Part shown: piece after piece, positions 1 to 48,884 of the stretch
Layout of the letters: each line of letters opens with the position of its first letter
How positions within the stretch are numbered: position 1 is the stretch's first letter
Origin: Anaerolineae bacterium
GTDB lineage: Bacteria; Chloroflexota; Anaerolineae; B4-G1; SLSP01
Reading direction: 5' to 3'
Assembly (NCBI GenBank): GCA_026991395.1
Contig: JALXBP010000097.1
Span: 1-48,884, forward strand
DNA length: 48,884 nucleotides
Translations under genes and position numbers: made by a program
The notes under the pieces: model-generated
What the model was told of the DNA's origin: nothing
Databases searched by the model: none
Seen by the model: only the letters and a program-made list of their open reading frames with translations

Positions 1-138
1 GATCTGCTCTGCCGGAATGTGGCGGAGGAAGCCCTGGTCGCTCACGACATAATGCGCCTCCCCGCCGACGAAGGCGACATCGACGGCTTGCCCCTCTTCG
101 TCGAAGATCAATCCCTCGAAGAGAGCGACACGGCTCAT
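1..138 (-). CDS. Unknown protein, N-terminal fragment (cut by window edge)
   Basis: Only the first 46 codons are inside the window; the gene runs off the left edge. The start is the ATG at 138 (reverse strand), preceded by GAGGAG at good spacing. The peptide starts MSRVALFEGLIFDEEG and continues with short beta-strand-like segments and Gly pairs (VGGEAHYVV). There is no signal peptide or membrane helix. I do not recognise the family; it looks like a small soluble cytoplasmic protein. It diverges from the DegV gene across a 210 bp gap that holds a plausible promoter for each direction. Length and function cannot be judged from this fragment. Confidence 0.7.
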   Translation of the reverse strand, partial: MSRVALFEGLIFDEEGQAVDVAFVGGEAHYVVSDQGFLRHIPAEQI

Positions 139-209
139 CTGGACAGCTCCTCAGGGCTCATCCCCATCGTATCCCTCTTCGTCAATTTGCCTATCCTCAT
201 AACATCTAC

Positions 210-238
210 AGTGTACCACGCTTTTGCCGCTTCAGCAA
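210..238 (-). promoter_or_regulatory. Possible promoter for the truncated left-edge gene
   Basis: On the reverse strand TTGCTG (238-233) and TACACT (215-210) are separated by 17 bp. The start codon is about 65 nt downstream of the expected transcription start. The -35 lies in the loop of a small hairpin (GCCGCTT/AAGCGGC, 226-244). Confidence 0.35.
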
Positions 239-246
239 AGCGGCCG

Positions 247-274
247 TTGACAGCGACGCAAAGCGGCATAGAGT
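247..274 (+). promoter_or_regulatory. Possible promoter for degV-like gene
   Basis: A consensus TTGACA (247-252) and a weak TAGAGT (269-274) are separated by 16 bp, about 75 nt upstream of the DegV start codon. The -35 is strong and the -10 is weak, so this is tentative. Confidence 0.4.
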
Positions 275-348
275 GAGAACGGCTCATCGCCCCGCTCGCT
301 CTGAGTCATAACGCAAGGAGTACCTCTCTCCCGACAGGAGGAGGATCG

Positions 349-1197
349 ATGAAAACCGCTATCGTTACCGACAGTGCCGCAGGATTGCCCGCGCATCTCA
401 TCCGCCGCGATGCCATCCACCTCGTCCCTTTCTGGGTACAGATCGGGGAGCGAAGCTACCCGGACGATGGGACCCTCTCCCCCGACGAGTTCTTTCGCTC
501 ACTCGAGCACCATCCACCCGGCACGGTGAGGACGGCCACACCCTCGGTCGAGACCTTCGCCGCCCTCTATCGCCGCCTGGCCGAGAAGGCCGAAGCCATC
601 CTCTCCATCCACCTGACGGACAAGAACAGCGCCACCTGTAACCTGGCCCGCCTGGCCGCACAGGAAGCGCCGATCCCCGTCCACGTCATCAACACGCGCA
701 CAACGGCGATGGGCGAGGGCTTCGTCGTTCTCGAGGCCATCCGCTCACTGCGCCGGGGGCTCCCGCTGCAACAGGTCATCGAACGGAGCCGACGCGCCGC
801 CGAGGAAGCCGGGCTTCTCGCTCTTCTGCCCAACATTGCCTACGCCGTCCACGGAGGGCGCGTCGCTTCGGCAGCCCGTCTGCTCGGCAATCTCCTGCGC
901 GTTCACGTCCTCCTTGCCGTCGAGCGAGACAAGCTGACCATCGCCGGTCAAGCGCGAAGCCGACGCGCTGCCCTCACGCGGCTGGTGCGGAAGATGCGGC
1001 AACGCTGGGGAGAACGTCCGGTGCGCCTCGCCGTCCACTACGCCTTAGATCGCGCAGAGGGCCAGGCCCTGCTCGACGAACTCGAGGCCGAACTGCACTG
1101 CGTGGAAAGCCACCTCCTGCGCATCCCTCCGCCGCTCGGCGTCCACGCCGGCCCGAATGCACTCGGCGTCGCCTACGCGCCTCGTCTGTCCGAGTGA
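349..1197 (+). CDS. DegV family (fatty-acid-binding) protein
   Basis: This 282-residue protein starts MKTAIVTDSAAGLP, the hallmark N-terminus of DegV proteins, and has the family's usual length. DegV/FakB-type proteins hold a fatty acid between two alpha/beta domains and can present it to a fatty-acid kinase; that role is family knowledge. The N-terminal domain (about 1-150) carries the T-D-S motif and the substrate-loop region with TATPS near residue 63. The C-terminal domain carries the G-G-R-V segment near 175. The ATG at 349 follows GGAGGAGG. No FakA-like kinase is nearby, so the partner is unknown. The 3' end overlaps the convergent membrane protein gene by 25 bp. Confidence 0.88.
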   Translation: MKTAIVTDSAAGLPAHLIRRDAIHLVPFWVQIGERSYPDDGTLSPDEFFRSLEHHPPGTVRTATPSVETFAALYRRLAEKAEAILSIHLTDKNSATCNLARLAAQEAPIPVHVINTRTTAMGEGFVVLEAIRSLRRGLPLQQVIERSRRAAEEAGLLALLPNIAYAVHGGRVASAARLLGNLLRVHVLLAVERDKLTIAGQARSRRAALTRLVRKMRQRWGERPVRLAVHYALDRAEGQALLDELEAELHCVESHLLRIPPPLGVHAGPNALGVAYAPRLSE

Positions 1198-1577
1198 ACG
1201 AAGAGCTGGCAAGCCGCCAACAGGAGCACGAGCAGCCCCACCGTATCGAAGAGGATGAAGCGCCGCCCCATCGCCCGCAGCGCCCTATGCCCTGCCGGGG
1301 TCGTGAGCCAGAGCCAGCTTTCCCCGGCGAGGCCGATCACCTGCTGCGCCACGATCACCCCCAAACAAAGGCGGCAGCGGCGCGGCGCGACGATCACCGG
1401 CACGTAGGGCACGACCCACATCAGGAAGAGCAGGCCGATCGCGCGTACCATCACCGCGCCGACCGCGCCCTCCAGTTCGAAGGCGGGCGCGAAGCTCGCC
1501 GGGTGGACGAGGAACGGTATCGCCGCCGAGAGGTTGGAAAGGAGGACGGCGAGCACGGCAAGCCGCGCGAAGAGCAT
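1173..1577 (-). CDS. Small integral membrane protein, unknown function
   Basis: The predicted product is 134 residues and almost wholly hydrophobic, with about four membrane helices (near residues 3-22, 33-55, 60-85 and 105-125) and a short polar C-terminus. I chose the ATG at 1577 because the protein becomes membrane-like exactly there. The frame stays open 53 codons further upstream, to 1736, but that stretch is Arg-rich and looks non-coding. No clear ribosome binding site precedes 1577, so the start is uncertain. I do not recognise a named family. It converges with the DegV gene and overlaps its end. Confidence 0.6.
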   Translation of the reverse strand: MLFARLAVLAVLLSNLSAAIPFLVHPASFAPAFELEGAVGAVMVRAIGLLFLMWVVPYVPVIVAPRRCRLCLGVIVAQQVIGLAGESWLWLTTPAGHRALRAMGRRFILFDTVGLLVLLLAACQLFVHSDRRGA

Positions 1578-1843
1578 CGCCGACCGGTCGGGAACGACCC
1601 GGCGGCCTCGCCGAGCGAGGGACGACCGGTTGCGCACGATGAGGCGACGGGCGCGGGCACTCGACAGCCGGTATCGAGAGCCGACCGGCCGTCTGCCCTG
1701 CCTTGACCTCAACGCTGCTCGTGTTACCGTTTCCATCGTTCTCGCCTGCGCGCACTACGCCGACGGATGCAAGAGATCGCACAGAAGGAAGCTATGCTCA
1801 CCGCCAGAGACGCAGAGAAAACCCGCTCCCGAAGGAGAGACCC
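1578..1843. other. Intergenic region between divergent small genes
   Basis: This 266 bp stretch separates the membrane protein gene (leftward) from the unknown gene at 1844 (rightward). Several frames stay open through it, as GC-rich DNA tends to do, but none begins with a ribosome binding site or looks protein-like. I see no convincing promoter, repeat or RNA gene in it. Confidence 0.5.
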
Positions 1844-2287
1844 ATGACCCAGCGTGAACGCCAGCGTCAACTGCGGATCGTCGCCGAAATCCTTCTCGTC
1901 CACCTGCCCGACCGGCTTGCTGCGGATCAACCGCTGGCCCACGACCTGATGGCCGTCGTCGCCACCGCGCTCACCGCCGTCGCCGAGGATGCCGAACGCT
2001 CCGCCGTCGCCTGGGACAAACGCGCCTACCATCTCCGCGCCGACGAGATGCGCCGGACGTGGGCTTGGGCCGAGGCCGCCGCAGCCTACGCCGCCGATCT
2101 GGCCCTCGATGAGCGCCCCCTGCAGATGATCGACATCGTCAAGCTGCGCCGCCTCATCCGCCCGCCCCTCACCCGTCCTGCCCGCCGCCAGATCGGCGAG
2201 CCGAACCGTTTCCGCGGAGCGGCGGCAGCGCTGGCCCGTCAACGCGAGCGGATGCGCCATCGCCCCGTCCTGCGCAAGCCCTTCTGA
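1844..2287 (+). CDS. Unknown small, mostly helical protein
   Basis: The product is 147 residues, starting MTQRERQRQLRIVAEILLVH. I chose the ATG at 1844 because GAAGGAGAG lies at ideal spacing; the frame is open upstream but unsupported. The sequence is Ala/Leu/Arg-rich and predicted mostly alpha-helical, with an Ala-rich helix near 60-95 and a basic C-terminal tail ending in RPVLRKPF. There is no signal peptide, membrane helix or recognisable catalytic motif. It converges with the GNAT-like gene, which ends only 4 bp away, and is probably monocistronic. I do not recognise the family. Confidence 0.65.
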   Translation: MTQRERQRQLRIVAEILLVHLPDRLAADQPLAHDLMAVVATALTAVAEDAERSAVAWDKRAYHLRADEMRRTWAWAEAAAAYAADLALDERPLQMIDIVKLRRLIRPPLTRPARRQIGEPNRFRGAAAALARQRERMRHRPVLRKPF

Positions 2288-2291
2288 AGCG

Positions 2292-3347
2292 CTACGGATC
2301 GAGCGGGGAGAAGAAGGCGGGGCGCTGCTTGACGTCGAACATCTCATCCTCCGTCAGCCCCTTGAAGGCAGCGTAGAGGTAGGCTTTGGTCCCCGTCAGC
2401 GCATTGACCACGCCGAACTTCCCCGCCGCCTTGATGCGCTGAAAGACGGGACTGCGGGGATCGAAGTACCCCATCGCCAGCGCAAGCCCCTGACGCGCCA
2501 GGACCGCCTCGATCAGACGGTAGATCGCCGCCTCCTTCCCCTCGCGGATGTAGATATTGCCCACCTTGAGGAAGGAGAGCCTCCCGCCCGGCTCGAGCCA
2601 CGGCTGCAGCGGGATGTAGGAGAGCAGGCGGAAAGCCATCGTGGACAGGGGATCGGCCATCCGCATAATCGTCCAGATGCGGAGCTTGGTCTGCACGCCG
2701 GCCACGATCTCCCCGTCTTCCTCCAGGACGTGGTAATCCTCCACGTGCAGCGACTGGTCGCAATCGACGAACGAGTGCCCCGCGTAGAGCGCGAGCAGCT
2801 TCTCCACCATCGCCTCGCGCTCCTCCTCACGCAGAGGGCGCACGCGGGGATCGTCCTTCGGGCGATAAGGGCTGAATGAGGTCGGCAGGAAGGTCGAAAG
2901 GAGGAAATGACCGGCTTTCGTCATCGAACGCACGGAGCGGTCGTTGTCCGCGTCGATGAAGCCGTAAGAGATGCCCGGCTCGGGCAAAGTCTCCATTTTG
3001 TGCTGCCGGATGTAACGGGCGAAGAAGCTGCCGTATCCCTGCCCGATGAGCGAAGGCTCGATGGCGAAGAAAGCATCGTACCTGATGTTGTACACCTTCT
3101 CCCCCACCCGCCCCTGGCGCACGGGCGAGGTCAGAAAGCAGCCGATGAAGCGATCGTCGAGATAGAGGGCGTAGTAGGCCCCCCACGCCATCTCTCGCAC
3201 GATGTCGCCGATGTTATCCTCGCGGTAGAGCGCCCCGCGCGTCCCCCAGATCGTCCTTTCCAGCAAGGGGATGAACCCTTCCGGACGCTCCTCGCCGACC
3301 TCGACGCGAAGGCGGCGTTCCTTGTCCTCGTGAATAACCGTCGCCAT
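2292..3347 (-). CDS. GNAT-like acyltransferase family protein
   Basis: The product is 351 residues. The N-terminal half resembles a GNAT domain: a beta strand ending in FFAIEPSLIGQGYGSFFARY (about residues 92-111) matches the acyl-CoA pyrophosphate loop Q/R-x-x-G-x-G followed by a helix. The conserved segment DADNDRSVRSMTKAGH (132-147) fits the region where GNAT proteins have N-x-x-S/A-x-x-x-Y/x-K-x-G-F. The C-terminal half (about 180-340) may be a second, diverged GNAT lobe. The ATG at 3347 is preceded by GAAGGAGG. The substrate cannot be told. The gene lies 48 bp behind the two prenol-kinase-like genes on the same strand and may belong to their operon or use its own promoter. Confidence 0.62.
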   Translation of the reverse strand: MATVIHEDKERRLRVEVGEERPEGFIPLLERTIWGTRGALYREDNIGDIVREMAWGAYYALYLDDRFIGCFLTSPVRQGRVGEKVYNIRYDAFFAIEPSLIGQGYGSFFARYIRQHKMETLPEPGISYGFIDADNDRSVRSMTKAGHFLLSTFLPTSFSPYRPKDDPRVRPLREEEREAMVEKLLALYAGHSFVDCDQSLHVEDYHVLEEDGEIVAGVQTKLRIWTIMRMADPLSTMAFRLLSYIPLQPWLEPGGRLSFLKVGNIYIREGKEAAIYRLIEAVLARQGLALAMGYFDPRSPVFQRIKAAGKFGVVNALTGTKAYLYAAFKGLTEDEMFDVKQRPAFFSPLDP

Positions 3348-3372
3348 AGCAGACCTCCTTCAATGTGAAGTG

Positions 3373-3399
3373 ATTGTACGCCGAAAAGATCAGGCTCAA
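3373..3399 (-). promoter_or_regulatory. Possible internal promoter before GNAT-like gene
   Basis: On the reverse strand TTGAGC (3399-3394) and TACAAT (3378-3373) are separated by 15 bp, so the spacing is short. It overlaps the end of the upstream gene and lies about 25 nt before the GNAT start codon. Confidence 0.3.
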
Positions 3400-4205
3400 G
3401 TCAGCAGTGCCTGCAGCAGGGCCGCGACGAGTGCCCCCACCATCGAACTGATGAAGTTCACCTTGTCGTTGTCCATCCACACCCAACCGCGCAGCAATCG
3501 ATTGGGCGTACCGTCGGCCTCGTGCGACCGCTCCGTCTCCTTCCGCCGCCTCTCCGAGTAGTAGATCGCCTGCACCGTCGCCCCCAGCAGGCTGTCGAAG
3601 AGCGCCCCCGCCAGGCCGCCGACCGCGCCGATAAGCAGCCAGCGGCGGAAAGCCCCCTCGAAGAGGGCCGCCACCAGCCCCATCGCCGCGCCGCCGAGCA
3701 GCGCCGACGCCGTCCCCACGAGCGTTACGCCACCGGAGGTGCCGCGCTCCACCACCTGTCCCGTCGTGATCAACCGCGGCTCCCCCCGTCCCAACACGCC
3801 GATCTCCGTCGCCCACGTATCGGCGTTGACCGTCGCCATCGCCCCGACGTAGGCGGCGAAGAGCAACCGCCGCACCTGCGCCTCACCGCTCAGCAGGAAG
3901 GCGAGGGCCAGCAGCAGCCCCAGCCCGCCGTTCGCCAGCACCTGCCCCACATCCCGGCGCGAGCCTTTGGCGAACTTCTCGGCCAGCGAACGCTTCTCCC
4001 GACGGCGGTAGAAGGAGAGCGCACTGGAAAGGACGAAGAAGGCGATCAGCACCGCCCCCCACGCCCATCCGCCGCCACCGAAGATCACCGTCCCTTCCAC
4101 GACGGCGGCGAGCATCCCCTCGCGCGTCAGCGCCCCCTTGAGGAACCCCGCACCGGCGATCGCCAGGCTGAGCAACAGGCCGACGGCGAACCGTCCCGCC
4201 ATCAT
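3396..4205 (-). CDS. DUF92/TMEM19 family membrane protein (VTE6-like prenyl-phosphate kinase)
   Basis: The product is 269 residues with about six hydrophobic segments. The signature region NADTWATEIG (about 127-136), followed by GTSGGVTLVG (153-162) and a C-terminal GALFDSLLGATVQ segment, marks the DUF92 family. Plant VTE6 and its cyanobacterial relatives in this family phosphorylate phytyl (or geranylgeranyl) monophosphate to the diphosphate; transfer of that role here is inference. The start is the first ATG of an ATGATG pair at 4205. It overlaps the stop of the upstream kinase-like gene (ATGA) and has no ribosome binding site of its own, so translational coupling is likely. The conserved acidic residues (N-A-D-T, F-D-S) are kept. 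Confidence 0.85.
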   Translation of the reverse strand: MMAGRFAVGLLLSLAIAGAGFLKGALTREGMLAAVVEGTVIFGGGGWAWGAVLIAFFVLSSALSFYRRREKRSLAEKFAKGSRRDVGQVLANGGLGLLLALAFLLSGEAQVRRLLFAAYVGAMATVNADTWATEIGVLGRGEPRLITTGQVVERGTSGGVTLVGTASALLGGAAMGLVAALFEGAFRRWLLIGAVGGLAGALFDSLLGATVQAIYYSERRRKETERSHEADGTPNRLLRGWVWMDNDKVNFISSMVGALVAALLQALLT

Positions 4206-4906
4206 CGCAGCAGCAGGGCGAGGAAAGCCGCCACGAGCAGCGGCACCGAGAGATTGTCCGTTCCGGCGGGCGAAAGTCCCTCGACACAGGCGGCCAGCAC
4301 CGCCGCCCCTGTCGAGACGGCGATGACCTTGGCGAAGGGCCAGCCGTAGCTGTAGGGACTGAGCGCCGAGGCGGGGAGGACCGTCAGCGTGAAGGCCACG
4401 GCGACTAACGTGACGACGAACATCGCCACCGAACCCTCCCAGGATTTGTGCTGCCCGAAGACGGCATAGCGATGCTTGCCCCACCGCCGCCCGATCAAGC
4501 TGGCCGCCGCATCTCCTAACGTCATCGCCATCACCGCCGCGACGGCAATCGGGACGCGATCCACCGGCCCGCGCGGACGCCAGAAGAGCGCGAAGAGCAG
4601 CGTGATGGAGATGGCGAAGTAGACCGTCCCCGGCGTCGAGTCGGCCTCATCCATCGCCTGGAAGAGCCGGAAGCGGTAGAAGAGATAGTTCAGCACGATG
4701 AAGGTGGCGAAAGGGATGATCCCGTAACGCAGTTCGTCGAAGAGGGCGAGGATCGCCCAGACCCAGAGACCGGCCAGCACGTGGATGATCTTCCGCGTTA
4801 CATCGTGCGGCCAGCGGAGACGGCGGCCAACGGCCTCGACCGCCAGGAGGATGCCGAAAGCGTAGCCATACGAAAGGAGAAGCCCGATGACAACCGTTCG
4901 ATCCAT
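4202..4906 (-). CDS. Phytol/dolichol kinase-like membrane protein (VTE5/SEC59-like family)
   Basis: The product is 234 residues with six to seven membrane helices. It shows the CTP-dependent prenol kinase/phosphatidate cytidylyltransferase-like pattern: RKIIHVLAGLW (about 40-50), GDAAASLIGRRWGKH (about 131-145) and the following K-S-W-E-G-S (about 153-158). Plant VTE5 and yeast dolichol kinase share these blocks and phosphorylate a prenol with CTP. The ATG at 4906 follows CGGAG; an upstream in-frame ATG lacks a binding site. The gene overlaps the DUF92 gene by 4 bp, which pairs two successive kinases of a prenyl-diphosphate salvage route. The preferred alcohol (phytol, geranylgeraniol, farnesol or other) cannot be told. 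Confidence 0.85.
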   Translation of the reverse strand: MDRTVVIGLLLSYGYAFGILLAVEAVGRRLRWPHDVTRKIIHVLAGLWVWAILALFDELRYGIIPFATFIVLNYLFYRFRLFQAMDEADSTPGTVYFAISITLLFALFWRPRGPVDRVPIAVAAVMAMTLGDAAASLIGRRWGKHRYAVFGQHKSWEGSVAMFVVTLVAVAFTLTVLPASALSPYSYGWPFAKVIAVSTGAAVLAACVEGLSPAGTDNLSVPLLVAAFLALLLR

Positions 4907-4934
4907 ACGCACACTCCGATGGCAAGATGAGGCC

Positions 4935-4962
4935 ATTATACGCCTTTTTTCGCGATCCACAG
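4935..4962 (-). promoter_or_regulatory. Possible promoter of the prenol-kinase-like operon
   Basis: A perfect TATAAT on the reverse strand (4940-4935) lies about 29 nt before the start codon. The -35 region (CTGTGG, 4962-4957) is poor; an A/T tract fills part of the spacer. It is divergent from the phosphohexomutase promoter, about 30 bp away. Confidence 0.4.
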
Positions 4963-4967
4963 TCCCC

Positions 4968-4995
4968 TTGCCTTGCCCGTTCTTCGCGCTACACT
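4968..4995 (+). promoter_or_regulatory. Promoter of the sugar-phosphate operon
   Basis: TTGCCT (4968-4973) and TACACT (4990-4995) are separated by 16 bp. Transcription would start about 40 nt before the phosphohexomutase ATG. Confidence 0.5.
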
Positions 4996-5041
4996 TCCCG
5001 TACGCAAAACATCCCGCAACAAAAAGCTGAAAGGAGCGAAA

Positions 5042-6466
5042 ATGAGCGACATCAAATTCGGAACGGATGGATGGCGAGGCCGCATCGCCGAGGACTACAC
5101 CTTCGCCAACGTGCGCAGAGCAGCCCAGGGCTTCGCCGACTACCTGAAGGCCCACGACCTCGCCGACAAAGGCATCGTCGTCGGCTACGACCGGCGCTTC
5201 GCCTCCGAGCACTTCGCCGCCGCCGCCGCGGAGGTGATGGCCGGCAACGGCATCGCCGTCTGGCTGACCGAGCGCAACGCCCCCACCCCCGTGATCAGCT
5301 ACACCGCCGTCGAGCGCGAGGCCGGAGGCGCGATCAACATCACCGCAAGCCACAATCCACCCACCGACAACGGCTTCAAGGTGCGCGACCCCCACGGCGG
5401 CGCGATCGCCCCCGTCGGCCTGAAGGAGATCGAGGCCCTCATCCCCGACGACCCCGCCGCGGTCAAGCGTATGCCCCTCGACGAGGCCCAGGCCAAGGGA
5501 CTGGTCAAACTGTGGGACCCCGATCCCGCCTACATCGCCCACATCGGCCACCTGGTCGATCTGGAAAAGCTGCGCCACGCCGGTCTGAAGATCCTCTGCG
5601 AGCCGATGTGGGGCAACGCTGCGGGCTGGTTCCCCCGTCTCCTCGGCGGCGGGAGCAACGAGATCATCGAGATTCACGCCGAGCGCAACCCGCTCTTCCC
5701 GGAGATGAAGCGCCCGGAACCGATTCCCCCGAACATCGACGTCGCCCTGCAGCGCGCCGTCGAAATCGGGGCCGACGTCGTCCTCATCAACGATGGCGAC
5801 GCCGACCGGATGGGCATCGGCGACGAAAAAGGCGGCTTCATCGACCAACTGCGCGTTTACGCCCTCCTGGCCTACTACTTGCTGGAGATTCGCGGCCAGC
5901 GCGGCCCGATCATCAAGACCATCTCCACGACCTCGATGCTCAACAAGCTGGGGCAGATGTACAACGTCCCCGTCTACGAAACCGGCGTCGGCTTCAAGTA
6001 CGTCGCCCCCAAGTTCCTGGAAACCGACGCCCTCATCGGCGGCGAGGAAAGCGGCGGCTACGCCTTCCGCGGCAACGTGCCGGAGCGCGACGGCATCTTG
6101 GGCAACCTCTACTTCCTCGACCTGATGCTCCAGACGGGCGAAACGCCCGCCCAGCTCGTGCAGACCCTCTTCGAGAAGCTGGGACAGGCCTACTACTACA
6201 AGCGCATCGACACCCGCTTCCCGCCGGAGAAACGCCCGCAGGCCCTGGCGCGGCTGCAGAGCGAACACCCCGAGCAGATCGCGGGCGTCCCCGTGCGCCA
6301 GATCATCACCCTCGACGGCTTCAAGTACGACCTGGGCGACAAGGGCTGGCTGCTCATCCGCTTCTCCGGCACCGAGCCGATCATCCGCGTCTACTGCGAG
6401 GTTACCGACCCCGCCCTCGTCGAGCCGGTGCTCCAGGCAGGGCTGGAACTGGCCGGTCTGGCCTGA
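5042..6466 (+). CDS. Phosphoglucomutase/phosphomannomutase family protein
   Basis: This 474-residue alpha-D-phosphohexomutase interconverts the 1- and 6-phosphates of hexoses via a phosphoserine. All four landmark motifs are present: the catalytic serine loop TASHNPP (Ser103), the metal-binding loop DGDADRMG (Asp251, 253, 255), the sugar-binding loop GEESGG (334-339) and the phosphate-binding loop RFSGTEP (440-446). Length and order match the four-domain family. The ATG at 5042 follows AAAGGAG; the frame is open upstream but without a binding site. The substrate (glucose or mannose) cannot be told from motifs. It leads an operon with the phosphofructokinase 63 bp downstream, consistent with central sugar metabolism. 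Confidence 0.92.
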
Positions 6467-6529
6467 AACGACAGTGCGCCGTCGAGGCGATGACGGCGCA
6501 CCCATTTTCATTCTTTCGAGGAGGTGGCG

Positions 6530-7684
6530 ATGATCACTTATGAGCACAAACGCATCGGCGTCCTCACCGGCGGAGGCGATTGCCCCGGCCTCAATGCCGT
6601 CATCCGCGCCATCGTGAAGACCGCCTACAACGATTACAACTGGGAGGTGATCGGCATCGAGGACGGCTTCGAGGGCCTCATCCAGCCGGGCAAGGTGCGC
6701 CCGCTCACCCCCGCCGACGTGCGCGGCATCCTGCCGCGCGGCGGGACCATTCTCGGAACCACGAACCGCGCCAATCCCTTCCACTACGAAGTCGAGATCG
6801 ACGGGGAGGTCAAGGTCTTCGACGTCTCCGACGACGTGGTGCGCCACGCCCAGGTCCTCGGGCTGGACGCCATCATCGTCATCGGCGGCGACGGCTCCCT
6901 GCGCATCGCCCACGAACTGATGCGCAAGGGACTGCCCGTCATCGGCGTGCCGAAGACGATCGACAACGATCTCTCGGCGACGATCATCACCTTCGGCTTC
7001 GATACGGCGATCAACACCGCGATGGAGGCGCTCGACCGCCTGCACACGACGGCAGAAAGCCACCACCGCACCATCATCCTGGAGGTTATGGGACGCGAGG
7101 CGGGCTGGATCGCCTTGGAGGCCGGCATCGCCGGCGATGCCGACATCATCCTCATCCCCGAAATCCCCTACGACATCGAAGCCGTGCTCGGCAAGATCAT
7201 CGCCCGCCATCGTCAGGGCGCGAAGTTCAGCCTCATCGTCGCCGCCGAGGGAGCCTATCCCATCGGCGGGCAGCCCGTCTACCAGGGCGTGCGCGAGATC
7301 GGCGGCGTGAAGCGGCTCGGCGGCATCGGCGAGATCGTGGCCCAGGAGATTCGCGAACGGCGCATCTCCGACGTGCGCGTGACGGTCCTCGGCCACCTGC
7401 AGCGCGGCGGCTCCCCCTCCGCCTTCGACCGTATCCTCGCCACCCGCTTCGGCACGGCGGCGGTTCACCTCGTCGCGCAGGGGAAGCTCGGCGAGATGGT
7501 CGCCCTGCAGGGAGCGGGGGTTACCTCCGTGCCCATCGCCAAGGCCGTCGCCCAGCAGAAGCTCGTCTCCCTGGAAAGCGACATCGTCCGCACCGCCTTC
7601 GACCTGGGCATCTGCCTGGGGCGCAAGCGGGCGGAACTGGAGGCCGAATTCGGTCTCCCTCACCTGGGCGCAGACGAGACCTGA
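6530..7684 (+). CDS. pfkA: 6-phosphofructokinase (group with Gly122/Lys142 active site)
   Basis: This 384-residue enzyme phosphorylates fructose 6-phosphate. It has the GGGDCPGLNAVIR phosphate loop (14-26), GGDGS (119-123), the catalytic PKTIDND (141-147) and MGREAGWIALEAG (187-199). The Gly after GGD is typical of ATP users, whereas Lys142 before TIDND is typical of pyrophosphate users. This mixed pair is known from ATP-dependent members of the actinobacterial-type clade, so ATP is the likelier donor; this is an inference. I place the start at the ATG at 6530, five bases after GAGGAGG; a GTG two codons earlier overlaps that binding site. The methyltransferase gene follows after 4 bp. Confidence 0.93.
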   Translation: MITYEHKRIGVLTGGGDCPGLNAVIRAIVKTAYNDYNWEVIGIEDGFEGLIQPGKVRPLTPADVRGILPRGGTILGTTNRANPFHYEVEIDGEVKVFDVSDDVVRHAQVLGLDAIIVIGGDGSLRIAHELMRKGLPVIGVPKTIDNDLSATIITFGFDTAINTAMEALDRLHTTAESHHRTIILEVMGREAGWIALEAGIAGDADIILIPEIPYDIEAVLGKIIARHRQGAKFSLIVAAEGAYPIGGQPVYQGVREIGGVKRLGGIGEIVAQEIRERRISDVRVTVLGHLQRGGSPSAFDRILATRFGTAAVHLVAQGKLGEMVALQGAGVTSVPIAKAVAQQKLVSLESDIVRTAFDLGICLGRKRAELEAEFGLPHLGADET

Positions 7685-7688
7685 GCCG

Positions 7689-8312
7689 ATGCACGCCGAC
7701 GAAGAACAAGCCGCACCGCCCTTCGATCATTTCGGCCTGCTCGCCCCGCTCTACGAGTGGCTCATCCCGCGCGTCAACGTCGAGCAACTGGAACGGCTCC
7801 TCCGCCTCGAAGCGGGCCACCACCTGCTCGACGCGGGCGGAGGAACGGGACGGGTCAGCCGCTTCTTCCGCGGCAAGGTCGCCCGCATCTGCATCCTCGA
7901 CTTCTCCGAGGGCATGCTGCGCCAGGCCCGCGCCCACGGCGGCTTCGAAACGTGCCGCGGCGTTACGGAGCGGCTTCCCTTCCGCGACGACAGCTTCCCG
8001 CGCATCCTGGCCGTGGACAGCTTCCACCACTACCGCAATCAGCGCCGCGCCGCCGCCGAGTTGCTGCGTGTCCTCGCCCCCGGCGGGCGGATGGTGATCG
8101 AGGAGCCGGACATCCGCCGCTTCTCCGTCAAGCTGATCGCGCTGATGGAGTTCGTGCTCGTGATGCGCAGCCACTTCTACCCGCCGCAGGCCATCGCCGA
8201 GATGTTCCGCGCCGCGGGCGGAGAGGCGCACGTCCACGAGGACGGCGGCCCGAACGCCTGGATCATCGTCGAGAAGGGCGGCGGGGTGTCGAATGTCATC
8301 CCCCAACCGTGA
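7689..8312 (+). CDS. Class I SAM-dependent methyltransferase
   Basis: This 207-residue protein has the Rossmann methyltransferase pattern: motif I LLDAGGGTGRVSRFF (about 40-54), an acidic end of strand 2 (ICILDFSEGML), motif IV around AVDSFHHY and motif VI LRVLAPGGRMVIEEPD (about 127-142). It resembles the UbiE/MenG group that methylates quinone rings, but the substrate cannot be settled from sequence. The ATG at 7689 lies 4 bp after the phosphofructokinase stop and has no strong binding site, so translation is probably coupled. It may simply share the transcript of the sugar genes. Confidence 0.85.
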   Translation: MHADEEQAAPPFDHFGLLAPLYEWLIPRVNVEQLERLLRLEAGHHLLDAGGGTGRVSRFFRGKVARICILDFSEGMLRQARAHGGFETCRGVTERLPFRDDSFPRILAVDSFHHYRNQRRAAAELLRVLAPGGRMVIEEPDIRRFSVKLIALMEFVLVMRSHFYPPQAIAEMFRAAGGEAHVHEDGGPNAWIIVEKGGGVSNVIPQP

Positions 8313-8324
8313 CGAATGTCATCC
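8290..8324 (+). repeat. Direct repeat CGAATGTCATCC x2 upstream of thioredoxin-CcdA gene
   Basis: The 12-mer CGAATGTCATCC occurs at 8290-8301 and 8313-8324, a 23 bp period (about two helical turns). The second copy abuts the position of a -35 box for the downstream promoter, so the pair could be a tandem operator. The first copy lies inside the end of the methyltransferase gene. Confidence 0.45.
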
Positions 8325-8342
8325 TCACATCGCCATCAGCCG

Positions 8343-8351
8343 TGCTATGAT
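8343..8351 (+). promoter_or_regulatory. Extended -10 promoter for thioredoxin-CcdA gene
   Basis: TGCTATGAT (8343-8351) is an extended -10 element. No good -35 is seen at 8323-8328, where the second repeat copy ends. The start codon is about 27 nt beyond the expected transcription start. Confidence 0.45.
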
Positions 8352-8384
8352 AGGACGTTAGTGACTTTTGGCCGGAGGTAGAAG

Positions 8385-9965
8385 ATGCGACGACCGATAG
8401 CGTTCATCCTGCTCGCGCTCACTGTGATGCTGGTGCTGGCCGTACCCGCCCTCGCCGAACAGACGCCCACCGTCCACCTGCTCTACTTCTACGCGCAATC
8501 CTGCCCCCACTGCCGGGCGGCCTACGAGACGATCATCCGCCCCCTGCAGGAGGAATACGGGGATCAGATCGACATCCTGCCGGTCGAAATCGGCACGGCC
8601 GAGGGCTACGAAGCCTTCGTCGCCGCGGAAAAGGCCCTCACGGGGCATTCCGGCACGTGGGAAATCCCCACGGTGGTGATGGGAAGCCAAAGCTACGTCG
8701 GGGAGGAAGCGCTGCGCCACCTTCCCGACGATGTCGCCGCCGCGATCGCCGCGGGCGAGGCGGTCCCCTGGCCCGCGCTTCCGGAGGTCGAGGCGCTGCT
8801 CGCCGCCCACCAGCCGGGCACGATCGACAATCCCTTCATCTCCCCAGGCGGCGGGCTGACGCCGTGCGGCGGCGAGGAGGAGAGCAGTGGGTGCGACGCC
8901 CCCAACCCCATCCACCTGCTCTACCTGTACAAGCCGGGCTGTCAGGAATGCGAACGCACCCGCTACGACCTGCGCTACCTGCAGGAGAAGTATCCGCAGG
9001 TGATCATCGAGGAGCACAACGTCCTGGAGGATGCGCCGCTGGCCGAATGGCTGGGGCAGCGGTACGATGTGCCGGAGTCGCTGCGGCTGGTCGCTCCGGC
9101 GGTCGTCATCGGCGATACCTACCTCGTCGGCGAGAGCCTGACGCCGGACAACCTCCTCGCCACCGTGCAGCGCTACGCCGAAAGCGGGGCCCCCGCGGCG
9201 TGGGAGGACTGGTCGGCGCAGGAGGGGCAGCGCTCCATCGTCGAGCGTTTCCGCTCGCTGGGGGCCTTGACCGTCGCGCTGGCCGGGCTTGTAGATGGCT
9301 TCAACCCATGCGCCTTCGCCACCCTGATCTTCTTCATCTCCTACCTGACCTTCCTCGGACGGTCGGGCAAGGAGGTGCTCTTCGTCGGGGCCGCCTTCGC
9401 GCTGGGGGTCTTCATCACCTACCTCGCCGTCGGGGTCGGCCTGTGGAAGGCGCTTTCCGCGCTGCCCTTCCTCGCGCAGATCGGGCGATGGCTCTACGCG
9501 CTGACCGCCCTCGCCTGCGCCGTCCTCGCCGTCTACAGCTTCTTCGACTTCCTCAAGGCACGCCGCGGTCAACGCGAGGCGATGACGCTGAAGCTCCCCG
9601 CCTCCTGGCGGCAGAAGATCGCCCGCATCATCCGCCGGACGAAGGCGGAACGGATCGCCCTTTCCGCCCTCGTAACCGGTGCGGTCGTCTCCATCATCGA
9701 GTTGGCCTGCACGGGGCAGGTCTACCTGCCGACGATCATCTTCGTCCTCGGTCTCCCCGACCTGCGAGCGAAGGGCTTCCTCTACCTGCTGCTCTACAAC
9801 CTGCTCTTCATCACGCCGCTCGTCGTCGTCTTCGTCCTCGTCTACTTCGGGACGACCTCGCTCCAACTGAGCCGCTTCCTGGAAAAGCACACGGCGACCG
9901 TCAAGGCCGCCACGGCGCTCTTCTTCGCCGTGATGGCCGTCTGGCTGCTGATGATGCTCATCTGA
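8385..9965 (+). CDS. Double thioredoxin-domain / CcdA-DsbD-type membrane electron carrier fusion
   Basis: The 526-residue protein has a signal peptide (cleavage near ALA-EQ, residue 24) and an extracytoplasmic thioredoxin-like domain with C-P-H-C (Cys40, Cys43). A second thioredoxin-like domain has C-Q-E-C (Cys186, Cys189), and about six membrane helices follow (295-526). The membrane part carries the paired cysteines of the CcdA/DsbD family: FNPCAF (Cys309) and ACTGQ (Cys442). CcdA/DsbD proteins pass reducing electrons across the membrane to extracytoplasmic disulfides. Here two acceptor domains appear prefused, which would make a self-contained relay; this is inference. The ATG at 8385 follows CCGGAGG. 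The gene stands alone with its own promoter and a terminator-like hairpin. Confidence 0.88.
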   Translation: MRRPIAFILLALTVMLVLAVPALAEQTPTVHLLYFYAQSCPHCRAAYETIIRPLQEEYGDQIDILPVEIGTAEGYEAFVAAEKALTGHSGTWEIPTVVMGSQSYVGEEALRHLPDDVAAAIAAGEAVPWPALPEVEALLAAHQPGTIDNPFISPGGGLTPCGGEEESSGCDAPNPIHLLYLYKPGCQECERTRYDLRYLQEKYPQVIIEEHNVLEDAPLAEWLGQRYDVPESLRLVAPAVVIGDTYLVGESLTPDNLLATVQRYAESGAPAAWEDWSAQEGQRSIVERFRSLGALTVALAGLVDGFNPCAFATLIFFISYLTFLGRSGKEVLFVGAAFALGVFITYLAVGVGLWKALSALPFLAQIGRWLYALTALACAVLAVYSFFDFLKARRGQREAMTLKLPASWRQKIARIIRRTKAERIALSALVTGAVVSIIELACTGQVYLPTIIFVLGLPDLRAKGFLYLLLYNLLFITPLVVVFVLVYFGTTSLQLSRFLEKHTATVKAATALFFAVMAVWLLMMLI

Positions 9966-9970
9966 AAGCC

Positions 9971-10010
9971 GACGAGAGCCTCCCGCGTCCTCTCTGCGGA
10001 GGCTCTCGTC
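9971..10010 (+). terminator. Hairpin terminator after thioredoxin-CcdA gene
   Basis: GACGAGAGCCTCC (9971-9983) and GGAGGCTCTCGTC (9998-10010) form a perfect 13 bp stem with a 14 nt loop, 6 bp after the stop codon. No uridine tract follows, so termination may not be fully intrinsic. Confidence 0.55.
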
Positions 10011-10040
10011 TCGCCGCCGGATGCGTTATGTCAAGCCACC

Positions 10041-10069
10041 TTGACTTTGTCCCCCGCTTGTGTTATCTT
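10041..10069 (+). promoter_or_regulatory. Promoter of the MBL-xer-unknown-MBL operon
   Basis: TTGACT (10041-10046) and TATCTT (10064-10069) are separated by 17 bp, about 75 nt before the first start codon. Confidence 0.5.
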
Positions 10070-10146
10070 TGAGTTGCAACAGCAGCCTGTAGCACATCGG
10101 CATCCGACAGATTGCCGCGGCTGTGGAATTTTTGACAGGGAAACGT

Positions 10147-10995
10147 ATGTACTGGGAACGAGTTACCGAAGAGATCTTCGTCTTCACCAGCGAACGCTAC
10201 GCCTTGGTGAACGCCGTCGCCTTCTTGACACAGAGCGGGGTCGTCGTCATCGATGGCCTCCCCTTCCCCGATGAAGCCAGGACCATCGCCCGCTTCCTCG
10301 AAGCCCAGGGCGGTGGCCGTTTCAGCACCATCTTCCTCACCCACTACCATATGGACCACGTGTACGGCCTGCACGCTTTTCCCTCCCATCTCGACGTCAT
10401 AAGCTCCCGGCGATGCCGCGAGATGCTTCTGGAGGTGGGCGAACGCTCCCTCGAGGAGGCCCGCCGTCACGACCCCCAGTTCGAAGAGGTTACCCTGCGT
10501 ATCCCCACCATCACCTTCGAAGAGGCGTTGACCGTCGAAACGCCCGACAAACATTTCCGCCTGATGCCCCTGCCCGGCCACACGCCGGACAACATCGGCA
10601 TCTTCTACGAGGAAGAACGTATCCTCGTCGCGGGCGATGCGATGATGGCCATTCCCATCATCGCGGACGGCGACTGGCGAGAGGAGATCGAGACACTGCA
10701 GCGCATCAAGAAGCTGGCTCCAGAGACGATCATCCAAGGGCATGGCGAGGTCGTCCTGCGCGGCGAAGTGCAGCACGTCATCGATCGCTATATCGCCTAC
10801 CTGGAATGCATCGAGGGCGAGGCCCGCAAGGTACTGCGGAAGGGCCAACCCCGCGAGAGTATCCGCGACATCCCGCTGGAACGCTGCGGCCTGGAGCGCG
10901 TCCCCTTAGGCATCGCCAGCCACGCGCTGCATACCGCCAACATTCTCCGCATCTACGACACACTCAAGGAGGAAGCGGAAGGCACAGCGGAGTAA
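10147..10995 (+). CDS. Metallo-beta-lactamase-fold hydrolase
   Basis: The 282-residue protein has the metal-binding signature HYHMDH (66-71) at the end of TIFLTHYHMDHVYG, then LPGHTPDN (about 143-150), GDAMMA (about 167-172) and a late GHGEVV histidine near 198. This is the standard two-metal hydrolase fold; relatives include glyoxalase II-like and quinolone-sensor-like enzymes, and the substrate is unknown. I place the start at the ATG at 10147 after a weak AGGGA; a GTG eight codons earlier also keeps the frame but extends an unlikely N-terminus. The C-terminal helices (about 215-280) are longer than the minimal fold. The xer gene follows after 4 bp. Confidence 0.85.
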   Translation: MYWERVTEEIFVFTSERYALVNAVAFLTQSGVVVIDGLPFPDEARTIARFLEAQGGGRFSTIFLTHYHMDHVYGLHAFPSHLDVISSRRCREMLLEVGERSLEEARRHDPQFEEVTLRIPTITFEEALTVETPDKHFRLMPLPGHTPDNIGIFYEEERILVAGDAMMAIPIIADGDWREEIETLQRIKKLAPETIIQGHGEVVLRGEVQHVIDRYIAYLECIEGEARKVLRKGQPRESIRDIPLERCGLERVPLGIASHALHTANILRIYDTLKEEAEGTAE

Positions 10996-10999
10996 AGCT

Positions 11000-11902
11000 A
11001 TGGACGAACTCCGGCTCTGGTTGAAGCGCTATCTGCACACCCTGCGAGCGAACCACGCTTCGCCGTACACCATCAAGAACTACGGCTCGGAGATCGGACA
11101 GTGCCTCGATTACTGCGCCGAGCGCGGCGTGGAGAGCGTGGAGAAGCTGAACCTCGAACTGGTGAGAGGCTACCTGGCCGAACTGAAAGCCGCCGGTTAC
11201 GCCCAAGCCAGCATTGCACGGCGCATCTTCGAACTGCGGGCCTTCGGCGACTTCCTCCAGCGGCAGGGCGTATGGCACAACAACCTCTTCCGCCGCATCG
11301 ACGCCCCGCGTCTCCCGCGCCGCCTGCCGCGCGTCCTCACCATCGAGGAGATGCAGCGCCTGCTCGCTGCGCCGCCGGGGGACACCCCTCAGGGCCTCCG
11401 CGACCGCGCCATTCTGGAAACGCTCTACGCCTCCGGTATCCGCGTCAGCGAACTGGTCGGGCTCGATCTGGACGATCTCGATCTGCAGCGCGGACAGCTT
11501 CGCGTCCTCGGCAAGGGCGACAAGGAGCGGCTGGCCCTGCTCGGACGACCGGCGATCGCCGCCATACGACGCTACCTTGTCCGTGGACGCCCCGCACTGC
11601 GCAGCGAAAAGCACCGCACGACGGCGCTCTTCCTCAACCGCCTGGGGGGGCGGCTCTCGGTGCGCTCCGTCAGCGAGATGGTGCGCAGGAGCGCGAAGCA
11701 GGCGGGCATCGAACGGCGGGTTACGCCGCACCTGCTGCGCCACACCTTCGCCACCCACCTCCTCGACGGCGGCGCCGACCTGCGGGCCGTGCAGACCCTC
11801 CTCGGCCACGAAAGCATCGCCACGACCCAGATCTACACGCACATCAGCCTCAGGCACGCCCGGCGGGTGTACAACCGCGCCCATCCCAAGGCGCAGGAGT
11901 GA
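11000..11902 (+). CDS. Tyrosine recombinase of the XerC/XerD type
   Basis: This 300-residue site-specific recombinase has the family's exact length. An N-terminal SAM-like core-binding domain (about 1-100) precedes the catalytic domain. The catalytic set is complete: Arg148 (SGIRVSEL), Lys172 (GKGDKER), His244 and Arg247 (HLLRHTFATHLL), His270 (LLGHESI) and Tyr279 (TQIYTH). Xer enzymes resolve chromosome dimers at dif sites; a role in a mobile element is possible but no element is seen here. The ATG at 11000 follows CGGAG. It lies inside an operon with two hydrolases, which is not its usual context. Confidence 0.93.
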   Translation: MDELRLWLKRYLHTLRANHASPYTIKNYGSEIGQCLDYCAERGVESVEKLNLELVRGYLAELKAAGYAQASIARRIFELRAFGDFLQRQGVWHNNLFRRIDAPRLPRRLPRVLTIEEMQRLLAAPPGDTPQGLRDRAILETLYASGIRVSELVGLDLDDLDLQRGQLRVLGKGDKERLALLGRPAIAAIRRYLVRGRPALRSEKHRTTALFLNRLGGRLSVRSVSEMVRRSAKQAGIERRVTPHLLRHTFATHLLDGGADLRAVQTLLGHESIATTQIYTHISLRHARRVYNRAHPKAQE

Positions 11903-11913
11903 AAGGAGGCACC

Positions 11914-12570
11914 GTGTTCTACGCCGCCGACCGCGTTCTCGTGGGCATCATGCGCTCACGAGAGGATTTCCGTCTGGCACGCGATGCCGGCTGGTACCGT
12001 ATCCCGCAGCGCAGCGCCCCGCCGAGCACGACCGATGCCGCCGTCCTCGCCTTCTACTTCACCGCCGCCTTCGGGGAGGACAAGTGGGCCATTCACTGGT
12101 ACGCCGAAGTCCGCGGCTACGAACTGGTGCGCCGCCGCGATCTCCTCCCCGACCAGCCCGACCATCCCCGCGCCGACGAACCCTACTACAAGCTACAGAT
12201 CGGCCCCCTCATCCGCCGCGAGCCGCCCATCCCCAGCCGCCGCTGGCGGCGCATCACCTTCATCGAAACGACGTGGGATCGCTTCGCCGCCGCCGAGGAG
12301 ATCAACGACCTCTTCGCCTCCGGCAACGACGGCCTCTACGTTACGCTGAAGGAAAGCGGCTTCTTCCCCGAACGGGACTACATCCTCCGCGAGGGCGGGG
12401 CGACCTACCGCGTCGATCTGGCCATTCCCTGCCGCGACGGCCTCGTCGCCATCGCCACAGGAGAGGAGGACGCGCCGCCGAATGCCCTGCGCACGACCGA
12501 TCCGGCGGTGATCGCCGAGGCGGTCCGGCGTCTCGGCGGCCCGCTGCGCCCTGCCACGGAGGAGCGGTGA
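11914..12570 (+). CDS. Unknown protein, possibly a degenerate nuclease-like fold
   Basis: The product is 218 residues from the GTG at 11914, which follows AAAGGAGG at ideal spacing. The first two thirds contain charged segments such as RGYELVRRRDLLPDQPDH and WRRITFIETTWDRF. The C-terminal part GFFPERDYIL...YRVDLAIPCRDGLVAIA (about 150-182) loosely resembles the DUF559/Vsr pattern of a restriction-endonuclease-like fold, but the glutamate expected after the last strand is replaced, so activity is doubtful. I do not recognise the family with confidence. Its position between xer (11 bp upstream) and a hydrolase that overlaps its stop suggests a shared process. Confidence 0.65.
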   Translation: MFYAADRVLVGIMRSREDFRLARDAGWYRIPQRSAPPSTTDAAVLAFYFTAAFGEDKWAIHWYAEVRGYELVRRRDLLPDQPDHPRADEPYYKLQIGPLIRREPPIPSRRWRRITFIETTWDRFAAAEEINDLFASGNDGLYVTLKESGFFPERDYILREGGATYRVDLAIPCRDGLVAIATGEEDAPPNALRTTDPAVIAEAVRRLGGPLRPATEER

Positions 12571-13478
12571 GGGTAGCGGGCCTGCGCCCCCTCCTCGGCG
12601 GCTGGTGGTCCCTGCAGAGCCGCACCTACGCCACCAACAGCGGCCTCCTCCGCGCCGACGACGGCGAGATCGCGCTCGTCGATCCGGGCATCGCGCCCGA
12701 CGAGATCGCCGTCCTGCACGCCTTCGCGACGCAGCAGGGCCGCCCCCATTACCTCATCCTCACCCACGCGCACTGGGATCACCTCCTCGGCGCTGCCGCC
12801 TTCCCGCACGCGACGATCGTCGCGCGGCGGCCCTACACGGGGATCATCGAAGCCCACGCCGACGATCTGCGCCGCCAGGTCGCCCGCTGGGCCGCCTCGC
12901 AGCACAGGGCCGCGCCCGACTTCACCCCGCCGCGTCCGACGCTGGCCTTCGCCGAGGCGCTGAAGCTCCACGTCGGCTGCCGCACGCTGCATCTGCTGGC
13001 AACGCCGGGACACAGTGCCGACCACCTCTCGCTCTTCGACGCAGGCACGGGGCTGCTGTGGGCCGGCGATATGCTCAGCGACCGCGAGTTGCCCTGCGTG
13101 CAGCACGACGCCGACGCCTACCTCGTCAGCCTGCAGCGGCTCCGCGCCCTGCAGGCCGAATACCTCGTGCCCGGACACGGCGCAGTAGCCGAAAGCCAAG
13201 CGGCCATCGCCGCCCGCTTCGAGCGCGACATCGCCTACCTGCATCACCTGATCGGTTGCGTCGATGAGGCGCTGCAGGCGGGCAGCGATCTTGCGGCGAC
13301 CTTGAAGCGCTGCGGCTTCCCCCTCCCCTTAGATGACGCGGCCAACCGCGAGGCGCACCGCTGGAACGTCGAGAGCCGCTACGCGCAGCGTGCCGCCCAT
13401 TTCGGCCTCCCCGTACCGGCGGAAGCCCTCGGCTGGGAGCGCGAATGGCGCGGAGCGACGCTCACCGACGTCGCCTAA
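12567..13478 (+). CDS. Metallo-beta-lactamase-fold hydrolase, second copy in operon
   Basis: The 303-residue protein starts with GTG at 12567, overlapping the previous stop (GTGA) and preceded by GGAGGA. It has the signature HAHWDH (in LTHAHWDHLLGAAAF, about 71-76), ATPGHSADH (about 149-157), GDMLSD and GHGAV. It differs clearly from the first hydrolase of the operon, so this is not a recent duplication. A C-terminal helical extension (about 220-303) with a winged-helix-like look may bind substrate or a partner. The substrate is unknown. No terminator is visible before the rnc promoter just downstream. Confidence 0.85.
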   Translation: MRVAGLRPLLGGWWSLQSRTYATNSGLLRADDGEIALVDPGIAPDEIAVLHAFATQQGRPHYLILTHAHWDHLLGAAAFPHATIVARRPYTGIIEAHADDLRRQVARWAASQHRAAPDFTPPRPTLAFAEALKLHVGCRTLHLLATPGHSADHLSLFDAGTGLLWAGDMLSDRELPCVQHDADAYLVSLQRLRALQAEYLVPGHGAVAESQAAIAARFERDIAYLHHLIGCVDEALQAGSDLAATLKRCGFPLPLDDAANREAHRWNVESRYAQRAAHFGLPVPAEALGWEREWRGATLTDVA

Positions 13479-13505
13479 TCTCCGGCCACCTTCAATGCCA
13501 CCCTA

Positions 13506-13533
13506 TTGCCTGCACAAGATGGATAGCTATAAT
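13506..13533 (+). promoter_or_regulatory. Promoter of rnc-clpC
   Basis: TTGCCT (13506-13511) and a perfect TATAAT (13528-13533) are separated by 16 bp. Transcription would start about 20 nt before the rnc ATG. Confidence 0.58.
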
Positions 13534-13560
13534 GACCTCAGCGAATACCGAGGAGGGCCG

Positions 13561-14295
13561 ATGAACGACAAAGAGCAGACCATCGCGAAGGTGGAAGCCG
13601 CCCTGGGTTACACTTTTCACGATCCCTCGCGGCTCCGTCTGGCGCTGACCCACCCCTCGTACGCCCACGAGCATCCGCAGGAAGGCGGCGAAAGCCACCA
13701 CAATCAGCGCCTGGAGTTTCTCGGCGACGCCGTACTCGATTTCCTCATCGCCGCCTGGCTGTACGAACGCTTCCCCGACCTGCCCGAAGGCGCGCTGACC
13801 CGCCTGCGGGCCACCCTTGTCTGCACCGAATCGCTGGCCGATCTGGCCCGCCAACTGCAAATCGGCCAGGCGCTGCAGCTGGGACGCGGCGAGGAGGAAC
13901 ACGGCGGGCGCGATCGCGATGCCAATCTCTGCGATGCGATGGAAGCCGTCAGCGGCGCGCTCTACCTCGACGCGGGCATCGAGAAGCTGTGGCAGATTCT
14001 CCATCCCCGGTTCGAGCAGGCGCTGGAGCGCATCCTCCTCGACCGCAGCTACATCGACGCCAAGTCCCGCTTCCAGGAATGGGCGCAGGCGGAGCGACGG
14101 CAGACGCCGAGCTACCGCATCGTGCGCGAGGAGGGGCCGGACCACGCCAAAATCTTCACCGCCCAGGTCCTCCTCGGCGATGAGGTGATGGGCGAGGGAC
14201 AGGGACGGAACAAGCGGGCAGCGGAGCAGGCCGCCGCCGTCCAGGCCCTGGCCCGCATCACGCAGGGCGCAGCAGACAAGGAGCAGGAGCGATGA
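13561..14295 (+). CDS. rnc: Ribonuclease III
   Basis: The 244-residue protein cuts double-stranded RNA during rRNA and mRNA processing. The RNase III signature [13 protein letters not shown] (49-61) is intact, with metal ligands Glu52 and Asp56 and the second pair Asp125 and Glu128 in [13 protein letters not shown]. The double-stranded-RNA-binding domain spans about 168-237 and ends with the typical [12 protein letters not shown] helix. The ATG at 13561 follows GAGGAGG. The stop overlaps the ATGATG start of the clpC gene, so the two are co-translated. Length and domain order are normal. Confidence 0.95.
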
Positions 14296-16772
14296 TGCGC
14301 TTCGACCGTTTCACCGAGCGGGCACAGCAAGCCGCCCAGCGGGCCGTCGAACTGATGACCGGCTACGGCCACAGTCAGGTCGATGTCGAACACCTCCTCC
14401 TCGCGCTCCTCCAGCAGGAAGACGGAGCAGTGCCGGAGATCGTGCGCGAATTGGGCGGCGATCCCAACGCGATGGCCACGACGTTAGACGGCGTCCTGCG
14501 CAACGAATCCCGCCCCAGCATCTACGGCACCCGCGGCGGGCAGCAGGTCTTCATCACCCCGCGCGTCAAGCGCGTCCTCGACGTCGCCCAACAGGAAGCC
14601 TCCCAGCTCCAGGACGAGTACATCTCCACCGAACACCTCTTCCTCGCCATCCTCCACGAGCGCAACACCAACGTCGCCCGCCTCCTGCAGACGAGCGGCA
14701 TCACCCGAGCAGGCGTGCTCAAGGTGCTCCGGGAGCTACGCGGCGGCAAGCGGGTTACCTCCCCGCAGGCCGAGGGGCAATATCACGTCCTCGACAAGTA
14801 CAGCCGCGATCTGACGCAGATGGCCCGCGAGGGCAAACTCGATCCCGTCATCGGACGGGAGGCCGAAATCCAGCGCGTCATCCAAATCCTCGTGCGGCGG
14901 ACGAAGAACAACCCCGTCCTCATCGGGGAGCCGGGCGTGGGCAAGACGGCCATCGTCGAGGGGCTGGCGCAGAAGATCGCCGAGGACGACGTGCCCGAAA
15001 TCCTCAAGGGCAAGCGGCTGCTCCAGCTCGACTTGGGCGCGCTGGTCGCCGGAACGCGCTTCCGCGGTGAATTCGAAGAGCGGCTCAAGGGCATCCTGGA
15101 GGAAGCCCAGCGCTCCGAAGGCGAGGTCATCCTCTTCATCGACGAACTGCACACCGTCGTCGGGGCGGGCAACGCGACAGGCGCACTCGACGCCTCGAAT
15201 ATGATCAAGCCCGCGCTGGCCCGCGGCGAACTGCAATGCGTCGGGGCCACCACGCTGGACGAGTACCGGCAGTACATCGAGAAAGACGGCGCGCTGGAGC
15301 GGCGATTCTCCCCTGTCTTCGTCGAGGAGCCATCGGTCGAGGATACCGTCGCTATGCTGCGCGGCCTCCGCGACCGCTACGAGGCCCATCACCGCGTCCA
15401 CATCTCCGACGAGGCGCTGGAGGCTGCCGCGCGACTGGCCCACCGCTATGTGGCCGACCGTCGCCTGCCCGACAAGGCAATCGACCTCATCGACGAGGCC
15501 GCCGCCAAGCTGCGCGTCGCACTCTACACGCTCCCGCCCGACCTCAAGCGAATGGAGAAGGAACTCAATCGGCTGCGGAAGGAGGAGGAGGCCGCCGGAA
15601 GTCAGCGCGACTACGCCCGCGCCGCCGAACTGAAGACCCAGCGGCTCCGGCTCGAACAGGTCTTCGCCCGCCAGCGCGATGAATGGATGGCCAATCACGA
15701 ACTGGACGAGACGGTCGAGGCGGAGGACATCGCCGGTGTCGTCGCCTCGTGGACGGGCATCCCCGTTTCGCAGGTGATGGAGACGGAGGCGGAGAAGCTC
15801 CTGCGGATGGAAGAGGCCCTCCAGACGCGCATCATCGGCCAGGACGAGGCGATCCACGCCATCGCCGACGCCATCCGGCGCGCCCGCGCGGGGCTGAAGG
15901 ACCCCGCCCGCCCCATCGGCAGCTTCCTCTTCCTGGGAGCCTCCGGCGTGGGGAAGACGGAGACAGCCAAGGCGCTGGCGGCCTTCCTCTTCGACGACGA
16001 GGAGGCCCTCCTGCGCGTCGATATGAGCGAGTACCGCGAAGGGCACACCGTCTCGCGGCTCTTCGGCGCCCCCCCCGGCTACGTCGGCTACGATCAGGGC
16101 GGTCAGCTCACGGAGGCGGTGCGCCGACGTCCCTACCAGGTCATTCTCTTCGACGAGATCGAAAAGGCCCATCCCGATGTCTGGAATGCGCTGCTGCAGA
16201 TCCTCGACGAGGGTCGGCTGACCGACGGACAGGGGCGCGTGGTGGATTTCCGCAATACCGTCGTCATTATGACCTCCAATGTGGGGACGGAGATGCTGCG
16301 CCGCGGCGGCGGGCTGGGCTTCACCCGCAGCACGGAGGATGCCCGCGAGGCCATGCGCCGTCAGATGCTCGATGCACTCAAGCAGACCTTCCGCCCGGAG
16401 TTCATCAACCGCGTGGACGAGATCATCGTCTTCGATAATCTGACCCTGGAGCACGTCGAGCGCATCGTCGAACTGCAACTCGATGAAATCCGCGAGCGGC
16501 TGGGCGAGCACGCGCTGGAGATCACGCTCACGCCTGCTGCGCGGCGGTGGCTGGCCGAGCAAGGCTACGATCCGCAGTTCGGCGCACGGCCCCTGCGCCG
16601 CGCCCTCCAGCGCTACGTCGAAAGCCCGCTGAGCGTTGCCCTGCTGAAGGGCGATTTCCACGCCGGGGATCACATCGTCGTCGATCTGGAAGAGGAGGCG
16701 CTGACCTTTCACCGACGCCCGGCCACAGACGCCGCATCCTCCGCGGGCCAAGGCGAGGACGAGTCGAACTGA
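14292..16772 (+). CDS. clpC: ClpC-type AAA+ unfoldase (Clp protease ATP-binding subunit)
   Basis: The 826-residue hexameric unfoldase feeds proteins to ClpP. It has two N-terminal Clp repeats (about 1-145), a first AAA+ domain with Walker A GEPGVGKT (212-219) and LFIDE (281-285), and a UVR-like middle segment [15 protein letters not shown]-onwards (about 419-455). The second AAA+ domain has GASGVGKT (549-556) and ILFDEIEK (618-625). The loop LGF (675-677) in this domain matches the ClpP-docking tripeptide, so it is a protease partner rather than ClpB. The middle region is short, as in ClpC. clpP is not in the window. The start overlaps the rnc stop and may be coupled to it. Confidence 0.94.
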
Positions 16773-16843
16773 AGAGCACTGGCGAACAGGTGGCTCATAC
16801 CCGCCGCAGCCTTTCCACGTGCCTCAGGCCGGGAAGGTCGCCA

Positions 16844-16873
16844 TTTGCGCAACGGCGCAAACGTCATTATAAT
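16844..16873 (+). promoter_or_regulatory. Promoter with overlapping operator-like palindrome, nucleoside ABC operon
   Basis: A perfect TATAAT lies at 16868-16873. Just upstream TTTGCGC-AACG-GCGCAAA (16844-16861) is a 7+7 bp inverted repeat covering the -35 position, where no good -35 hexamer is seen. This layout suggests a repressor or activator site. The leader to the start codon is about 140 nt; I could not fold a known purine riboswitch into it. Confidence 0.5.
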
Positions 16874-17018
16874 GCCCCTGCGTATCGAGCGCCCGTGGGG
16901 GGACTCGAAATTTGCAGGAAAGGAGGTGCCACAGGAGGAGAAGCTCTTGGAGAGTCGCTGGTTGTCGTTCACGAAAAGCCCTGTCTCTAACAAACATTCA
17001 AACAAGGAGGAATTTCCT

Positions 17019-18119
17019 ATGCGCAAGCATTTTCTCGCCTTCGTGAGTCTGTTGATTCTCGTCAGTATGGTACTGACGGCCTGCGGCGGCAAGGCCACCG
17101 AGGCCCCCGCTACCGAGGCCCCGACGCAGGAGAGCGGCTACCGCCACATCAAGGTCGGCATGGTTACCGATATGGGCGGCATCGACGACAAGTCCTTCAA
17201 CGCCACTTCCTGGAAGGGCGTCGAGCGGGCGATCCAGGAGCTGGGGATCGAAGGCTCCTACCTGGAATCCCAGCAGCAGACCGACTACGCCACCAACATC
17301 ACCCAGTACATCAACCAGAAGGTGGACCTCATCATCACCGTCGGCTTCCTGCTGGCCGATGACACCGCCGCGGCGGCGAAGGAGCACCCCGACATCAACT
17401 TCGCCATCGTGGACTTCGCCTACGATCCGCCCATCGACAACGTCCGCGGGCTGACCTTCTCCATCGACCAGGCCGGCTTCCTCGCCGGGTACGTCGCGGC
17501 AGCGGCTACCAAGACCGGCAAGGTCGCGACCTTCGGCGGCATCAACATCCCGCCGGTGGCGGCCTTCATGGTCGGCTTCGAGAGCGGCGTCAACTACTAC
17601 AACGAGAAGCACGGCACGAGCGTCGAGGTGCTCGGCTGGAATACAGCGGAGAACAACGGCGTCTTCGTCGGCAACTTCGAGTCCACCGACGATGGCCGCC
17701 GCACCGCCGAGGAGTTCATGTCCGAAGGTGCGGATGTCATCATGCCCGTGGCCGGGCCTGTCGGCCTTGGCTCCGCCGAGGCGGTCAAGCAGCACGGCGA
17801 CGCCTGGATCATCGGCGTGGACACCGACTGGACGGTCAGCGCCTCCGAGTACAAGGACATCATCCTCACCAGCGTGCTGAAGAACATGGACGTGGCCGTC
17901 TTCGACACGATCAAGATGGTCGCCTCCCCGGACTTCGAGGGCTTCCACGGCGAGACCTACGTGGGGACGCTGGAAAACGGCGGCGTGGGCATCGCCCCGG
18001 TCGCCGCGGGCGCGGTCTCCGATGACGTGCTCAAGGAACTGGAGGACGTGAAGGCCGGCATCATCTCCGGCGAGATCGATACCGGCTGGAGCAGCTACCT
18101 GGCCAGCCTGAGCAATTAG
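17019..18119 (+). CDS. BMP family (nucleoside-type) substrate-binding lipoprotein
   Basis: The 366-residue lipoprotein has the lipobox LTAC (Cys22) followed by a Thr/Glu/Pro linker. The mature domain matches the BmpA/PnrA (Med) family: KVGMVTDMGGIDDKSFNAT (about 51-69), VGFLLADDTAAAA (about 109-121) and GVDTDW (about 267-272). Characterised relatives bind purine nucleosides for an ABC importer; specificity here is inferred from family and operon. The ATG at 17019 follows AAGGAGG. Two terminator-like hairpins separate it from the ATPase gene, the usual way to make more binding protein than transporter. Confidence 0.92.
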   Translation: MRKHFLAFVSLLILVSMVLTACGGKATEAPATEAPTQESGYRHIKVGMVTDMGGIDDKSFNATSWKGVERAIQELGIEGSYLESQQQTDYATNITQYINQKVDLIITVGFLLADDTAAAAKEHPDINFAIVDFAYDPPIDNVRGLTFSIDQAGFLAGYVAAAATKTGKVATFGGINIPPVAAFMVGFESGVNYYNEKHGTSVEVLGWNTAENNGVFVGNFESTDDGRRTAEEFMSEGADVIMPVAGPVGLGSAEAVKQHGDAWIIGVDTDWTVSASEYKDIILTSVLKNMDVAVFDTIKMVASPDFEGFHGETYVGTLENGGVGIAPVAAGAVSDDVLKELEDVKAGIISGEIDTGWSSYLASLSN

Positions 18120-18128
18120 TCTCACGAC

Positions 18129-18164
18129 GGAGAGGGGCTCGGCCTCACGGCCCGGCCCCTCTCC
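18129..18164 (+). terminator. Hairpin after BMP lipoprotein gene (partial terminator)
   Basis: GGAGAGGGGC (18129-18138) pairs with GCCCCTCTCC (18155-18164), with an inner GGCC/GGCC pairing. No uridine tract follows. It may stabilise the upstream mRNA end or reduce read-through. Confidence 0.5.
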
Positions 18165-18176
18165 TCCCAAGAGCGG

Positions 18177-18240
18177 AAGCCTGCCGTGCCCTGTTCGCTG
18201 CCGCACTTATCCCTCCCTTATCCCGACGGCAGGCTTTCTT
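18177..18240 (+). terminator. Second hairpin, attenuator-like, before ABC ATPase gene
   Basis: AAGCCTGCCGT (18177-18187) pairs with ACGGCAGGCTT (18226-18236), followed by TCTT. The loop is long (38 nt). It lies about 30 bp before the ATPase start and could let only part of the transcripts continue. Confidence 0.5.
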
Positions 18241-18269
18241 CATCCGCTGGCACGAGCAAGGAGGTGCCT

Positions 18270-19820
18270 ATGCCCCCAGTCTTGGAACTGAAAGGGATCA
18301 CCAAGCGCTTTCCCGGCGTCCTGGCCAACGACCACATCGATCTGACGCTCAACGAAGGCGAAGTCCTGGCGCTGCTGGGCGAAAACGGCGCAGGGAAGAG
18401 CACGCTGATGAACATCCTCTACGGTCTCTACACGCCCGACGAGGGGGAGGTCTACATCCGCGGCAAGAAGGTGGAGATCGAAGGCCCCAGCGACGCCATC
18501 GCCCAGGGGATCGGGATGGTGCATCAGCACTTCATGCTCATCCCCGTGCTCACGGTTACGGAAAACGTGATGTTAGGGATGGAGTCGGTCAAATACGGGC
18601 TCTTCCTCGATCAGGCCAAGGCCGCCAAGCGCGTCGCCGAGCTTTCCCACAAATACAGCCTGGATGTCGATCCCGATGCTCTCGTCGGCGACCTGCCTGT
18701 GGGCATCCAGCAGCGCGTGGAGATCATCAAGCTGCTCTACCGCAGCGCGGACATCCTCATCTTGGACGAGCCGACCGCCGTCCTCACGCCGCAGGAGGTG
18801 GAAGGTCTCTTCGAGGTCATCCGCTCCCTCGTCGCCCAGGGCAAATCGATCATCTTCATCTCCCACAAGCTGAAGGAGGTGCTGGAGATCTCCGATCGCA
18901 TCGTCGTCCTGCGGCGGGGCAAGGTCGTGGGCGAAACACGCCCCCAGGAAAGCGACGAGCGCAAACTGGCGGCGATGATGGTCGGGCGCGAGGTCATCCT
19001 CCAGGTGCCCAAGGGACCGGCCCACCCCGGCGAAAAGGTCCTGGAGGTCGAAGACCTCTACGTGCTGAACGAGCAGGAACAGATCGCCGTCGATGGCATC
19101 AGCTTCTCCGTGCGCGCGGGGGAGATCGTCGGCGTGGCGGGCGTGCAGGGCAACGGCCAGACGGAGCTGGTCGAAGCGCTGACCGGCCTGCGTCCCATCG
19201 TCGAGGGCACCATCCGCGTCGCCGGACAGGAGGTTACCAACGCCACGCCCCGCACGATCACCGAGGCGGGGACGGCGCACATCCCCGAAGATCGGCAACG
19301 CGACGGCCTCGTCCTCAGCTATCCCATCGCCGACAACCTCATCCTCAACACCTACTACCTGCCGCCGGTCGCCAAAGGGATGGTGATGCAGCGCGAGGTC
19401 ATCTTCTCCATCGCCGAGCGGCTGGTCAAGGAGTACGACGTGCGCACGCCGAGCATCCTCACCCCGGCGGGCAACCTCTCCGGCGGCAATCAGCAGAAGG
19501 TGATCGTCGCCCGCGAACTCAGCCGCCCGGTCAAGCTGATCATCGCCTCACAGCCGACGCGCGGGCTGGACGTCGGCTCGATCGAGTACATTCACTCGCA
19601 GTTGGTCAAGAAGCGGGACGAGGGCGTGGCCGTCTTCGTCGTCTCCGCCGAACTGGACGAGATTATGTCGCTGGCCGACCGCATCATCGTGATGTTCGAA
19701 GGCAAGATTATGGACATCGTACCGGCGGAGAAGGCGACCAAGGAGGAACTGGGCTTGCTGATGGCCGGGGTTCATCCCACAGATGCCGCGGCAGAAGCGG
19801 AAAAGGAGGCGGTCGCATGA
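18270..19820 (+). CDS. ABC importer ATPase with two nucleotide-binding domains (nucleoside-type)
   Basis: The 516-residue protein has tandem ABC domains, as in RbsA/NupA-type ATPases. Domain 1 (about 1-240) has Walker A GENGAGKS (37-44), the family's variant signature LPVGIQQR and LILDEPTA. Domain 2 (about 255-500) has a degenerate Walker A (GVQGNGQT), a canonical LSGGNQQK and the Walker B replaced by LIIASQPTRGLD, all usual for this family, in which one site is catalytically weak. The ATG at 18270 follows AAGGAGG. It overlaps the next permease gene by 4 bp (ATGA). With the BMP lipoprotein and two permeases it forms a complete importer. Confidence 0.93.
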   Translation: MPPVLELKGITKRFPGVLANDHIDLTLNEGEVLALLGENGAGKSTLMNILYGLYTPDEGEVYIRGKKVEIEGPSDAIAQGIGMVHQHFMLIPVLTVTENVMLGMESVKYGLFLDQAKAAKRVAELSHKYSLDVDPDALVGDLPVGIQQRVEIIKLLYRSADILILDEPTAVLTPQEVEGLFEVIRSLVAQGKSIIFISHKLKEVLEISDRIVVLRRGKVVGETRPQESDERKLAAMMVGREVILQVPKGPAHPGEKVLEVEDLYVLNEQEQIAVDGISFSVRAGEIVGVAGVQGNGQTELVEALTGLRPIVEGTIRVAGQEVTNATPRTITEAGTAHIPEDRQRDGLVLSYPIADNLILNTYYLPPVAKGMVMQREVIFSIAERLVKEYDVRTPSILTPAGNLSGGNQQKVIVARELSRPVKLIIASQPTRGLDVGSIEYIHSQLVKKRDEGVAVFVVSAELDEIMSLADRIIVMFEGKIMDIVPAEKATKEELGLLMAGVHPTDAAAEAEKEAVA

Positions 19821-21067
19821 CGCAGGAGAAGGAAAAGGACAAGAAGGAAAAACGCATCCTCAAGATCAACTGGCAGGCTATGGCCGTCCCCTTGCTGGCC
19901 ATCTTCACGGCGCTGGTACTCGGCGCGCTGATCATCGCCTTCACCGATGAGACGGTTTACGCCGCCTTCCGTGAAAGCGGCTTCTTCGGCGGCATAGGAC
20001 GCGCCGTGGAGGTCATCCGCATCGCCTACGGCGCGCTCTTCATCGGGGCCTTCGGCGATCCCAAGCTGCTCTGGGAAGCCATCGTCCACGGCGACGGAGA
20101 AGCCTTCACCCAGGCCATCTACCCCTTCACCGAGACGCTGCGCGTAACGACCCCCTACATCTTCGCCGGTCTCGCCGTGGCCTTGGGCTTCCAGGGCGGG
20201 CTGTTCAACATCGGCGCGGAAGGGCAGTACTTCATCGCCGGTCTGGCGACGGTCTTCGTCGGCTACAGTCTGAAGGGCGTACCGGCGATCATCCATCTGC
20301 CGCTGGCCCTGTTGGCCGGTATCGCGGGGGGCGCTTTCTGGGGCGCGATCCCCGGCTACCTGAAGGCGAAGACGGGCGCTCACGAAGTCATCAACACGAT
20401 TATGATGAACTACATTGCCTTCCGCTTCGCCGAGTTCATGCTCGATGTGGGCGGCCCGATGGCACGCCCCGACTCCTTCCGCCCCGTCAGCCCGGAGATC
20501 GAGCCAAGCGCCTACCTGCCGCAGTTCTTCCCCTCCAACTCGGCCATCCGCTTCAACTGGGGCTTCTTCCTCGCGCTGGCCGCCGCCGCCTTCGTCGGCT
20601 GGCTGCTCTACAAAACGACGCTGGGCTACGAAATCCGCACCGTGGGGCAGAATCCCCACGCCGCCCGCTACGCGGGCATCAGCGTCCCCAAGACGATCAT
20701 CCTCACGATGGCCATCAGCGGCGGCCTGGCCGGTCTGGCCGGAGCGACCGACATCCTCGGCGTGCTGCACTTCATGCCCAACGCCTTCGCCTCCGGCTAC
20801 GGCTTCGACGCGATCGCGCTGGCACTGCTGGGGAAGAGCAACCCCGTCGGCGTGGTGCTGGCTTCGCTCCTCTTCGGCGCATTGCGGGCCGGTGCCCGCT
20901 ATATGCAGGGCATCGCCCACATCCCGCTCGACATCACCTCCATCCTGCAAGGCGTGATCATCGTCTTCATCGCCGCACCGGAGATCATCCAGACGCTCTA
21001 CCGGCTCAAGCAGAAGATCGAGGGCGAAGAGGGTGTCGTCTTCACACGCGGCTGGGGCCAGATGTAG
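19817..21067 (+). CDS. ABC importer permease 1 (BPD_transp_2, nucleoside-type)
   Basis: The 416-residue integral membrane protein has a charged N-terminus, one isolated helix (about 22-44) and then a core of about eight helices. The motifs FNIGAEGQYFIAG (about 132-144), GAHEVINTIMMNY (about 185-197) and the cytoplasmic coupling region VGQNPHAARYAGIS (about 276-289) are typical of the BmpA-linked YufP/NupB-type permease. It begins inside the ATPase stop (ATGA) after AAAAGGAGG and is followed after 11 bp by the second permease. It should pair with that permease as a heterodimer. Confidence 0.92.
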   Translation: MTQEKEKDKKEKRILKINWQAMAVPLLAIFTALVLGALIIAFTDETVYAAFRESGFFGGIGRAVEVIRIAYGALFIGAFGDPKLLWEAIVHGDGEAFTQAIYPFTETLRVTTPYIFAGLAVALGFQGGLFNIGAEGQYFIAGLATVFVGYSLKGVPAIIHLPLALLAGIAGGAFWGAIPGYLKAKTGAHEVINTIMMNYIAFRFAEFMLDVGGPMARPDSFRPVSPEIEPSAYLPQFFPSNSAIRFNWGFFLALAAAAFVGWLLYKTTLGYEIRTVGQNPHAARYAGISVPKTIILTMAISGGLAGLAGATDILGVLHFMPNAFASGYGFDAIALALLGKSNPVGVVLASLLFGALRAGARYMQGIAHIPLDITSILQGVIIVFIAAPEIIQTLYRLKQKIEGEEGVVFTRGWGQM

Positions 21068-21078
21068 GAGGAGGAGCT

Positions 21079-22320
21079 ATGCACGAGGAAATTTCCATCC
21101 GCAAAGCCCGCGCATTGGGCATCGCCTTCATCATCTTCGGCTTCGCCGTCCTGGCGCTCTTCCTTCCGGGCACGGCAGCCGACCAGACGACGACTTTCAC
21201 CTTCAACCTCAGCAGCAGCGAGGCGATCGAGATACCGCCGTTGACCGTCGGCACGCGCATGGCGCTCTACTTCACGGCGCTCCTTTCCGTGGCCCTGGGG
21301 ATGTGGCAACTGGCGAAGGGCTTCAAGCGCGTCTACCTCGTCCTCACCTTCGTCTCGCTCCTCTTCGTCCTCGCCTTCCTTGCCTGGGCAGCGAAGGGCA
21401 AATCGATGAACCTGACCGGTATGCTGCAATCGACCCTCCTGCGGGCCATCCCCATCACCCTGGCCGGATTGAGCGGCGTTCTCTGCGAACGAAGCGCCGT
21501 CATCAACATCGGCATCGAGGGGATGATGCTGGCCGGGGCTTTCGTCTCCGCGCTGGTCGGCAGCGTAACGCAGAGCTACTGGTGGGGCTTGCTCGCCGCC
21601 CTGCTGGCGGGCGGCCTCTTCGGCGCGCTCCTGGCCGTGCTCGCCATCCGCTACAAGGTCGATCAGATCATCGCCGGTACGGCGATCAACATCCTCGCCA
21701 CTGGCCTGACCAGCTACTTCAGTTCCCGCTACCTCCAGGTCCACCAGGAACTGAACCACCCGCCGACCTTCCAGCCGATCTCGATTCCGCTCCTGGGCAA
21801 CATCCCCATCCTCGGCCCCATCTTCTTCAACCACACGCTATTGGTCTACGTTACGCTCATCCTCGTCGTCCTCATCCACATCATCCTCTTCTACACGCGC
21901 TGGGGACTGCGCACCCGCGCCGTCGGCGAGCATCCCCGCGCGGCGGATACGTTGGGGATCAACGTCTTCAAGGTGCGCTACGTCAACGTCATTGCGGGCG
22001 GCATCGTGGCCGGACTGGGCGGGGCCTATCTCGTCCTCAGTTCCGTGGCCCGCTTCGACGAACTGATGACGGCAGGCAAGGGGTTCATCGGCCTGGCAGC
22101 GATGATCTTCGGCAAGTGGACGCCCTTCGGGGCCTTCGGCGCATCGATGATCTTCGGCTTCGCCGACTCGCTGCAGACCAAGCTGGCCATCCTCAGCGTC
22201 CCCATCCCCTCCCAGTTCCTGCTGATGGCTCCTTACCTCGTGACGATGATCGTCCTGGCGGGCGTCGTCGGACAGGCCAACCCGCCCGCCGCCGACGGTC
22301 AGCCTTACGAGAAAGAGTAG
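21079..22320 (+). CDS. ABC importer permease 2 (BPD_transp_2, nucleoside-type)
   Basis: The 413-residue membrane protein carries INIGIEGMMLAGAF (about 141-154), YKVDQIIAGTAINILATGLT (about 191-210) and the coupling region VGEHPRAADTLGIN (about 281-294), parallel to permease 1 and typical of YufQ/NupC-type partners. An extra N-terminal region with two to three helices (1-110) enlarges it compared with the common length near 310 residues. The ATG at 21079 follows GGAGGAG. It is the last gene of the importer operon; a strong hairpin terminator follows 16 bp downstream. Confidence 0.92.
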   Translation: MHEEISIRKARALGIAFIIFGFAVLALFLPGTAADQTTTFTFNLSSSEAIEIPPLTVGTRMALYFTALLSVALGMWQLAKGFKRVYLVLTFVSLLFVLAFLAWAAKGKSMNLTGMLQSTLLRAIPITLAGLSGVLCERSAVINIGIEGMMLAGAFVSALVGSVTQSYWWGLLAALLAGGLFGALLAVLAIRYKVDQIIAGTAINILATGLTSYFSSRYLQVHQELNHPPTFQPISIPLLGNIPILGPIFFNHTLLVYVTLILVVLIHIILFYTRWGLRTRAVGEHPRAADTLGINVFKVRYVNVIAGGIVAGLGGAYLVLSSVARFDELMTAGKGFIGLAAMIFGKWTPFGAFGASMIFGFADSLQTKLAILSVPIPSQFLLMAPYLVTMIVLAGVVGQANPPAADGQPYEKE

Positions 22321-22335
22321 CATCGGGCACACGAA

Positions 22336-22371
22336 AACGGGGCGACCTCGCGGGGCCGCCCCGTTGTTCTT
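22336..22371. terminator. Bidirectional terminator between ABC operon and amidase gene
   Basis: AACGGGGCG (22336-22344) pairs with CGCCCCGTT (22357-22365). The forward strand continues GTTCTTT and the reverse strand gives GCCCCGTTTT, so it can serve both converging units. It shares its core with the hairpins at 27332 and 33279. Confidence 0.72.
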
Positions 22372-22380
22372 TCCACGGCG

Positions 22381-25300
22381 TCAGGGGCACTGCGTGATGG
22401 TGATCTCGTCCGCGTAGAGCGCCGCCGTTTCGGCGTCCCCGTCGTTCTTCACGCCCACGTAGAGCGTAACCGTCTGCCCGGCGTAGGCCCCGAGATCGAA
22501 GGTGTGGGCCGTCCAGTTGCGCGTATCCTCGAGAGCACTGTAGAGGGTATGCGAAGCCCCGTCGGCATCGCGCACGATGACGTACTGGAGGTCGTCTTCC
22601 GCCTCTTCCGCCAGCGGGTAGAGCCAGAGCGAAAGGCGCAGCGTGCCGCCCGCGGGAAGCGCCACCGTCCGATAGACGGAACTGTAGAGGAGCGTTCCAC
22701 CTGCCTCGCCGGGGAGGAGGCCCATCTGCACGGCGTAGGTGCCCCCGTGGGCCTGTGCCGTGCTCCGCTCGACGGCGTTGCCGAAGGTCCAGCCATCATC
22801 GCCCGCCTCGAAGTCGCTCTGCAGCACGACCGTGCAGGCGGGTGGCGTCGGCGTGGGCGTGGGGGTGGGCGACGGCAAAGGCGTAGGGGTCGGCGAGGGC
22901 GGCGGCGTGCCCGCTGCCGGAGCATAGCGGCGCAGCGTAACGGGCAAGTAGGCGTGGAACTGGCTCAAGGCGAAGGTGCGGGCGGCGCTCCACGCCCCCT
23001 CGTTGCCCGCGGCATCGACGGCCTGGACCTGCCATCGATGCCCGCCCTCGCGCAGGGGAACGGCGAGCGTGGTCTGCCCCGCCTCGTAATCGACACCGTC
23101 GATGCGCACGCGATAGTGGATCGCGGAGCCGCCGTCGGCGACAGAACTCCAGCGCAGCACCGGGGCGACGGCGACCAGCATCAGCCCGTCCTCCGGCACG
23201 AGGAGAAGCGGCTGCGCAGGCACGACGCTGTCGATCTGGAACGAGGCGGTCTGCACCTCCCCCATCCGTCCGGCGTCGTTCGTCGCGCGGGCGGACAGGC
23301 TGTAGCCCCCGTCCTCCAGCGGAGGGAGGGAATAGCGCCAGTTCGTAGTGCCCTCCGCCACGAGCCAGCGCGCCTCGTCTTGCCAGGCGCTGCCATCCCA
23401 GAAAAGGCCGTCGCTTTCCCGCCGGAGTTGTACCTCGACGCGCACGCTGTTCGCGCTGGCCGTCCCGACCGCCGTCGGCGCGGCGCGATAGGCCCGCCCG
23501 TCGCCGGGCACGGCAATGGCGGCCTCCGCCCCCACGGCACAGGCGTGGAGAGCGTCCAGCGTGCGCTCCATCAGCGGGGCAAGCTGCGCGGGCGGCACCG
23601 TCTCCAGGGGGAAGCCGAAGAGCATCAAACAGTGGCGGCCATCGTCGGTATGCAGAGCCGCCGTCCCGCCGCTGCCGCCGACGTAAGTCAGGGCCGTCCG
23701 CCCTTCGCCATCCGCGGGCGCGATCACATCGGGGCGATCGGCGTCGTACTCCCCCGCCGCATCGAAAGTGAACTCGCCCACGTCGCGCAGCACACCGTCA
23801 TCCGCAGCGACCACGCGGTAGGTACCGGCATCGTCGGCGATGTAACGTGCGTGCAGCGTCCCGCCCAGGAAAGCGGGGGCGGCCCCATCCAGCCACCAGG
23901 CCCACTCGCTGCCGCTGAGGAGGAGGTTGCCGCCGTTATCCAGATAGTCGGCAAGCACCGCCCGCTCTTGGGCGTCGAAGACGCCGTCCACCTGCGCAGC
24001 CTCTTCACCCAGCAGCCAATCGACGACGGCATACCGCCCCAAGTCGAGCTGACGATCGCACACCGCTTCGTTGCTCGCCGCATCCCAGGCATAGCGCCAG
24101 GGGACGGCCTCGCCGTGCGTCACGACGTAATCCCCCCGGTTGATGCGATCCAGCCACATCCGCAGGTTGAACCCCTCCACCGGATCATCGTCCGGCACGA
24201 GGTTAGTGCGGCTCACCCGATCGAAGCCGTTGACGATCAGCAGCGACGGATCGCCCACCCGAAAGCCGAGCACCTCCGTGGGGAAAGATTCGCCGCCGTC
24301 GTTGATCGCCGTAACGTAGAAGTAGCGCACCGCGCCCTGCGGCAGGTCGCTCAGCGTGATGCTCGTCCCCTGCACGGCGATCGGCTCCCCCCAGCCGAAG
24401 CCGTCCTCGCTCAGGTAGAGGCGGTAGGCCGTCGCGGGATCGCCGACCAGCCCCACCCCATCCGTCGGCGACGGCTGCCAGGCGATGCGCACCGCGCCGC
24501 CGCCCAGGTTCTGCGCGTAGAGATGGGTCGGCGGCTCCGGAAGCTCCACCAGGTCCACGCCGTCCTTGCCTTCGAAGTAGTGGACGATGCCCTGGTAGAT
24601 CGCCCGCGCGGCCAGTTGATTGAAGCGCGGCTCCTTCAGGGCGGCGGCATCCTCCGGATTGTCGTGATAGGCAATCTCGACGAGGACGCCGGGGAGGCGA
24701 TTGGCGGGGTTGCCGTCCCAGAGCAGCCGCAGTTCCCCCAGATTGCGCGATCGCCGCCCGCGATCGACCCAGCCCGCATCCCATCCGGCACGGATGTCGT
24801 GGATGAGCTCCGTATGGACGGCACGCTGCAGGTCGGCGCTGCCCGGCGTAACGGGATAGGTGCTGCCGTCGTGGATGTAGGATTCGGTCCCGCGCACCGT
24901 CCCGTTCCAGCCGTTGGTGTGCCAGGAGATGTAGATCGCGTCGGCGGCGAGGCCGCTGTAGCGCCATCGGGCGTACATCGGGCGGGCGACGACATCGTTG
25001 AAATCGTTCCAGTTCTGAGAAGCCCAATCGTCCGGATCGAGCCCCATCCACTGGCTGTAGTAGAAAGTGCAGCTTTCCCACCAGGGGCGGTTCGGCGGCT
25101 GCGAGGCCGTCGTTTCGATGCCGCGCAGATCGTCGAAGAGGCCGCCGCCCAGCCGCAGCGCATCGGCGACGACGTAGGCCCCCGCCGTACCCGACAGGTT
25201 GGAGAGCGTTACGGTCGCCGTCCCCGCGCGGAAGGGGAAGGTGCCGAGATAGCGCCAGGTGGACGGCTGCAGCCGCTGGTCGAGGCGCACCTCGCTCGTC

Positions 25301-26163
25301 CCTCCGGCGTGCCGAACGGTGTAACGGGCATCGGGGGCGCGGTTGGCCGCCGCCGGAATCCAGGCGTAGAGCGCGTAACGCCCGTCCGCCGGGACGGTCA
25401 GCGTCCAGTTGGCGGTCATCGTCCCTCCATCGGTCGAGACGGGGGCAAAGCGATAGTGCGTCCCGTAGCCCTCGCTGGCGCTCTCGACCCAGCCGGGAGC
25501 GCTGAAGCCGCCATCGGTATCGTCCACGATGACGCGGCTCCCGTTCCAGTCCCGCTCGCGCACGGGGATGACGATCGCCCCCGCCCGCTCCAGGTAGGGG
25601 ATGAGGTACTGATCCACCGCCTCGGCGTTGTTGTGATCCTCGACGATCTGCTGGTAAGGCGGGCGCTGTGTCCTCCAGGCGTAGCCGTTCCATTCCCAGC
25701 CGTGTCCGGCGCTGACGAAGATCACCTTGCCCGCCAGGGAGCGGGGGAAAGGCGTTTCCGGCCACGCGGGCCGGATTTTGGCATTCGCGGCGGAGAAGGT
25801 GAGAGGTTCGGGGCTTGCCCCGCCACCCGCGACGTCGGAGAGGGGACGGCACACGCCGTCCGCGTCGGGGGCGAGCACGTGGAGCGTCCGCCAGTCGAGC
25901 GGCGTCAGCGCGTGCGCCACGGCATCCTCGACCGTCTCCACGCCGCTGCCGTTGCGCAATGCCAGCGTATCGCGGGAGACCCGCAGGCAGACGGAAAGCG
26001 TCTCGTCCTCCATCTGCACCGAGACGAGAGGCCACGGCAGGCGGGCGAGCAAAGCGGTCGCCTCGGCCACCGGATCGGGCGGCTGGGCACGGGCCGTCGA
26101 CGGCGGCAGAACGAGTGCTATCAGCACAAAAGCCCCTATGAACCAGCGGTACCCCTTCAACAT
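22381..26163 (-). CDS. Secreted N-acetylmuramoyl-L-alanine amidase with inserted and C-terminal accessory domains
   Basis: The 1260-residue protein has a signal peptide (about 1-26). Amidase_3-type catalytic motifs are split: SAGHG (His154) and the EDHNNAEAV helix (Glu175) come first, then a golvesin/xanthan-lyase-like beta domain is inserted (about 210-340). The second half follows with SWHTN (His415) and LVEIAYHDNP (Glu497). Downstream are a fibronectin III domain (about 545-640), an alpha/beta region without a name (about 645-880), two Ig-like regions, the motif FHAYLPVTLRR, a Thr/Pro linker and a C-terminal beta-sandwich. Amidases of this type cleave the stem peptide from peptidoglycan. 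The ATG at 26163 is chosen for the signal peptide; a start 12 codons upstream is possible. Confidence 0.85.
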   Translation of the reverse strand: MLKGYRWFIGAFVLIALVLPPSTARAQPPDPVAEATALLARLPWPLVSVQMEDETLSVCLRVSRDTLALRNGSGVETVEDAVAHALTPLDWRTLHVLAPDADGVCRPLSDVAGGGASPEPLTFSAANAKIRPAWPETPFPRSLAGKVIFVSAGHGWEWNGYAWRTQRPPYQQIVEDHNNAEAVDQYLIPYLERAGAIVIPVRERDWNGSRVIVDDTDGGFSAPGWVESASEGYGTHYRFAPVSTDGGTMTANWTLTVPADGRYALYAWIPAAANRAPDARYTVRHAGGTSEVRLDQRLQPSTWRYLGTFPFRAGTATVTLSNLSGTAGAYVVADALRLGGGLFDDLRGIETTASQPPNRPWWESCTFYYSQWMGLDPDDWASQNWNDFNDVVARPMYARWRYSGLAADAIYISWHTNGWNGTVRGTESYIHDGSTYPVTPGSADLQRAVHTELIHDIRAGWDAGWVDRGRRSRNLGELRLLWDGNPANRLPGVLVEIAYHDNPEDAAALKEPRFNQLAARAIYQGIVHYFEGKDGVDLVELPEPPTHLYAQNLGGGAVRIAWQPSPTDGVGLVGDPATAYRLYLSEDGFGWGEPIAVQGTSITLSDLPQGAVRYFYVTAINDGGESFPTEVLGFRVGDPSLLIVNGFDRVSRTNLVPDDDPVEGFNLRMWLDRINRGDYVVTHGEAVPWRYAWDAASNEAVCDRQLDLGRYAVVDWLLGEEAAQVDGVFDAQERAVLADYLDNGGNLLLSGSEWAWWLDGAAPAFLGGTLHARYIADDAGTYRVVAADDGVLRDVGEFTFDAAGEYDADRPDVIAPADGEGRTALTYVGGSGGTAALHTDDGRHCLMLFGFPLETVPPAQLAPLMERTLDALHACAVGAEAAIAVPGDGRAYRAAPTAVGTASANSVRVEVQLRRESDGLFWDGSAWQDEARWLVAEGTTNWRYSLPPLEDGGYSLSARATNDAGRMGEVQTASFQIDSVVPAQPLLLVPEDGLMLVAVAPVLRWSSVADGGSAIHYRVRIDGVDYEAGQTTLAVPLREGGHRWQVQAVDAAGNEGAWSAARTFALSQFHAYLPVTLRRYAPAAGTPPPSPTPTPLPSPTPTPTPTPPACTVVLQSDFEAGDDGWTFGNAVERSTAQAHGGTYAVQMGLLPGEAGGTLLYSSVYRTVALPAGGTLRLSLWLYPLAEEAEDDLQYVIVRDADGASHTLYSALEDTRNWTAHTFDLGAYAGQTVTLYVGVKNDGDAETAALYADEITITQCP

Positions 26164-26278
26164 CCTCGACCCCCTTTTTCGCGCTAAGGCAATGAACATC
26201 CCTATGGTACCATCGATGGGGATGGCAAGCGTTTCTATTCCGAAAACAAAAGGGAAAAAGAGAGGGGCCGACCGCCGG

Positions 26279-27301
26279 TCAGTTTGGCTTCATCTGCTGC
26301 AGGTAGATGGTCTGTGTCGGATAGGCCAGTTCGATGCCCTCCTCGGCGCAGCGGCGCAGGATGGCCAGGTGAATGGCCTGCTGCCTGCGAACGAAGAGAG
26401 CGTAATCGGGCGGCATGAGGTAGTAGATCACCTCGTAGATGAGGGCAAAATCTCCCATCGTCTTGAGGAAGGCTTGCTCGAATTCCGTGCCGGGCTGGGC
26501 TTCGACGATCTCCTTGAGCATCGTCGGCAGGGCTTCCAGCTTGTCGATCGGCGTCTCGTAGACGACGCCGACGGTGAAGGTTACCCGCCGTTTCTCCATC
26601 CGCCCGTAGTTGTGGATGCGGCTGCCGACGAGGTCGTGATTGGAGAAGATGAGTTGTTCGCCCGAAACGCTGAGGAGGCGCGTGCTGCGCAGGCCGATGT
26701 GCTCCACCGTCCCCATCAGCGCATCGACGGCGATGAAGTCGCCGATGGCGAAGGGCTTGTCCAGGACGATGGAGAGATAGGCGAAGAGATCGCCCAGGAT
26801 ATTCTGCACGGCGAGCGCGACGGCCACGCCGCCGATACCCAGACCGGTGAGGAGCGTGCCGATCTCGACGCCAGGGATGTTGTCGAGGACGAGAAGCGCC
26901 GCCAGGCTCCAGACGACCACCTTCCCGCCGGTGGAAAGGAAATCATAGGTGGTGGCCACCGTCGGTGAAGCCGAGGAGGCCCGATCGACGAGGAGAAAAT
27001 CGAGGACGGCCGTCGCCCAGAGCGCACCCTGCAGGATGAGCAGGCTCACGAAGACGAGATGCCAGGCGCTCGACAAGGGAGCGGGAAGGGGTATCTGCCA
27101 CGCTCCTACCGCCAGCGCCAGCGTCCAGACGAAAAAGGCCCGCGTGTGACGGAGCAAGACGATGATCAGGTCATCCATCGGGTGCGCCGTCCGGCGTGCA
27201 GCGGGGGAAAGATGACGCAAAATCAGCGCACGCGCGAGCGTCAAGCCCAGCCCGACGGTCAGCACACTGCCTGCAACGAACGGAAGCGATCGATAGCTCA
27301 T
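26279..27301 (-). CDS. MscS family mechanosensitive channel
   Basis: The product is 340 residues. Four to five helices in the first half are followed by the MscS pore-lining TM3, TLLTGLGIGGVAVALAVQN (about 150-168), rich in Gly and Ala. The beta domain begins LSIVLDKPFAIGDFI (about 178-192) and contains the typical G-T-V-E-x-I-G-L-R-S-T-R segment. The cytoplasmic alpha/beta domain ends near 335. It should open under membrane tension to release solutes. The ATG at 27301 follows CGGAGGGG; ten codons upstream is an unsupported ATG. A terminator separates it from the lipoprotein gene, and no promoter was identified for it. Confidence 0.9.
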   Translation of the reverse strand: MSYRSLPFVAGSVLTVGLGLTLARALILRHLSPAARRTAHPMDDLIIVLLRHTRAFFVWTLALAVGAWQIPLPAPLSSAWHLVFVSLLILQGALWATAVLDFLLVDRASSASPTVATTYDFLSTGGKVVVWSLAALLVLDNIPGVEIGTLLTGLGIGGVAVALAVQNILGDLFAYLSIVLDKPFAIGDFIAVDALMGTVEHIGLRSTRLLSVSGEQLIFSNHDLVGSRIHNYGRMEKRRVTFTVGVVYETPIDKLEALPTMLKEIVEAQPGTEFEQAFLKTMGDFALIYEVIYYLMPPDYALFVRRQQAIHLAILRRCAEEGIELAYPTQTIYLQQMKPN

Positions 27302-27331
27302 CCGTGCCCCTCCGAAAGCCGGGATAGTCAA

Positions 27332-27361
27332 AACGGGGCAGGGCCAAAGCCCCGCCCCGTT
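27332..27361 (-). terminator. Terminator of the lipoprotein gene
   Basis: On the reverse strand AACGGGGC (27361-27354) pairs with GCCCCGTT (27339-27332), with inner GGGC/GCCC pairs, followed by TT (giving GCCCCGTTTT). It lies 15 bp after the lipoprotein stop. Confidence 0.68.
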
Positions 27362-27375
27362 CCGAAAGCGAAAGG

Positions 27376-28476
27376 TTACTCGCCCGTCATCAGCATAACG
27401 CTGGAGCCGCCGTTTTCCTCATCGGCGGTAATCATCAGGCTGAGCGTTTGATCATCCTTCGTCCAGTCCTCCATCACCATGCCTTCCATCTCCGAGATTT
27501 CACCCTTGGTCCATCCGGCATCGGTCAACGCTTTCTCGTAGAAAGCCTGCACCGTCTCCACGTCGTCGGTCGTGTGGAAGGAGAACATCGAGCCGAAGAT
27601 GGAGACGTCGGTCGCGTTGGGATATTCCGGCAGTCCCGCAAAGGCGTTCGCCCCCGCATCCGCCGGAGGCTCGATGGTGAAGTTGGCATTGACGTCGGAC
27701 AGTTCCATCGTGATCGTCGCCGTGCCGTGCTCACCGTTGTCGCCGACTTCGCCCTTGACAACGATGACGATCTTGATGGGGATTTCGGGCAGACCGTGCT
27801 CGTTGGCCACCCAGACATCGACGGTATCCGCCTCCACGCTCCCCATCTCGGCGAAAGCGGCCGCCGCATCGGCGGTGATCTGGAAGCGATAGTGCTTCGT
27901 CTTGACGCCGTTGACGGTCTCCTTGCCGAGGTAATCGTAGTCGTTGCCCGCCATGTCGGAGAAGATTTCCTCCGGCGAGAAGAGCACATCGCCGAATTCG
28001 CTGGTCTCGTCCTCGCCCGCCTGAGCATACATCCACTCATCGCCGAACTTGATCCACTGGTCCTGTCCGATAGCGATCATCTCCACCTGATCCTGCGGAT
28101 CGTTGCCCATGCCACTCATCACCATGTGATAGGCTTGTGGATCGCGCGTTTCCTCGATCGTAATCGAGCCATCTTCCACGACCGTCCCGTCGTCGGTTTC
28201 GGCATGGAAGGTGATCGTCGAGCGATAGCTGTTCAATCCCTCCAGCTCGTCACCGGTGTAGGTAGGCAGAGCGGCCTCATCCCCATCCTCCGTATCGCCG
28301 CCTGCGGAAGGGGCAACCGTGGCTTCGCCGCCGCCGCTCCCTCCCTGGGGTGCCTCGGTCGCCGGTGCCGATCCACCGCCACCGGCGGGTTCGGGCGTCG
28401 AGGACTTCTGCCCAAACGAGCATGCCAGCGAGAGCACCAGCAAGGCGACGACAACTAACAACGTCCATCGTTTCAT
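27376..28476 (-). CDS. Secreted lipoprotein, LppX/LolA-like candidate
   Basis: The 366-residue lipoprotein has the lipobox LSLAC (Cys19), then a Gly/Ser/Pro-rich linker to about residue 70. The main region (about 75-270) alternates beta strands as in LppX/LprG or LolA-type lipid-binding barrels: SYRSTITFHAE, GSITIEETR, WIKFGDEWMYA and VWVANEHGLPEIPIK, the last typical of outer-layer lipid carriers. The C-terminal part (about 290-366) has a second small domain with AFYEKALTDAGWTKG, a pattern common in lipoproteins of this kind. Lipid transport is only a suggestion. The ATG at 28476 follows AAGGAGG; a promoter and its own terminator frame the gene. Confidence 0.72.
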   Translation of the reverse strand: MKRWTLLVVVALLVLSLACSFGQKSSTPEPAGGGGSAPATEAPQGGSGGGEATVAPSAGGDTEDGDEAALPTYTGDELEGLNSYRSTITFHAETDDGTVVEDGSITIEETRDPQAYHMVMSGMGNDPQDQVEMIAIGQDQWIKFGDEWMYAQAGEDETSEFGDVLFSPEEIFSDMAGNDYDYLGKETVNGVKTKHYRFQITADAAAAFAEMGSVEADTVDVWVANEHGLPEIPIKIVIVVKGEVGDNGEHGTATITMELSDVNANFTIEPPADAGANAFAGLPEYPNATDVSIFGSMFSFHTTDDVETVQAFYEKALTDAGWTKGEISEMEGMVMEDWTKDDQTLSLMITADEENGGSSVMLMTGE

Positions 28477-28567
28477 AGGAATACCTCCTTAAGTCGTATG
28501 GGGGGAAAACTTGAGTTTCCGTGCCAATCCTTGTACGTGCGAGGAATCAAGTGGGTTGCACATACAC

Positions 28568-28595
28568 ACTGTACCCGAGTCGAAGGGGAAGTCAA
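28568..28595 (-). promoter_or_regulatory. Promoter of the lipoprotein gene
   Basis: On the reverse strand TTGACT (28595-28590) and TACAGT (28573-28568) are separated by 16 bp. The leader is about 85 nt. The -35 directly abuts the terminator of the upstream TPR gene. Confidence 0.52.
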
Positions 28596-28601
28596 CCAAA
28601 A

Positions 28602-28621
28602 GGGGGCGCGTCCGCGCCCCC
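28602..28621 (-). terminator. Terminator of the TPR protein gene
   Basis: GGGGGCGCG (28621-28613 on the reverse strand) and CGCGCCCCC (28610-28602) form a 9 bp GC stem with a 2 nt loop, followed by TTTTGG. It is a classical intrinsic terminator 18 bp after the stop codon. Confidence 0.7.
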
Positions 28622-28639
28622 CGCCGGAGGTCATCCCGG

Positions 28640-30106
28640 TTACGGGGAAAGCGTGCGGTCGAGATCGTCGGTCAGGCCGGGGAGCACAACCTCGCCGTCC
28701 GCCGTGGCCAGATCGGAGGCTTCGGTGAAAGCCCGCCGCGCATCCTCGACACGGCCTTCCGCCAGGTAGAGCCGCCCCAACGTTTGCAACGCCTCGGCCT
28801 TCTCCATATCCCAACTCGCCCAGTTCATCGCCTGGATGATGATCCGCTCGCCCTCGACGGCCCGTTCCGGCATATGCTCGGCGTAGAAGCGCGCCAGCGC
28901 ATCGAGTACGTCGAAGTCGTGCGGCGATAGCTCCCGCGCGTAGAGCAGGTCGCCCAAGGCCCCCTCGGTATCCCCCTCCAAGACGCGCACCCACGCCCGC
29001 GCGACGTAGGCCAGCGGATAGGCATCGTCCACGGCCATCGCCGCATCGACCGCCTCCCGCGCCTTTTCGGCCTCACCGGCTTTGGCATAGGCCATCGCCT
29101 CGTGGGTCAGGTCGGCCACGCTGTCCGGATTGATCTCCGCCGCCCAGGCAAATTCCCTCGCCGCCCGATGGTAACGCCCCCACCATTCGTACAGATAGCC
29201 CAGCTTGAAATGGGCCGCCTCCAGATTCTCGTCGAAGGCGATGGCCGTCTGGAAAGCCTTCTCCGCCTCCTTCCAGCGCCGCTGGTAGAAGTAGGCTTCG
29301 CCGAGGCCGACGTAAGCCTCCGCGCTCTTGGGGTCGATCTGCAAAGCGTGCTCGAAGTCGGCAATGGCCGCATCGTAGGCCCGCAGGCGGAGATACTCGG
29401 CTCCACGTTTCAGACGCAACTCGACATCATCGGGGTGCTGGTAGACTTGCAAGTCATACCTGGTCACAACGGATGCGACGGGCATCGGCGTCGGCGAGGG
29501 GGTCGCCGTCGGTTGAACTGCTTCTTCGGCCCCAGCCGGAAGAGGGGTTGCTTCCCAGGTGGTCATCGGGGTTCCCTGCGGCACAATGACGGTCAGCGTC
29601 GGCGGGGGCGCTGCCTGCGAGGCGGAGAAGACCGTCCAGCCGAGCAGGACGTAGACGGCGAGGACGGCGATCAGCATCAGCCCAAGGATGAGGCGCTGCC
29701 CCTTGTTCAAGCTCTGCCAGAAGCCGCTGCGACGGGGCTTCTTCTTCCGCTTCCGTCGGGAGGGCGCGGGCTTCGCAGGGGCAGCCTGGACCTCTGCCGC
29801 GGGCGGCGCTTCACCGGGCGTCGGTGCCGCCTCCGTCTCCGGCGCAGGGGGCTCCTGGAGCCAGAGATCATCGCCTGTCAGATCGAGTGAGGGCGTGGAC
29901 GGCGAAGGGGCCTCTGCAGCAGGCTCCTCCGCTTCCTGCAGCAGACGACGTTCGTGCGCACGCCGTCGCGCCCGGATACCGGCGAAGAAGGGGAAACGGC
30001 GCTTCTTCGCCTTGGGAGCTTCCTCCGCCGCGCCCTCGTCCTCTTCGCCGACAAACTCGAACAGATCGTCAAAATCCTCGTCATCTCGTCGCAGGAAATC
30101 GCTCAT
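28640..30106 (-). CDS. Membrane-anchored TPR protein
   Basis: The 488-residue protein has an acidic N-terminus, a basic patch (KAKKRR, RARRRAHERR), a low-complexity Pro/Ala/Glu stretch (60-115), a Lys/Arg cluster and one membrane helix (about 138-158). A Thr/Pro linker leads to at least six tetratricopeptide repeats from about 229 to 470 (for example AYDAAIADFEHALQIDPKS and AYVGLGEAYFYQRRWKEAEKAF). The topology suggests a cytoplasmic N-terminus and extracytoplasmic TPR scaffold. The ATG at 30106 follows AGGTGCGGCG, a weak binding site. The partner is unknown. It diverges from the LysM protein gene, so both may serve the envelope. Confidence 0.8.
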   Translation of the reverse strand: MSDFLRRDDEDFDDLFEFVGEEDEGAAEEAPKAKKRRFPFFAGIRARRRAHERRLLQEAEEPAAEAPSPSTPSLDLTGDDLWLQEPPAPETEAAPTPGEAPPAAEVQAAPAKPAPSRRKRKKKPRRSGFWQSLNKGQRLILGLMLIAVLAVYVLLGWTVFSASQAAPPPTLTVIVPQGTPMTTWEATPLPAGAEEAVQPTATPSPTPMPVASVVTRYDLQVYQHPDDVELRLKRGAEYLRLRAYDAAIADFEHALQIDPKSAEAYVGLGEAYFYQRRWKEAEKAFQTAIAFDENLEAAHFKLGYLYEWWGRYHRAAREFAWAAEINPDSVADLTHEAMAYAKAGEAEKAREAVDAAMAVDDAYPLAYVARAWVRVLEGDTEGALGDLLYARELSPHDFDVLDALARFYAEHMPERAVEGERIIIQAMNWASWDMEKAEALQTLGRLYLAEGRVEDARRAFTEASDLATADGEVVLPGLTDDLDRTLSP

Positions 30107-30147
30107 CGCCGCACCTCTCGTCCCCCCGTGGCCCTTGTGGTAGCCAG

Positions 30148-30175
30148 AGTATAAGATGGATCATCAGAAAGGCAA
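30148..30175 (-). promoter_or_regulatory. Promoter of the TPR protein gene
   Basis: On the reverse strand TTGCCT (30175-30170) and TATACT (30153-30148) are separated by 16 bp, with the start codon about 35 nt downstream. The -35 boxes of this and the divergent LysM promoter are only 14 bp apart. Confidence 0.52.
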
Positions 30176-30189
30176 CTGGGCGGGCGGGG

Positions 30190-30217
30190 TTGCCGCCCTC
30201 CGTTTCGGTGCTATCAT
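30190..30217 (+). promoter_or_regulatory. Promoter of zinc-ribbon/LysM gene, predicted leaderless
   Basis: TTGCCG (30190-30195) and an extended -10 TGC-TATCAT (30209-30217) are separated by 16 bp. The expected start of transcription, six to seven bases beyond, coincides with the A of the ATG at 30224. A GGGCGG/CCGCCC inverted repeat (30182-30198) overlaps the -35. Confidence 0.5.
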
Positions 30218-30223
30218 CTCCAT

Positions 30224-31363
30224 ATGGACACCGAGAGAACGGCAAGGGAGGAGGAACATCGTCCACGCTTCTGTCCCGTCTGCGGCGCAAGGGTGGCGGA
30301 GGGAGCCAAAACATGCCTGATGTGCGGGGCCTCGCTGGAAGCGGAGGCAGAGCCTGAGCCTCGAGCGGCCCCCTCGCGCCCGCGGCGGCTTTCTCGCCGA
30401 CAGATGCTCTGGCTGGCCGGTGCAGCCGCTCTCCTCTTGACGGTCGCCATCCTCATCGGGATGAGTGCGCCCGCCCCGCGCTCCACAGCTCGGACCGGGC
30501 CGACGCCGACCCGTACCGCCGCTCCCTCTCCTACGGCTACAGCGACCGCCGTCCTGACCCCCAGCCCAACGCCGGAGCCGCTGCCGACACCGACGCCGAT
30601 CCCGCCGCAAAGCTACATCGTCCAGCAGGGCGACACGCTCCTTTCCATCGCAGCACAGTTCGGCGTCAGCACCGACGAACTGCGGGCCTACAACGGGATG
30701 GATTCCGACATCATCGTCGTCGGGCAGGAGATTCTCATCCCGCCGCCCACGCCGACACCCGGCCCCACGCCGACCTGGGACCCCTCACAGCCTACACCGA
30801 CCTTCGCCCCCTTCCTCCTGCACACCGTGCAGCGCGGCGAAACGCTCTCGACGCTCGCCGAACAGTACGGGGTCAGCGTGGACGAGATTCGCCGCGCCAA
30901 CAACCTCGGCGACGACGAGAACGTCATCCGCGCCGGACAGGTGCTCCAGATTCCGCAACATACGCCGACACCCGTCGCCACGCCGGAGGTGGTGCGCGCC
31001 GGAACACCGACGCCGCGGCCACTCTATCCCGCGCCCGTCCTCCTCTATCCACCGCCGGACGCGGTTTTCCGCGGGCGCGAAGCTCCCATCGCCCTTCAAT
31101 GGAGTGCCGTCGCTCTGCTGGATCAGGATGAAAGCTATCGCCTCATCCTGCGCTGCCCGGCGGCAGCGGGGCCGAAGGAGGTCATCATCGATCAGAAAGC
31201 TACCTTGTGGCGTGTGCCGGCCGAGCTTTTCCCGCCGCCGGAGGCGTCGAAGCGAGTGTGTACCTGGGAAGTCGAGATCGTCCGCCACGACGGTGAGGAA
31301 AGCGTCGTCTCCCAAGAGGGAGAGCGGCGCACCTTCACCTGGGAGGAGGCCGAAGAGCCTTAA
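30224..31363 (+). CDS. Zinc-ribbon, single-helix, double-LysM protein
   Basis: The 379-residue protein has an N-terminal zinc ribbon C-P-V-C...C-L-M-C (Cys17, 20, 31, 34), one membrane helix (about 60-80), a long Thr/Pro linker and two LysM domains. These are YIVQQGDTLLSIAAQFGVST (131-150, ending IPPP near 174) and HTVQRGETLSTLAEQYGVSV (200-219, ending IPQ near 245). A C-terminal beta domain (about 270-375) has two cysteines. LysM domains bind peptidoglycan or chitin-like glycans, so it probably ties the membrane to the wall. The ATG at 30224 has no Shine-Dalgarno sequence and coincides with the predicted transcription start, so the mRNA may be leaderless. Confidence 0.85.
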   Translation: MDTERTAREEEHRPRFCPVCGARVAEGAKTCLMCGASLEAEAEPEPRAAPSRPRRLSRRQMLWLAGAAALLLTVAILIGMSAPAPRSTARTGPTPTRTAAPSPTATATAVLTPSPTPEPLPTPTPIPPQSYIVQQGDTLLSIAAQFGVSTDELRAYNGMDSDIIVVGQEILIPPPTPTPGPTPTWDPSQPTPTFAPFLLHTVQRGETLSTLAEQYGVSVDEIRRANNLGDDENVIRAGQVLQIPQHTPTPVATPEVVRAGTPTPRPLYPAPVLLYPPPDAVFRGREAPIALQWSAVALLDQDESYRLILRCPAAAGPKEVIIDQKATLWRVPAELFPPPEASKRVCTWEVEIVRHDGEESVVSQEGERRTFTWEEAEEP

Positions 31364-31396
31364 TCCAGCCTATGCCCGTGCTCAAAGGGGGGACCG

Positions 31397-31924
31397 ATGG
31401 TGGTGAAACGCATACAGCCATCACTCATCACGGCGGAGTTTTTCATCGGCAGCTACCGTATCTCCGGCTCTTTCTCCGTTCACACGCGCAGCCTGGGTGA
31501 CGCGCTCTACGACTCGACGACCTCCTACCTTACCCTCGCCGATGCCTACATCTCCCCCATCGGCGCACCGACGAAGATCACGGCCAGGCAACGTGATGCG
31601 GTCATCGTCAAATCGGCCATCTCCTTCGCGCTCACGATGACCAAGGAGGATGCCTTGCGCCGCGATCAGCGATACGGCAGTTACAGCGGCCCCAAGTTCA
31701 AGCCCATCTACCTCACCCTTCCCTTTTTCGAGCTGGAGGGGCTCATCCGCCTGCCGGGAAGGCTCGACCCCATCGTCCTGCTCAGCTCACGCACCGAGGC
31801 CTACCTGACGCTCATCGACGTTACCGCCCGCCTCAGCTTGCAGCCGGAGATCACCTACCACGGCGAAGCCGCCCTCGTCAACAAGCGCCTCGTCAGTATG
31901 ATGGGCGTCCAGCCACACGCATAG
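31397..31924 (+). CDS. Unknown soluble protein paired with response-regulator ATPase
   Basis: The product is 175 residues, starting MVVKRIQPSLITAEFFIGSY. It alternates beta strands (EFFIGSYRISGSFSVH, TSYLTLADAYISPI, TEAYLTLIDVTARLSL) with few helices, suggesting a beta-barrel or PilZ-like small fold; no motif allows a function. There is no signal peptide or membrane helix. The ATG at 31397 follows AAAGGGGGGA. It lies 33 bp after the LysM gene and 24 bp before the response regulator/ATPase gene, on the same strand and without promoter or terminator between, so the three probably form one transcript. I do not recognise the family. Confidence 0.7.
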   Translation: MVVKRIQPSLITAEFFIGSYRISGSFSVHTRSLGDALYDSTTSYLTLADAYISPIGAPTKITARQRDAVIVKSAISFALTMTKEDALRRDQRYGSYSGPKFKPIYLTLPFFELEGLIRLPGRLDPIVLLSSRTEAYLTLIDVTARLSLQPEITYHGEAALVNKRLVSMMGVQPHA

Positions 31925-31948
31925 ACGCCCGACCGAAGGAGAAAAGCT

Positions 31949-33043
31949 ATGGCCAAAATCCTGATCATCGACGATAACCCCGACATTTTAGCAATGGTCC
32001 GCCTCGTCCTCGAACGCAAAGGACATCACGATGTTACGGTTACCGCCGATAGCCAAGAGGGATTGCGCCTGGCCCTCAAGGGCCATTACGACCTGCTGAT
32101 CATCGATGTGATGATGCCCCAGCTCAGCGGCTACGAGATCGTTCGCCGCCTGCGCAAGAATCACGCCACAGCCAATACGCCCATCATCATTCTCTCGGCG
32201 CGATGGCAGCCGGTCGACAGACAAGCCTCGGAGGAGATCGGCGCCGATCTCCATCTGGGCAAGCCGGTCAATGCGCTGGAACTGCTCCAGGAGGTCAATC
32301 TGCTGCTCAAGCAGCACGGCGGCCCGACACAGAAGCACCGCATCATCGCCGTCTTCAGCTTGCGCGGGGGGATCGGCAAAACGACCGTTGCCGTCAATCT
32401 GGCGTTGCTCCTCCAACAGATCGCGCCGACGACACTCATCGATCTTTCACCGAACGTGGGACATTGCGCGACGATGCTGGGGCTCCACCCGCGCGGGGAT
32501 TGGGGGTTGCTCCTCGGCCAGCCGACGACCACCATCACCACCCAGCGCCTGGCCACGTTGATGACCTCGCATGCCTCCGGCCTGACGCTCATCGCCGCTC
32601 CTCCCCACCCCGTCCAGGAAGGCGAGCTGTCCGGCGAGCAGAGCGAACGGCTGATCGCCACGGCCCTCGCCCGCACGCCGCTCGTTGTCATCGACCTGCC
32701 GGCACAACTGAGCATAGCAACGATGGCCGCCATCAGGCGTTCGTCCCATCTGCTCCTCCTCGGCGGTCATCAGAGGCCGGACCTGCAGACGACGATCCAC
32801 TCCATCCCGCTGCTCGAAAGCCTCCAGAGCAACATTATGCTCGTCATCAATCATCCGACGCCCGCTCCACCGCTGACGAAGGAGCAGGTGGAGAAGGTCG
32901 TCCGCTACCCCGTCGCGGCGATGCTGCCCTACCATGCCTCCGCGGCGATGGCCTGCCTGCACGGCAAGCCTCTCATCGAGGAAGCCCCCGCCTCACCGCT
33001 CACCAAGGGGCTGAAGTACATCGCCCGCCTGGTCCTGCATTAG
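31949..33043 (+). CDS. Response regulator receiver fused to ParA/MinD-type ATPase (CpaE/TadZ-like)
   Basis: The 364-residue protein has a receiver domain (1-120) with Asp9-Asp10, phosphoacceptor Asp53 (IIDVMMPQLSG), switch Ser83 and Lys105. A ParA/MinD-like domain (about 130-360) has the P-loop RGGIGKTT (139-146). In MinD/ParA proteins the loop is normally K-G-G-x-G-K-T; here the signature lysine is replaced by Arg139. CpaE/TadZ proteins with a receiver-like domain place pilus machines at the pole, but no tad genes lie in the window, and most CpaE receivers are degenerate whereas this one is intact. The ATG at 31949 follows AAGGAGA. It overlaps the convergent small gene by 4 bp. Confidence 0.83.
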   Translation: MAKILIIDDNPDILAMVRLVLERKGHHDVTVTADSQEGLRLALKGHYDLLIIDVMMPQLSGYEIVRRLRKNHATANTPIIILSARWQPVDRQASEEIGADLHLGKPVNALELLQEVNLLLKQHGGPTQKHRIIAVFSLRGGIGKTTVAVNLALLLQQIAPTTLIDLSPNVGHCATMLGLHPRGDWGLLLGQPTTTITTQRLATLMTSHASGLTLIAAPPHPVQEGELSGEQSERLIATALARTPLVVIDLPAQLSIATMAAIRRSSHLLLLGGHQRPDLQTTIHSIPLLESLQSNIMLVINHPTPAPPLTKEQVEKVVRYPVAAMLPYHASAAMACLHGKPLIEEAPASPLTKGLKYIARLVLH

Positions 33044-33228
33044 AACTGCATCCGCCCCAGCATCACAAGGACGAGGAAGCCGATCACCGCCACATCCAGG
33101 AAGAGGAGCAAGGCGAGGACGAAGCGTTGCCAGGAGCGCAAGCTGCCGCGCGAGGAAACGGAGTGCCGCCCCTCCTTCATCTCCTCGACGCTATCCGGAG
33201 CCATCTCGAAGAGATCGCTATCATCCAT
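33040..33228 (-). CDS. Small single-helix membrane protein
   Basis: The 62-residue product, MDDSDLFEMAPDSVEEMKEG onwards, has an acidic cytoplasmic-like N-terminus, then one hydrophobic helix (about 35-57, FVLALLLFLDVAVIGFLVLVML) and a short tail. The ATG at 33228 follows AAGGAGG at 8 nt; a GTG three codons upstream is less likely. It has its own promoter-like sequence, so it is probably real despite its size. It converges with the response regulator/ATPase gene, overlapping 4 bp. The function is unknown; the acidic tail resembles that of the TPR protein (MSDFLRRDDEDFDDLFEF), which may be coincidence. Confidence 0.68.
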   Translation of the reverse strand: MDDSDLFEMAPDSVEEMKEGRHSVSSRGSLRSWQRFVLALLLFLDVAVIGFLVLVMLGRMQF

Positions 33229-33253
33229 CGTTTCCACCTCCTTGCCTCTCTCG

Positions 33254-33281
33254 ATTATACGAAAGATCGCACAAATGAAAA
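33254..33281 (-). promoter_or_regulatory. Promoter of the small membrane protein gene
   Basis: On the reverse strand TTTTCA (33281-33276) and a perfect TATAAT (33259-33254) are separated by 16 bp. The -35 is formed by the T-tract of the terminator just upstream, a compact overlap of terminator and promoter. Confidence 0.45.
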
Positions 33282-33308
33282 CGGGGCAGGCCGTGACCTG
33301 CCCCGTTT
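33279..33308 (-). terminator. Terminator of the extracellular nuclease gene
   Basis: A perfect 12 bp stem, AAACGGGGCAGG (33308-33297, reverse strand) with CCTGCCCCGTTT (33290-33279), loop TCACGG, is followed by TCATTTG. It lies 12 bp after the stop and is a strong intrinsic terminator with the GCCCCGTTTT end seen at two other sites. Confidence 0.78.
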
Positions 33309-33320
33309 CCCGAACGCCGA

Positions 33321-36300
33321 TTAGTGATTGCGCATCACCATCGGGAGATAGACTTCGTAGTGCGGCAGCGCGGTCAGCGAAAGCGTCGCCACCACCGGGT
33401 CGTGATCGGAGGTGCGCCAGACGACCGAAGCATCCTGGGTGTAGGGATAGTAGGGGAAGTCGGCGTTGTAGTGCAGCGGCGAGAAGCCTTCCAGCATAGG
33501 CCGGGCGTGCTCGGAGACGAGGATGTGATCCAGCACCTGCGAGACGCCGCGATAGATGTAGCTGTAACGGGCGCTCTCGTCCAGCGAATACCAGGTGCTC
33601 GTCAGCACGCCACCGGCATAGATCGCCTCCAGCGGCGGCGAGTCCTCGAAGTCGTTGAGATCGCCCATCATAATGATATTCGGTGTCGTCGTCACCAGTC
33701 GATCGACGAGGTCGGCGATGAACTGCCCCTGTTCCAGACGACGCTGGTCGGCCGCCGAGCCGCCGTGCTTCGACTTGAAGTGATTGGCAATGACGACGAA
33801 GGTTACGTCCGTACCGCTGTAAGTAACCGTCCCCGTCACGACGACCGGACGGCGGGAGAAGAGCGGGTACTCACCCTGCGCCTGGCATTCGCTCCACATA
33901 TCGTCGTAGTTGGACGAGGGGCTGCCGTAGGCGGAGCAGCTTTGATAGTCGGTTGACCACGTTACATTGCTCACGCGGTCGGTGCGCCAGAGCAGCGCCA
34001 CGCCGTGATTCCCCACGTCCTCGTGAGAGTTGGCGGAATCGTATGTGCAGCCCGCATCGGCCAGCGCGGCCTTCAGCGCCGGAAGCGTGTTGTCCATTTC
34101 GATCTCCTCCAGCGAGAGGAAGATCGGACAGCCCATCTGCACAATCGACTCGACGACCTTCGTCATCTTCGTCCCGCTGGTAACGTCGAAGTTCAGGGTG
34201 TTGAATGCCCCGACAGTCAGTTGGCTTGCTCCGGCCTCCTCCCATCCGGGCACCGTCGAGGGCGCGGGGCGGCTGTAGACCTCCTGCCAAGGATCACCGG
34301 CCTGTGTCATCATCACGTAGCTGCCATACGTATAGGCCAGCGGCCCGTCGGCGTTGGTGATCGTGCTGCCGACGATGAGATTGGGCGGATAGGAGCCGTC
34401 ATCCAGCCTGCCGTAGAGCTTGTAGTGCCGCACACCGACCGGCATACCGGCCTGCGGGCTCGTGCGCAGGATATGGCCGTCATCCTGCGGGCTGACCGTC
34501 GAGGGGACCACCTGCACCGTGTTGTAGCTCGTCGGGCCGACGACCGTCGCCGTCGCCGTCAGCGGCATCGCGACGAGCATCCCCTCCAGGCTCTCCCAGT
34601 AGGTGATGGCCGCCGTCGGGCTCATCGGCGGCGCGAGGGTCAGAGGCGCAGGTCGCCCTATCTCCCCCAACGCGACGACGTCGCCGGGATCGGCCATGAT
34701 GCTCGTCATACAGCTATCCTCGGCACAGCCGGTGCCGTCCCACTCGTTGAACTCCGCCACCGTCCCCGTAACGACGACCAGATCGCCGATCTGCGCCGAG
34801 ACGGTGCCGCTGCCGTAGTTGACGAAGACGGCATCGGAGGTAGCAGCATCGCCATCCCCGTTCGTATCCTGGAGGAAGAGGCCGTTGAAGTTACCGACGT
34901 TGTTGGAGTTGCCCTCGAAGAAGCCCACGACGACGCCGCACGAGGTTACCGTATCGCCGATCTTCGGCGAGCGCATACCGCTGCCCTGGATTTCGTAAGC
35001 CGGTGTGTACCCGGCAGGGCAGAAGCTGCGGATGGTGGTCACGACGGCGGAACCGGTCTCGTGCGTCGTCCACTCCGTCGCCCAGGCGGCGTAGTGCGCA
35101 TTGATGATCTCGTCGCCGACGGAGCCGGTCGCCGTGACCACGAAATGCACCGTCGCTGTCTCGTCATCGGCGAGGGAAGCCACCGTCCAGGTGATGAGGC
35201 CGCCGCTTTCCGTTCCGCCGTCCAGCACCTGCGCAAGCGTCGCATTCGCCGTCGGCACGACATCGGTGATGGTCAGATTCGTCAGAGAGAGACCGGTGTG
35301 ATTCCACACGGAGATGGTGTAGGTGAAGGCATGATCCTCGAAGACACCGGCGGGAGCCGCCTTGCTCACGAAGAGGCCGGGCAGGAGAACAATGTCGCTC
35401 TGCTGACGCGGCTTGATCTCGTGAGTCGAGTAGTACAACTCCGCAATGCCGGTTACGGCGTAGGACCTGCCGACCATATCGTCGGTGAGGACGGTGCCGG
35501 TATTCTTGTCCACATAGACGGTCGCTGTGTAGGTGCCGTCGCTGACCCAGAATTTGTAGTAGTAGGTGGATTCGTAGAAGTCGGTAACCGGCCCCTGGAT
35601 GCGCACCAGCCAGCCGATGGCGTCATCGTCATCGTCCACCTCGTTGATCGCCTTTTCCAGCGGTGCGGGCGCTTGGTCGGGCGTCCCGGCGGTAACCTGG
35701 ACAGCGCTGCTGTCGGCGGGCTGGACCTGTACCTCGCCGCGGTAGTTGGCCATCGTGCCGGTTACGGTAACCAGATCGCCGATGGCTACATGGGGATCGA
35801 AGCCGAAGCACTGGACGGCGACGCCGCCAGTCGAATCCTGGATGTAGAACTTGGCGTTCCCGCCACCGGCGTAGAAGCCGCCGGTGTACATCGTCGCCCG
35901 TCCGGCGACGGTCACGGTCGTGCCTGCGCTCAGGCCGCGGGCCGTCCCGATAGGCGTTACCGTCCCCGCGGGGGGTGTGATCTGCGTCGAAACGGCGCTT
36001 CCCGTCGCGGTCGTCACCCAGTCCGAGGCGTTGACGCCGTAGCTGTCGTTGACGATCGTCAGGCCGCTGGTGGCAGGAGCCGTGACGGTGAAGTAGCGCG
36101 TTGCGACCGCATCGGTTACCATCGTGGCGATCGTCCAGGAAACGACGCCGTTGACCAACGTCCCGCCATCGGAGGCCGCGACGAAGGTCGTGCTCAGCGG
36201 CACGACGTCGGTGATGACCACGCCGGTGCGCTCGCCGCCCGTGCCGTTCGTCACCTGCAGGGTGTAGGAATAGCTCTCGGAAGCGACCACCTCCGCCGGA

Positions 36301-36986
36301 GCGCTCTTGGTGATGGAGAAGGCGCCGCCCCCTCCGGCGGGCGTGTAGCTTCCCAGATCATCCAGACTGTCCGACGGGTAGGAATCCCACGCCACGGAAG
36401 CATCGAAAGTATCGGAAGGGTCCGTGTCGCCCGTCGTGACGGAGGTCTTGCGCCGCAGGGTAACATTCGCGCCCCAGATGCCGAGGTCGCCAATCTGCCC
36501 CAGCGAATCGACAACCGCCGAGCCGTGCTTGAGCACGAGAGCATCGTTGCCGTTGAAGCCGGTTACGGAGTCGTTGGTGAGATCGACTTCAGAACTGTCA
36601 TCGATCCCCGAATGGGCGATCACATAGACATCGCCATCATCCAGGGAACCGCTGAGCGTTACCGACGCCGTGGCCGAACTGCTGCCGTTGGCGTACAGTT
36701 CCACCGTGTACTGGCTGAGATCGACAGCAGCGCCCGTCCCGTTGAAGATCTCCAGCGCCTTGTTATTCCCGCTGCCCTCCACGTACTCGCTGAAGAGAAG
36801 ATCGCTGTAGGCAGCATCCACTTTCGAGGGCGGAGATACCTCGAAGGACGGCAAGGGAGCCATCGGTCCGAAAGGCACCGCGTGGCTCCCCGGCGCTGCC
36901 GCCGAAACGCCCATCGGCAGCGTCGCAGAGAAGAGCGACACAACGAAAAGAAAAGCCATGCTGACGTTGACAAACTTCTTACTCAT
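33321..36986 (-). CDS. Secreted multidomain nuclease (ExeM/NucH-type endonuclease-exonuclease-phosphatase)
   Basis: The 1221-residue protein has a signal peptide (about 1-30), a lamin-tail domain (about 60-210: LLFSEYVEGSGNNKALEIFN), two DUF11-like repeats (about 225-335, 540-650) and OB-fold-like regions between and after them (about 345-535, 670-790). The C-terminal endonuclease/exonuclease/phosphatase domain (about 920-1205) keeps its catalytic points: EE (961-962), NH (1068-1069), GDLND (1108-1112) and SDHDPV (1193-1198). Such enzymes degrade extracellular DNA, for nutrition or biofilm turnover. The protein ends EVYLPMVMRNH. The ATG at 36986 follows AAGGAGG. Codon context differs from the housekeeping genes (more GTSAC). 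Confidence 0.88.
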   Translation of the reverse strand: MSKKFVNVSMAFLFVVSLFSATLPMGVSAAAPGSHAVPFGPMAPLPSFEVSPPSKVDAAYSDLLFSEYVEGSGNNKALEIFNGTGAAVDLSQYTVELYANGSSSATASVTLSGSLDDGDVYVIAHSGIDDSSEVDLTNDSVTGFNGNDALVLKHGSAVVDSLGQIGDLGIWGANVTLRRKTSVTTGDTDPSDTFDASVAWDSYPSDSLDDLGSYTPAGGGGAFSITKSAPAEVVASESYSYTLQVTNGTGGERTGVVITDVVPLSTTFVAASDGGTLVNGVVSWTIATMVTDAVATRYFTVTAPATSGLTIVNDSYGVNASDWVTTATGSAVSTQITPPAGTVTPIGTARGLSAGTTVTVAGRATMYTGGFYAGGGNAKFYIQDSTGGVAVQCFGFDPHVAIGDLVTVTGTMANYRGEVQVQPADSSAVQVTAGTPDQAPAPLEKAINEVDDDDDAIGWLVRIQGPVTDFYESTYYYKFWVSDGTYTATVYVDKNTGTVLTDDMVGRSYAVTGIAELYYSTHEIKPRQQSDIVLLPGLFVSKAAPAGVFEDHAFTYTISVWNHTGLSLTNLTITDVVPTANATLAQVLDGGTESGGLITWTVASLADDETATVHFVVTATGSVGDEIINAHYAAWATEWTTHETGSAVVTTIRSFCPAGYTPAYEIQGSGMRSPKIGDTVTSCGVVVGFFEGNSNNVGNFNGLFLQDTNGDGDAATSDAVFVNYGSGTVSAQIGDLVVVTGTVAEFNEWDGTGCAEDSCMTSIMADPGDVVALGEIGRPAPLTLAPPMSPTAAITYWESLEGMLVAMPLTATATVVGPTSYNTVQVVPSTVSPQDDGHILRTSPQAGMPVGVRHYKLYGRLDDGSYPPNLIVGSTITNADGPLAYTYGSYVMMTQAGDPWQEVYSRPAPSTVPGWEEAGASQLTVGAFNTLNFDVTSGTKMTKVVESIVQMGCPIFLSLEEIEMDNTLPALKAALADAGCTYDSANSHEDVGNHGVALLWRTDRVSNVTWSTDYQSCSAYGSPSSNYDDMWSECQAQGEYPLFSRRPVVVTGTVTYSGTDVTFVVIANHFKSKHGGSAADQRRLEQGQFIADLVDRLVTTTPNIIMMGDLNDFEDSPPLEAIYAGGVLTSTWYSLDESARYSYIYRGVSQVLDHILVSEHARPMLEGFSPLHYNADFPYYPYTQDASVVWRTSDHDPVVATLSLTALPHYEVYLPMVMRNH

Positions 36987-37021
36987 CGAAACCTCCTTAG
37001 GCGTGCTGGAATGAACTTACA

Positions 37022-37037
37022 TCCATCGAACGATGGA
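37022..37037. repeat. Palindrome TCCATCG-AA-CGATGGA in nuclease gene leader
   Basis: A 7+7 bp inverted repeat with AA centre lies between the promoter and start codon of the nuclease gene. It could be an operator or an mRNA hairpin. CCATCGATGG, a related 10 bp palindrome, lies at 26210-26219 before the amidase gene. Confidence 0.45.
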
Positions 37038-37063
37038 AACAGAGTCCCCAGGCCAAGAAGAAT

Positions 37064-37092
37064 AGTATACCTACTTTATCGGGAGATACCAA
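37064..37092 (-). promoter_or_regulatory. Promoter of the extracellular nuclease gene
   Basis: On the reverse strand TTGGTA (37092-37087) and TATACT (37069-37064) are separated by 17 bp. The leader is about 70 nt. It is divergent from the beta-helix promoter. Confidence 0.52.
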
Positions 37093-37116
37093 ATCGTCGC
37101 GAAAATCATCCCTCCC

Positions 37117-37145
37117 TTCAACAGCCACTCCACCTATGCTATACT
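37117..37145 (+). promoter_or_regulatory. Promoter of the beta-helix protein gene
   Basis: TTCAAC (37117-37122) and the extended -10 TGC-TATACT (37137-37145) are separated by 17 bp. The leader is about 88 nt, with a GAGGAGG at 37152-37158 that has no matching start. Confidence 0.52.
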
Positions 37146-37239
37146 GATTGTGAGGAGGTTCTCGTCGGCAACGTCAAGCCCCCCTTTCACCGTGCAGCAG
37201 CCAGAGGATAATGATTTCCACATTCCTAAGGAGGTACAG

Positions 37240-39207
37240 ATGAACCGACGCTATGCAGCCATCAGCTTCGTACTTGCAGGAGCCTTGCTGTGGGGCATCC
37301 TGCTCATGCTCTCCGGCCCCTTCAGCGAGACGACGACGATCTACGCTCGATCAGCAGCTATCACGCCCACCCCGACGCCACATCTTGGGCCGGCCTTCGT
37401 CAAACCGGGCGGCACGGGGCTGGCCTGCGAGCAGGCCGATCCTTGCGGTTCCGTCCAGATGGCCATCGACCGGGCCATCGCCGGAGGCTGGGGGGATACC
37501 ATCTACATCGCAGGCGGCACCTATACCGGCACCGGCACCTCCGTCATCACCATCTCCAAACCCGTTACCCTCTATGGGGGATGGGACGGCGCGCCAACCG
37601 GACCGGTGGTGCGCGATCCCGACGCCTACCCCTCCGTGCTGGACGGGGAAGGGCAACGACGTGTCGTCTACATCTACCGTGACATCACCACGACGCTGGA
37701 CGGCCTGGTCATCGCGCACGGGAATGCAACCGGCCTCCCCTATTACGAGGGGCAGGGCGGCGGCATCCTGAGCGAGGATGCCACGCCGATCATCGTCAAC
37801 TGCCTCATCACCAACAATGTCGCCTACGCAGGGAACGGTACGATAAGCGGCGCAGGCGGGGGGATGCGGATCGTCGCCCCGCGCGGCACGGCCGTGATCA
37901 GCGGCAACCGCATCCTCTCCAACACCGCCAGCCTGCGCACCCTCGGCGGAGGAGGAGGTATCGATCTGCTCAGCGCGCCCCACGCTCAGGTGATGAACAA
38001 TCTCATCCTCAGCAACACGGCGGCGGTTTCCGCCACCAACGGCTACGGCGGCGGCCTCGCCATTGACGGCAACAGTCAAGGGGCCATCGTCTCCGGGAAT
38101 CGGATCGAGGGCAATGTCGCCCTCGTCAACTGCAGCGGCTCCTGTTACGGAGGGGGCTATGGCGGCGGGATCGACACAGGCAGCTCGGCGGTAACCATCA
38201 CCCACAATGAGATCCTGAGCAACGTCGCCGTCATCACCGGCACCACGGGGATGGGAGGCGGGATCAGCATCTTGGGCGGCGACGACGTCGTCATCGAGGA
38301 CAACAGGGTGGAGCACAACGTCGCCCAGCAGCAGGCTCGCAACATCCCCAGCAACAGGGGCGGCGGGATCTACGCTATGAGCAATGAGAACCTCCTCATC
38401 CGTGGCAACACCATCCGCGACAACACCGCCAGCTTCTTCTACACCGGTGCCGGCGGCGGAATCTACCTAAGCTCGTGCTCCAAAGCCACCGTCGCTCACA
38501 ATCGCATCGAAAGGAATCGCGCTTCCGTAGAGGGCAACGGCTACGGCGGCGGCTTCCACGCTTACGCCAGCCGCGGCCTGCGGATCGAGGCCAACGACAT
38601 CGTCAGCAACACGGCCACGGACGCCCCGTGGGGACGCGGGGGCGGCCTCTATTTCTCCCGCAGAACTTCCTTCACAATGACCAACAACATCGTAGCGAAC
38701 AACAACGCGACGCGGGAGGGCGGCGGCGTGGCCTTCGAAAGCAATGCCTCCCAGCCGGTTACGGGGACGATGGTCTTCAACACCTTTATGGCCAACAACA
38801 CTCAGAGCGGTGGCACGGAAAGCACGGCCATTCATCTCAACGATCCCTACGTGACGCTGGTGCTGACCAACAACCTCATCTACAGCCACACCTACGGCCT
38901 CTACGCTATCGCCGGGACCACGGCGACCCTCCACACCACCCTCTTCTACGCCAATAGCGACGGCGACATCGCCGGAAGCGGAACCATCACCAACACTGCC
39001 CCGCTCACCGGCAGCGACCCGATGCTGACCGCCGATGGGCATCTCCACTCCGGCTCACCGGCCATCGATGCAGCGGTCGAGATACCTTGGGTTACCGACG
39101 ACATCGACGGTCATCGCCGTCCTTACGGGCCGGCACCCGACATCGGCGCAGACGAGTTCGCCCTCCACATGCTCTATCTGCCGCTCGTGCTGAAGAGAAC
39201 GCCGTAG
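37240..39207 (+). CDS. Secreted right-handed beta-helix protein
   Basis: The 655-residue protein has a signal peptide or anchor (about 1-36), a short Thr/Pro spacer and the entry motif FVKPGGTGLACEQADPCGSVQMAI (about 53-76), which starts many 'polymorphic' beta-helix proteins. About ten to twelve parallel beta-helix turns follow, rich in N-x-I-x-x-N and GGGI/GGGL repeats (about 170-560). It ends with DIGADEF, the usual close of choice-of-anchor Q domains, then LYLPLVLKRTP. Beta-helix proteins often bind or cleave polysaccharide, but no catalytic motif is evident, so surface display or binding is as likely. The ATG at 37240 follows AAGGAGG. A strong terminator follows. Confidence 0.83.
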   Translation: MNRRYAAISFVLAGALLWGILLMLSGPFSETTTIYARSAAITPTPTPHLGPAFVKPGGTGLACEQADPCGSVQMAIDRAIAGGWGDTIYIAGGTYTGTGTSVITISKPVTLYGGWDGAPTGPVVRDPDAYPSVLDGEGQRRVVYIYRDITTTLDGLVIAHGNATGLPYYEGQGGGILSEDATPIIVNCLITNNVAYAGNGTISGAGGGMRIVAPRGTAVISGNRILSNTASLRTLGGGGGIDLLSAPHAQVMNNLILSNTAAVSATNGYGGGLAIDGNSQGAIVSGNRIEGNVALVNCSGSCYGGGYGGGIDTGSSAVTITHNEILSNVAVITGTTGMGGGISILGGDDVVIEDNRVEHNVAQQQARNIPSNRGGGIYAMSNENLLIRGNTIRDNTASFFYTGAGGGIYLSSCSKATVAHNRIERNRASVEGNGYGGGFHAYASRGLRIEANDIVSNTATDAPWGRGGGLYFSRRTSFTMTNNIVANNNATREGGGVAFESNASQPVTGTMVFNTFMANNTQSGGTESTAIHLNDPYVTLVLTNNLIYSHTYGLYAIAGTTATLHTTLFYANSDGDIAGSGTITNTAPLTGSDPMLTADGHLHSGSPAIDAAVEIPWVTDDIDGHRRPYGPAPDIGADEFALHMLYLPLVLKRTP

Positions 39208-39224
39208 AGCACCCAAGGATGCAT

Positions 39225-39262
39225 CACAAAGGCCGCCCGTACTCAGACAGGCGGCCTTTGTG
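39225..39262. terminator. Terminator after beta-helix gene, likely bidirectional
   Basis: CACAAAGGCCGCC (39225-39237) and GGCGGCCTTTGTG (39250-39262) form a perfect 13 bp stem with a 12 nt loop. The GC core is followed by TTTG on either strand. Confidence 0.75.
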
Positions 39263-39270
39263 GAACTATC

Positions 39271-39295
39271 GAGACGGTGCGGGATGCACCGTCTC
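39271..39295 (-). terminator. Hairpin after the 1806-residue protein gene
   Basis: GAGACGGTGC (39295-39286, reverse strand) pairs with GCACCGTCTC (39280-39271), loop ATCCC. No uridine run follows directly, but the next hairpin (39225-39262) can complete termination. Confidence 0.5.
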
Positions 39296-39303
39296 GATCT
39301 GAC

Positions 39304-42300
39304 TTAGTGGTTGCGCATGATCAGCGGCATGAAGATGTCGCTGCCCACCGTCATCGTCACAGGGATGAAGATGGAGCGAGAAAGCGGGTCGCTGGTGACA
39401 AGCTGTAACGTGGCCGTGTACACACCCGCGCTCATCCCGGCCGCATCGAAGGTGATGCTGATGGGAAGGATGTTCCCCACGTCCACCGTCCCCGTGATGG
39501 GCGTCTCGGAAAGCCACGGGACATCGGGGGCACTGCAGTCCATCGGCGCGCCAGGCGCAGCGAAACAGAGTGCCATCGAGTCGGTCAGGACGGCCGTGTC
39601 GCAGTGATAGCTCAGCCCCTGCGTCCCGTCCGCATTCTCGATGCCCGTCGTCGAACCGGAACCTTGCTCGGCGCCCGCGTCCTTGAACTGGATGAGGACG
39701 CTGCCATAGTCGAAGAGGATGGCCTGGAACGTTCCGGCAACATTGCCGCCGTAGTGATGGTAGTCGTCATACTCGACGACCAGGCACGCCCCTTGACCAC
39801 CATAGGGGCAGGTGGAGAAGCTCTGGTAGTAGACGAGGTCGTGCGTAGAATTGGGGTTGAGGTCATCCCACATCAGCGCGATGAGGTTGTTAGGCGGGGC
39901 GCTATTGGGAAGCGGGCACTGGTTGGAGTAAGCCGTCGAGCCGCCGCCGAAGGTAAGGAAGCCGTTGCTGTTGACATAGATGTCGCTGTAGGTGTTGCCG
40001 TAGAAGGGGAAGTCGAAGCCGATGGAGAAAGGCCCTGCCGAAGCATCATCCCCCAAGGCGATCGTGATGGGGGCCGTCGGGGTGATCTCGATCCAGTTGT
40101 AAACAGGGCCACCGCTCGCACCGGAGACGGAGACGGTGTAGTCGGTACCGGCGCTGGGAGGCATCTCGTGAAGCTGGAAAGTGTAGGAGAGATGGCCGCT
40201 GTTAGAGAGCGTAAGGGTCTGCGTCAGCATCTCGTCCGGCATCATCGCCACATCGAAAGCCTGCGGCGTATGCTCCGGACAGGGCTGGATCACCTCTAAC
40301 GTGACGTTGTGCGTCGTTGTCTGCTGCTGCGTCACGGTGATCTGCGTCGTCTGAGAGAGGTGCCCATCCGCGGAGACGGTTACGGTGTAGCTGCCCGCCG
40401 CCATCCACCAGGCGTAGCTGCCATCGCTCTCCGTCGTCAGGGTGTACGTCTCGGCTCCTTGGACGAGAACCTGCGCCCCATCCAGCGGCGCGTAGGCCGT
40501 GCCACAGTGCCCGCTGCTGCTGACGACACCGGTGATCTTGCCCCAGGTATCGGGCGGGAGCACCGTCATCGTCACAGGCACGGTATCGAGGCTGTAAGGC
40601 GTCTGTTCAAGCACCTTCAGGCGAGCATAGTAGGTCCCGGGCTGAGCAACCTGCCCCGCATCGAAGGTTACAGAAACGGGCACCGACGAAGAGGCCGCAA
40701 CCGTGCCACTCACCGGCGACTCGGCCAGCCACGGCACATCTATCGCTCCACCTGTGGCAAAGGCCAGACCATCGACCTCGGCCCCGCTGGGGAAGGCCCC
40801 GACCAGCGCCGTATTGCCCGTCGAGGTATCGGCGATACGCAGTTCGCCCTGCCCGCTGTCGTTGTTGTACGCCGCCAGGTAGAGGACGCCGGACGTCTCC
40901 TCGAAGTCCATCCCTTGAGCGTAGTTGGCGTTGAAACCGACGGAGCCGATAACAGTCCCCGCTCCCGTCGCCGGGTCGATCCTGATGAGGTTGTCACCCA
41001 CAAGATCGAGACCGTACATTTCCTGCCCCGTAGCGTCGGTTGCGATAGCGATGATGCAGGGAGCATTGGTGATCTCGCCGATCTCCGTCAGGGCGGCGGT
41101 CTCCGGATCGAGTGTATAGAGGGTGCTGTGGCTGCCGCAGTTGGTCGAAGCGACGTAGAGCGTCCCATCGGGCGACCCGGCCATTCCGGTCCACGCCTCC
41201 CCGCCACTGGCCGTGACCGAACCGACGGCCGTCGCGGCCCCCGTTGCCGTATCGACGGTGAAGAGCTGGTTGCTGCTGTAGTCGAGCATGTAGAGCGTGC
41301 TGAAATCCCCGTAGAGGAAGTCGGCCGCGAAGGGAGCACCGGAGATGCTGCCGATAACATTCCAGGAGCCGGGCGCAGTGGTATCGGTGATGAAGACGAG
41401 GTCGCTGCCCGGATAGATGTCGAAGGCGAAGGCCGGCTCACCGGCGAGCGGCGCCAGATCGAAGCCCTGGCCGCCGACATACTGTGCCGACGGAGCGCGC
41501 TCCATCGAGGGCGGCGTGTGGTCGAAGTGCGGCGCTGCAGGCGGCAGCGCGATGGGCGCATAGACCTGCATCCCGCGATCCATCTCGAGCAGCTCAAAGG
41601 GCGTGGAGACGGATCCACTGTTGCTCAGCGTCCAGGTCGTGGTGACGACCTCCCCCATCTCCAGGGTGGCCGAGAGAGTCTTCGGCGCGTAGTCCAGCAT
41701 CCCTGCCGGCAGGTAGAAGTCCTGGGAAATGGTGCTGCTCTGCACCGGCGTAACGCTCACCACGTCGGGAGCATACCCGCCGCCGTGCGTAGCGGTCATC
41801 GTATGCGTCCCGGTGGGGAGGAAGAGGGTGTAGAAAGCGTCATCCACCTGAGGATCGGGCGTTGCAGCACTCGTGACATGGGAACCGCTGTCGCTCTCGA
41901 CGTTGCTACCGGCAAGCGCGAGGTTCGTGTTCTCGTCGTAGGTGTTGCCGACGACCAGACCACCGGGCTGGAGCGCACAACCGGGATCCCCGATCTGAAC
42001 ATCGTCAACTTCCCAGTACCAATCATAGTTCGCATTGTAGTAGTGGAAGCGCACCATCACATTGGCGTGACCGCCCGCGATCGAGGAAATGTCCACGACG
42101 GCCGTCTTCGGCCCGCGGTCATCAGCACCACTGCGATGCCACACATTGGTCCACGTCGTCCCGCCGTCGTTGCTCACATCGACGTCGGCGACCTCAACAT
42201 CGCTGTAGGAGTTGAAGTCGTATTTGAACTGCAGCGTGACAGAGGGCACCGAACTGAAGTCCATCAGGGGCGTGCGCAGCTCGGTATCCATATCGACACC

Positions 42301-44724
42301 ACCGGCGTGGTCACTATCGGCGATGGCGAAGTTACCCTCACCACCGGTATTGTTGCTGCGCCCACCGGGGTTGTCAAAGGCCCACACAGCGCCCGTCCCG
42401 GCATTGTCGATCACCGTCCAGCCATCGGGGATCGTCGTCGCGTCGAAGGTCTCCCGCAAGCCACTGGACATACCATACCCCGGAGCCGTACACGCCGTCA
42501 TATCGGCGGTCAAGGTGATGTTCACCGTCTGATCGGCGGTAAGCGGAGGAATCTCCACCGAGGCCGCGTTATACCCCGAAGCCCACGGGCTCACGTGCAG
42601 CGTGTACGTGATGCCGGAGGCCAGGGTTACGCTGTAGAAGCCGGAGACCGGATCGTTCCAGAAGTCGCCGATGGAAGAAGGCGGCGAGACAGGATCACCA
42701 TCGATGGTGATGTGAGCGTAGAGCGGCCAACCGGCCATCGCGTCGGTCACGGTCCCGGAGATGACGTAGCTGGTCGTCGCCGTCATCGGGATGTTGACCG
42801 TTGTCGTGGTCCCGGAGACGACGCTCACTCCCGCGATCGTTGTCGGCAGATAGCCGTAGGTCGCCGCGGAAAGCGTGTAGGTCCCGGTCGGCAGGATGAA
42901 GGTATACGCCCCATCTTGGCCGCTGGCCGTATGATAGGTAACCGTCGGCGAGGAAGCCGCGTAGATATCGGCCTGGGCGATGGGATCACTCGCGGGAGAA
43001 CCGGAAGCATCATAGACGATACCCTCGATCGTGCCGTGAGGCCCTAACACACAGTTGGGGAACTTGAAGGAGCCGATGCGTGTCTGCCATGGAGCAGTAC
43101 CGGTTGTAGCGTAGTACTCCTGCGTGTACCAGAAGGTACAGTCATCGACAGGATCGACACCCATCATACTGTAGTCGCCCCAGCGGCCATAGCCGCTCTC
43201 CTGATAGCCGCTGCCTGCGACGATCTCCCCCTCCCCTTGCGGCAGCGTGCCGAGCGGGTCCCCGGCCAGACGTCCGGCATAGCGGACGGAGGGATAGACC
43301 GAGGCGGAGGAGACGCTGTACCCTAACGCCGTGTTGCCCACGTGGTCAACGGCGATGCTTCCCATCCAGCGATGGTCGGCATCGGGGGCAAAGATGCCCT
43401 CCTGATACATCGCCCAGCCGCTCCCCGTATTGCGCAGCTCGAACCAGTGGATGCCGGCGTGGTCACTCCCATCGACATCCACCGTGTGGTTGGAAACCAG
43501 GGTCTGGTAACCGCCGAAGTTGCGGTACTGGACACGGTACATCAGGCGGTCGGCGATGGCATCGAGTGCCGTGCCACCGGGCTGCGGGATACAGTTGCGA
43601 CTGCCGCCGCACATATCGGGATCGACATCCTGCGTCTGGATGATGTAGTTCGGATCGCCGTTGACGCCGAAGGTGGAGTTGGAGGGCGTATCCCAGTCCA
43701 CGTGGAACTCCCAGACGCGCAGCGCATCATTCGGCCCGATCCAACTGCTGTCGTCCCATTCGACGAAAAGGCCCGGAGCACCGTTCGGTGGAGGCGTCAT
43801 TCCGTCGAAATCGGCGGGGAGCATACCGCCATAGTCGGCGCTCACCGGCTGCAGGTCGAAGTAGACGAACGTCCCCGCACTGCCGTTGAGCATCGACTCG
43901 CGGTCGAAGGCCCACACACCGGCCCCACCCCAGGAGGAGCCGTTGGTGAACTGGTTGGCCGTCATATAGTAAGCATCCGGCCAGACGCCGAAGTGCGGGT
44001 AGTCGTTCATCTTCGTATCGTGGACCTGGTAGGTGTAGGCGTACCACTCACCCAGCGGATCGTTGCTCTTGGAGACGGCGATACATTGATAGTAGGGACC
44101 GTTGGGGAAGTTGGGCAGCGCGAACTGGCTCAGCATCCAGCGATCGGCCAGTTGATCGTAGAGGACGATGGGATCGCCGTCGTTGGAATTACAAGGATCA
44201 CCGCTGGGCCAGAGGGAGCCCAGTGAGAAGCTCTGCACCAGGTTCCCCGTCGACTTCTCGTAGATGCCGATGATCGTCGCATTGACGGACTGGATGTAGT
44301 AAGTACGCCCGACATCGCCGTTCGTGTCCGGAGGGAGCACGCCGGTCGTATTGCTCAACCCCTCGAAGCTCATCAACGGGGCCGGCATAGCCGTCGGCGC
44401 TCCCATCCAGTCCTGATAGGCGGGATGCAGTTGCTCAGGCCCAAGCGCTCCGTGGGGGCGAGGAATGGGGAGGAAGGGAATCTCCCGTCCCTTTTTCGCC
44501 GCCACGACGGCCTTGGGCTCCGGCAGGGAGCGGACCGGAGCGGACACACCATGATAGACATCATGGCCTACGACCGGGCGCAGAGGTGATGGAGGCCCCT
44601 CGACCGCCGATTCGCTCATCATCCGTGGGCCAGGTGCCGTGGCCTGGATGGGAGCGAAGGGGCCGAGCAGCAGAACCATCGTCATAGCCAGGCCGACGAT
44701 ATGCATGAAGCCTTTGCGGTTCAT
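39304..44724 (-). CDS. Giant secreted multidomain protein (1806 residues)
   Basis: After a signal peptide (about 1-30) an N-terminal domain (about 115-555) begins LPPDTNGDVGRTYYIQSVN, a recurring secreted-protein domain. Two carboxypeptidase-regulatory-like domains (about 563-745), an immune-inhibitor/MAM-like sandwich (about 750-915), another regulatory-like domain, and Ig-like 'LSNSG' segments (near 1010 and 1530) follow. Between the latter lie a beta-propeller-like region (about 1090-1370) and a nidogen-like part near 1590-1730. It ends IFMPLIMRNH. No protease or glycosidase active site is evident, so adhesion or surface structure is the best guess. The ATG at 44724 follows AAGGAGAG. It shows the highest density of GTSAC pentamers in the window. 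Confidence 0.82.
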   Translation of the reverse strand: MNRKGFMHIVGLAMTMVLLLGPFAPIQATAPGPRMMSESAVEGPPSPLRPVVGHDVYHGVSAPVRSLPEPKAVVAAKKGREIPFLPIPRPHGALGPEQLHPAYQDWMGAPTAMPAPLMSFEGLSNTTGVLPPDTNGDVGRTYYIQSVNATIIGIYEKSTGNLVQSFSLGSLWPSGDPCNSNDGDPIVLYDQLADRWMLSQFALPNFPNGPYYQCIAVSKSNDPLGEWYAYTYQVHDTKMNDYPHFGVWPDAYYMTANQFTNGSSWGGAGVWAFDRESMLNGSAGTFVYFDLQPVSADYGGMLPADFDGMTPPPNGAPGLFVEWDDSSWIGPNDALRVWEFHVDWDTPSNSTFGVNGDPNYIIQTQDVDPDMCGGSRNCIPQPGGTALDAIADRLMYRVQYRNFGGYQTLVSNHTVDVDGSDHAGIHWFELRNTGSGWAMYQEGIFAPDADHRWMGSIAVDHVGNTALGYSVSSASVYPSVRYAGRLAGDPLGTLPQGEGEIVAGSGYQESGYGRWGDYSMMGVDPVDDCTFWYTQEYYATTGTAPWQTRIGSFKFPNCVLGPHGTIEGIVYDASGSPASDPIAQADIYAASSPTVTYHTASGQDGAYTFILPTGTYTLSAATYGYLPTTIAGVSVVSGTTTTVNIPMTATTSYVISGTVTDAMAGWPLYAHITIDGDPVSPPSSIGDFWNDPVSGFYSVTLASGITYTLHVSPWASGYNAASVEIPPLTADQTVNITLTADMTACTAPGYGMSSGLRETFDATTIPDGWTVIDNAGTGAVWAFDNPGGRSNNTGGEGNFAIADSDHAGGVDMDTELRTPLMDFSSVPSVTLQFKYDFNSYSDVEVADVDVSNDGGTTWTNVWHRSGADDRGPKTAVVDISSIAGGHANVMVRFHYYNANYDWYWEVDDVQIGDPGCALQPGGLVVGNTYDENTNLALAGSNVESDSGSHVTSAATPDPQVDDAFYTLFLPTGTHTMTATHGGGYAPDVVSVTPVQSSTISQDFYLPAGMLDYAPKTLSATLEMGEVVTTTWTLSNSGSVSTPFELLEMDRGMQVYAPIALPPAAPHFDHTPPSMERAPSAQYVGGQGFDLAPLAGEPAFAFDIYPGSDLVFITDTTAPGSWNVIGSISGAPFAADFLYGDFSTLYMLDYSSNQLFTVDTATGAATAVGSVTASGGEAWTGMAGSPDGTLYVASTNCGSHSTLYTLDPETAALTEIGEITNAPCIIAIATDATGQEMYGLDLVGDNLIRIDPATGAGTVIGSVGFNANYAQGMDFEETSGVLYLAAYNNDSGQGELRIADTSTGNTALVGAFPSGAEVDGLAFATGGAIDVPWLAESPVSGTVAASSSVPVSVTFDAGQVAQPGTYYARLKVLEQTPYSLDTVPVTMTVLPPDTWGKITGVVSSSGHCGTAYAPLDGAQVLVQGAETYTLTTESDGSYAWWMAAGSYTVTVSADGHLSQTTQITVTQQQTTTHNVTLEVIQPCPEHTPQAFDVAMMPDEMLTQTLTLSNSGHLSYTFQLHEMPPSAGTDYTVSVSGASGGPVYNWIEITPTAPITIALGDDASAGPFSIGFDFPFYGNTYSDIYVNSNGFLTFGGGSTAYSNQCPLPNSAPPNNLIALMWDDLNPNSTHDLVYYQSFSTCPYGGQGACLVVEYDDYHHYGGNVAGTFQAILFDYGSVLIQFKDAGAEQGSGSTTGIENADGTQGLSYHCDTAVLTDSMALCFAAPGAPMDCSAPDVPWLSETPITGTVDVGNILPISITFDAAGMSAGVYTATLQLVTSDPLSRSIFIPVTMTVGSDIFMPLIMRNH

Positions 44725-44794
44725 CTTTGCTCTCCTTCTTCAGAAGTTCTGCGAAAGGGATCAACAGAGGGGGGATAAGGGTATGAACGAAGAT

Positions 44795-44833
44795 AGCACA
44801 GGTAGGAAGGTCGGCACCCCCTTCCGCTGTGCT
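44795..44833 (-). promoter_or_regulatory. Structured leader hairpin of the giant secreted protein gene
   Basis: AGCACAG (44833-44827, reverse strand) pairs with CTGTGCT (44801-44795) and GGAAGG (44825-44820) with CCTTCC (44810-44805), giving a two-tier stem-loop inside an approximately 170 nt leader. I cannot match it to a known riboswitch. Confidence 0.4.
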
Positions 44834-44899
44834 GATAGATTGGTCGTGACAAGAGAAACAATGAGGATGTGTGGCTCTCCCCCTAACCCCCGCTCGTTT

Positions 44900-44927
44900 A
44901 GCATAGCACAATCCCCGACGAGTGCAA
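44900..44927 (-). promoter_or_regulatory. Promoter of the giant secreted protein gene
   Basis: On the reverse strand TTGCAC (44927-44922) and TATGCT (44905-44900) are separated by 16 bp, with TGC before the -10 (extended form). It diverges from the tRNA promoter 10 bp away. Confidence 0.48.
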
Positions 44928-44936
44928 GAGACACCC

Positions 44937-44964
44937 TTGTGAAGTCGTCCATCTGTGGTAAAAT
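44937..44964 (+). promoter_or_regulatory. Promoter of tRNA-Arg(CCG)
   Basis: TTGTGA (44937-44942) and TAAAAT (44959-44964) are separated by 16 bp, placing the transcription start five to six bases before the mature tRNA 5' end. Confidence 0.57.
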
Positions 44965-44975
44965 GGCCCGCGCAT

Positions 44976-45048
44976 GCCCCTGTAGCTCAGTTGGATAGAG
45001 CACCGGCCTCCGGAGCCGGTGGCCCGCGTTCGAGTCGCGGCAGGGGTA
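44976..45048 (+). tRNA. tRNA-Arg (anticodon CCG)
   Basis: The 73 nt gene folds into a complete cloverleaf. Acceptor GCCCCTG pairs with CAGGGGT, the D stem is GCTC/GAGC with loop AGTTGGATA, and the anticodon stem CCGGC/GCCGG holds loop CTCCGGA (anticodon CCG at 45010-45012). The T stem is CCGCG/CGCGG with loop TTCGAGT. The discriminator is A and CCA is not encoded. The first acceptor pair is G1-U72, a wobble instead of the usual G-C. It reads CGG codons, which suit a GC-rich genome. Confidence 0.96.
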
Positions 45049-45057
45049 CTTCATCGA

Positions 45058-45078
45058 GGGCCGGCCCACTGCCGGCCC
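45058..45078 (+). terminator. Terminator of the tRNA gene
   Basis: GGGCCGGC (45058-45065) pairs with GCCGGCCC (45071-45078), loop CCACT, ten bases after the tRNA. A TTTT lies nine bases further on. Confidence 0.58.
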
Positions 45079-45185
45079 ATCCTCCGTTTTCATCCCCTTC
45101 CTTCATCTGTTCTCATACTCTGGGCGTCGTGCAGCCTGCACGGCAGCAAGGAACGCCCCCTCACCCTACACCGAAGGAGGTAGAG

Positions 45186-45977
45186 ATGAAACCACGTGCG
45201 TTGACGCAGTTGATCTCGTTGCATGGCAAGCGTGCGCTGATAACCGGCGCGGGCGCGGGCATCGGCGCAGCCATTGCCCGCCGCTTTGCCGAAGCCGGAG
45301 CCGCTCTCGAACTGCTCGACCTCGACGGGAAAGCACTGGACAAGATAGCCGCGCAGGCCGCCGCCCTCGGCGCAGAGGTCCGCACCCATATCGTCGATCT
45401 CTCCGACAAGGCAGCTATCGATCGACTGTGGGCCTCGCTGGAAGCGCCTCCCTCGATCCTCGTCAACAATGCGGGTGTCTATCCCTTCCGCGACTTTCTC
45501 GACGTCGATCGCGACTTCTACGACTGGGTCATGCGCACCAACTTGGGGTCCGTCTACTGGATGTGCCAGCACTTCATCCGGCGACGGGTGAAGCTCGGCG
45601 GCGTCATCGTCAACGTCGGCTCGATCGAAGCCACCCTGCCCTTCAAGAGCGATCTCGCCCATTACAGCGTGAGCAAGGCCGGCGTCATCGCCCTCACACG
45701 GGCGCTGGCGAAAGAGCACGGCAAGGACGGCTTTCGCGTCAACGCCGTCGTGCCCGGCGGCATCGTGACGAAGGGGACGCGGGCCGCGGCAAAGGGACTG
45801 CTCCGCTTCCGCTTCGGCCTCATCCGCACGGCGATCGACTTCCGACGACGGCTCCCCATCGGGCGGATGGGGCACCCCGATGAGGTCGCGCGGATGGTGC
45901 TCGTCCTCGCCAGCGACCTGAGCAGCTATGTCCACGGAGCGGCGGTGCCGGTCGATGGCGGCTTCCTTTCGGCGTAA
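45186..45977 (+). CDS. Short-chain dehydrogenase/reductase (SDR)
   Basis: The 263-residue classical SDR has the nucleotide loop TGAGAGIG (20-27), NNAG (94-97), the catalytic set Asn119, Ser146 (VGSIEA), Tyr160 and Lys164 (YSVSK), and the C-terminal VPVDGGF typical of FabG-like members. A basic insertion (RAAAKGLLRFRFGLIRTAIDFRRR) near 205-228 is longer than usual. An acidic Asp45-Asp47 at the end of strand 2 (LELLDLDGK) suggests NAD rather than NADP. The ATG at 45186 follows GAAGGAGG. The substrate is unknown; the gene stands alone between the tRNA and mutS2. Confidence 0.9.
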   Translation: MKPRALTQLISLHGKRALITGAGAGIGAAIARRFAEAGAALELLDLDGKALDKIAAQAAALGAEVRTHIVDLSDKAAIDRLWASLEAPPSILVNNAGVYPFRDFLDVDRDFYDWVMRTNLGSVYWMCQHFIRRRVKLGGVIVNVGSIEATLPFKSDLAHYSVSKAGVIALTRALAKEHGKDGFRVNAVVPGGIVTKGTRAAAKGLLRFRFGLIRTAIDFRRRLPIGRMGHPDEVARMVLVLASDLSSYVHGAAVPVDGGFLSA

Positions 45978-45987
45978 GCGGACCACG

Positions 45988-46009
45988 CCACGGCAAGCCG
46001 TGGTATACT
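45988..46009 (+). promoter_or_regulatory. -10 box with abutting palindrome before mutS2
   Basis: TATACT lies at 46004-46009, about 31 bp before the mutS2 GTG. Directly upstream CCACGGC-AA-GCCGTGG (45988-46003) is a perfect 7+7 bp inverted repeat where the spacer would be. No clear -35 is present. It may be an operator, or the terminator stem of the SDR gene. Confidence 0.42.
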
Positions 46010-46040
46010 GAAGGGCGAGACCATCGGCAAGGAGGCTCCT

Positions 46041-48452
46041 GTGTCTGCCGAAAACGAGGCGCACCGTCATCTGACGACGCTGGACTTTCCCGCCATCCTC
46101 GATCGACTGGCCGCTCTCACCGATTTCACCGCCGGGGCCACCCTCGCACGGGCGCTAACCCCCTTCGAGACCATCGAAGAGGCACGGGAAGCGCTGGCCC
46201 TGACGCGGGAGGCCCGGCACTTCCTCGCCACCCATCCCGACTTCGACCTTGGCGGCGTGCACGACCTGCGTCCTCTCGTCGAGCAGGCCGAACGCGGGGC
46301 CTACCTCGCGCCGACGGACTTCCTCGACGTGCGCACGACGCTCCAGGAAGCCGCCCGCATCCGCCGCCTGCTCCTTTCGATGGAGGAGGAACTGCCCCGT
46401 CTGGCCGACCTCGGCTGGCGGCTCCTCCCCCAACCGGCCCTCGTCGAGCAGATCGACGCAACGCTGGACGACGAAGGCGAACTGCGCGACAACGCCTCAC
46501 CGGAGCTGGCCCGGCTCCGACGCGAGATACGGCATACGCAAAGCCGCGTCCAGGAACGCCTGCAGCGCCTCATCACCTCCGCAGAGGCCGCCCCCTTCCT
46601 GCAAGAGGCGATCATCACCCAGCGCGAGGGGCGTTACGTCGTCCCCGTCCGCGCCGAGGCCAGGGGACGCATTCGCGGCATCGTCCACGACCGCTCGGCC
46701 AGCGGCGCAACGCTCTTCATCGAACCGATGGCCGTCGTCGAGTCGAACAACCGACTACGCGAACTGCGCCTGGCCGAGGCGGAGGAGGCGCGGCGACTGC
46801 TCGACCTGCTGCGTAGCCGGATCGCGGAGAAGGCACACCCCCTGACCGCGACGATCGAGGCGCTGGCCCACCTCGACCTCGCCTTCGCCAAGGCCCGCTA
46901 CGCCGAAGCGCTCCACGCCGTCGAGCCGACCCTGCGCCCCATCGAGCCGCCGTCGCCCACCACGGGCGACAACGCCCACCCCGGCACGGTCCTCCGTCTG
47001 CCGGGCGCGCGGCACCCCCTCATCCCCGCCGAGCGCGTCGTCCCCATCGACCTGGTGCTGGACGAGGAGACGCACATCCTCGTCATCACCGGCCCCAACA
47101 CGGGCGGGAAGACCGTTACCCTGAAGACAGCGGGGCTTCTCACACTGATGGCCAAGGCCGGCCTGCACATCCCCGCCGACGAGGGAGCGACGCTCTCCTT
47201 CTTCTCCGCCGTCTACGCCGACATCGGCGATGAGCAGTCGATCGAACAGAACCTCTCCACCTTCTCCGCCCACCTGAGCAACATCATCGCCTTCCTGCCG
47301 CACGTGGATCACCGCACGTTAGTGCTGCTGGACGAACTGGGCGCGGGCACCGATCCGGCGGAAGGCGCGGCCTTGGCGATGGCGCTGCTGGAGGCGCTGC
47401 GCCGCCGCAGAACGACGGCCCTCGTCGCCACACACTACCCCGAACTGAAGCTCTACGCCCACGAAACGCCCGGCGTGCAGAACGCCTCGCTGGAATTCGA
47501 CGTGGAAACGCTGGCCCCGACCTTTCACCTGCTCATCGGCCTGCCGGGGAAATCCAACGCCCTGGCCATCGCCGAGCGCCTGGGCCTGCCGCGCCCCATC
47601 ATCCGCGAGGCGGCGAAGAACCTTTCCGGCGCGGCACGCAACGTGGAAGCGATGCTCGACGACCTGCACAAACTCCGGCTCCAGACGGTCCGCGCCCGCG
47701 ACGAAGCACGGGCAGCCCGGCAGCGGGCGGAGACCGAGGCAGCGCGGCTGCGCCGCGAGCGGGAGCAGACGGAACGGCAGCGGGCGGCCATCCTGCGCAC
47801 GGTGCGGGAGGAGGCCGAGGCCGAACTGGACGCCCTGCGTGCCGAGATACGCGCCCTGCGCCGCCAACTGCACCTCCTGCGCAAGCCGGAGAAGCAGCAA
47901 GCCCTGCGCCGCGCGGAAGAGCGCCTCGCCGAGATGGGACAGCGCCTCCCGGAGGCCCCGCCCCCCACCGAGGAAGCGCCCATCGCCGGGCCGATCGCGG
48001 CAGGCGATCGCGTGCGCGTGCCGCGGCTGCACCTGGAAGGCGAGGTGATCGCCGTCGAAGGCGACGAGGCCGTGCTCCGCAGCGGTGCGATGCGTATGCG
48101 CCTGCCCCTCGCGGAACTGGAGCGGCTCCCCCCGTCGGCACCGCCGCCGATGCCCGCTCCGCCGCGGAAGAGCCGCCCCTCGCCGGGGATGGAGCTGGAC
48201 GTGCGCGGCCTGACGGTCGATGAAGCGCTGGCGCGCGTCGATCGCTACCTCGACGAGGCGACGCTCGCCGAACTCCCCTGGGTGCGCATCATCCACGGCA
48301 AGGGCACCGGCACACTGCGCCGCGCCCTGCGCGACCACCTGCGGCACCATCCGCAGGTCGTTACCTGCGAGGCGGCCTCGGAGCGGGAGGGGGGAGAGGG
48401 CGCGACCGTCGTCTGGCTGAGCGAGCGGCGCGGAAAGGAGGTCGAGCGATGA
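46041..48452 (+). CDS. mutS2: MutS2 family ATPase/endonuclease
   Basis: The 803-residue protein starts with GTG at 46041 after AAGGAGG. It has a MutS core and clamp (1-310), the ATPase domain with Walker A GPNTGGKT (351-358) and LVLLDELGAGTDPAEG (about 428-443), a coiled-coil arm (about 545-635), a KOW-like segment (about 650-690) and a C-terminal Smr domain (about 725-800) with LDVRGLTVDEA and IHGKGTG. MutS2 lacks the mismatch domain of MutS; relatives act against recombination intermediates or rescue collided ribosomes. The LD-V-R form of the Smr motif is common in MutS2. Its stop overlaps the next start (ATGA). Confidence 0.95.
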   Translation: MSAENEAHRHLTTLDFPAILDRLAALTDFTAGATLARALTPFETIEEAREALALTREARHFLATHPDFDLGGVHDLRPLVEQAERGAYLAPTDFLDVRTTLQEAARIRRLLLSMEEELPRLADLGWRLLPQPALVEQIDATLDDEGELRDNASPELARLRREIRHTQSRVQERLQRLITSAEAAPFLQEAIITQREGRYVVPVRAEARGRIRGIVHDRSASGATLFIEPMAVVESNNRLRELRLAEAEEARRLLDLLRSRIAEKAHPLTATIEALAHLDLAFAKARYAEALHAVEPTLRPIEPPSPTTGDNAHPGTVLRLPGARHPLIPAERVVPIDLVLDEETHILVITGPNTGGKTVTLKTAGLLTLMAKAGLHIPADEGATLSFFSAVYADIGDEQSIEQNLSTFSAHLSNIIAFLPHVDHRTLVLLDELGAGTDPAEGAALAMALLEALRRRRTTALVATHYPELKLYAHETPGVQNASLEFDVETLAPTFHLLIGLPGKSNALAIAERLGLPRPIIREAAKNLSGAARNVEAMLDDLHKLRLQTVRARDEARAARQRAETEAARLRREREQTERQRAAILRTVREEAEAELDALRAEIRALRRQLHLLRKPEKQQALRRAEERLAEMGQRLPEAPPPTEEAPIAGPIAAGDRVRVPRLHLEGEVIAVEGDEAVLRSGAMRMRLPLAELERLPPSAPPPMPAPPRKSRPSPGMELDVRGLTVDEALARVDRYLDEATLAELPWVRIIHGKGTGTLRRALRDHLRHHPQVVTCEAASEREGGEGATVVWLSERRGKEVER

Positions 48453-48884
48453 TCTTCGGCACCTACGCCGACGATGCGTTGGCCCTGGCGGCCTGGCGGG
48501 CCGAACATCGCGGCCTGCAGCACGGCAGGCGGCTGACCCCGGCCATTCCCCGGCCCGACACGCCGACGACCGTCCACCTGAGTGTGGGAGCGGCGCTGAC
48601 GCTCGACGATCTGCGCCTCTTCTACACCACCGACGGGCGGGAGCCGGACGAGCAGGCCCCCACGGTCCCCTTCGTGCGCCGGGCCGTCGTCTGGGAATCG
48701 CTCCTCTGGGGTTACCGCGAACTGTGGGAAGCCACGCTTCCCCCCTTCCCGGCGGGTACCTTCGTCCGCTACCGCATCCGCGGCATCGACGAAGAGGGTA
48801 CGCCGATCTGGGCCGACCATCCCCCGCCCGACGCGGTGCTCCTCGAACAGACCTTCCGCCGTTTCGGCTCGCCCCACGTGGAAG
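48449..48884 (+). CDS. Unknown protein, N-terminal part (cut by window edge), possibly carbohydrate-active
   Basis: The first 145 codons are visible, starting at the ATG at 48449 after AAAGGAGG; translation is coupled to mutS2 by a 4 bp overlap. The sequence MIFGTYADDALALAAWRAEH is followed by a beta-sandwich-like region: HLSVGAALTLDDLRLFYTTD, WEATLPPFPAGTFVRYRIRG, TPIWADHPPPDA. The FYTTDGREPDE segment resembles the Y-T-x-D-G-x-x-P of carbohydrate-enzyme accessory domains, and the whole looks like the N-terminal sandwich that precedes an alpha-amylase-family barrel. The catalytic part, if any, is outside the window, so this is a weak suggestion. Confidence 0.6.
   Translation, partial: MIFGTYADDALALAAWRAEHRGLQHGRRLTPAIPRPDTPTTVHLSVGAALTLDDLRLFYTTDGREPDEQAPTVPFVRRAVVWESLLWGYRELWEATLPPFPAGTFVRYRIRGIDEEGTPIWADHPPPDAVLLEQTFRRFGSPHVE

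Follow-up and report, generated by a model that had tools for sequence, protein, structure and literature searches.

Many proteins exported by an Anaerolineae bacterium (phylum Chloroflexota) end in the same ultrashort motif, the YLP box, which is probably a sorting or retention signal. Its consensus, taken from the translated surroundings of matches in about 35 proteins of this genome, is [R/K]-h-[Y/F]-L-P-L-V-h-[R/K] with a stop codon 0–3 residues further on (position preferences R/K - L/V/I - Y(F) - L - P - L - V - L/M/I - R/K). The motif is known as an annotation, since NCBIfam 20.0 contains two models, NF050076 (sort_motif_YLP) and NF053834 (ultrashort_CTERM), both named 'YLP-box putative sorting motif-containing protein', that describe the same 10–11 residue motif. 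Their names say nothing about N-terminal or interdomain copies or about a partner, and a literature search found no paper describing the YLP-box motif. The new observations are that the tag has no transmembrane helix, unlike sortase or exosortase tags; that the box also occurs directly after signal peptides or between domains; that an exosortase reader is excluded and the distribution of ordinary sortase does not follow that of the box; and that peptidases of family C25 (the gingipain/PorU family) co-occur with the box and usually carry it.

The window (the whole stretch of DNA that was analyzed, 48,884 nucleotides) encodes three large exported proteins that end in the box, and an amidase with a weaker internal copy:

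22381..26199, minus strand: exported multidomain Amidase_3 protein (Golvesin_C, fn3, Big_13), with a MAM/choice-of-anchor-J-like C-terminal domain after the linker
22927..22959, minus strand: probable internal YLP-box-like sequence FHAYLPVTLRR at the junction of the Ig-like region and the Thr/Pro linker (weak, 10.5 bits; no NCBIfam match)
33321..36986, minus strand: exported ExeM/NucH-type extracellular endonuclease (signal peptide, lamin-tail, DUF11 repeats, OB-fold, Exo_endo_phos, YLP box)
33324..33356, minus strand: YLP box EVYLPMVMRNH, C-terminal tail of the nuclease (translation; NF050076 and NF053834 matches)
37240..39207, plus strand: exported right-handed beta-helix protein with a choice-of-anchor Q domain (likely ATG at 37240)
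39172..39204, plus strand: YLP box LYLPLVLKRTP, C-terminal tail of the beta-helix protein (translation; 28.7 bits with the tail profile; disordered in the AlphaFold model)
39304..44724, minus strand: exported 1806-residue protein (choice-of-anchor J, CarboxypepD_reg and DUF4394 domains, YLP box)
39307..39336, minus strand: YLP box IFMPLIMRNH, C-terminal tail of the 1806-residue protein (translation; 19.6 bits with the tail profile)

Translation places all three tails immediately 5' of the stop codon, as an earlier note on this DNA had claimed. The last 60 residues of the nuclease match both NF050076 (16.9 bits, cut-off 15) and NF053834 (15.3 bits, cut-off 10), and hmmscan with these two models did not report the beta-helix, 1806-residue and amidase copies. 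The tail profile that scores the first two of these at 28.7 and 19.6 bits was built from the bacterium's own genome and itself includes both. The amidase peptide lies where the earlier note had put it, inside the protein and before the Thr/Pro linker, but its identity as a box did not hold up on score, which is in the chance-level range; the context (an exported protein, with the peptide adjoining a Thr/Pro linker) makes it a plausible YLP box. In the same amidase, Golvesin_C precedes the matched part of Amidase_3, and the choice-of-anchor-J-like domain follows the Thr/Pro linker.

The observation holds far beyond the three proteins. Across the whole genome (2.46 Mb in 153 contigs), a loose DNA pattern gave 53 matches vs 12 when reversed, a tighter pattern 23 vs 0, and the tight pattern followed by a stop codon 17 vs 0; NF050076 has 22 matches at E ≤ 0.3. 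With column-shuffled profiles as the control, exported proteins among 1170 complete genes carry 92 C-terminal copies (0.12 expected), and proteins without a detected signal peptide, as judged by a crude signal detector, carry 20 (0.07 expected). In 240,000 internal positions of the latter proteins there were 5 matches; the box is concentrated at the C-terminal ends of exported proteins. Because the profile was made from tails of this genome and the gene set consists of stretches fetched around matches, the pattern searches provide the unbiased figures. A mobile or copied DNA repeat was rejected as the source, since the matches differ widely in their codons.

About 85,000 species genomes were scanned, and approximately 70 of the 80 matches listed belong to Chloroflexota. 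These matches terminate long frames; of the frames whose start is visible, most have a signal peptide. The listed matches from other phyla that were inspected lie in frames of 12–37 codons or in no tailed frame, and we therefore attribute them to chance. Among the matches listed, the box is specific to Chloroflexota. Inside the phylum it is patchy: the order of the window's bacterium, G011, G214 and several families with 4–7 Mb genomes are box-rich, and most others are near zero. In some families, the protein ends right at the arginine (YLPLVVR-stop).

Signal peptides were found in about 80–82 per cent of tagged complete genes, compared to about 24 per cent of their untagged neighbors. What precedes the box is diverse. 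Consistent with the earlier note's view that the host domains are otherwise unrelated, domain searches found different folds ahead of it: ExeM/NucH nuclease, beta-helix with choice-of-anchor Q, DUF11, PKD-like and Ig-like repeats, as well as C25 peptidases, choice-of-anchor domains and bare Thr/Pro linkers. The linker between the box and the preceding domain is variable, and curated domain profiles stop ahead of the box. Specifically, the nuclease profile is complete (546/546) at residue 1203 of 1221, with the box at residues 1209–1218, and 15 residues separate the end of the choice-of-anchor Q domain from the C-terminus of the beta-helix protein. In an AlphaFold model of the C-terminal 340 residues of the latter protein (12-sequence alignment; mean pLDDT of 82), the last 23 residues have pLDDT below 50 and essentially no strand; pLDDT is about 27–35 in the tail vs 82–97 in most of the helix body.

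These data bear on the suggestion that the box just forms the final beta-strand of a domain or assembly unit shared by its hosts. Alternating residues, a high beta propensity and a position that in most cases ends a domain would suit such a strand. Against it stand the unrelated folds, the early ends of the domain profiles, the variable linker and the predicted disorder, which removes this reading for the beta-helix protein, as well as boxes that follow signal peptides or lie inside a Thr/Pro linker (L125, L202). The unrelated preceding domains and the disordered tail therefore refute a last strand, to which we give very little credence, and favor a sorting tag. Taken as a group, the sorting, anchoring and processing readings of the earlier note agree with the C-terminal position in exported proteins, the unrelated folds and the disordered tail, and NCBI curators arrived at a sorting motif independently (NF050076, NF053834).

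In nearly all C-terminal copies, the stop codon follows 0–3 residues past the R/K, leaving no transmembrane helix after the motif. Only 1 of 95 tagged proteins has a C-terminal transmembrane anchor, vs 12 of 155 untagged non-polytopic exported proteins (P = 0.02). The signals of sortases, exosortases and rhombosortases are tripartite, consisting of a motif, a transmembrane helix and a basic cluster (PMC11980579). LPXTG, PEP-CTERM, GlyGly-CTERM and MYXO-CTERM resemble the YLP box in being short terminal motifs on many unrelated exported proteins, with a basic end and attachment to choice-of-anchor domains; the YLP box differs from them in having only about seven hydrophobic residues and no transmembrane helix, in occurring also away from the C-terminus, and in the absence of exosortase.

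To compare candidate machinery, we used a discovery set of 34 genomes (18 box-bearing and 16 box-poor). Exosortase exceeded the cut-off in 1 of the 34 genomes, and none was above it in the window's genome. Sortase, which is common in the phylum, occurs in 17/18 box-bearing and 12/16 box-poor genomes (P = 0.16) and is absent from G168, which has six boxes. By phylogenetic profile, both enzymes were rejected as readers of the box. A signal for an enzyme of the sortase, exosortase or rhombosortase type, for which the Leu-Pro core with a basic end offers a superficial likeness, is the most improbable of the explanations considered here, given these profiles, the missing helix and a separate LxxTG-plus-helix protein within the group (L157).

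The distribution of C25 peptidases is different. They are present in 16/18 box-bearing vs 0/16 box-poor genomes (P = 7e-8) and, at the family level, in 7/9 vs 0/13 (P = 2e-4), in a test made post hoc, after a tagged C25 peptidase was noticed, in which phylogenetic non-independence is only partly handled. The association was replicated in the remaining 266 of 300 sampled genomes, with C25 in 14/23 box-bearing genomes (net pattern count of at least 3, by hand tally) vs 24/243 others (P = 5e-8). C25 is a co-occurring peptidase of the kind that the earlier note had proposed to look for. S8 proteases were tried as a control for secretome richness and rejected: their presence does not discriminate (18/18 vs 14/16), and their copy number, too, rises with the box count (Spearman correlation of 0.60, vs 0.82 for C25). 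Where the end of a C25 protein is visible, it usually bears the box, and because the peptidases are themselves tagged, they could be either cargo or machinery. Across box-bearing Chloroflexota, C25 proteins are widespread and have many YLP-like ends, some of them degenerate, such as ALPLVQR-stop and YLPITRR-stop (G000:C2 [L056], L246, L253–L282).

Chloroflexota are regarded as a single-membrane phylum. A PorU-like C25 peptidase might cleave YLP-box proteins, or transpeptidate them onto a surface moiety, as a counterpart of the final type IX secretion step in cells with one membrane. The type IX system resembles the YLP box in placing a C-terminal signal on diverse cargo and in the co-occurrence of a C25 peptidase that usually carries the signal itself: PorU is the type IX sortase and is also listed as type IX cargo (PMC5445135). 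However, the type IX C-terminal domain is folded and conserved and belongs to a system with two membranes (PMC5445135), whereas the YLP box is a tail of about 10 residues that is predicted to be disordered. The two-sample co-occurrence and the tagged C25 proteins are what such processing would lead one to expect, but C25 may be merely a favorite cargo, N-terminal copies of the box misfit C-terminal processing, and the test was post hoc. G276 speaks against an obligate role, as it has 12 boxes but lacks C25. The discovery set had looked perfectly nested, but about 24 out-of-sample genomes with C25 have few boxes by the pattern used, and for this reason we do not claim C25 as the reader of the tag. 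Overall, we consider C25 processing improbable.

Copies away from the C-terminus show that a strictly terminal tag is an incomplete picture. Strong copies of the box directly follow the signal peptide in two S8 proteases from two genera, one of the window's own genome (L070) and one of the same order (L232, in G192). Other mature N-terminal copies are found in L062, L194, L212 and its own-genome homolog L054, and the Tat-type L091; interdomain copies are found in L227, L176, L230, L246, L076, L047 and L202, the last within a Thr/Pro linker like that of L125. At 14 bits, exported proteins have 4 copies in the N-terminal zone (0.15 expected) and 11 at internal positions (0.58 expected). L054 and L212, which come from two families, are exported homologs of very large size (about 2000 and 1600 residues), and both have a box-like stretch close to the start of the mature protein. 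PMC11980579 cites one archaeosortase substrate whose signal is internal, and internal copies alone are therefore compatible with processing; the mature N-terminal copies are a better fit to a docking peptide.

We put at about even the chance that the YLP box is an ultrashort linear sorting or retention signal by which exported proteins are docked to a putative envelope receptor. The N-terminal signal peptide, which is evident from sequence, would take the protein out of the cytoplasm. The box would then protrude from the folded part on a flexible segment, as suggested by the prediction for one protein and by the varied preceding sequences, and an envelope component outside the membrane may bind the extended peptide and hold the protein at the cell surface. 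Docking of this kind would not require a transmembrane helix, and the peptide could function at the C-terminus, at the mature N-terminus or between domains. That the box acts by non-covalent docking and not by cleavage is a proposition we rate at slightly under even. The near-invariant proline and the basic ends would equally suit a protease or transpeptidase site, and the N-terminal copies are few; both points count against the docking model.

Around the tagged genes, we found no recurrent non-cargo neighbor resembling machinery, and this also counts against the docking model. The neighbor clusters are made up of cargo families, BTAD regulators, a conserved exported protein that lacks the tag, and frames that are probably shadow frames. 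The box might alternatively be an escort or quality-control signal that guides proteins through a dedicated device for export or assembly, or shields their ends from extracellular proteases, without anchoring them. Occurrence at either terminus, the large adhesin-like or hydrolytic nature of many cargoes, and the conserved untagged exported protein adjoining some of them are in line with this reading; a protease cap, however, would not need a near-invariant Tyr-Leu-Pro core, and no co-occurring device appeared in the data examined. We regard the escort reading as unlikely, to the same degree as C25 processing.

Returning to docking, we offer a more far-reaching version only tentatively: a new sorting system in which a 10-residue, helix-free and position-independent docking peptide has a dedicated envelope receptor, possibly serviced by tagged C25 peptidases in a PorU-like step without the type IX apparatus. 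Known bacterial surface-sorting tags depend on a transmembrane helix or a folded domain, and a 10-residue tag at either end of dozens of exported proteins would, if this is true, be the smallest such signal. It would also explain how bacteria of hot springs and biofilms hold secreted enzymes and adhesins at their surface, and would offer a simple handle for surface display of proteins. The occurrence at either end and the association with C25 make the mechanism of this catalogued motif directly testable.

One gene pair recurs in the data. The 'AFTYQGRLL' protein, which is exported and untagged (36 copies in 20 genomes/loci), adjoins a YLP-tagged protein of about 100 residues at L040, L041 and L077 (all three in the window's own genome) and at L084, L094, L140, L143, L146 and L225, with a BTAD-type regulator adjoining in several loci. 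The tagged member of the pair is weakly similar to NF058579, the CPR-type pilus protein PamT.
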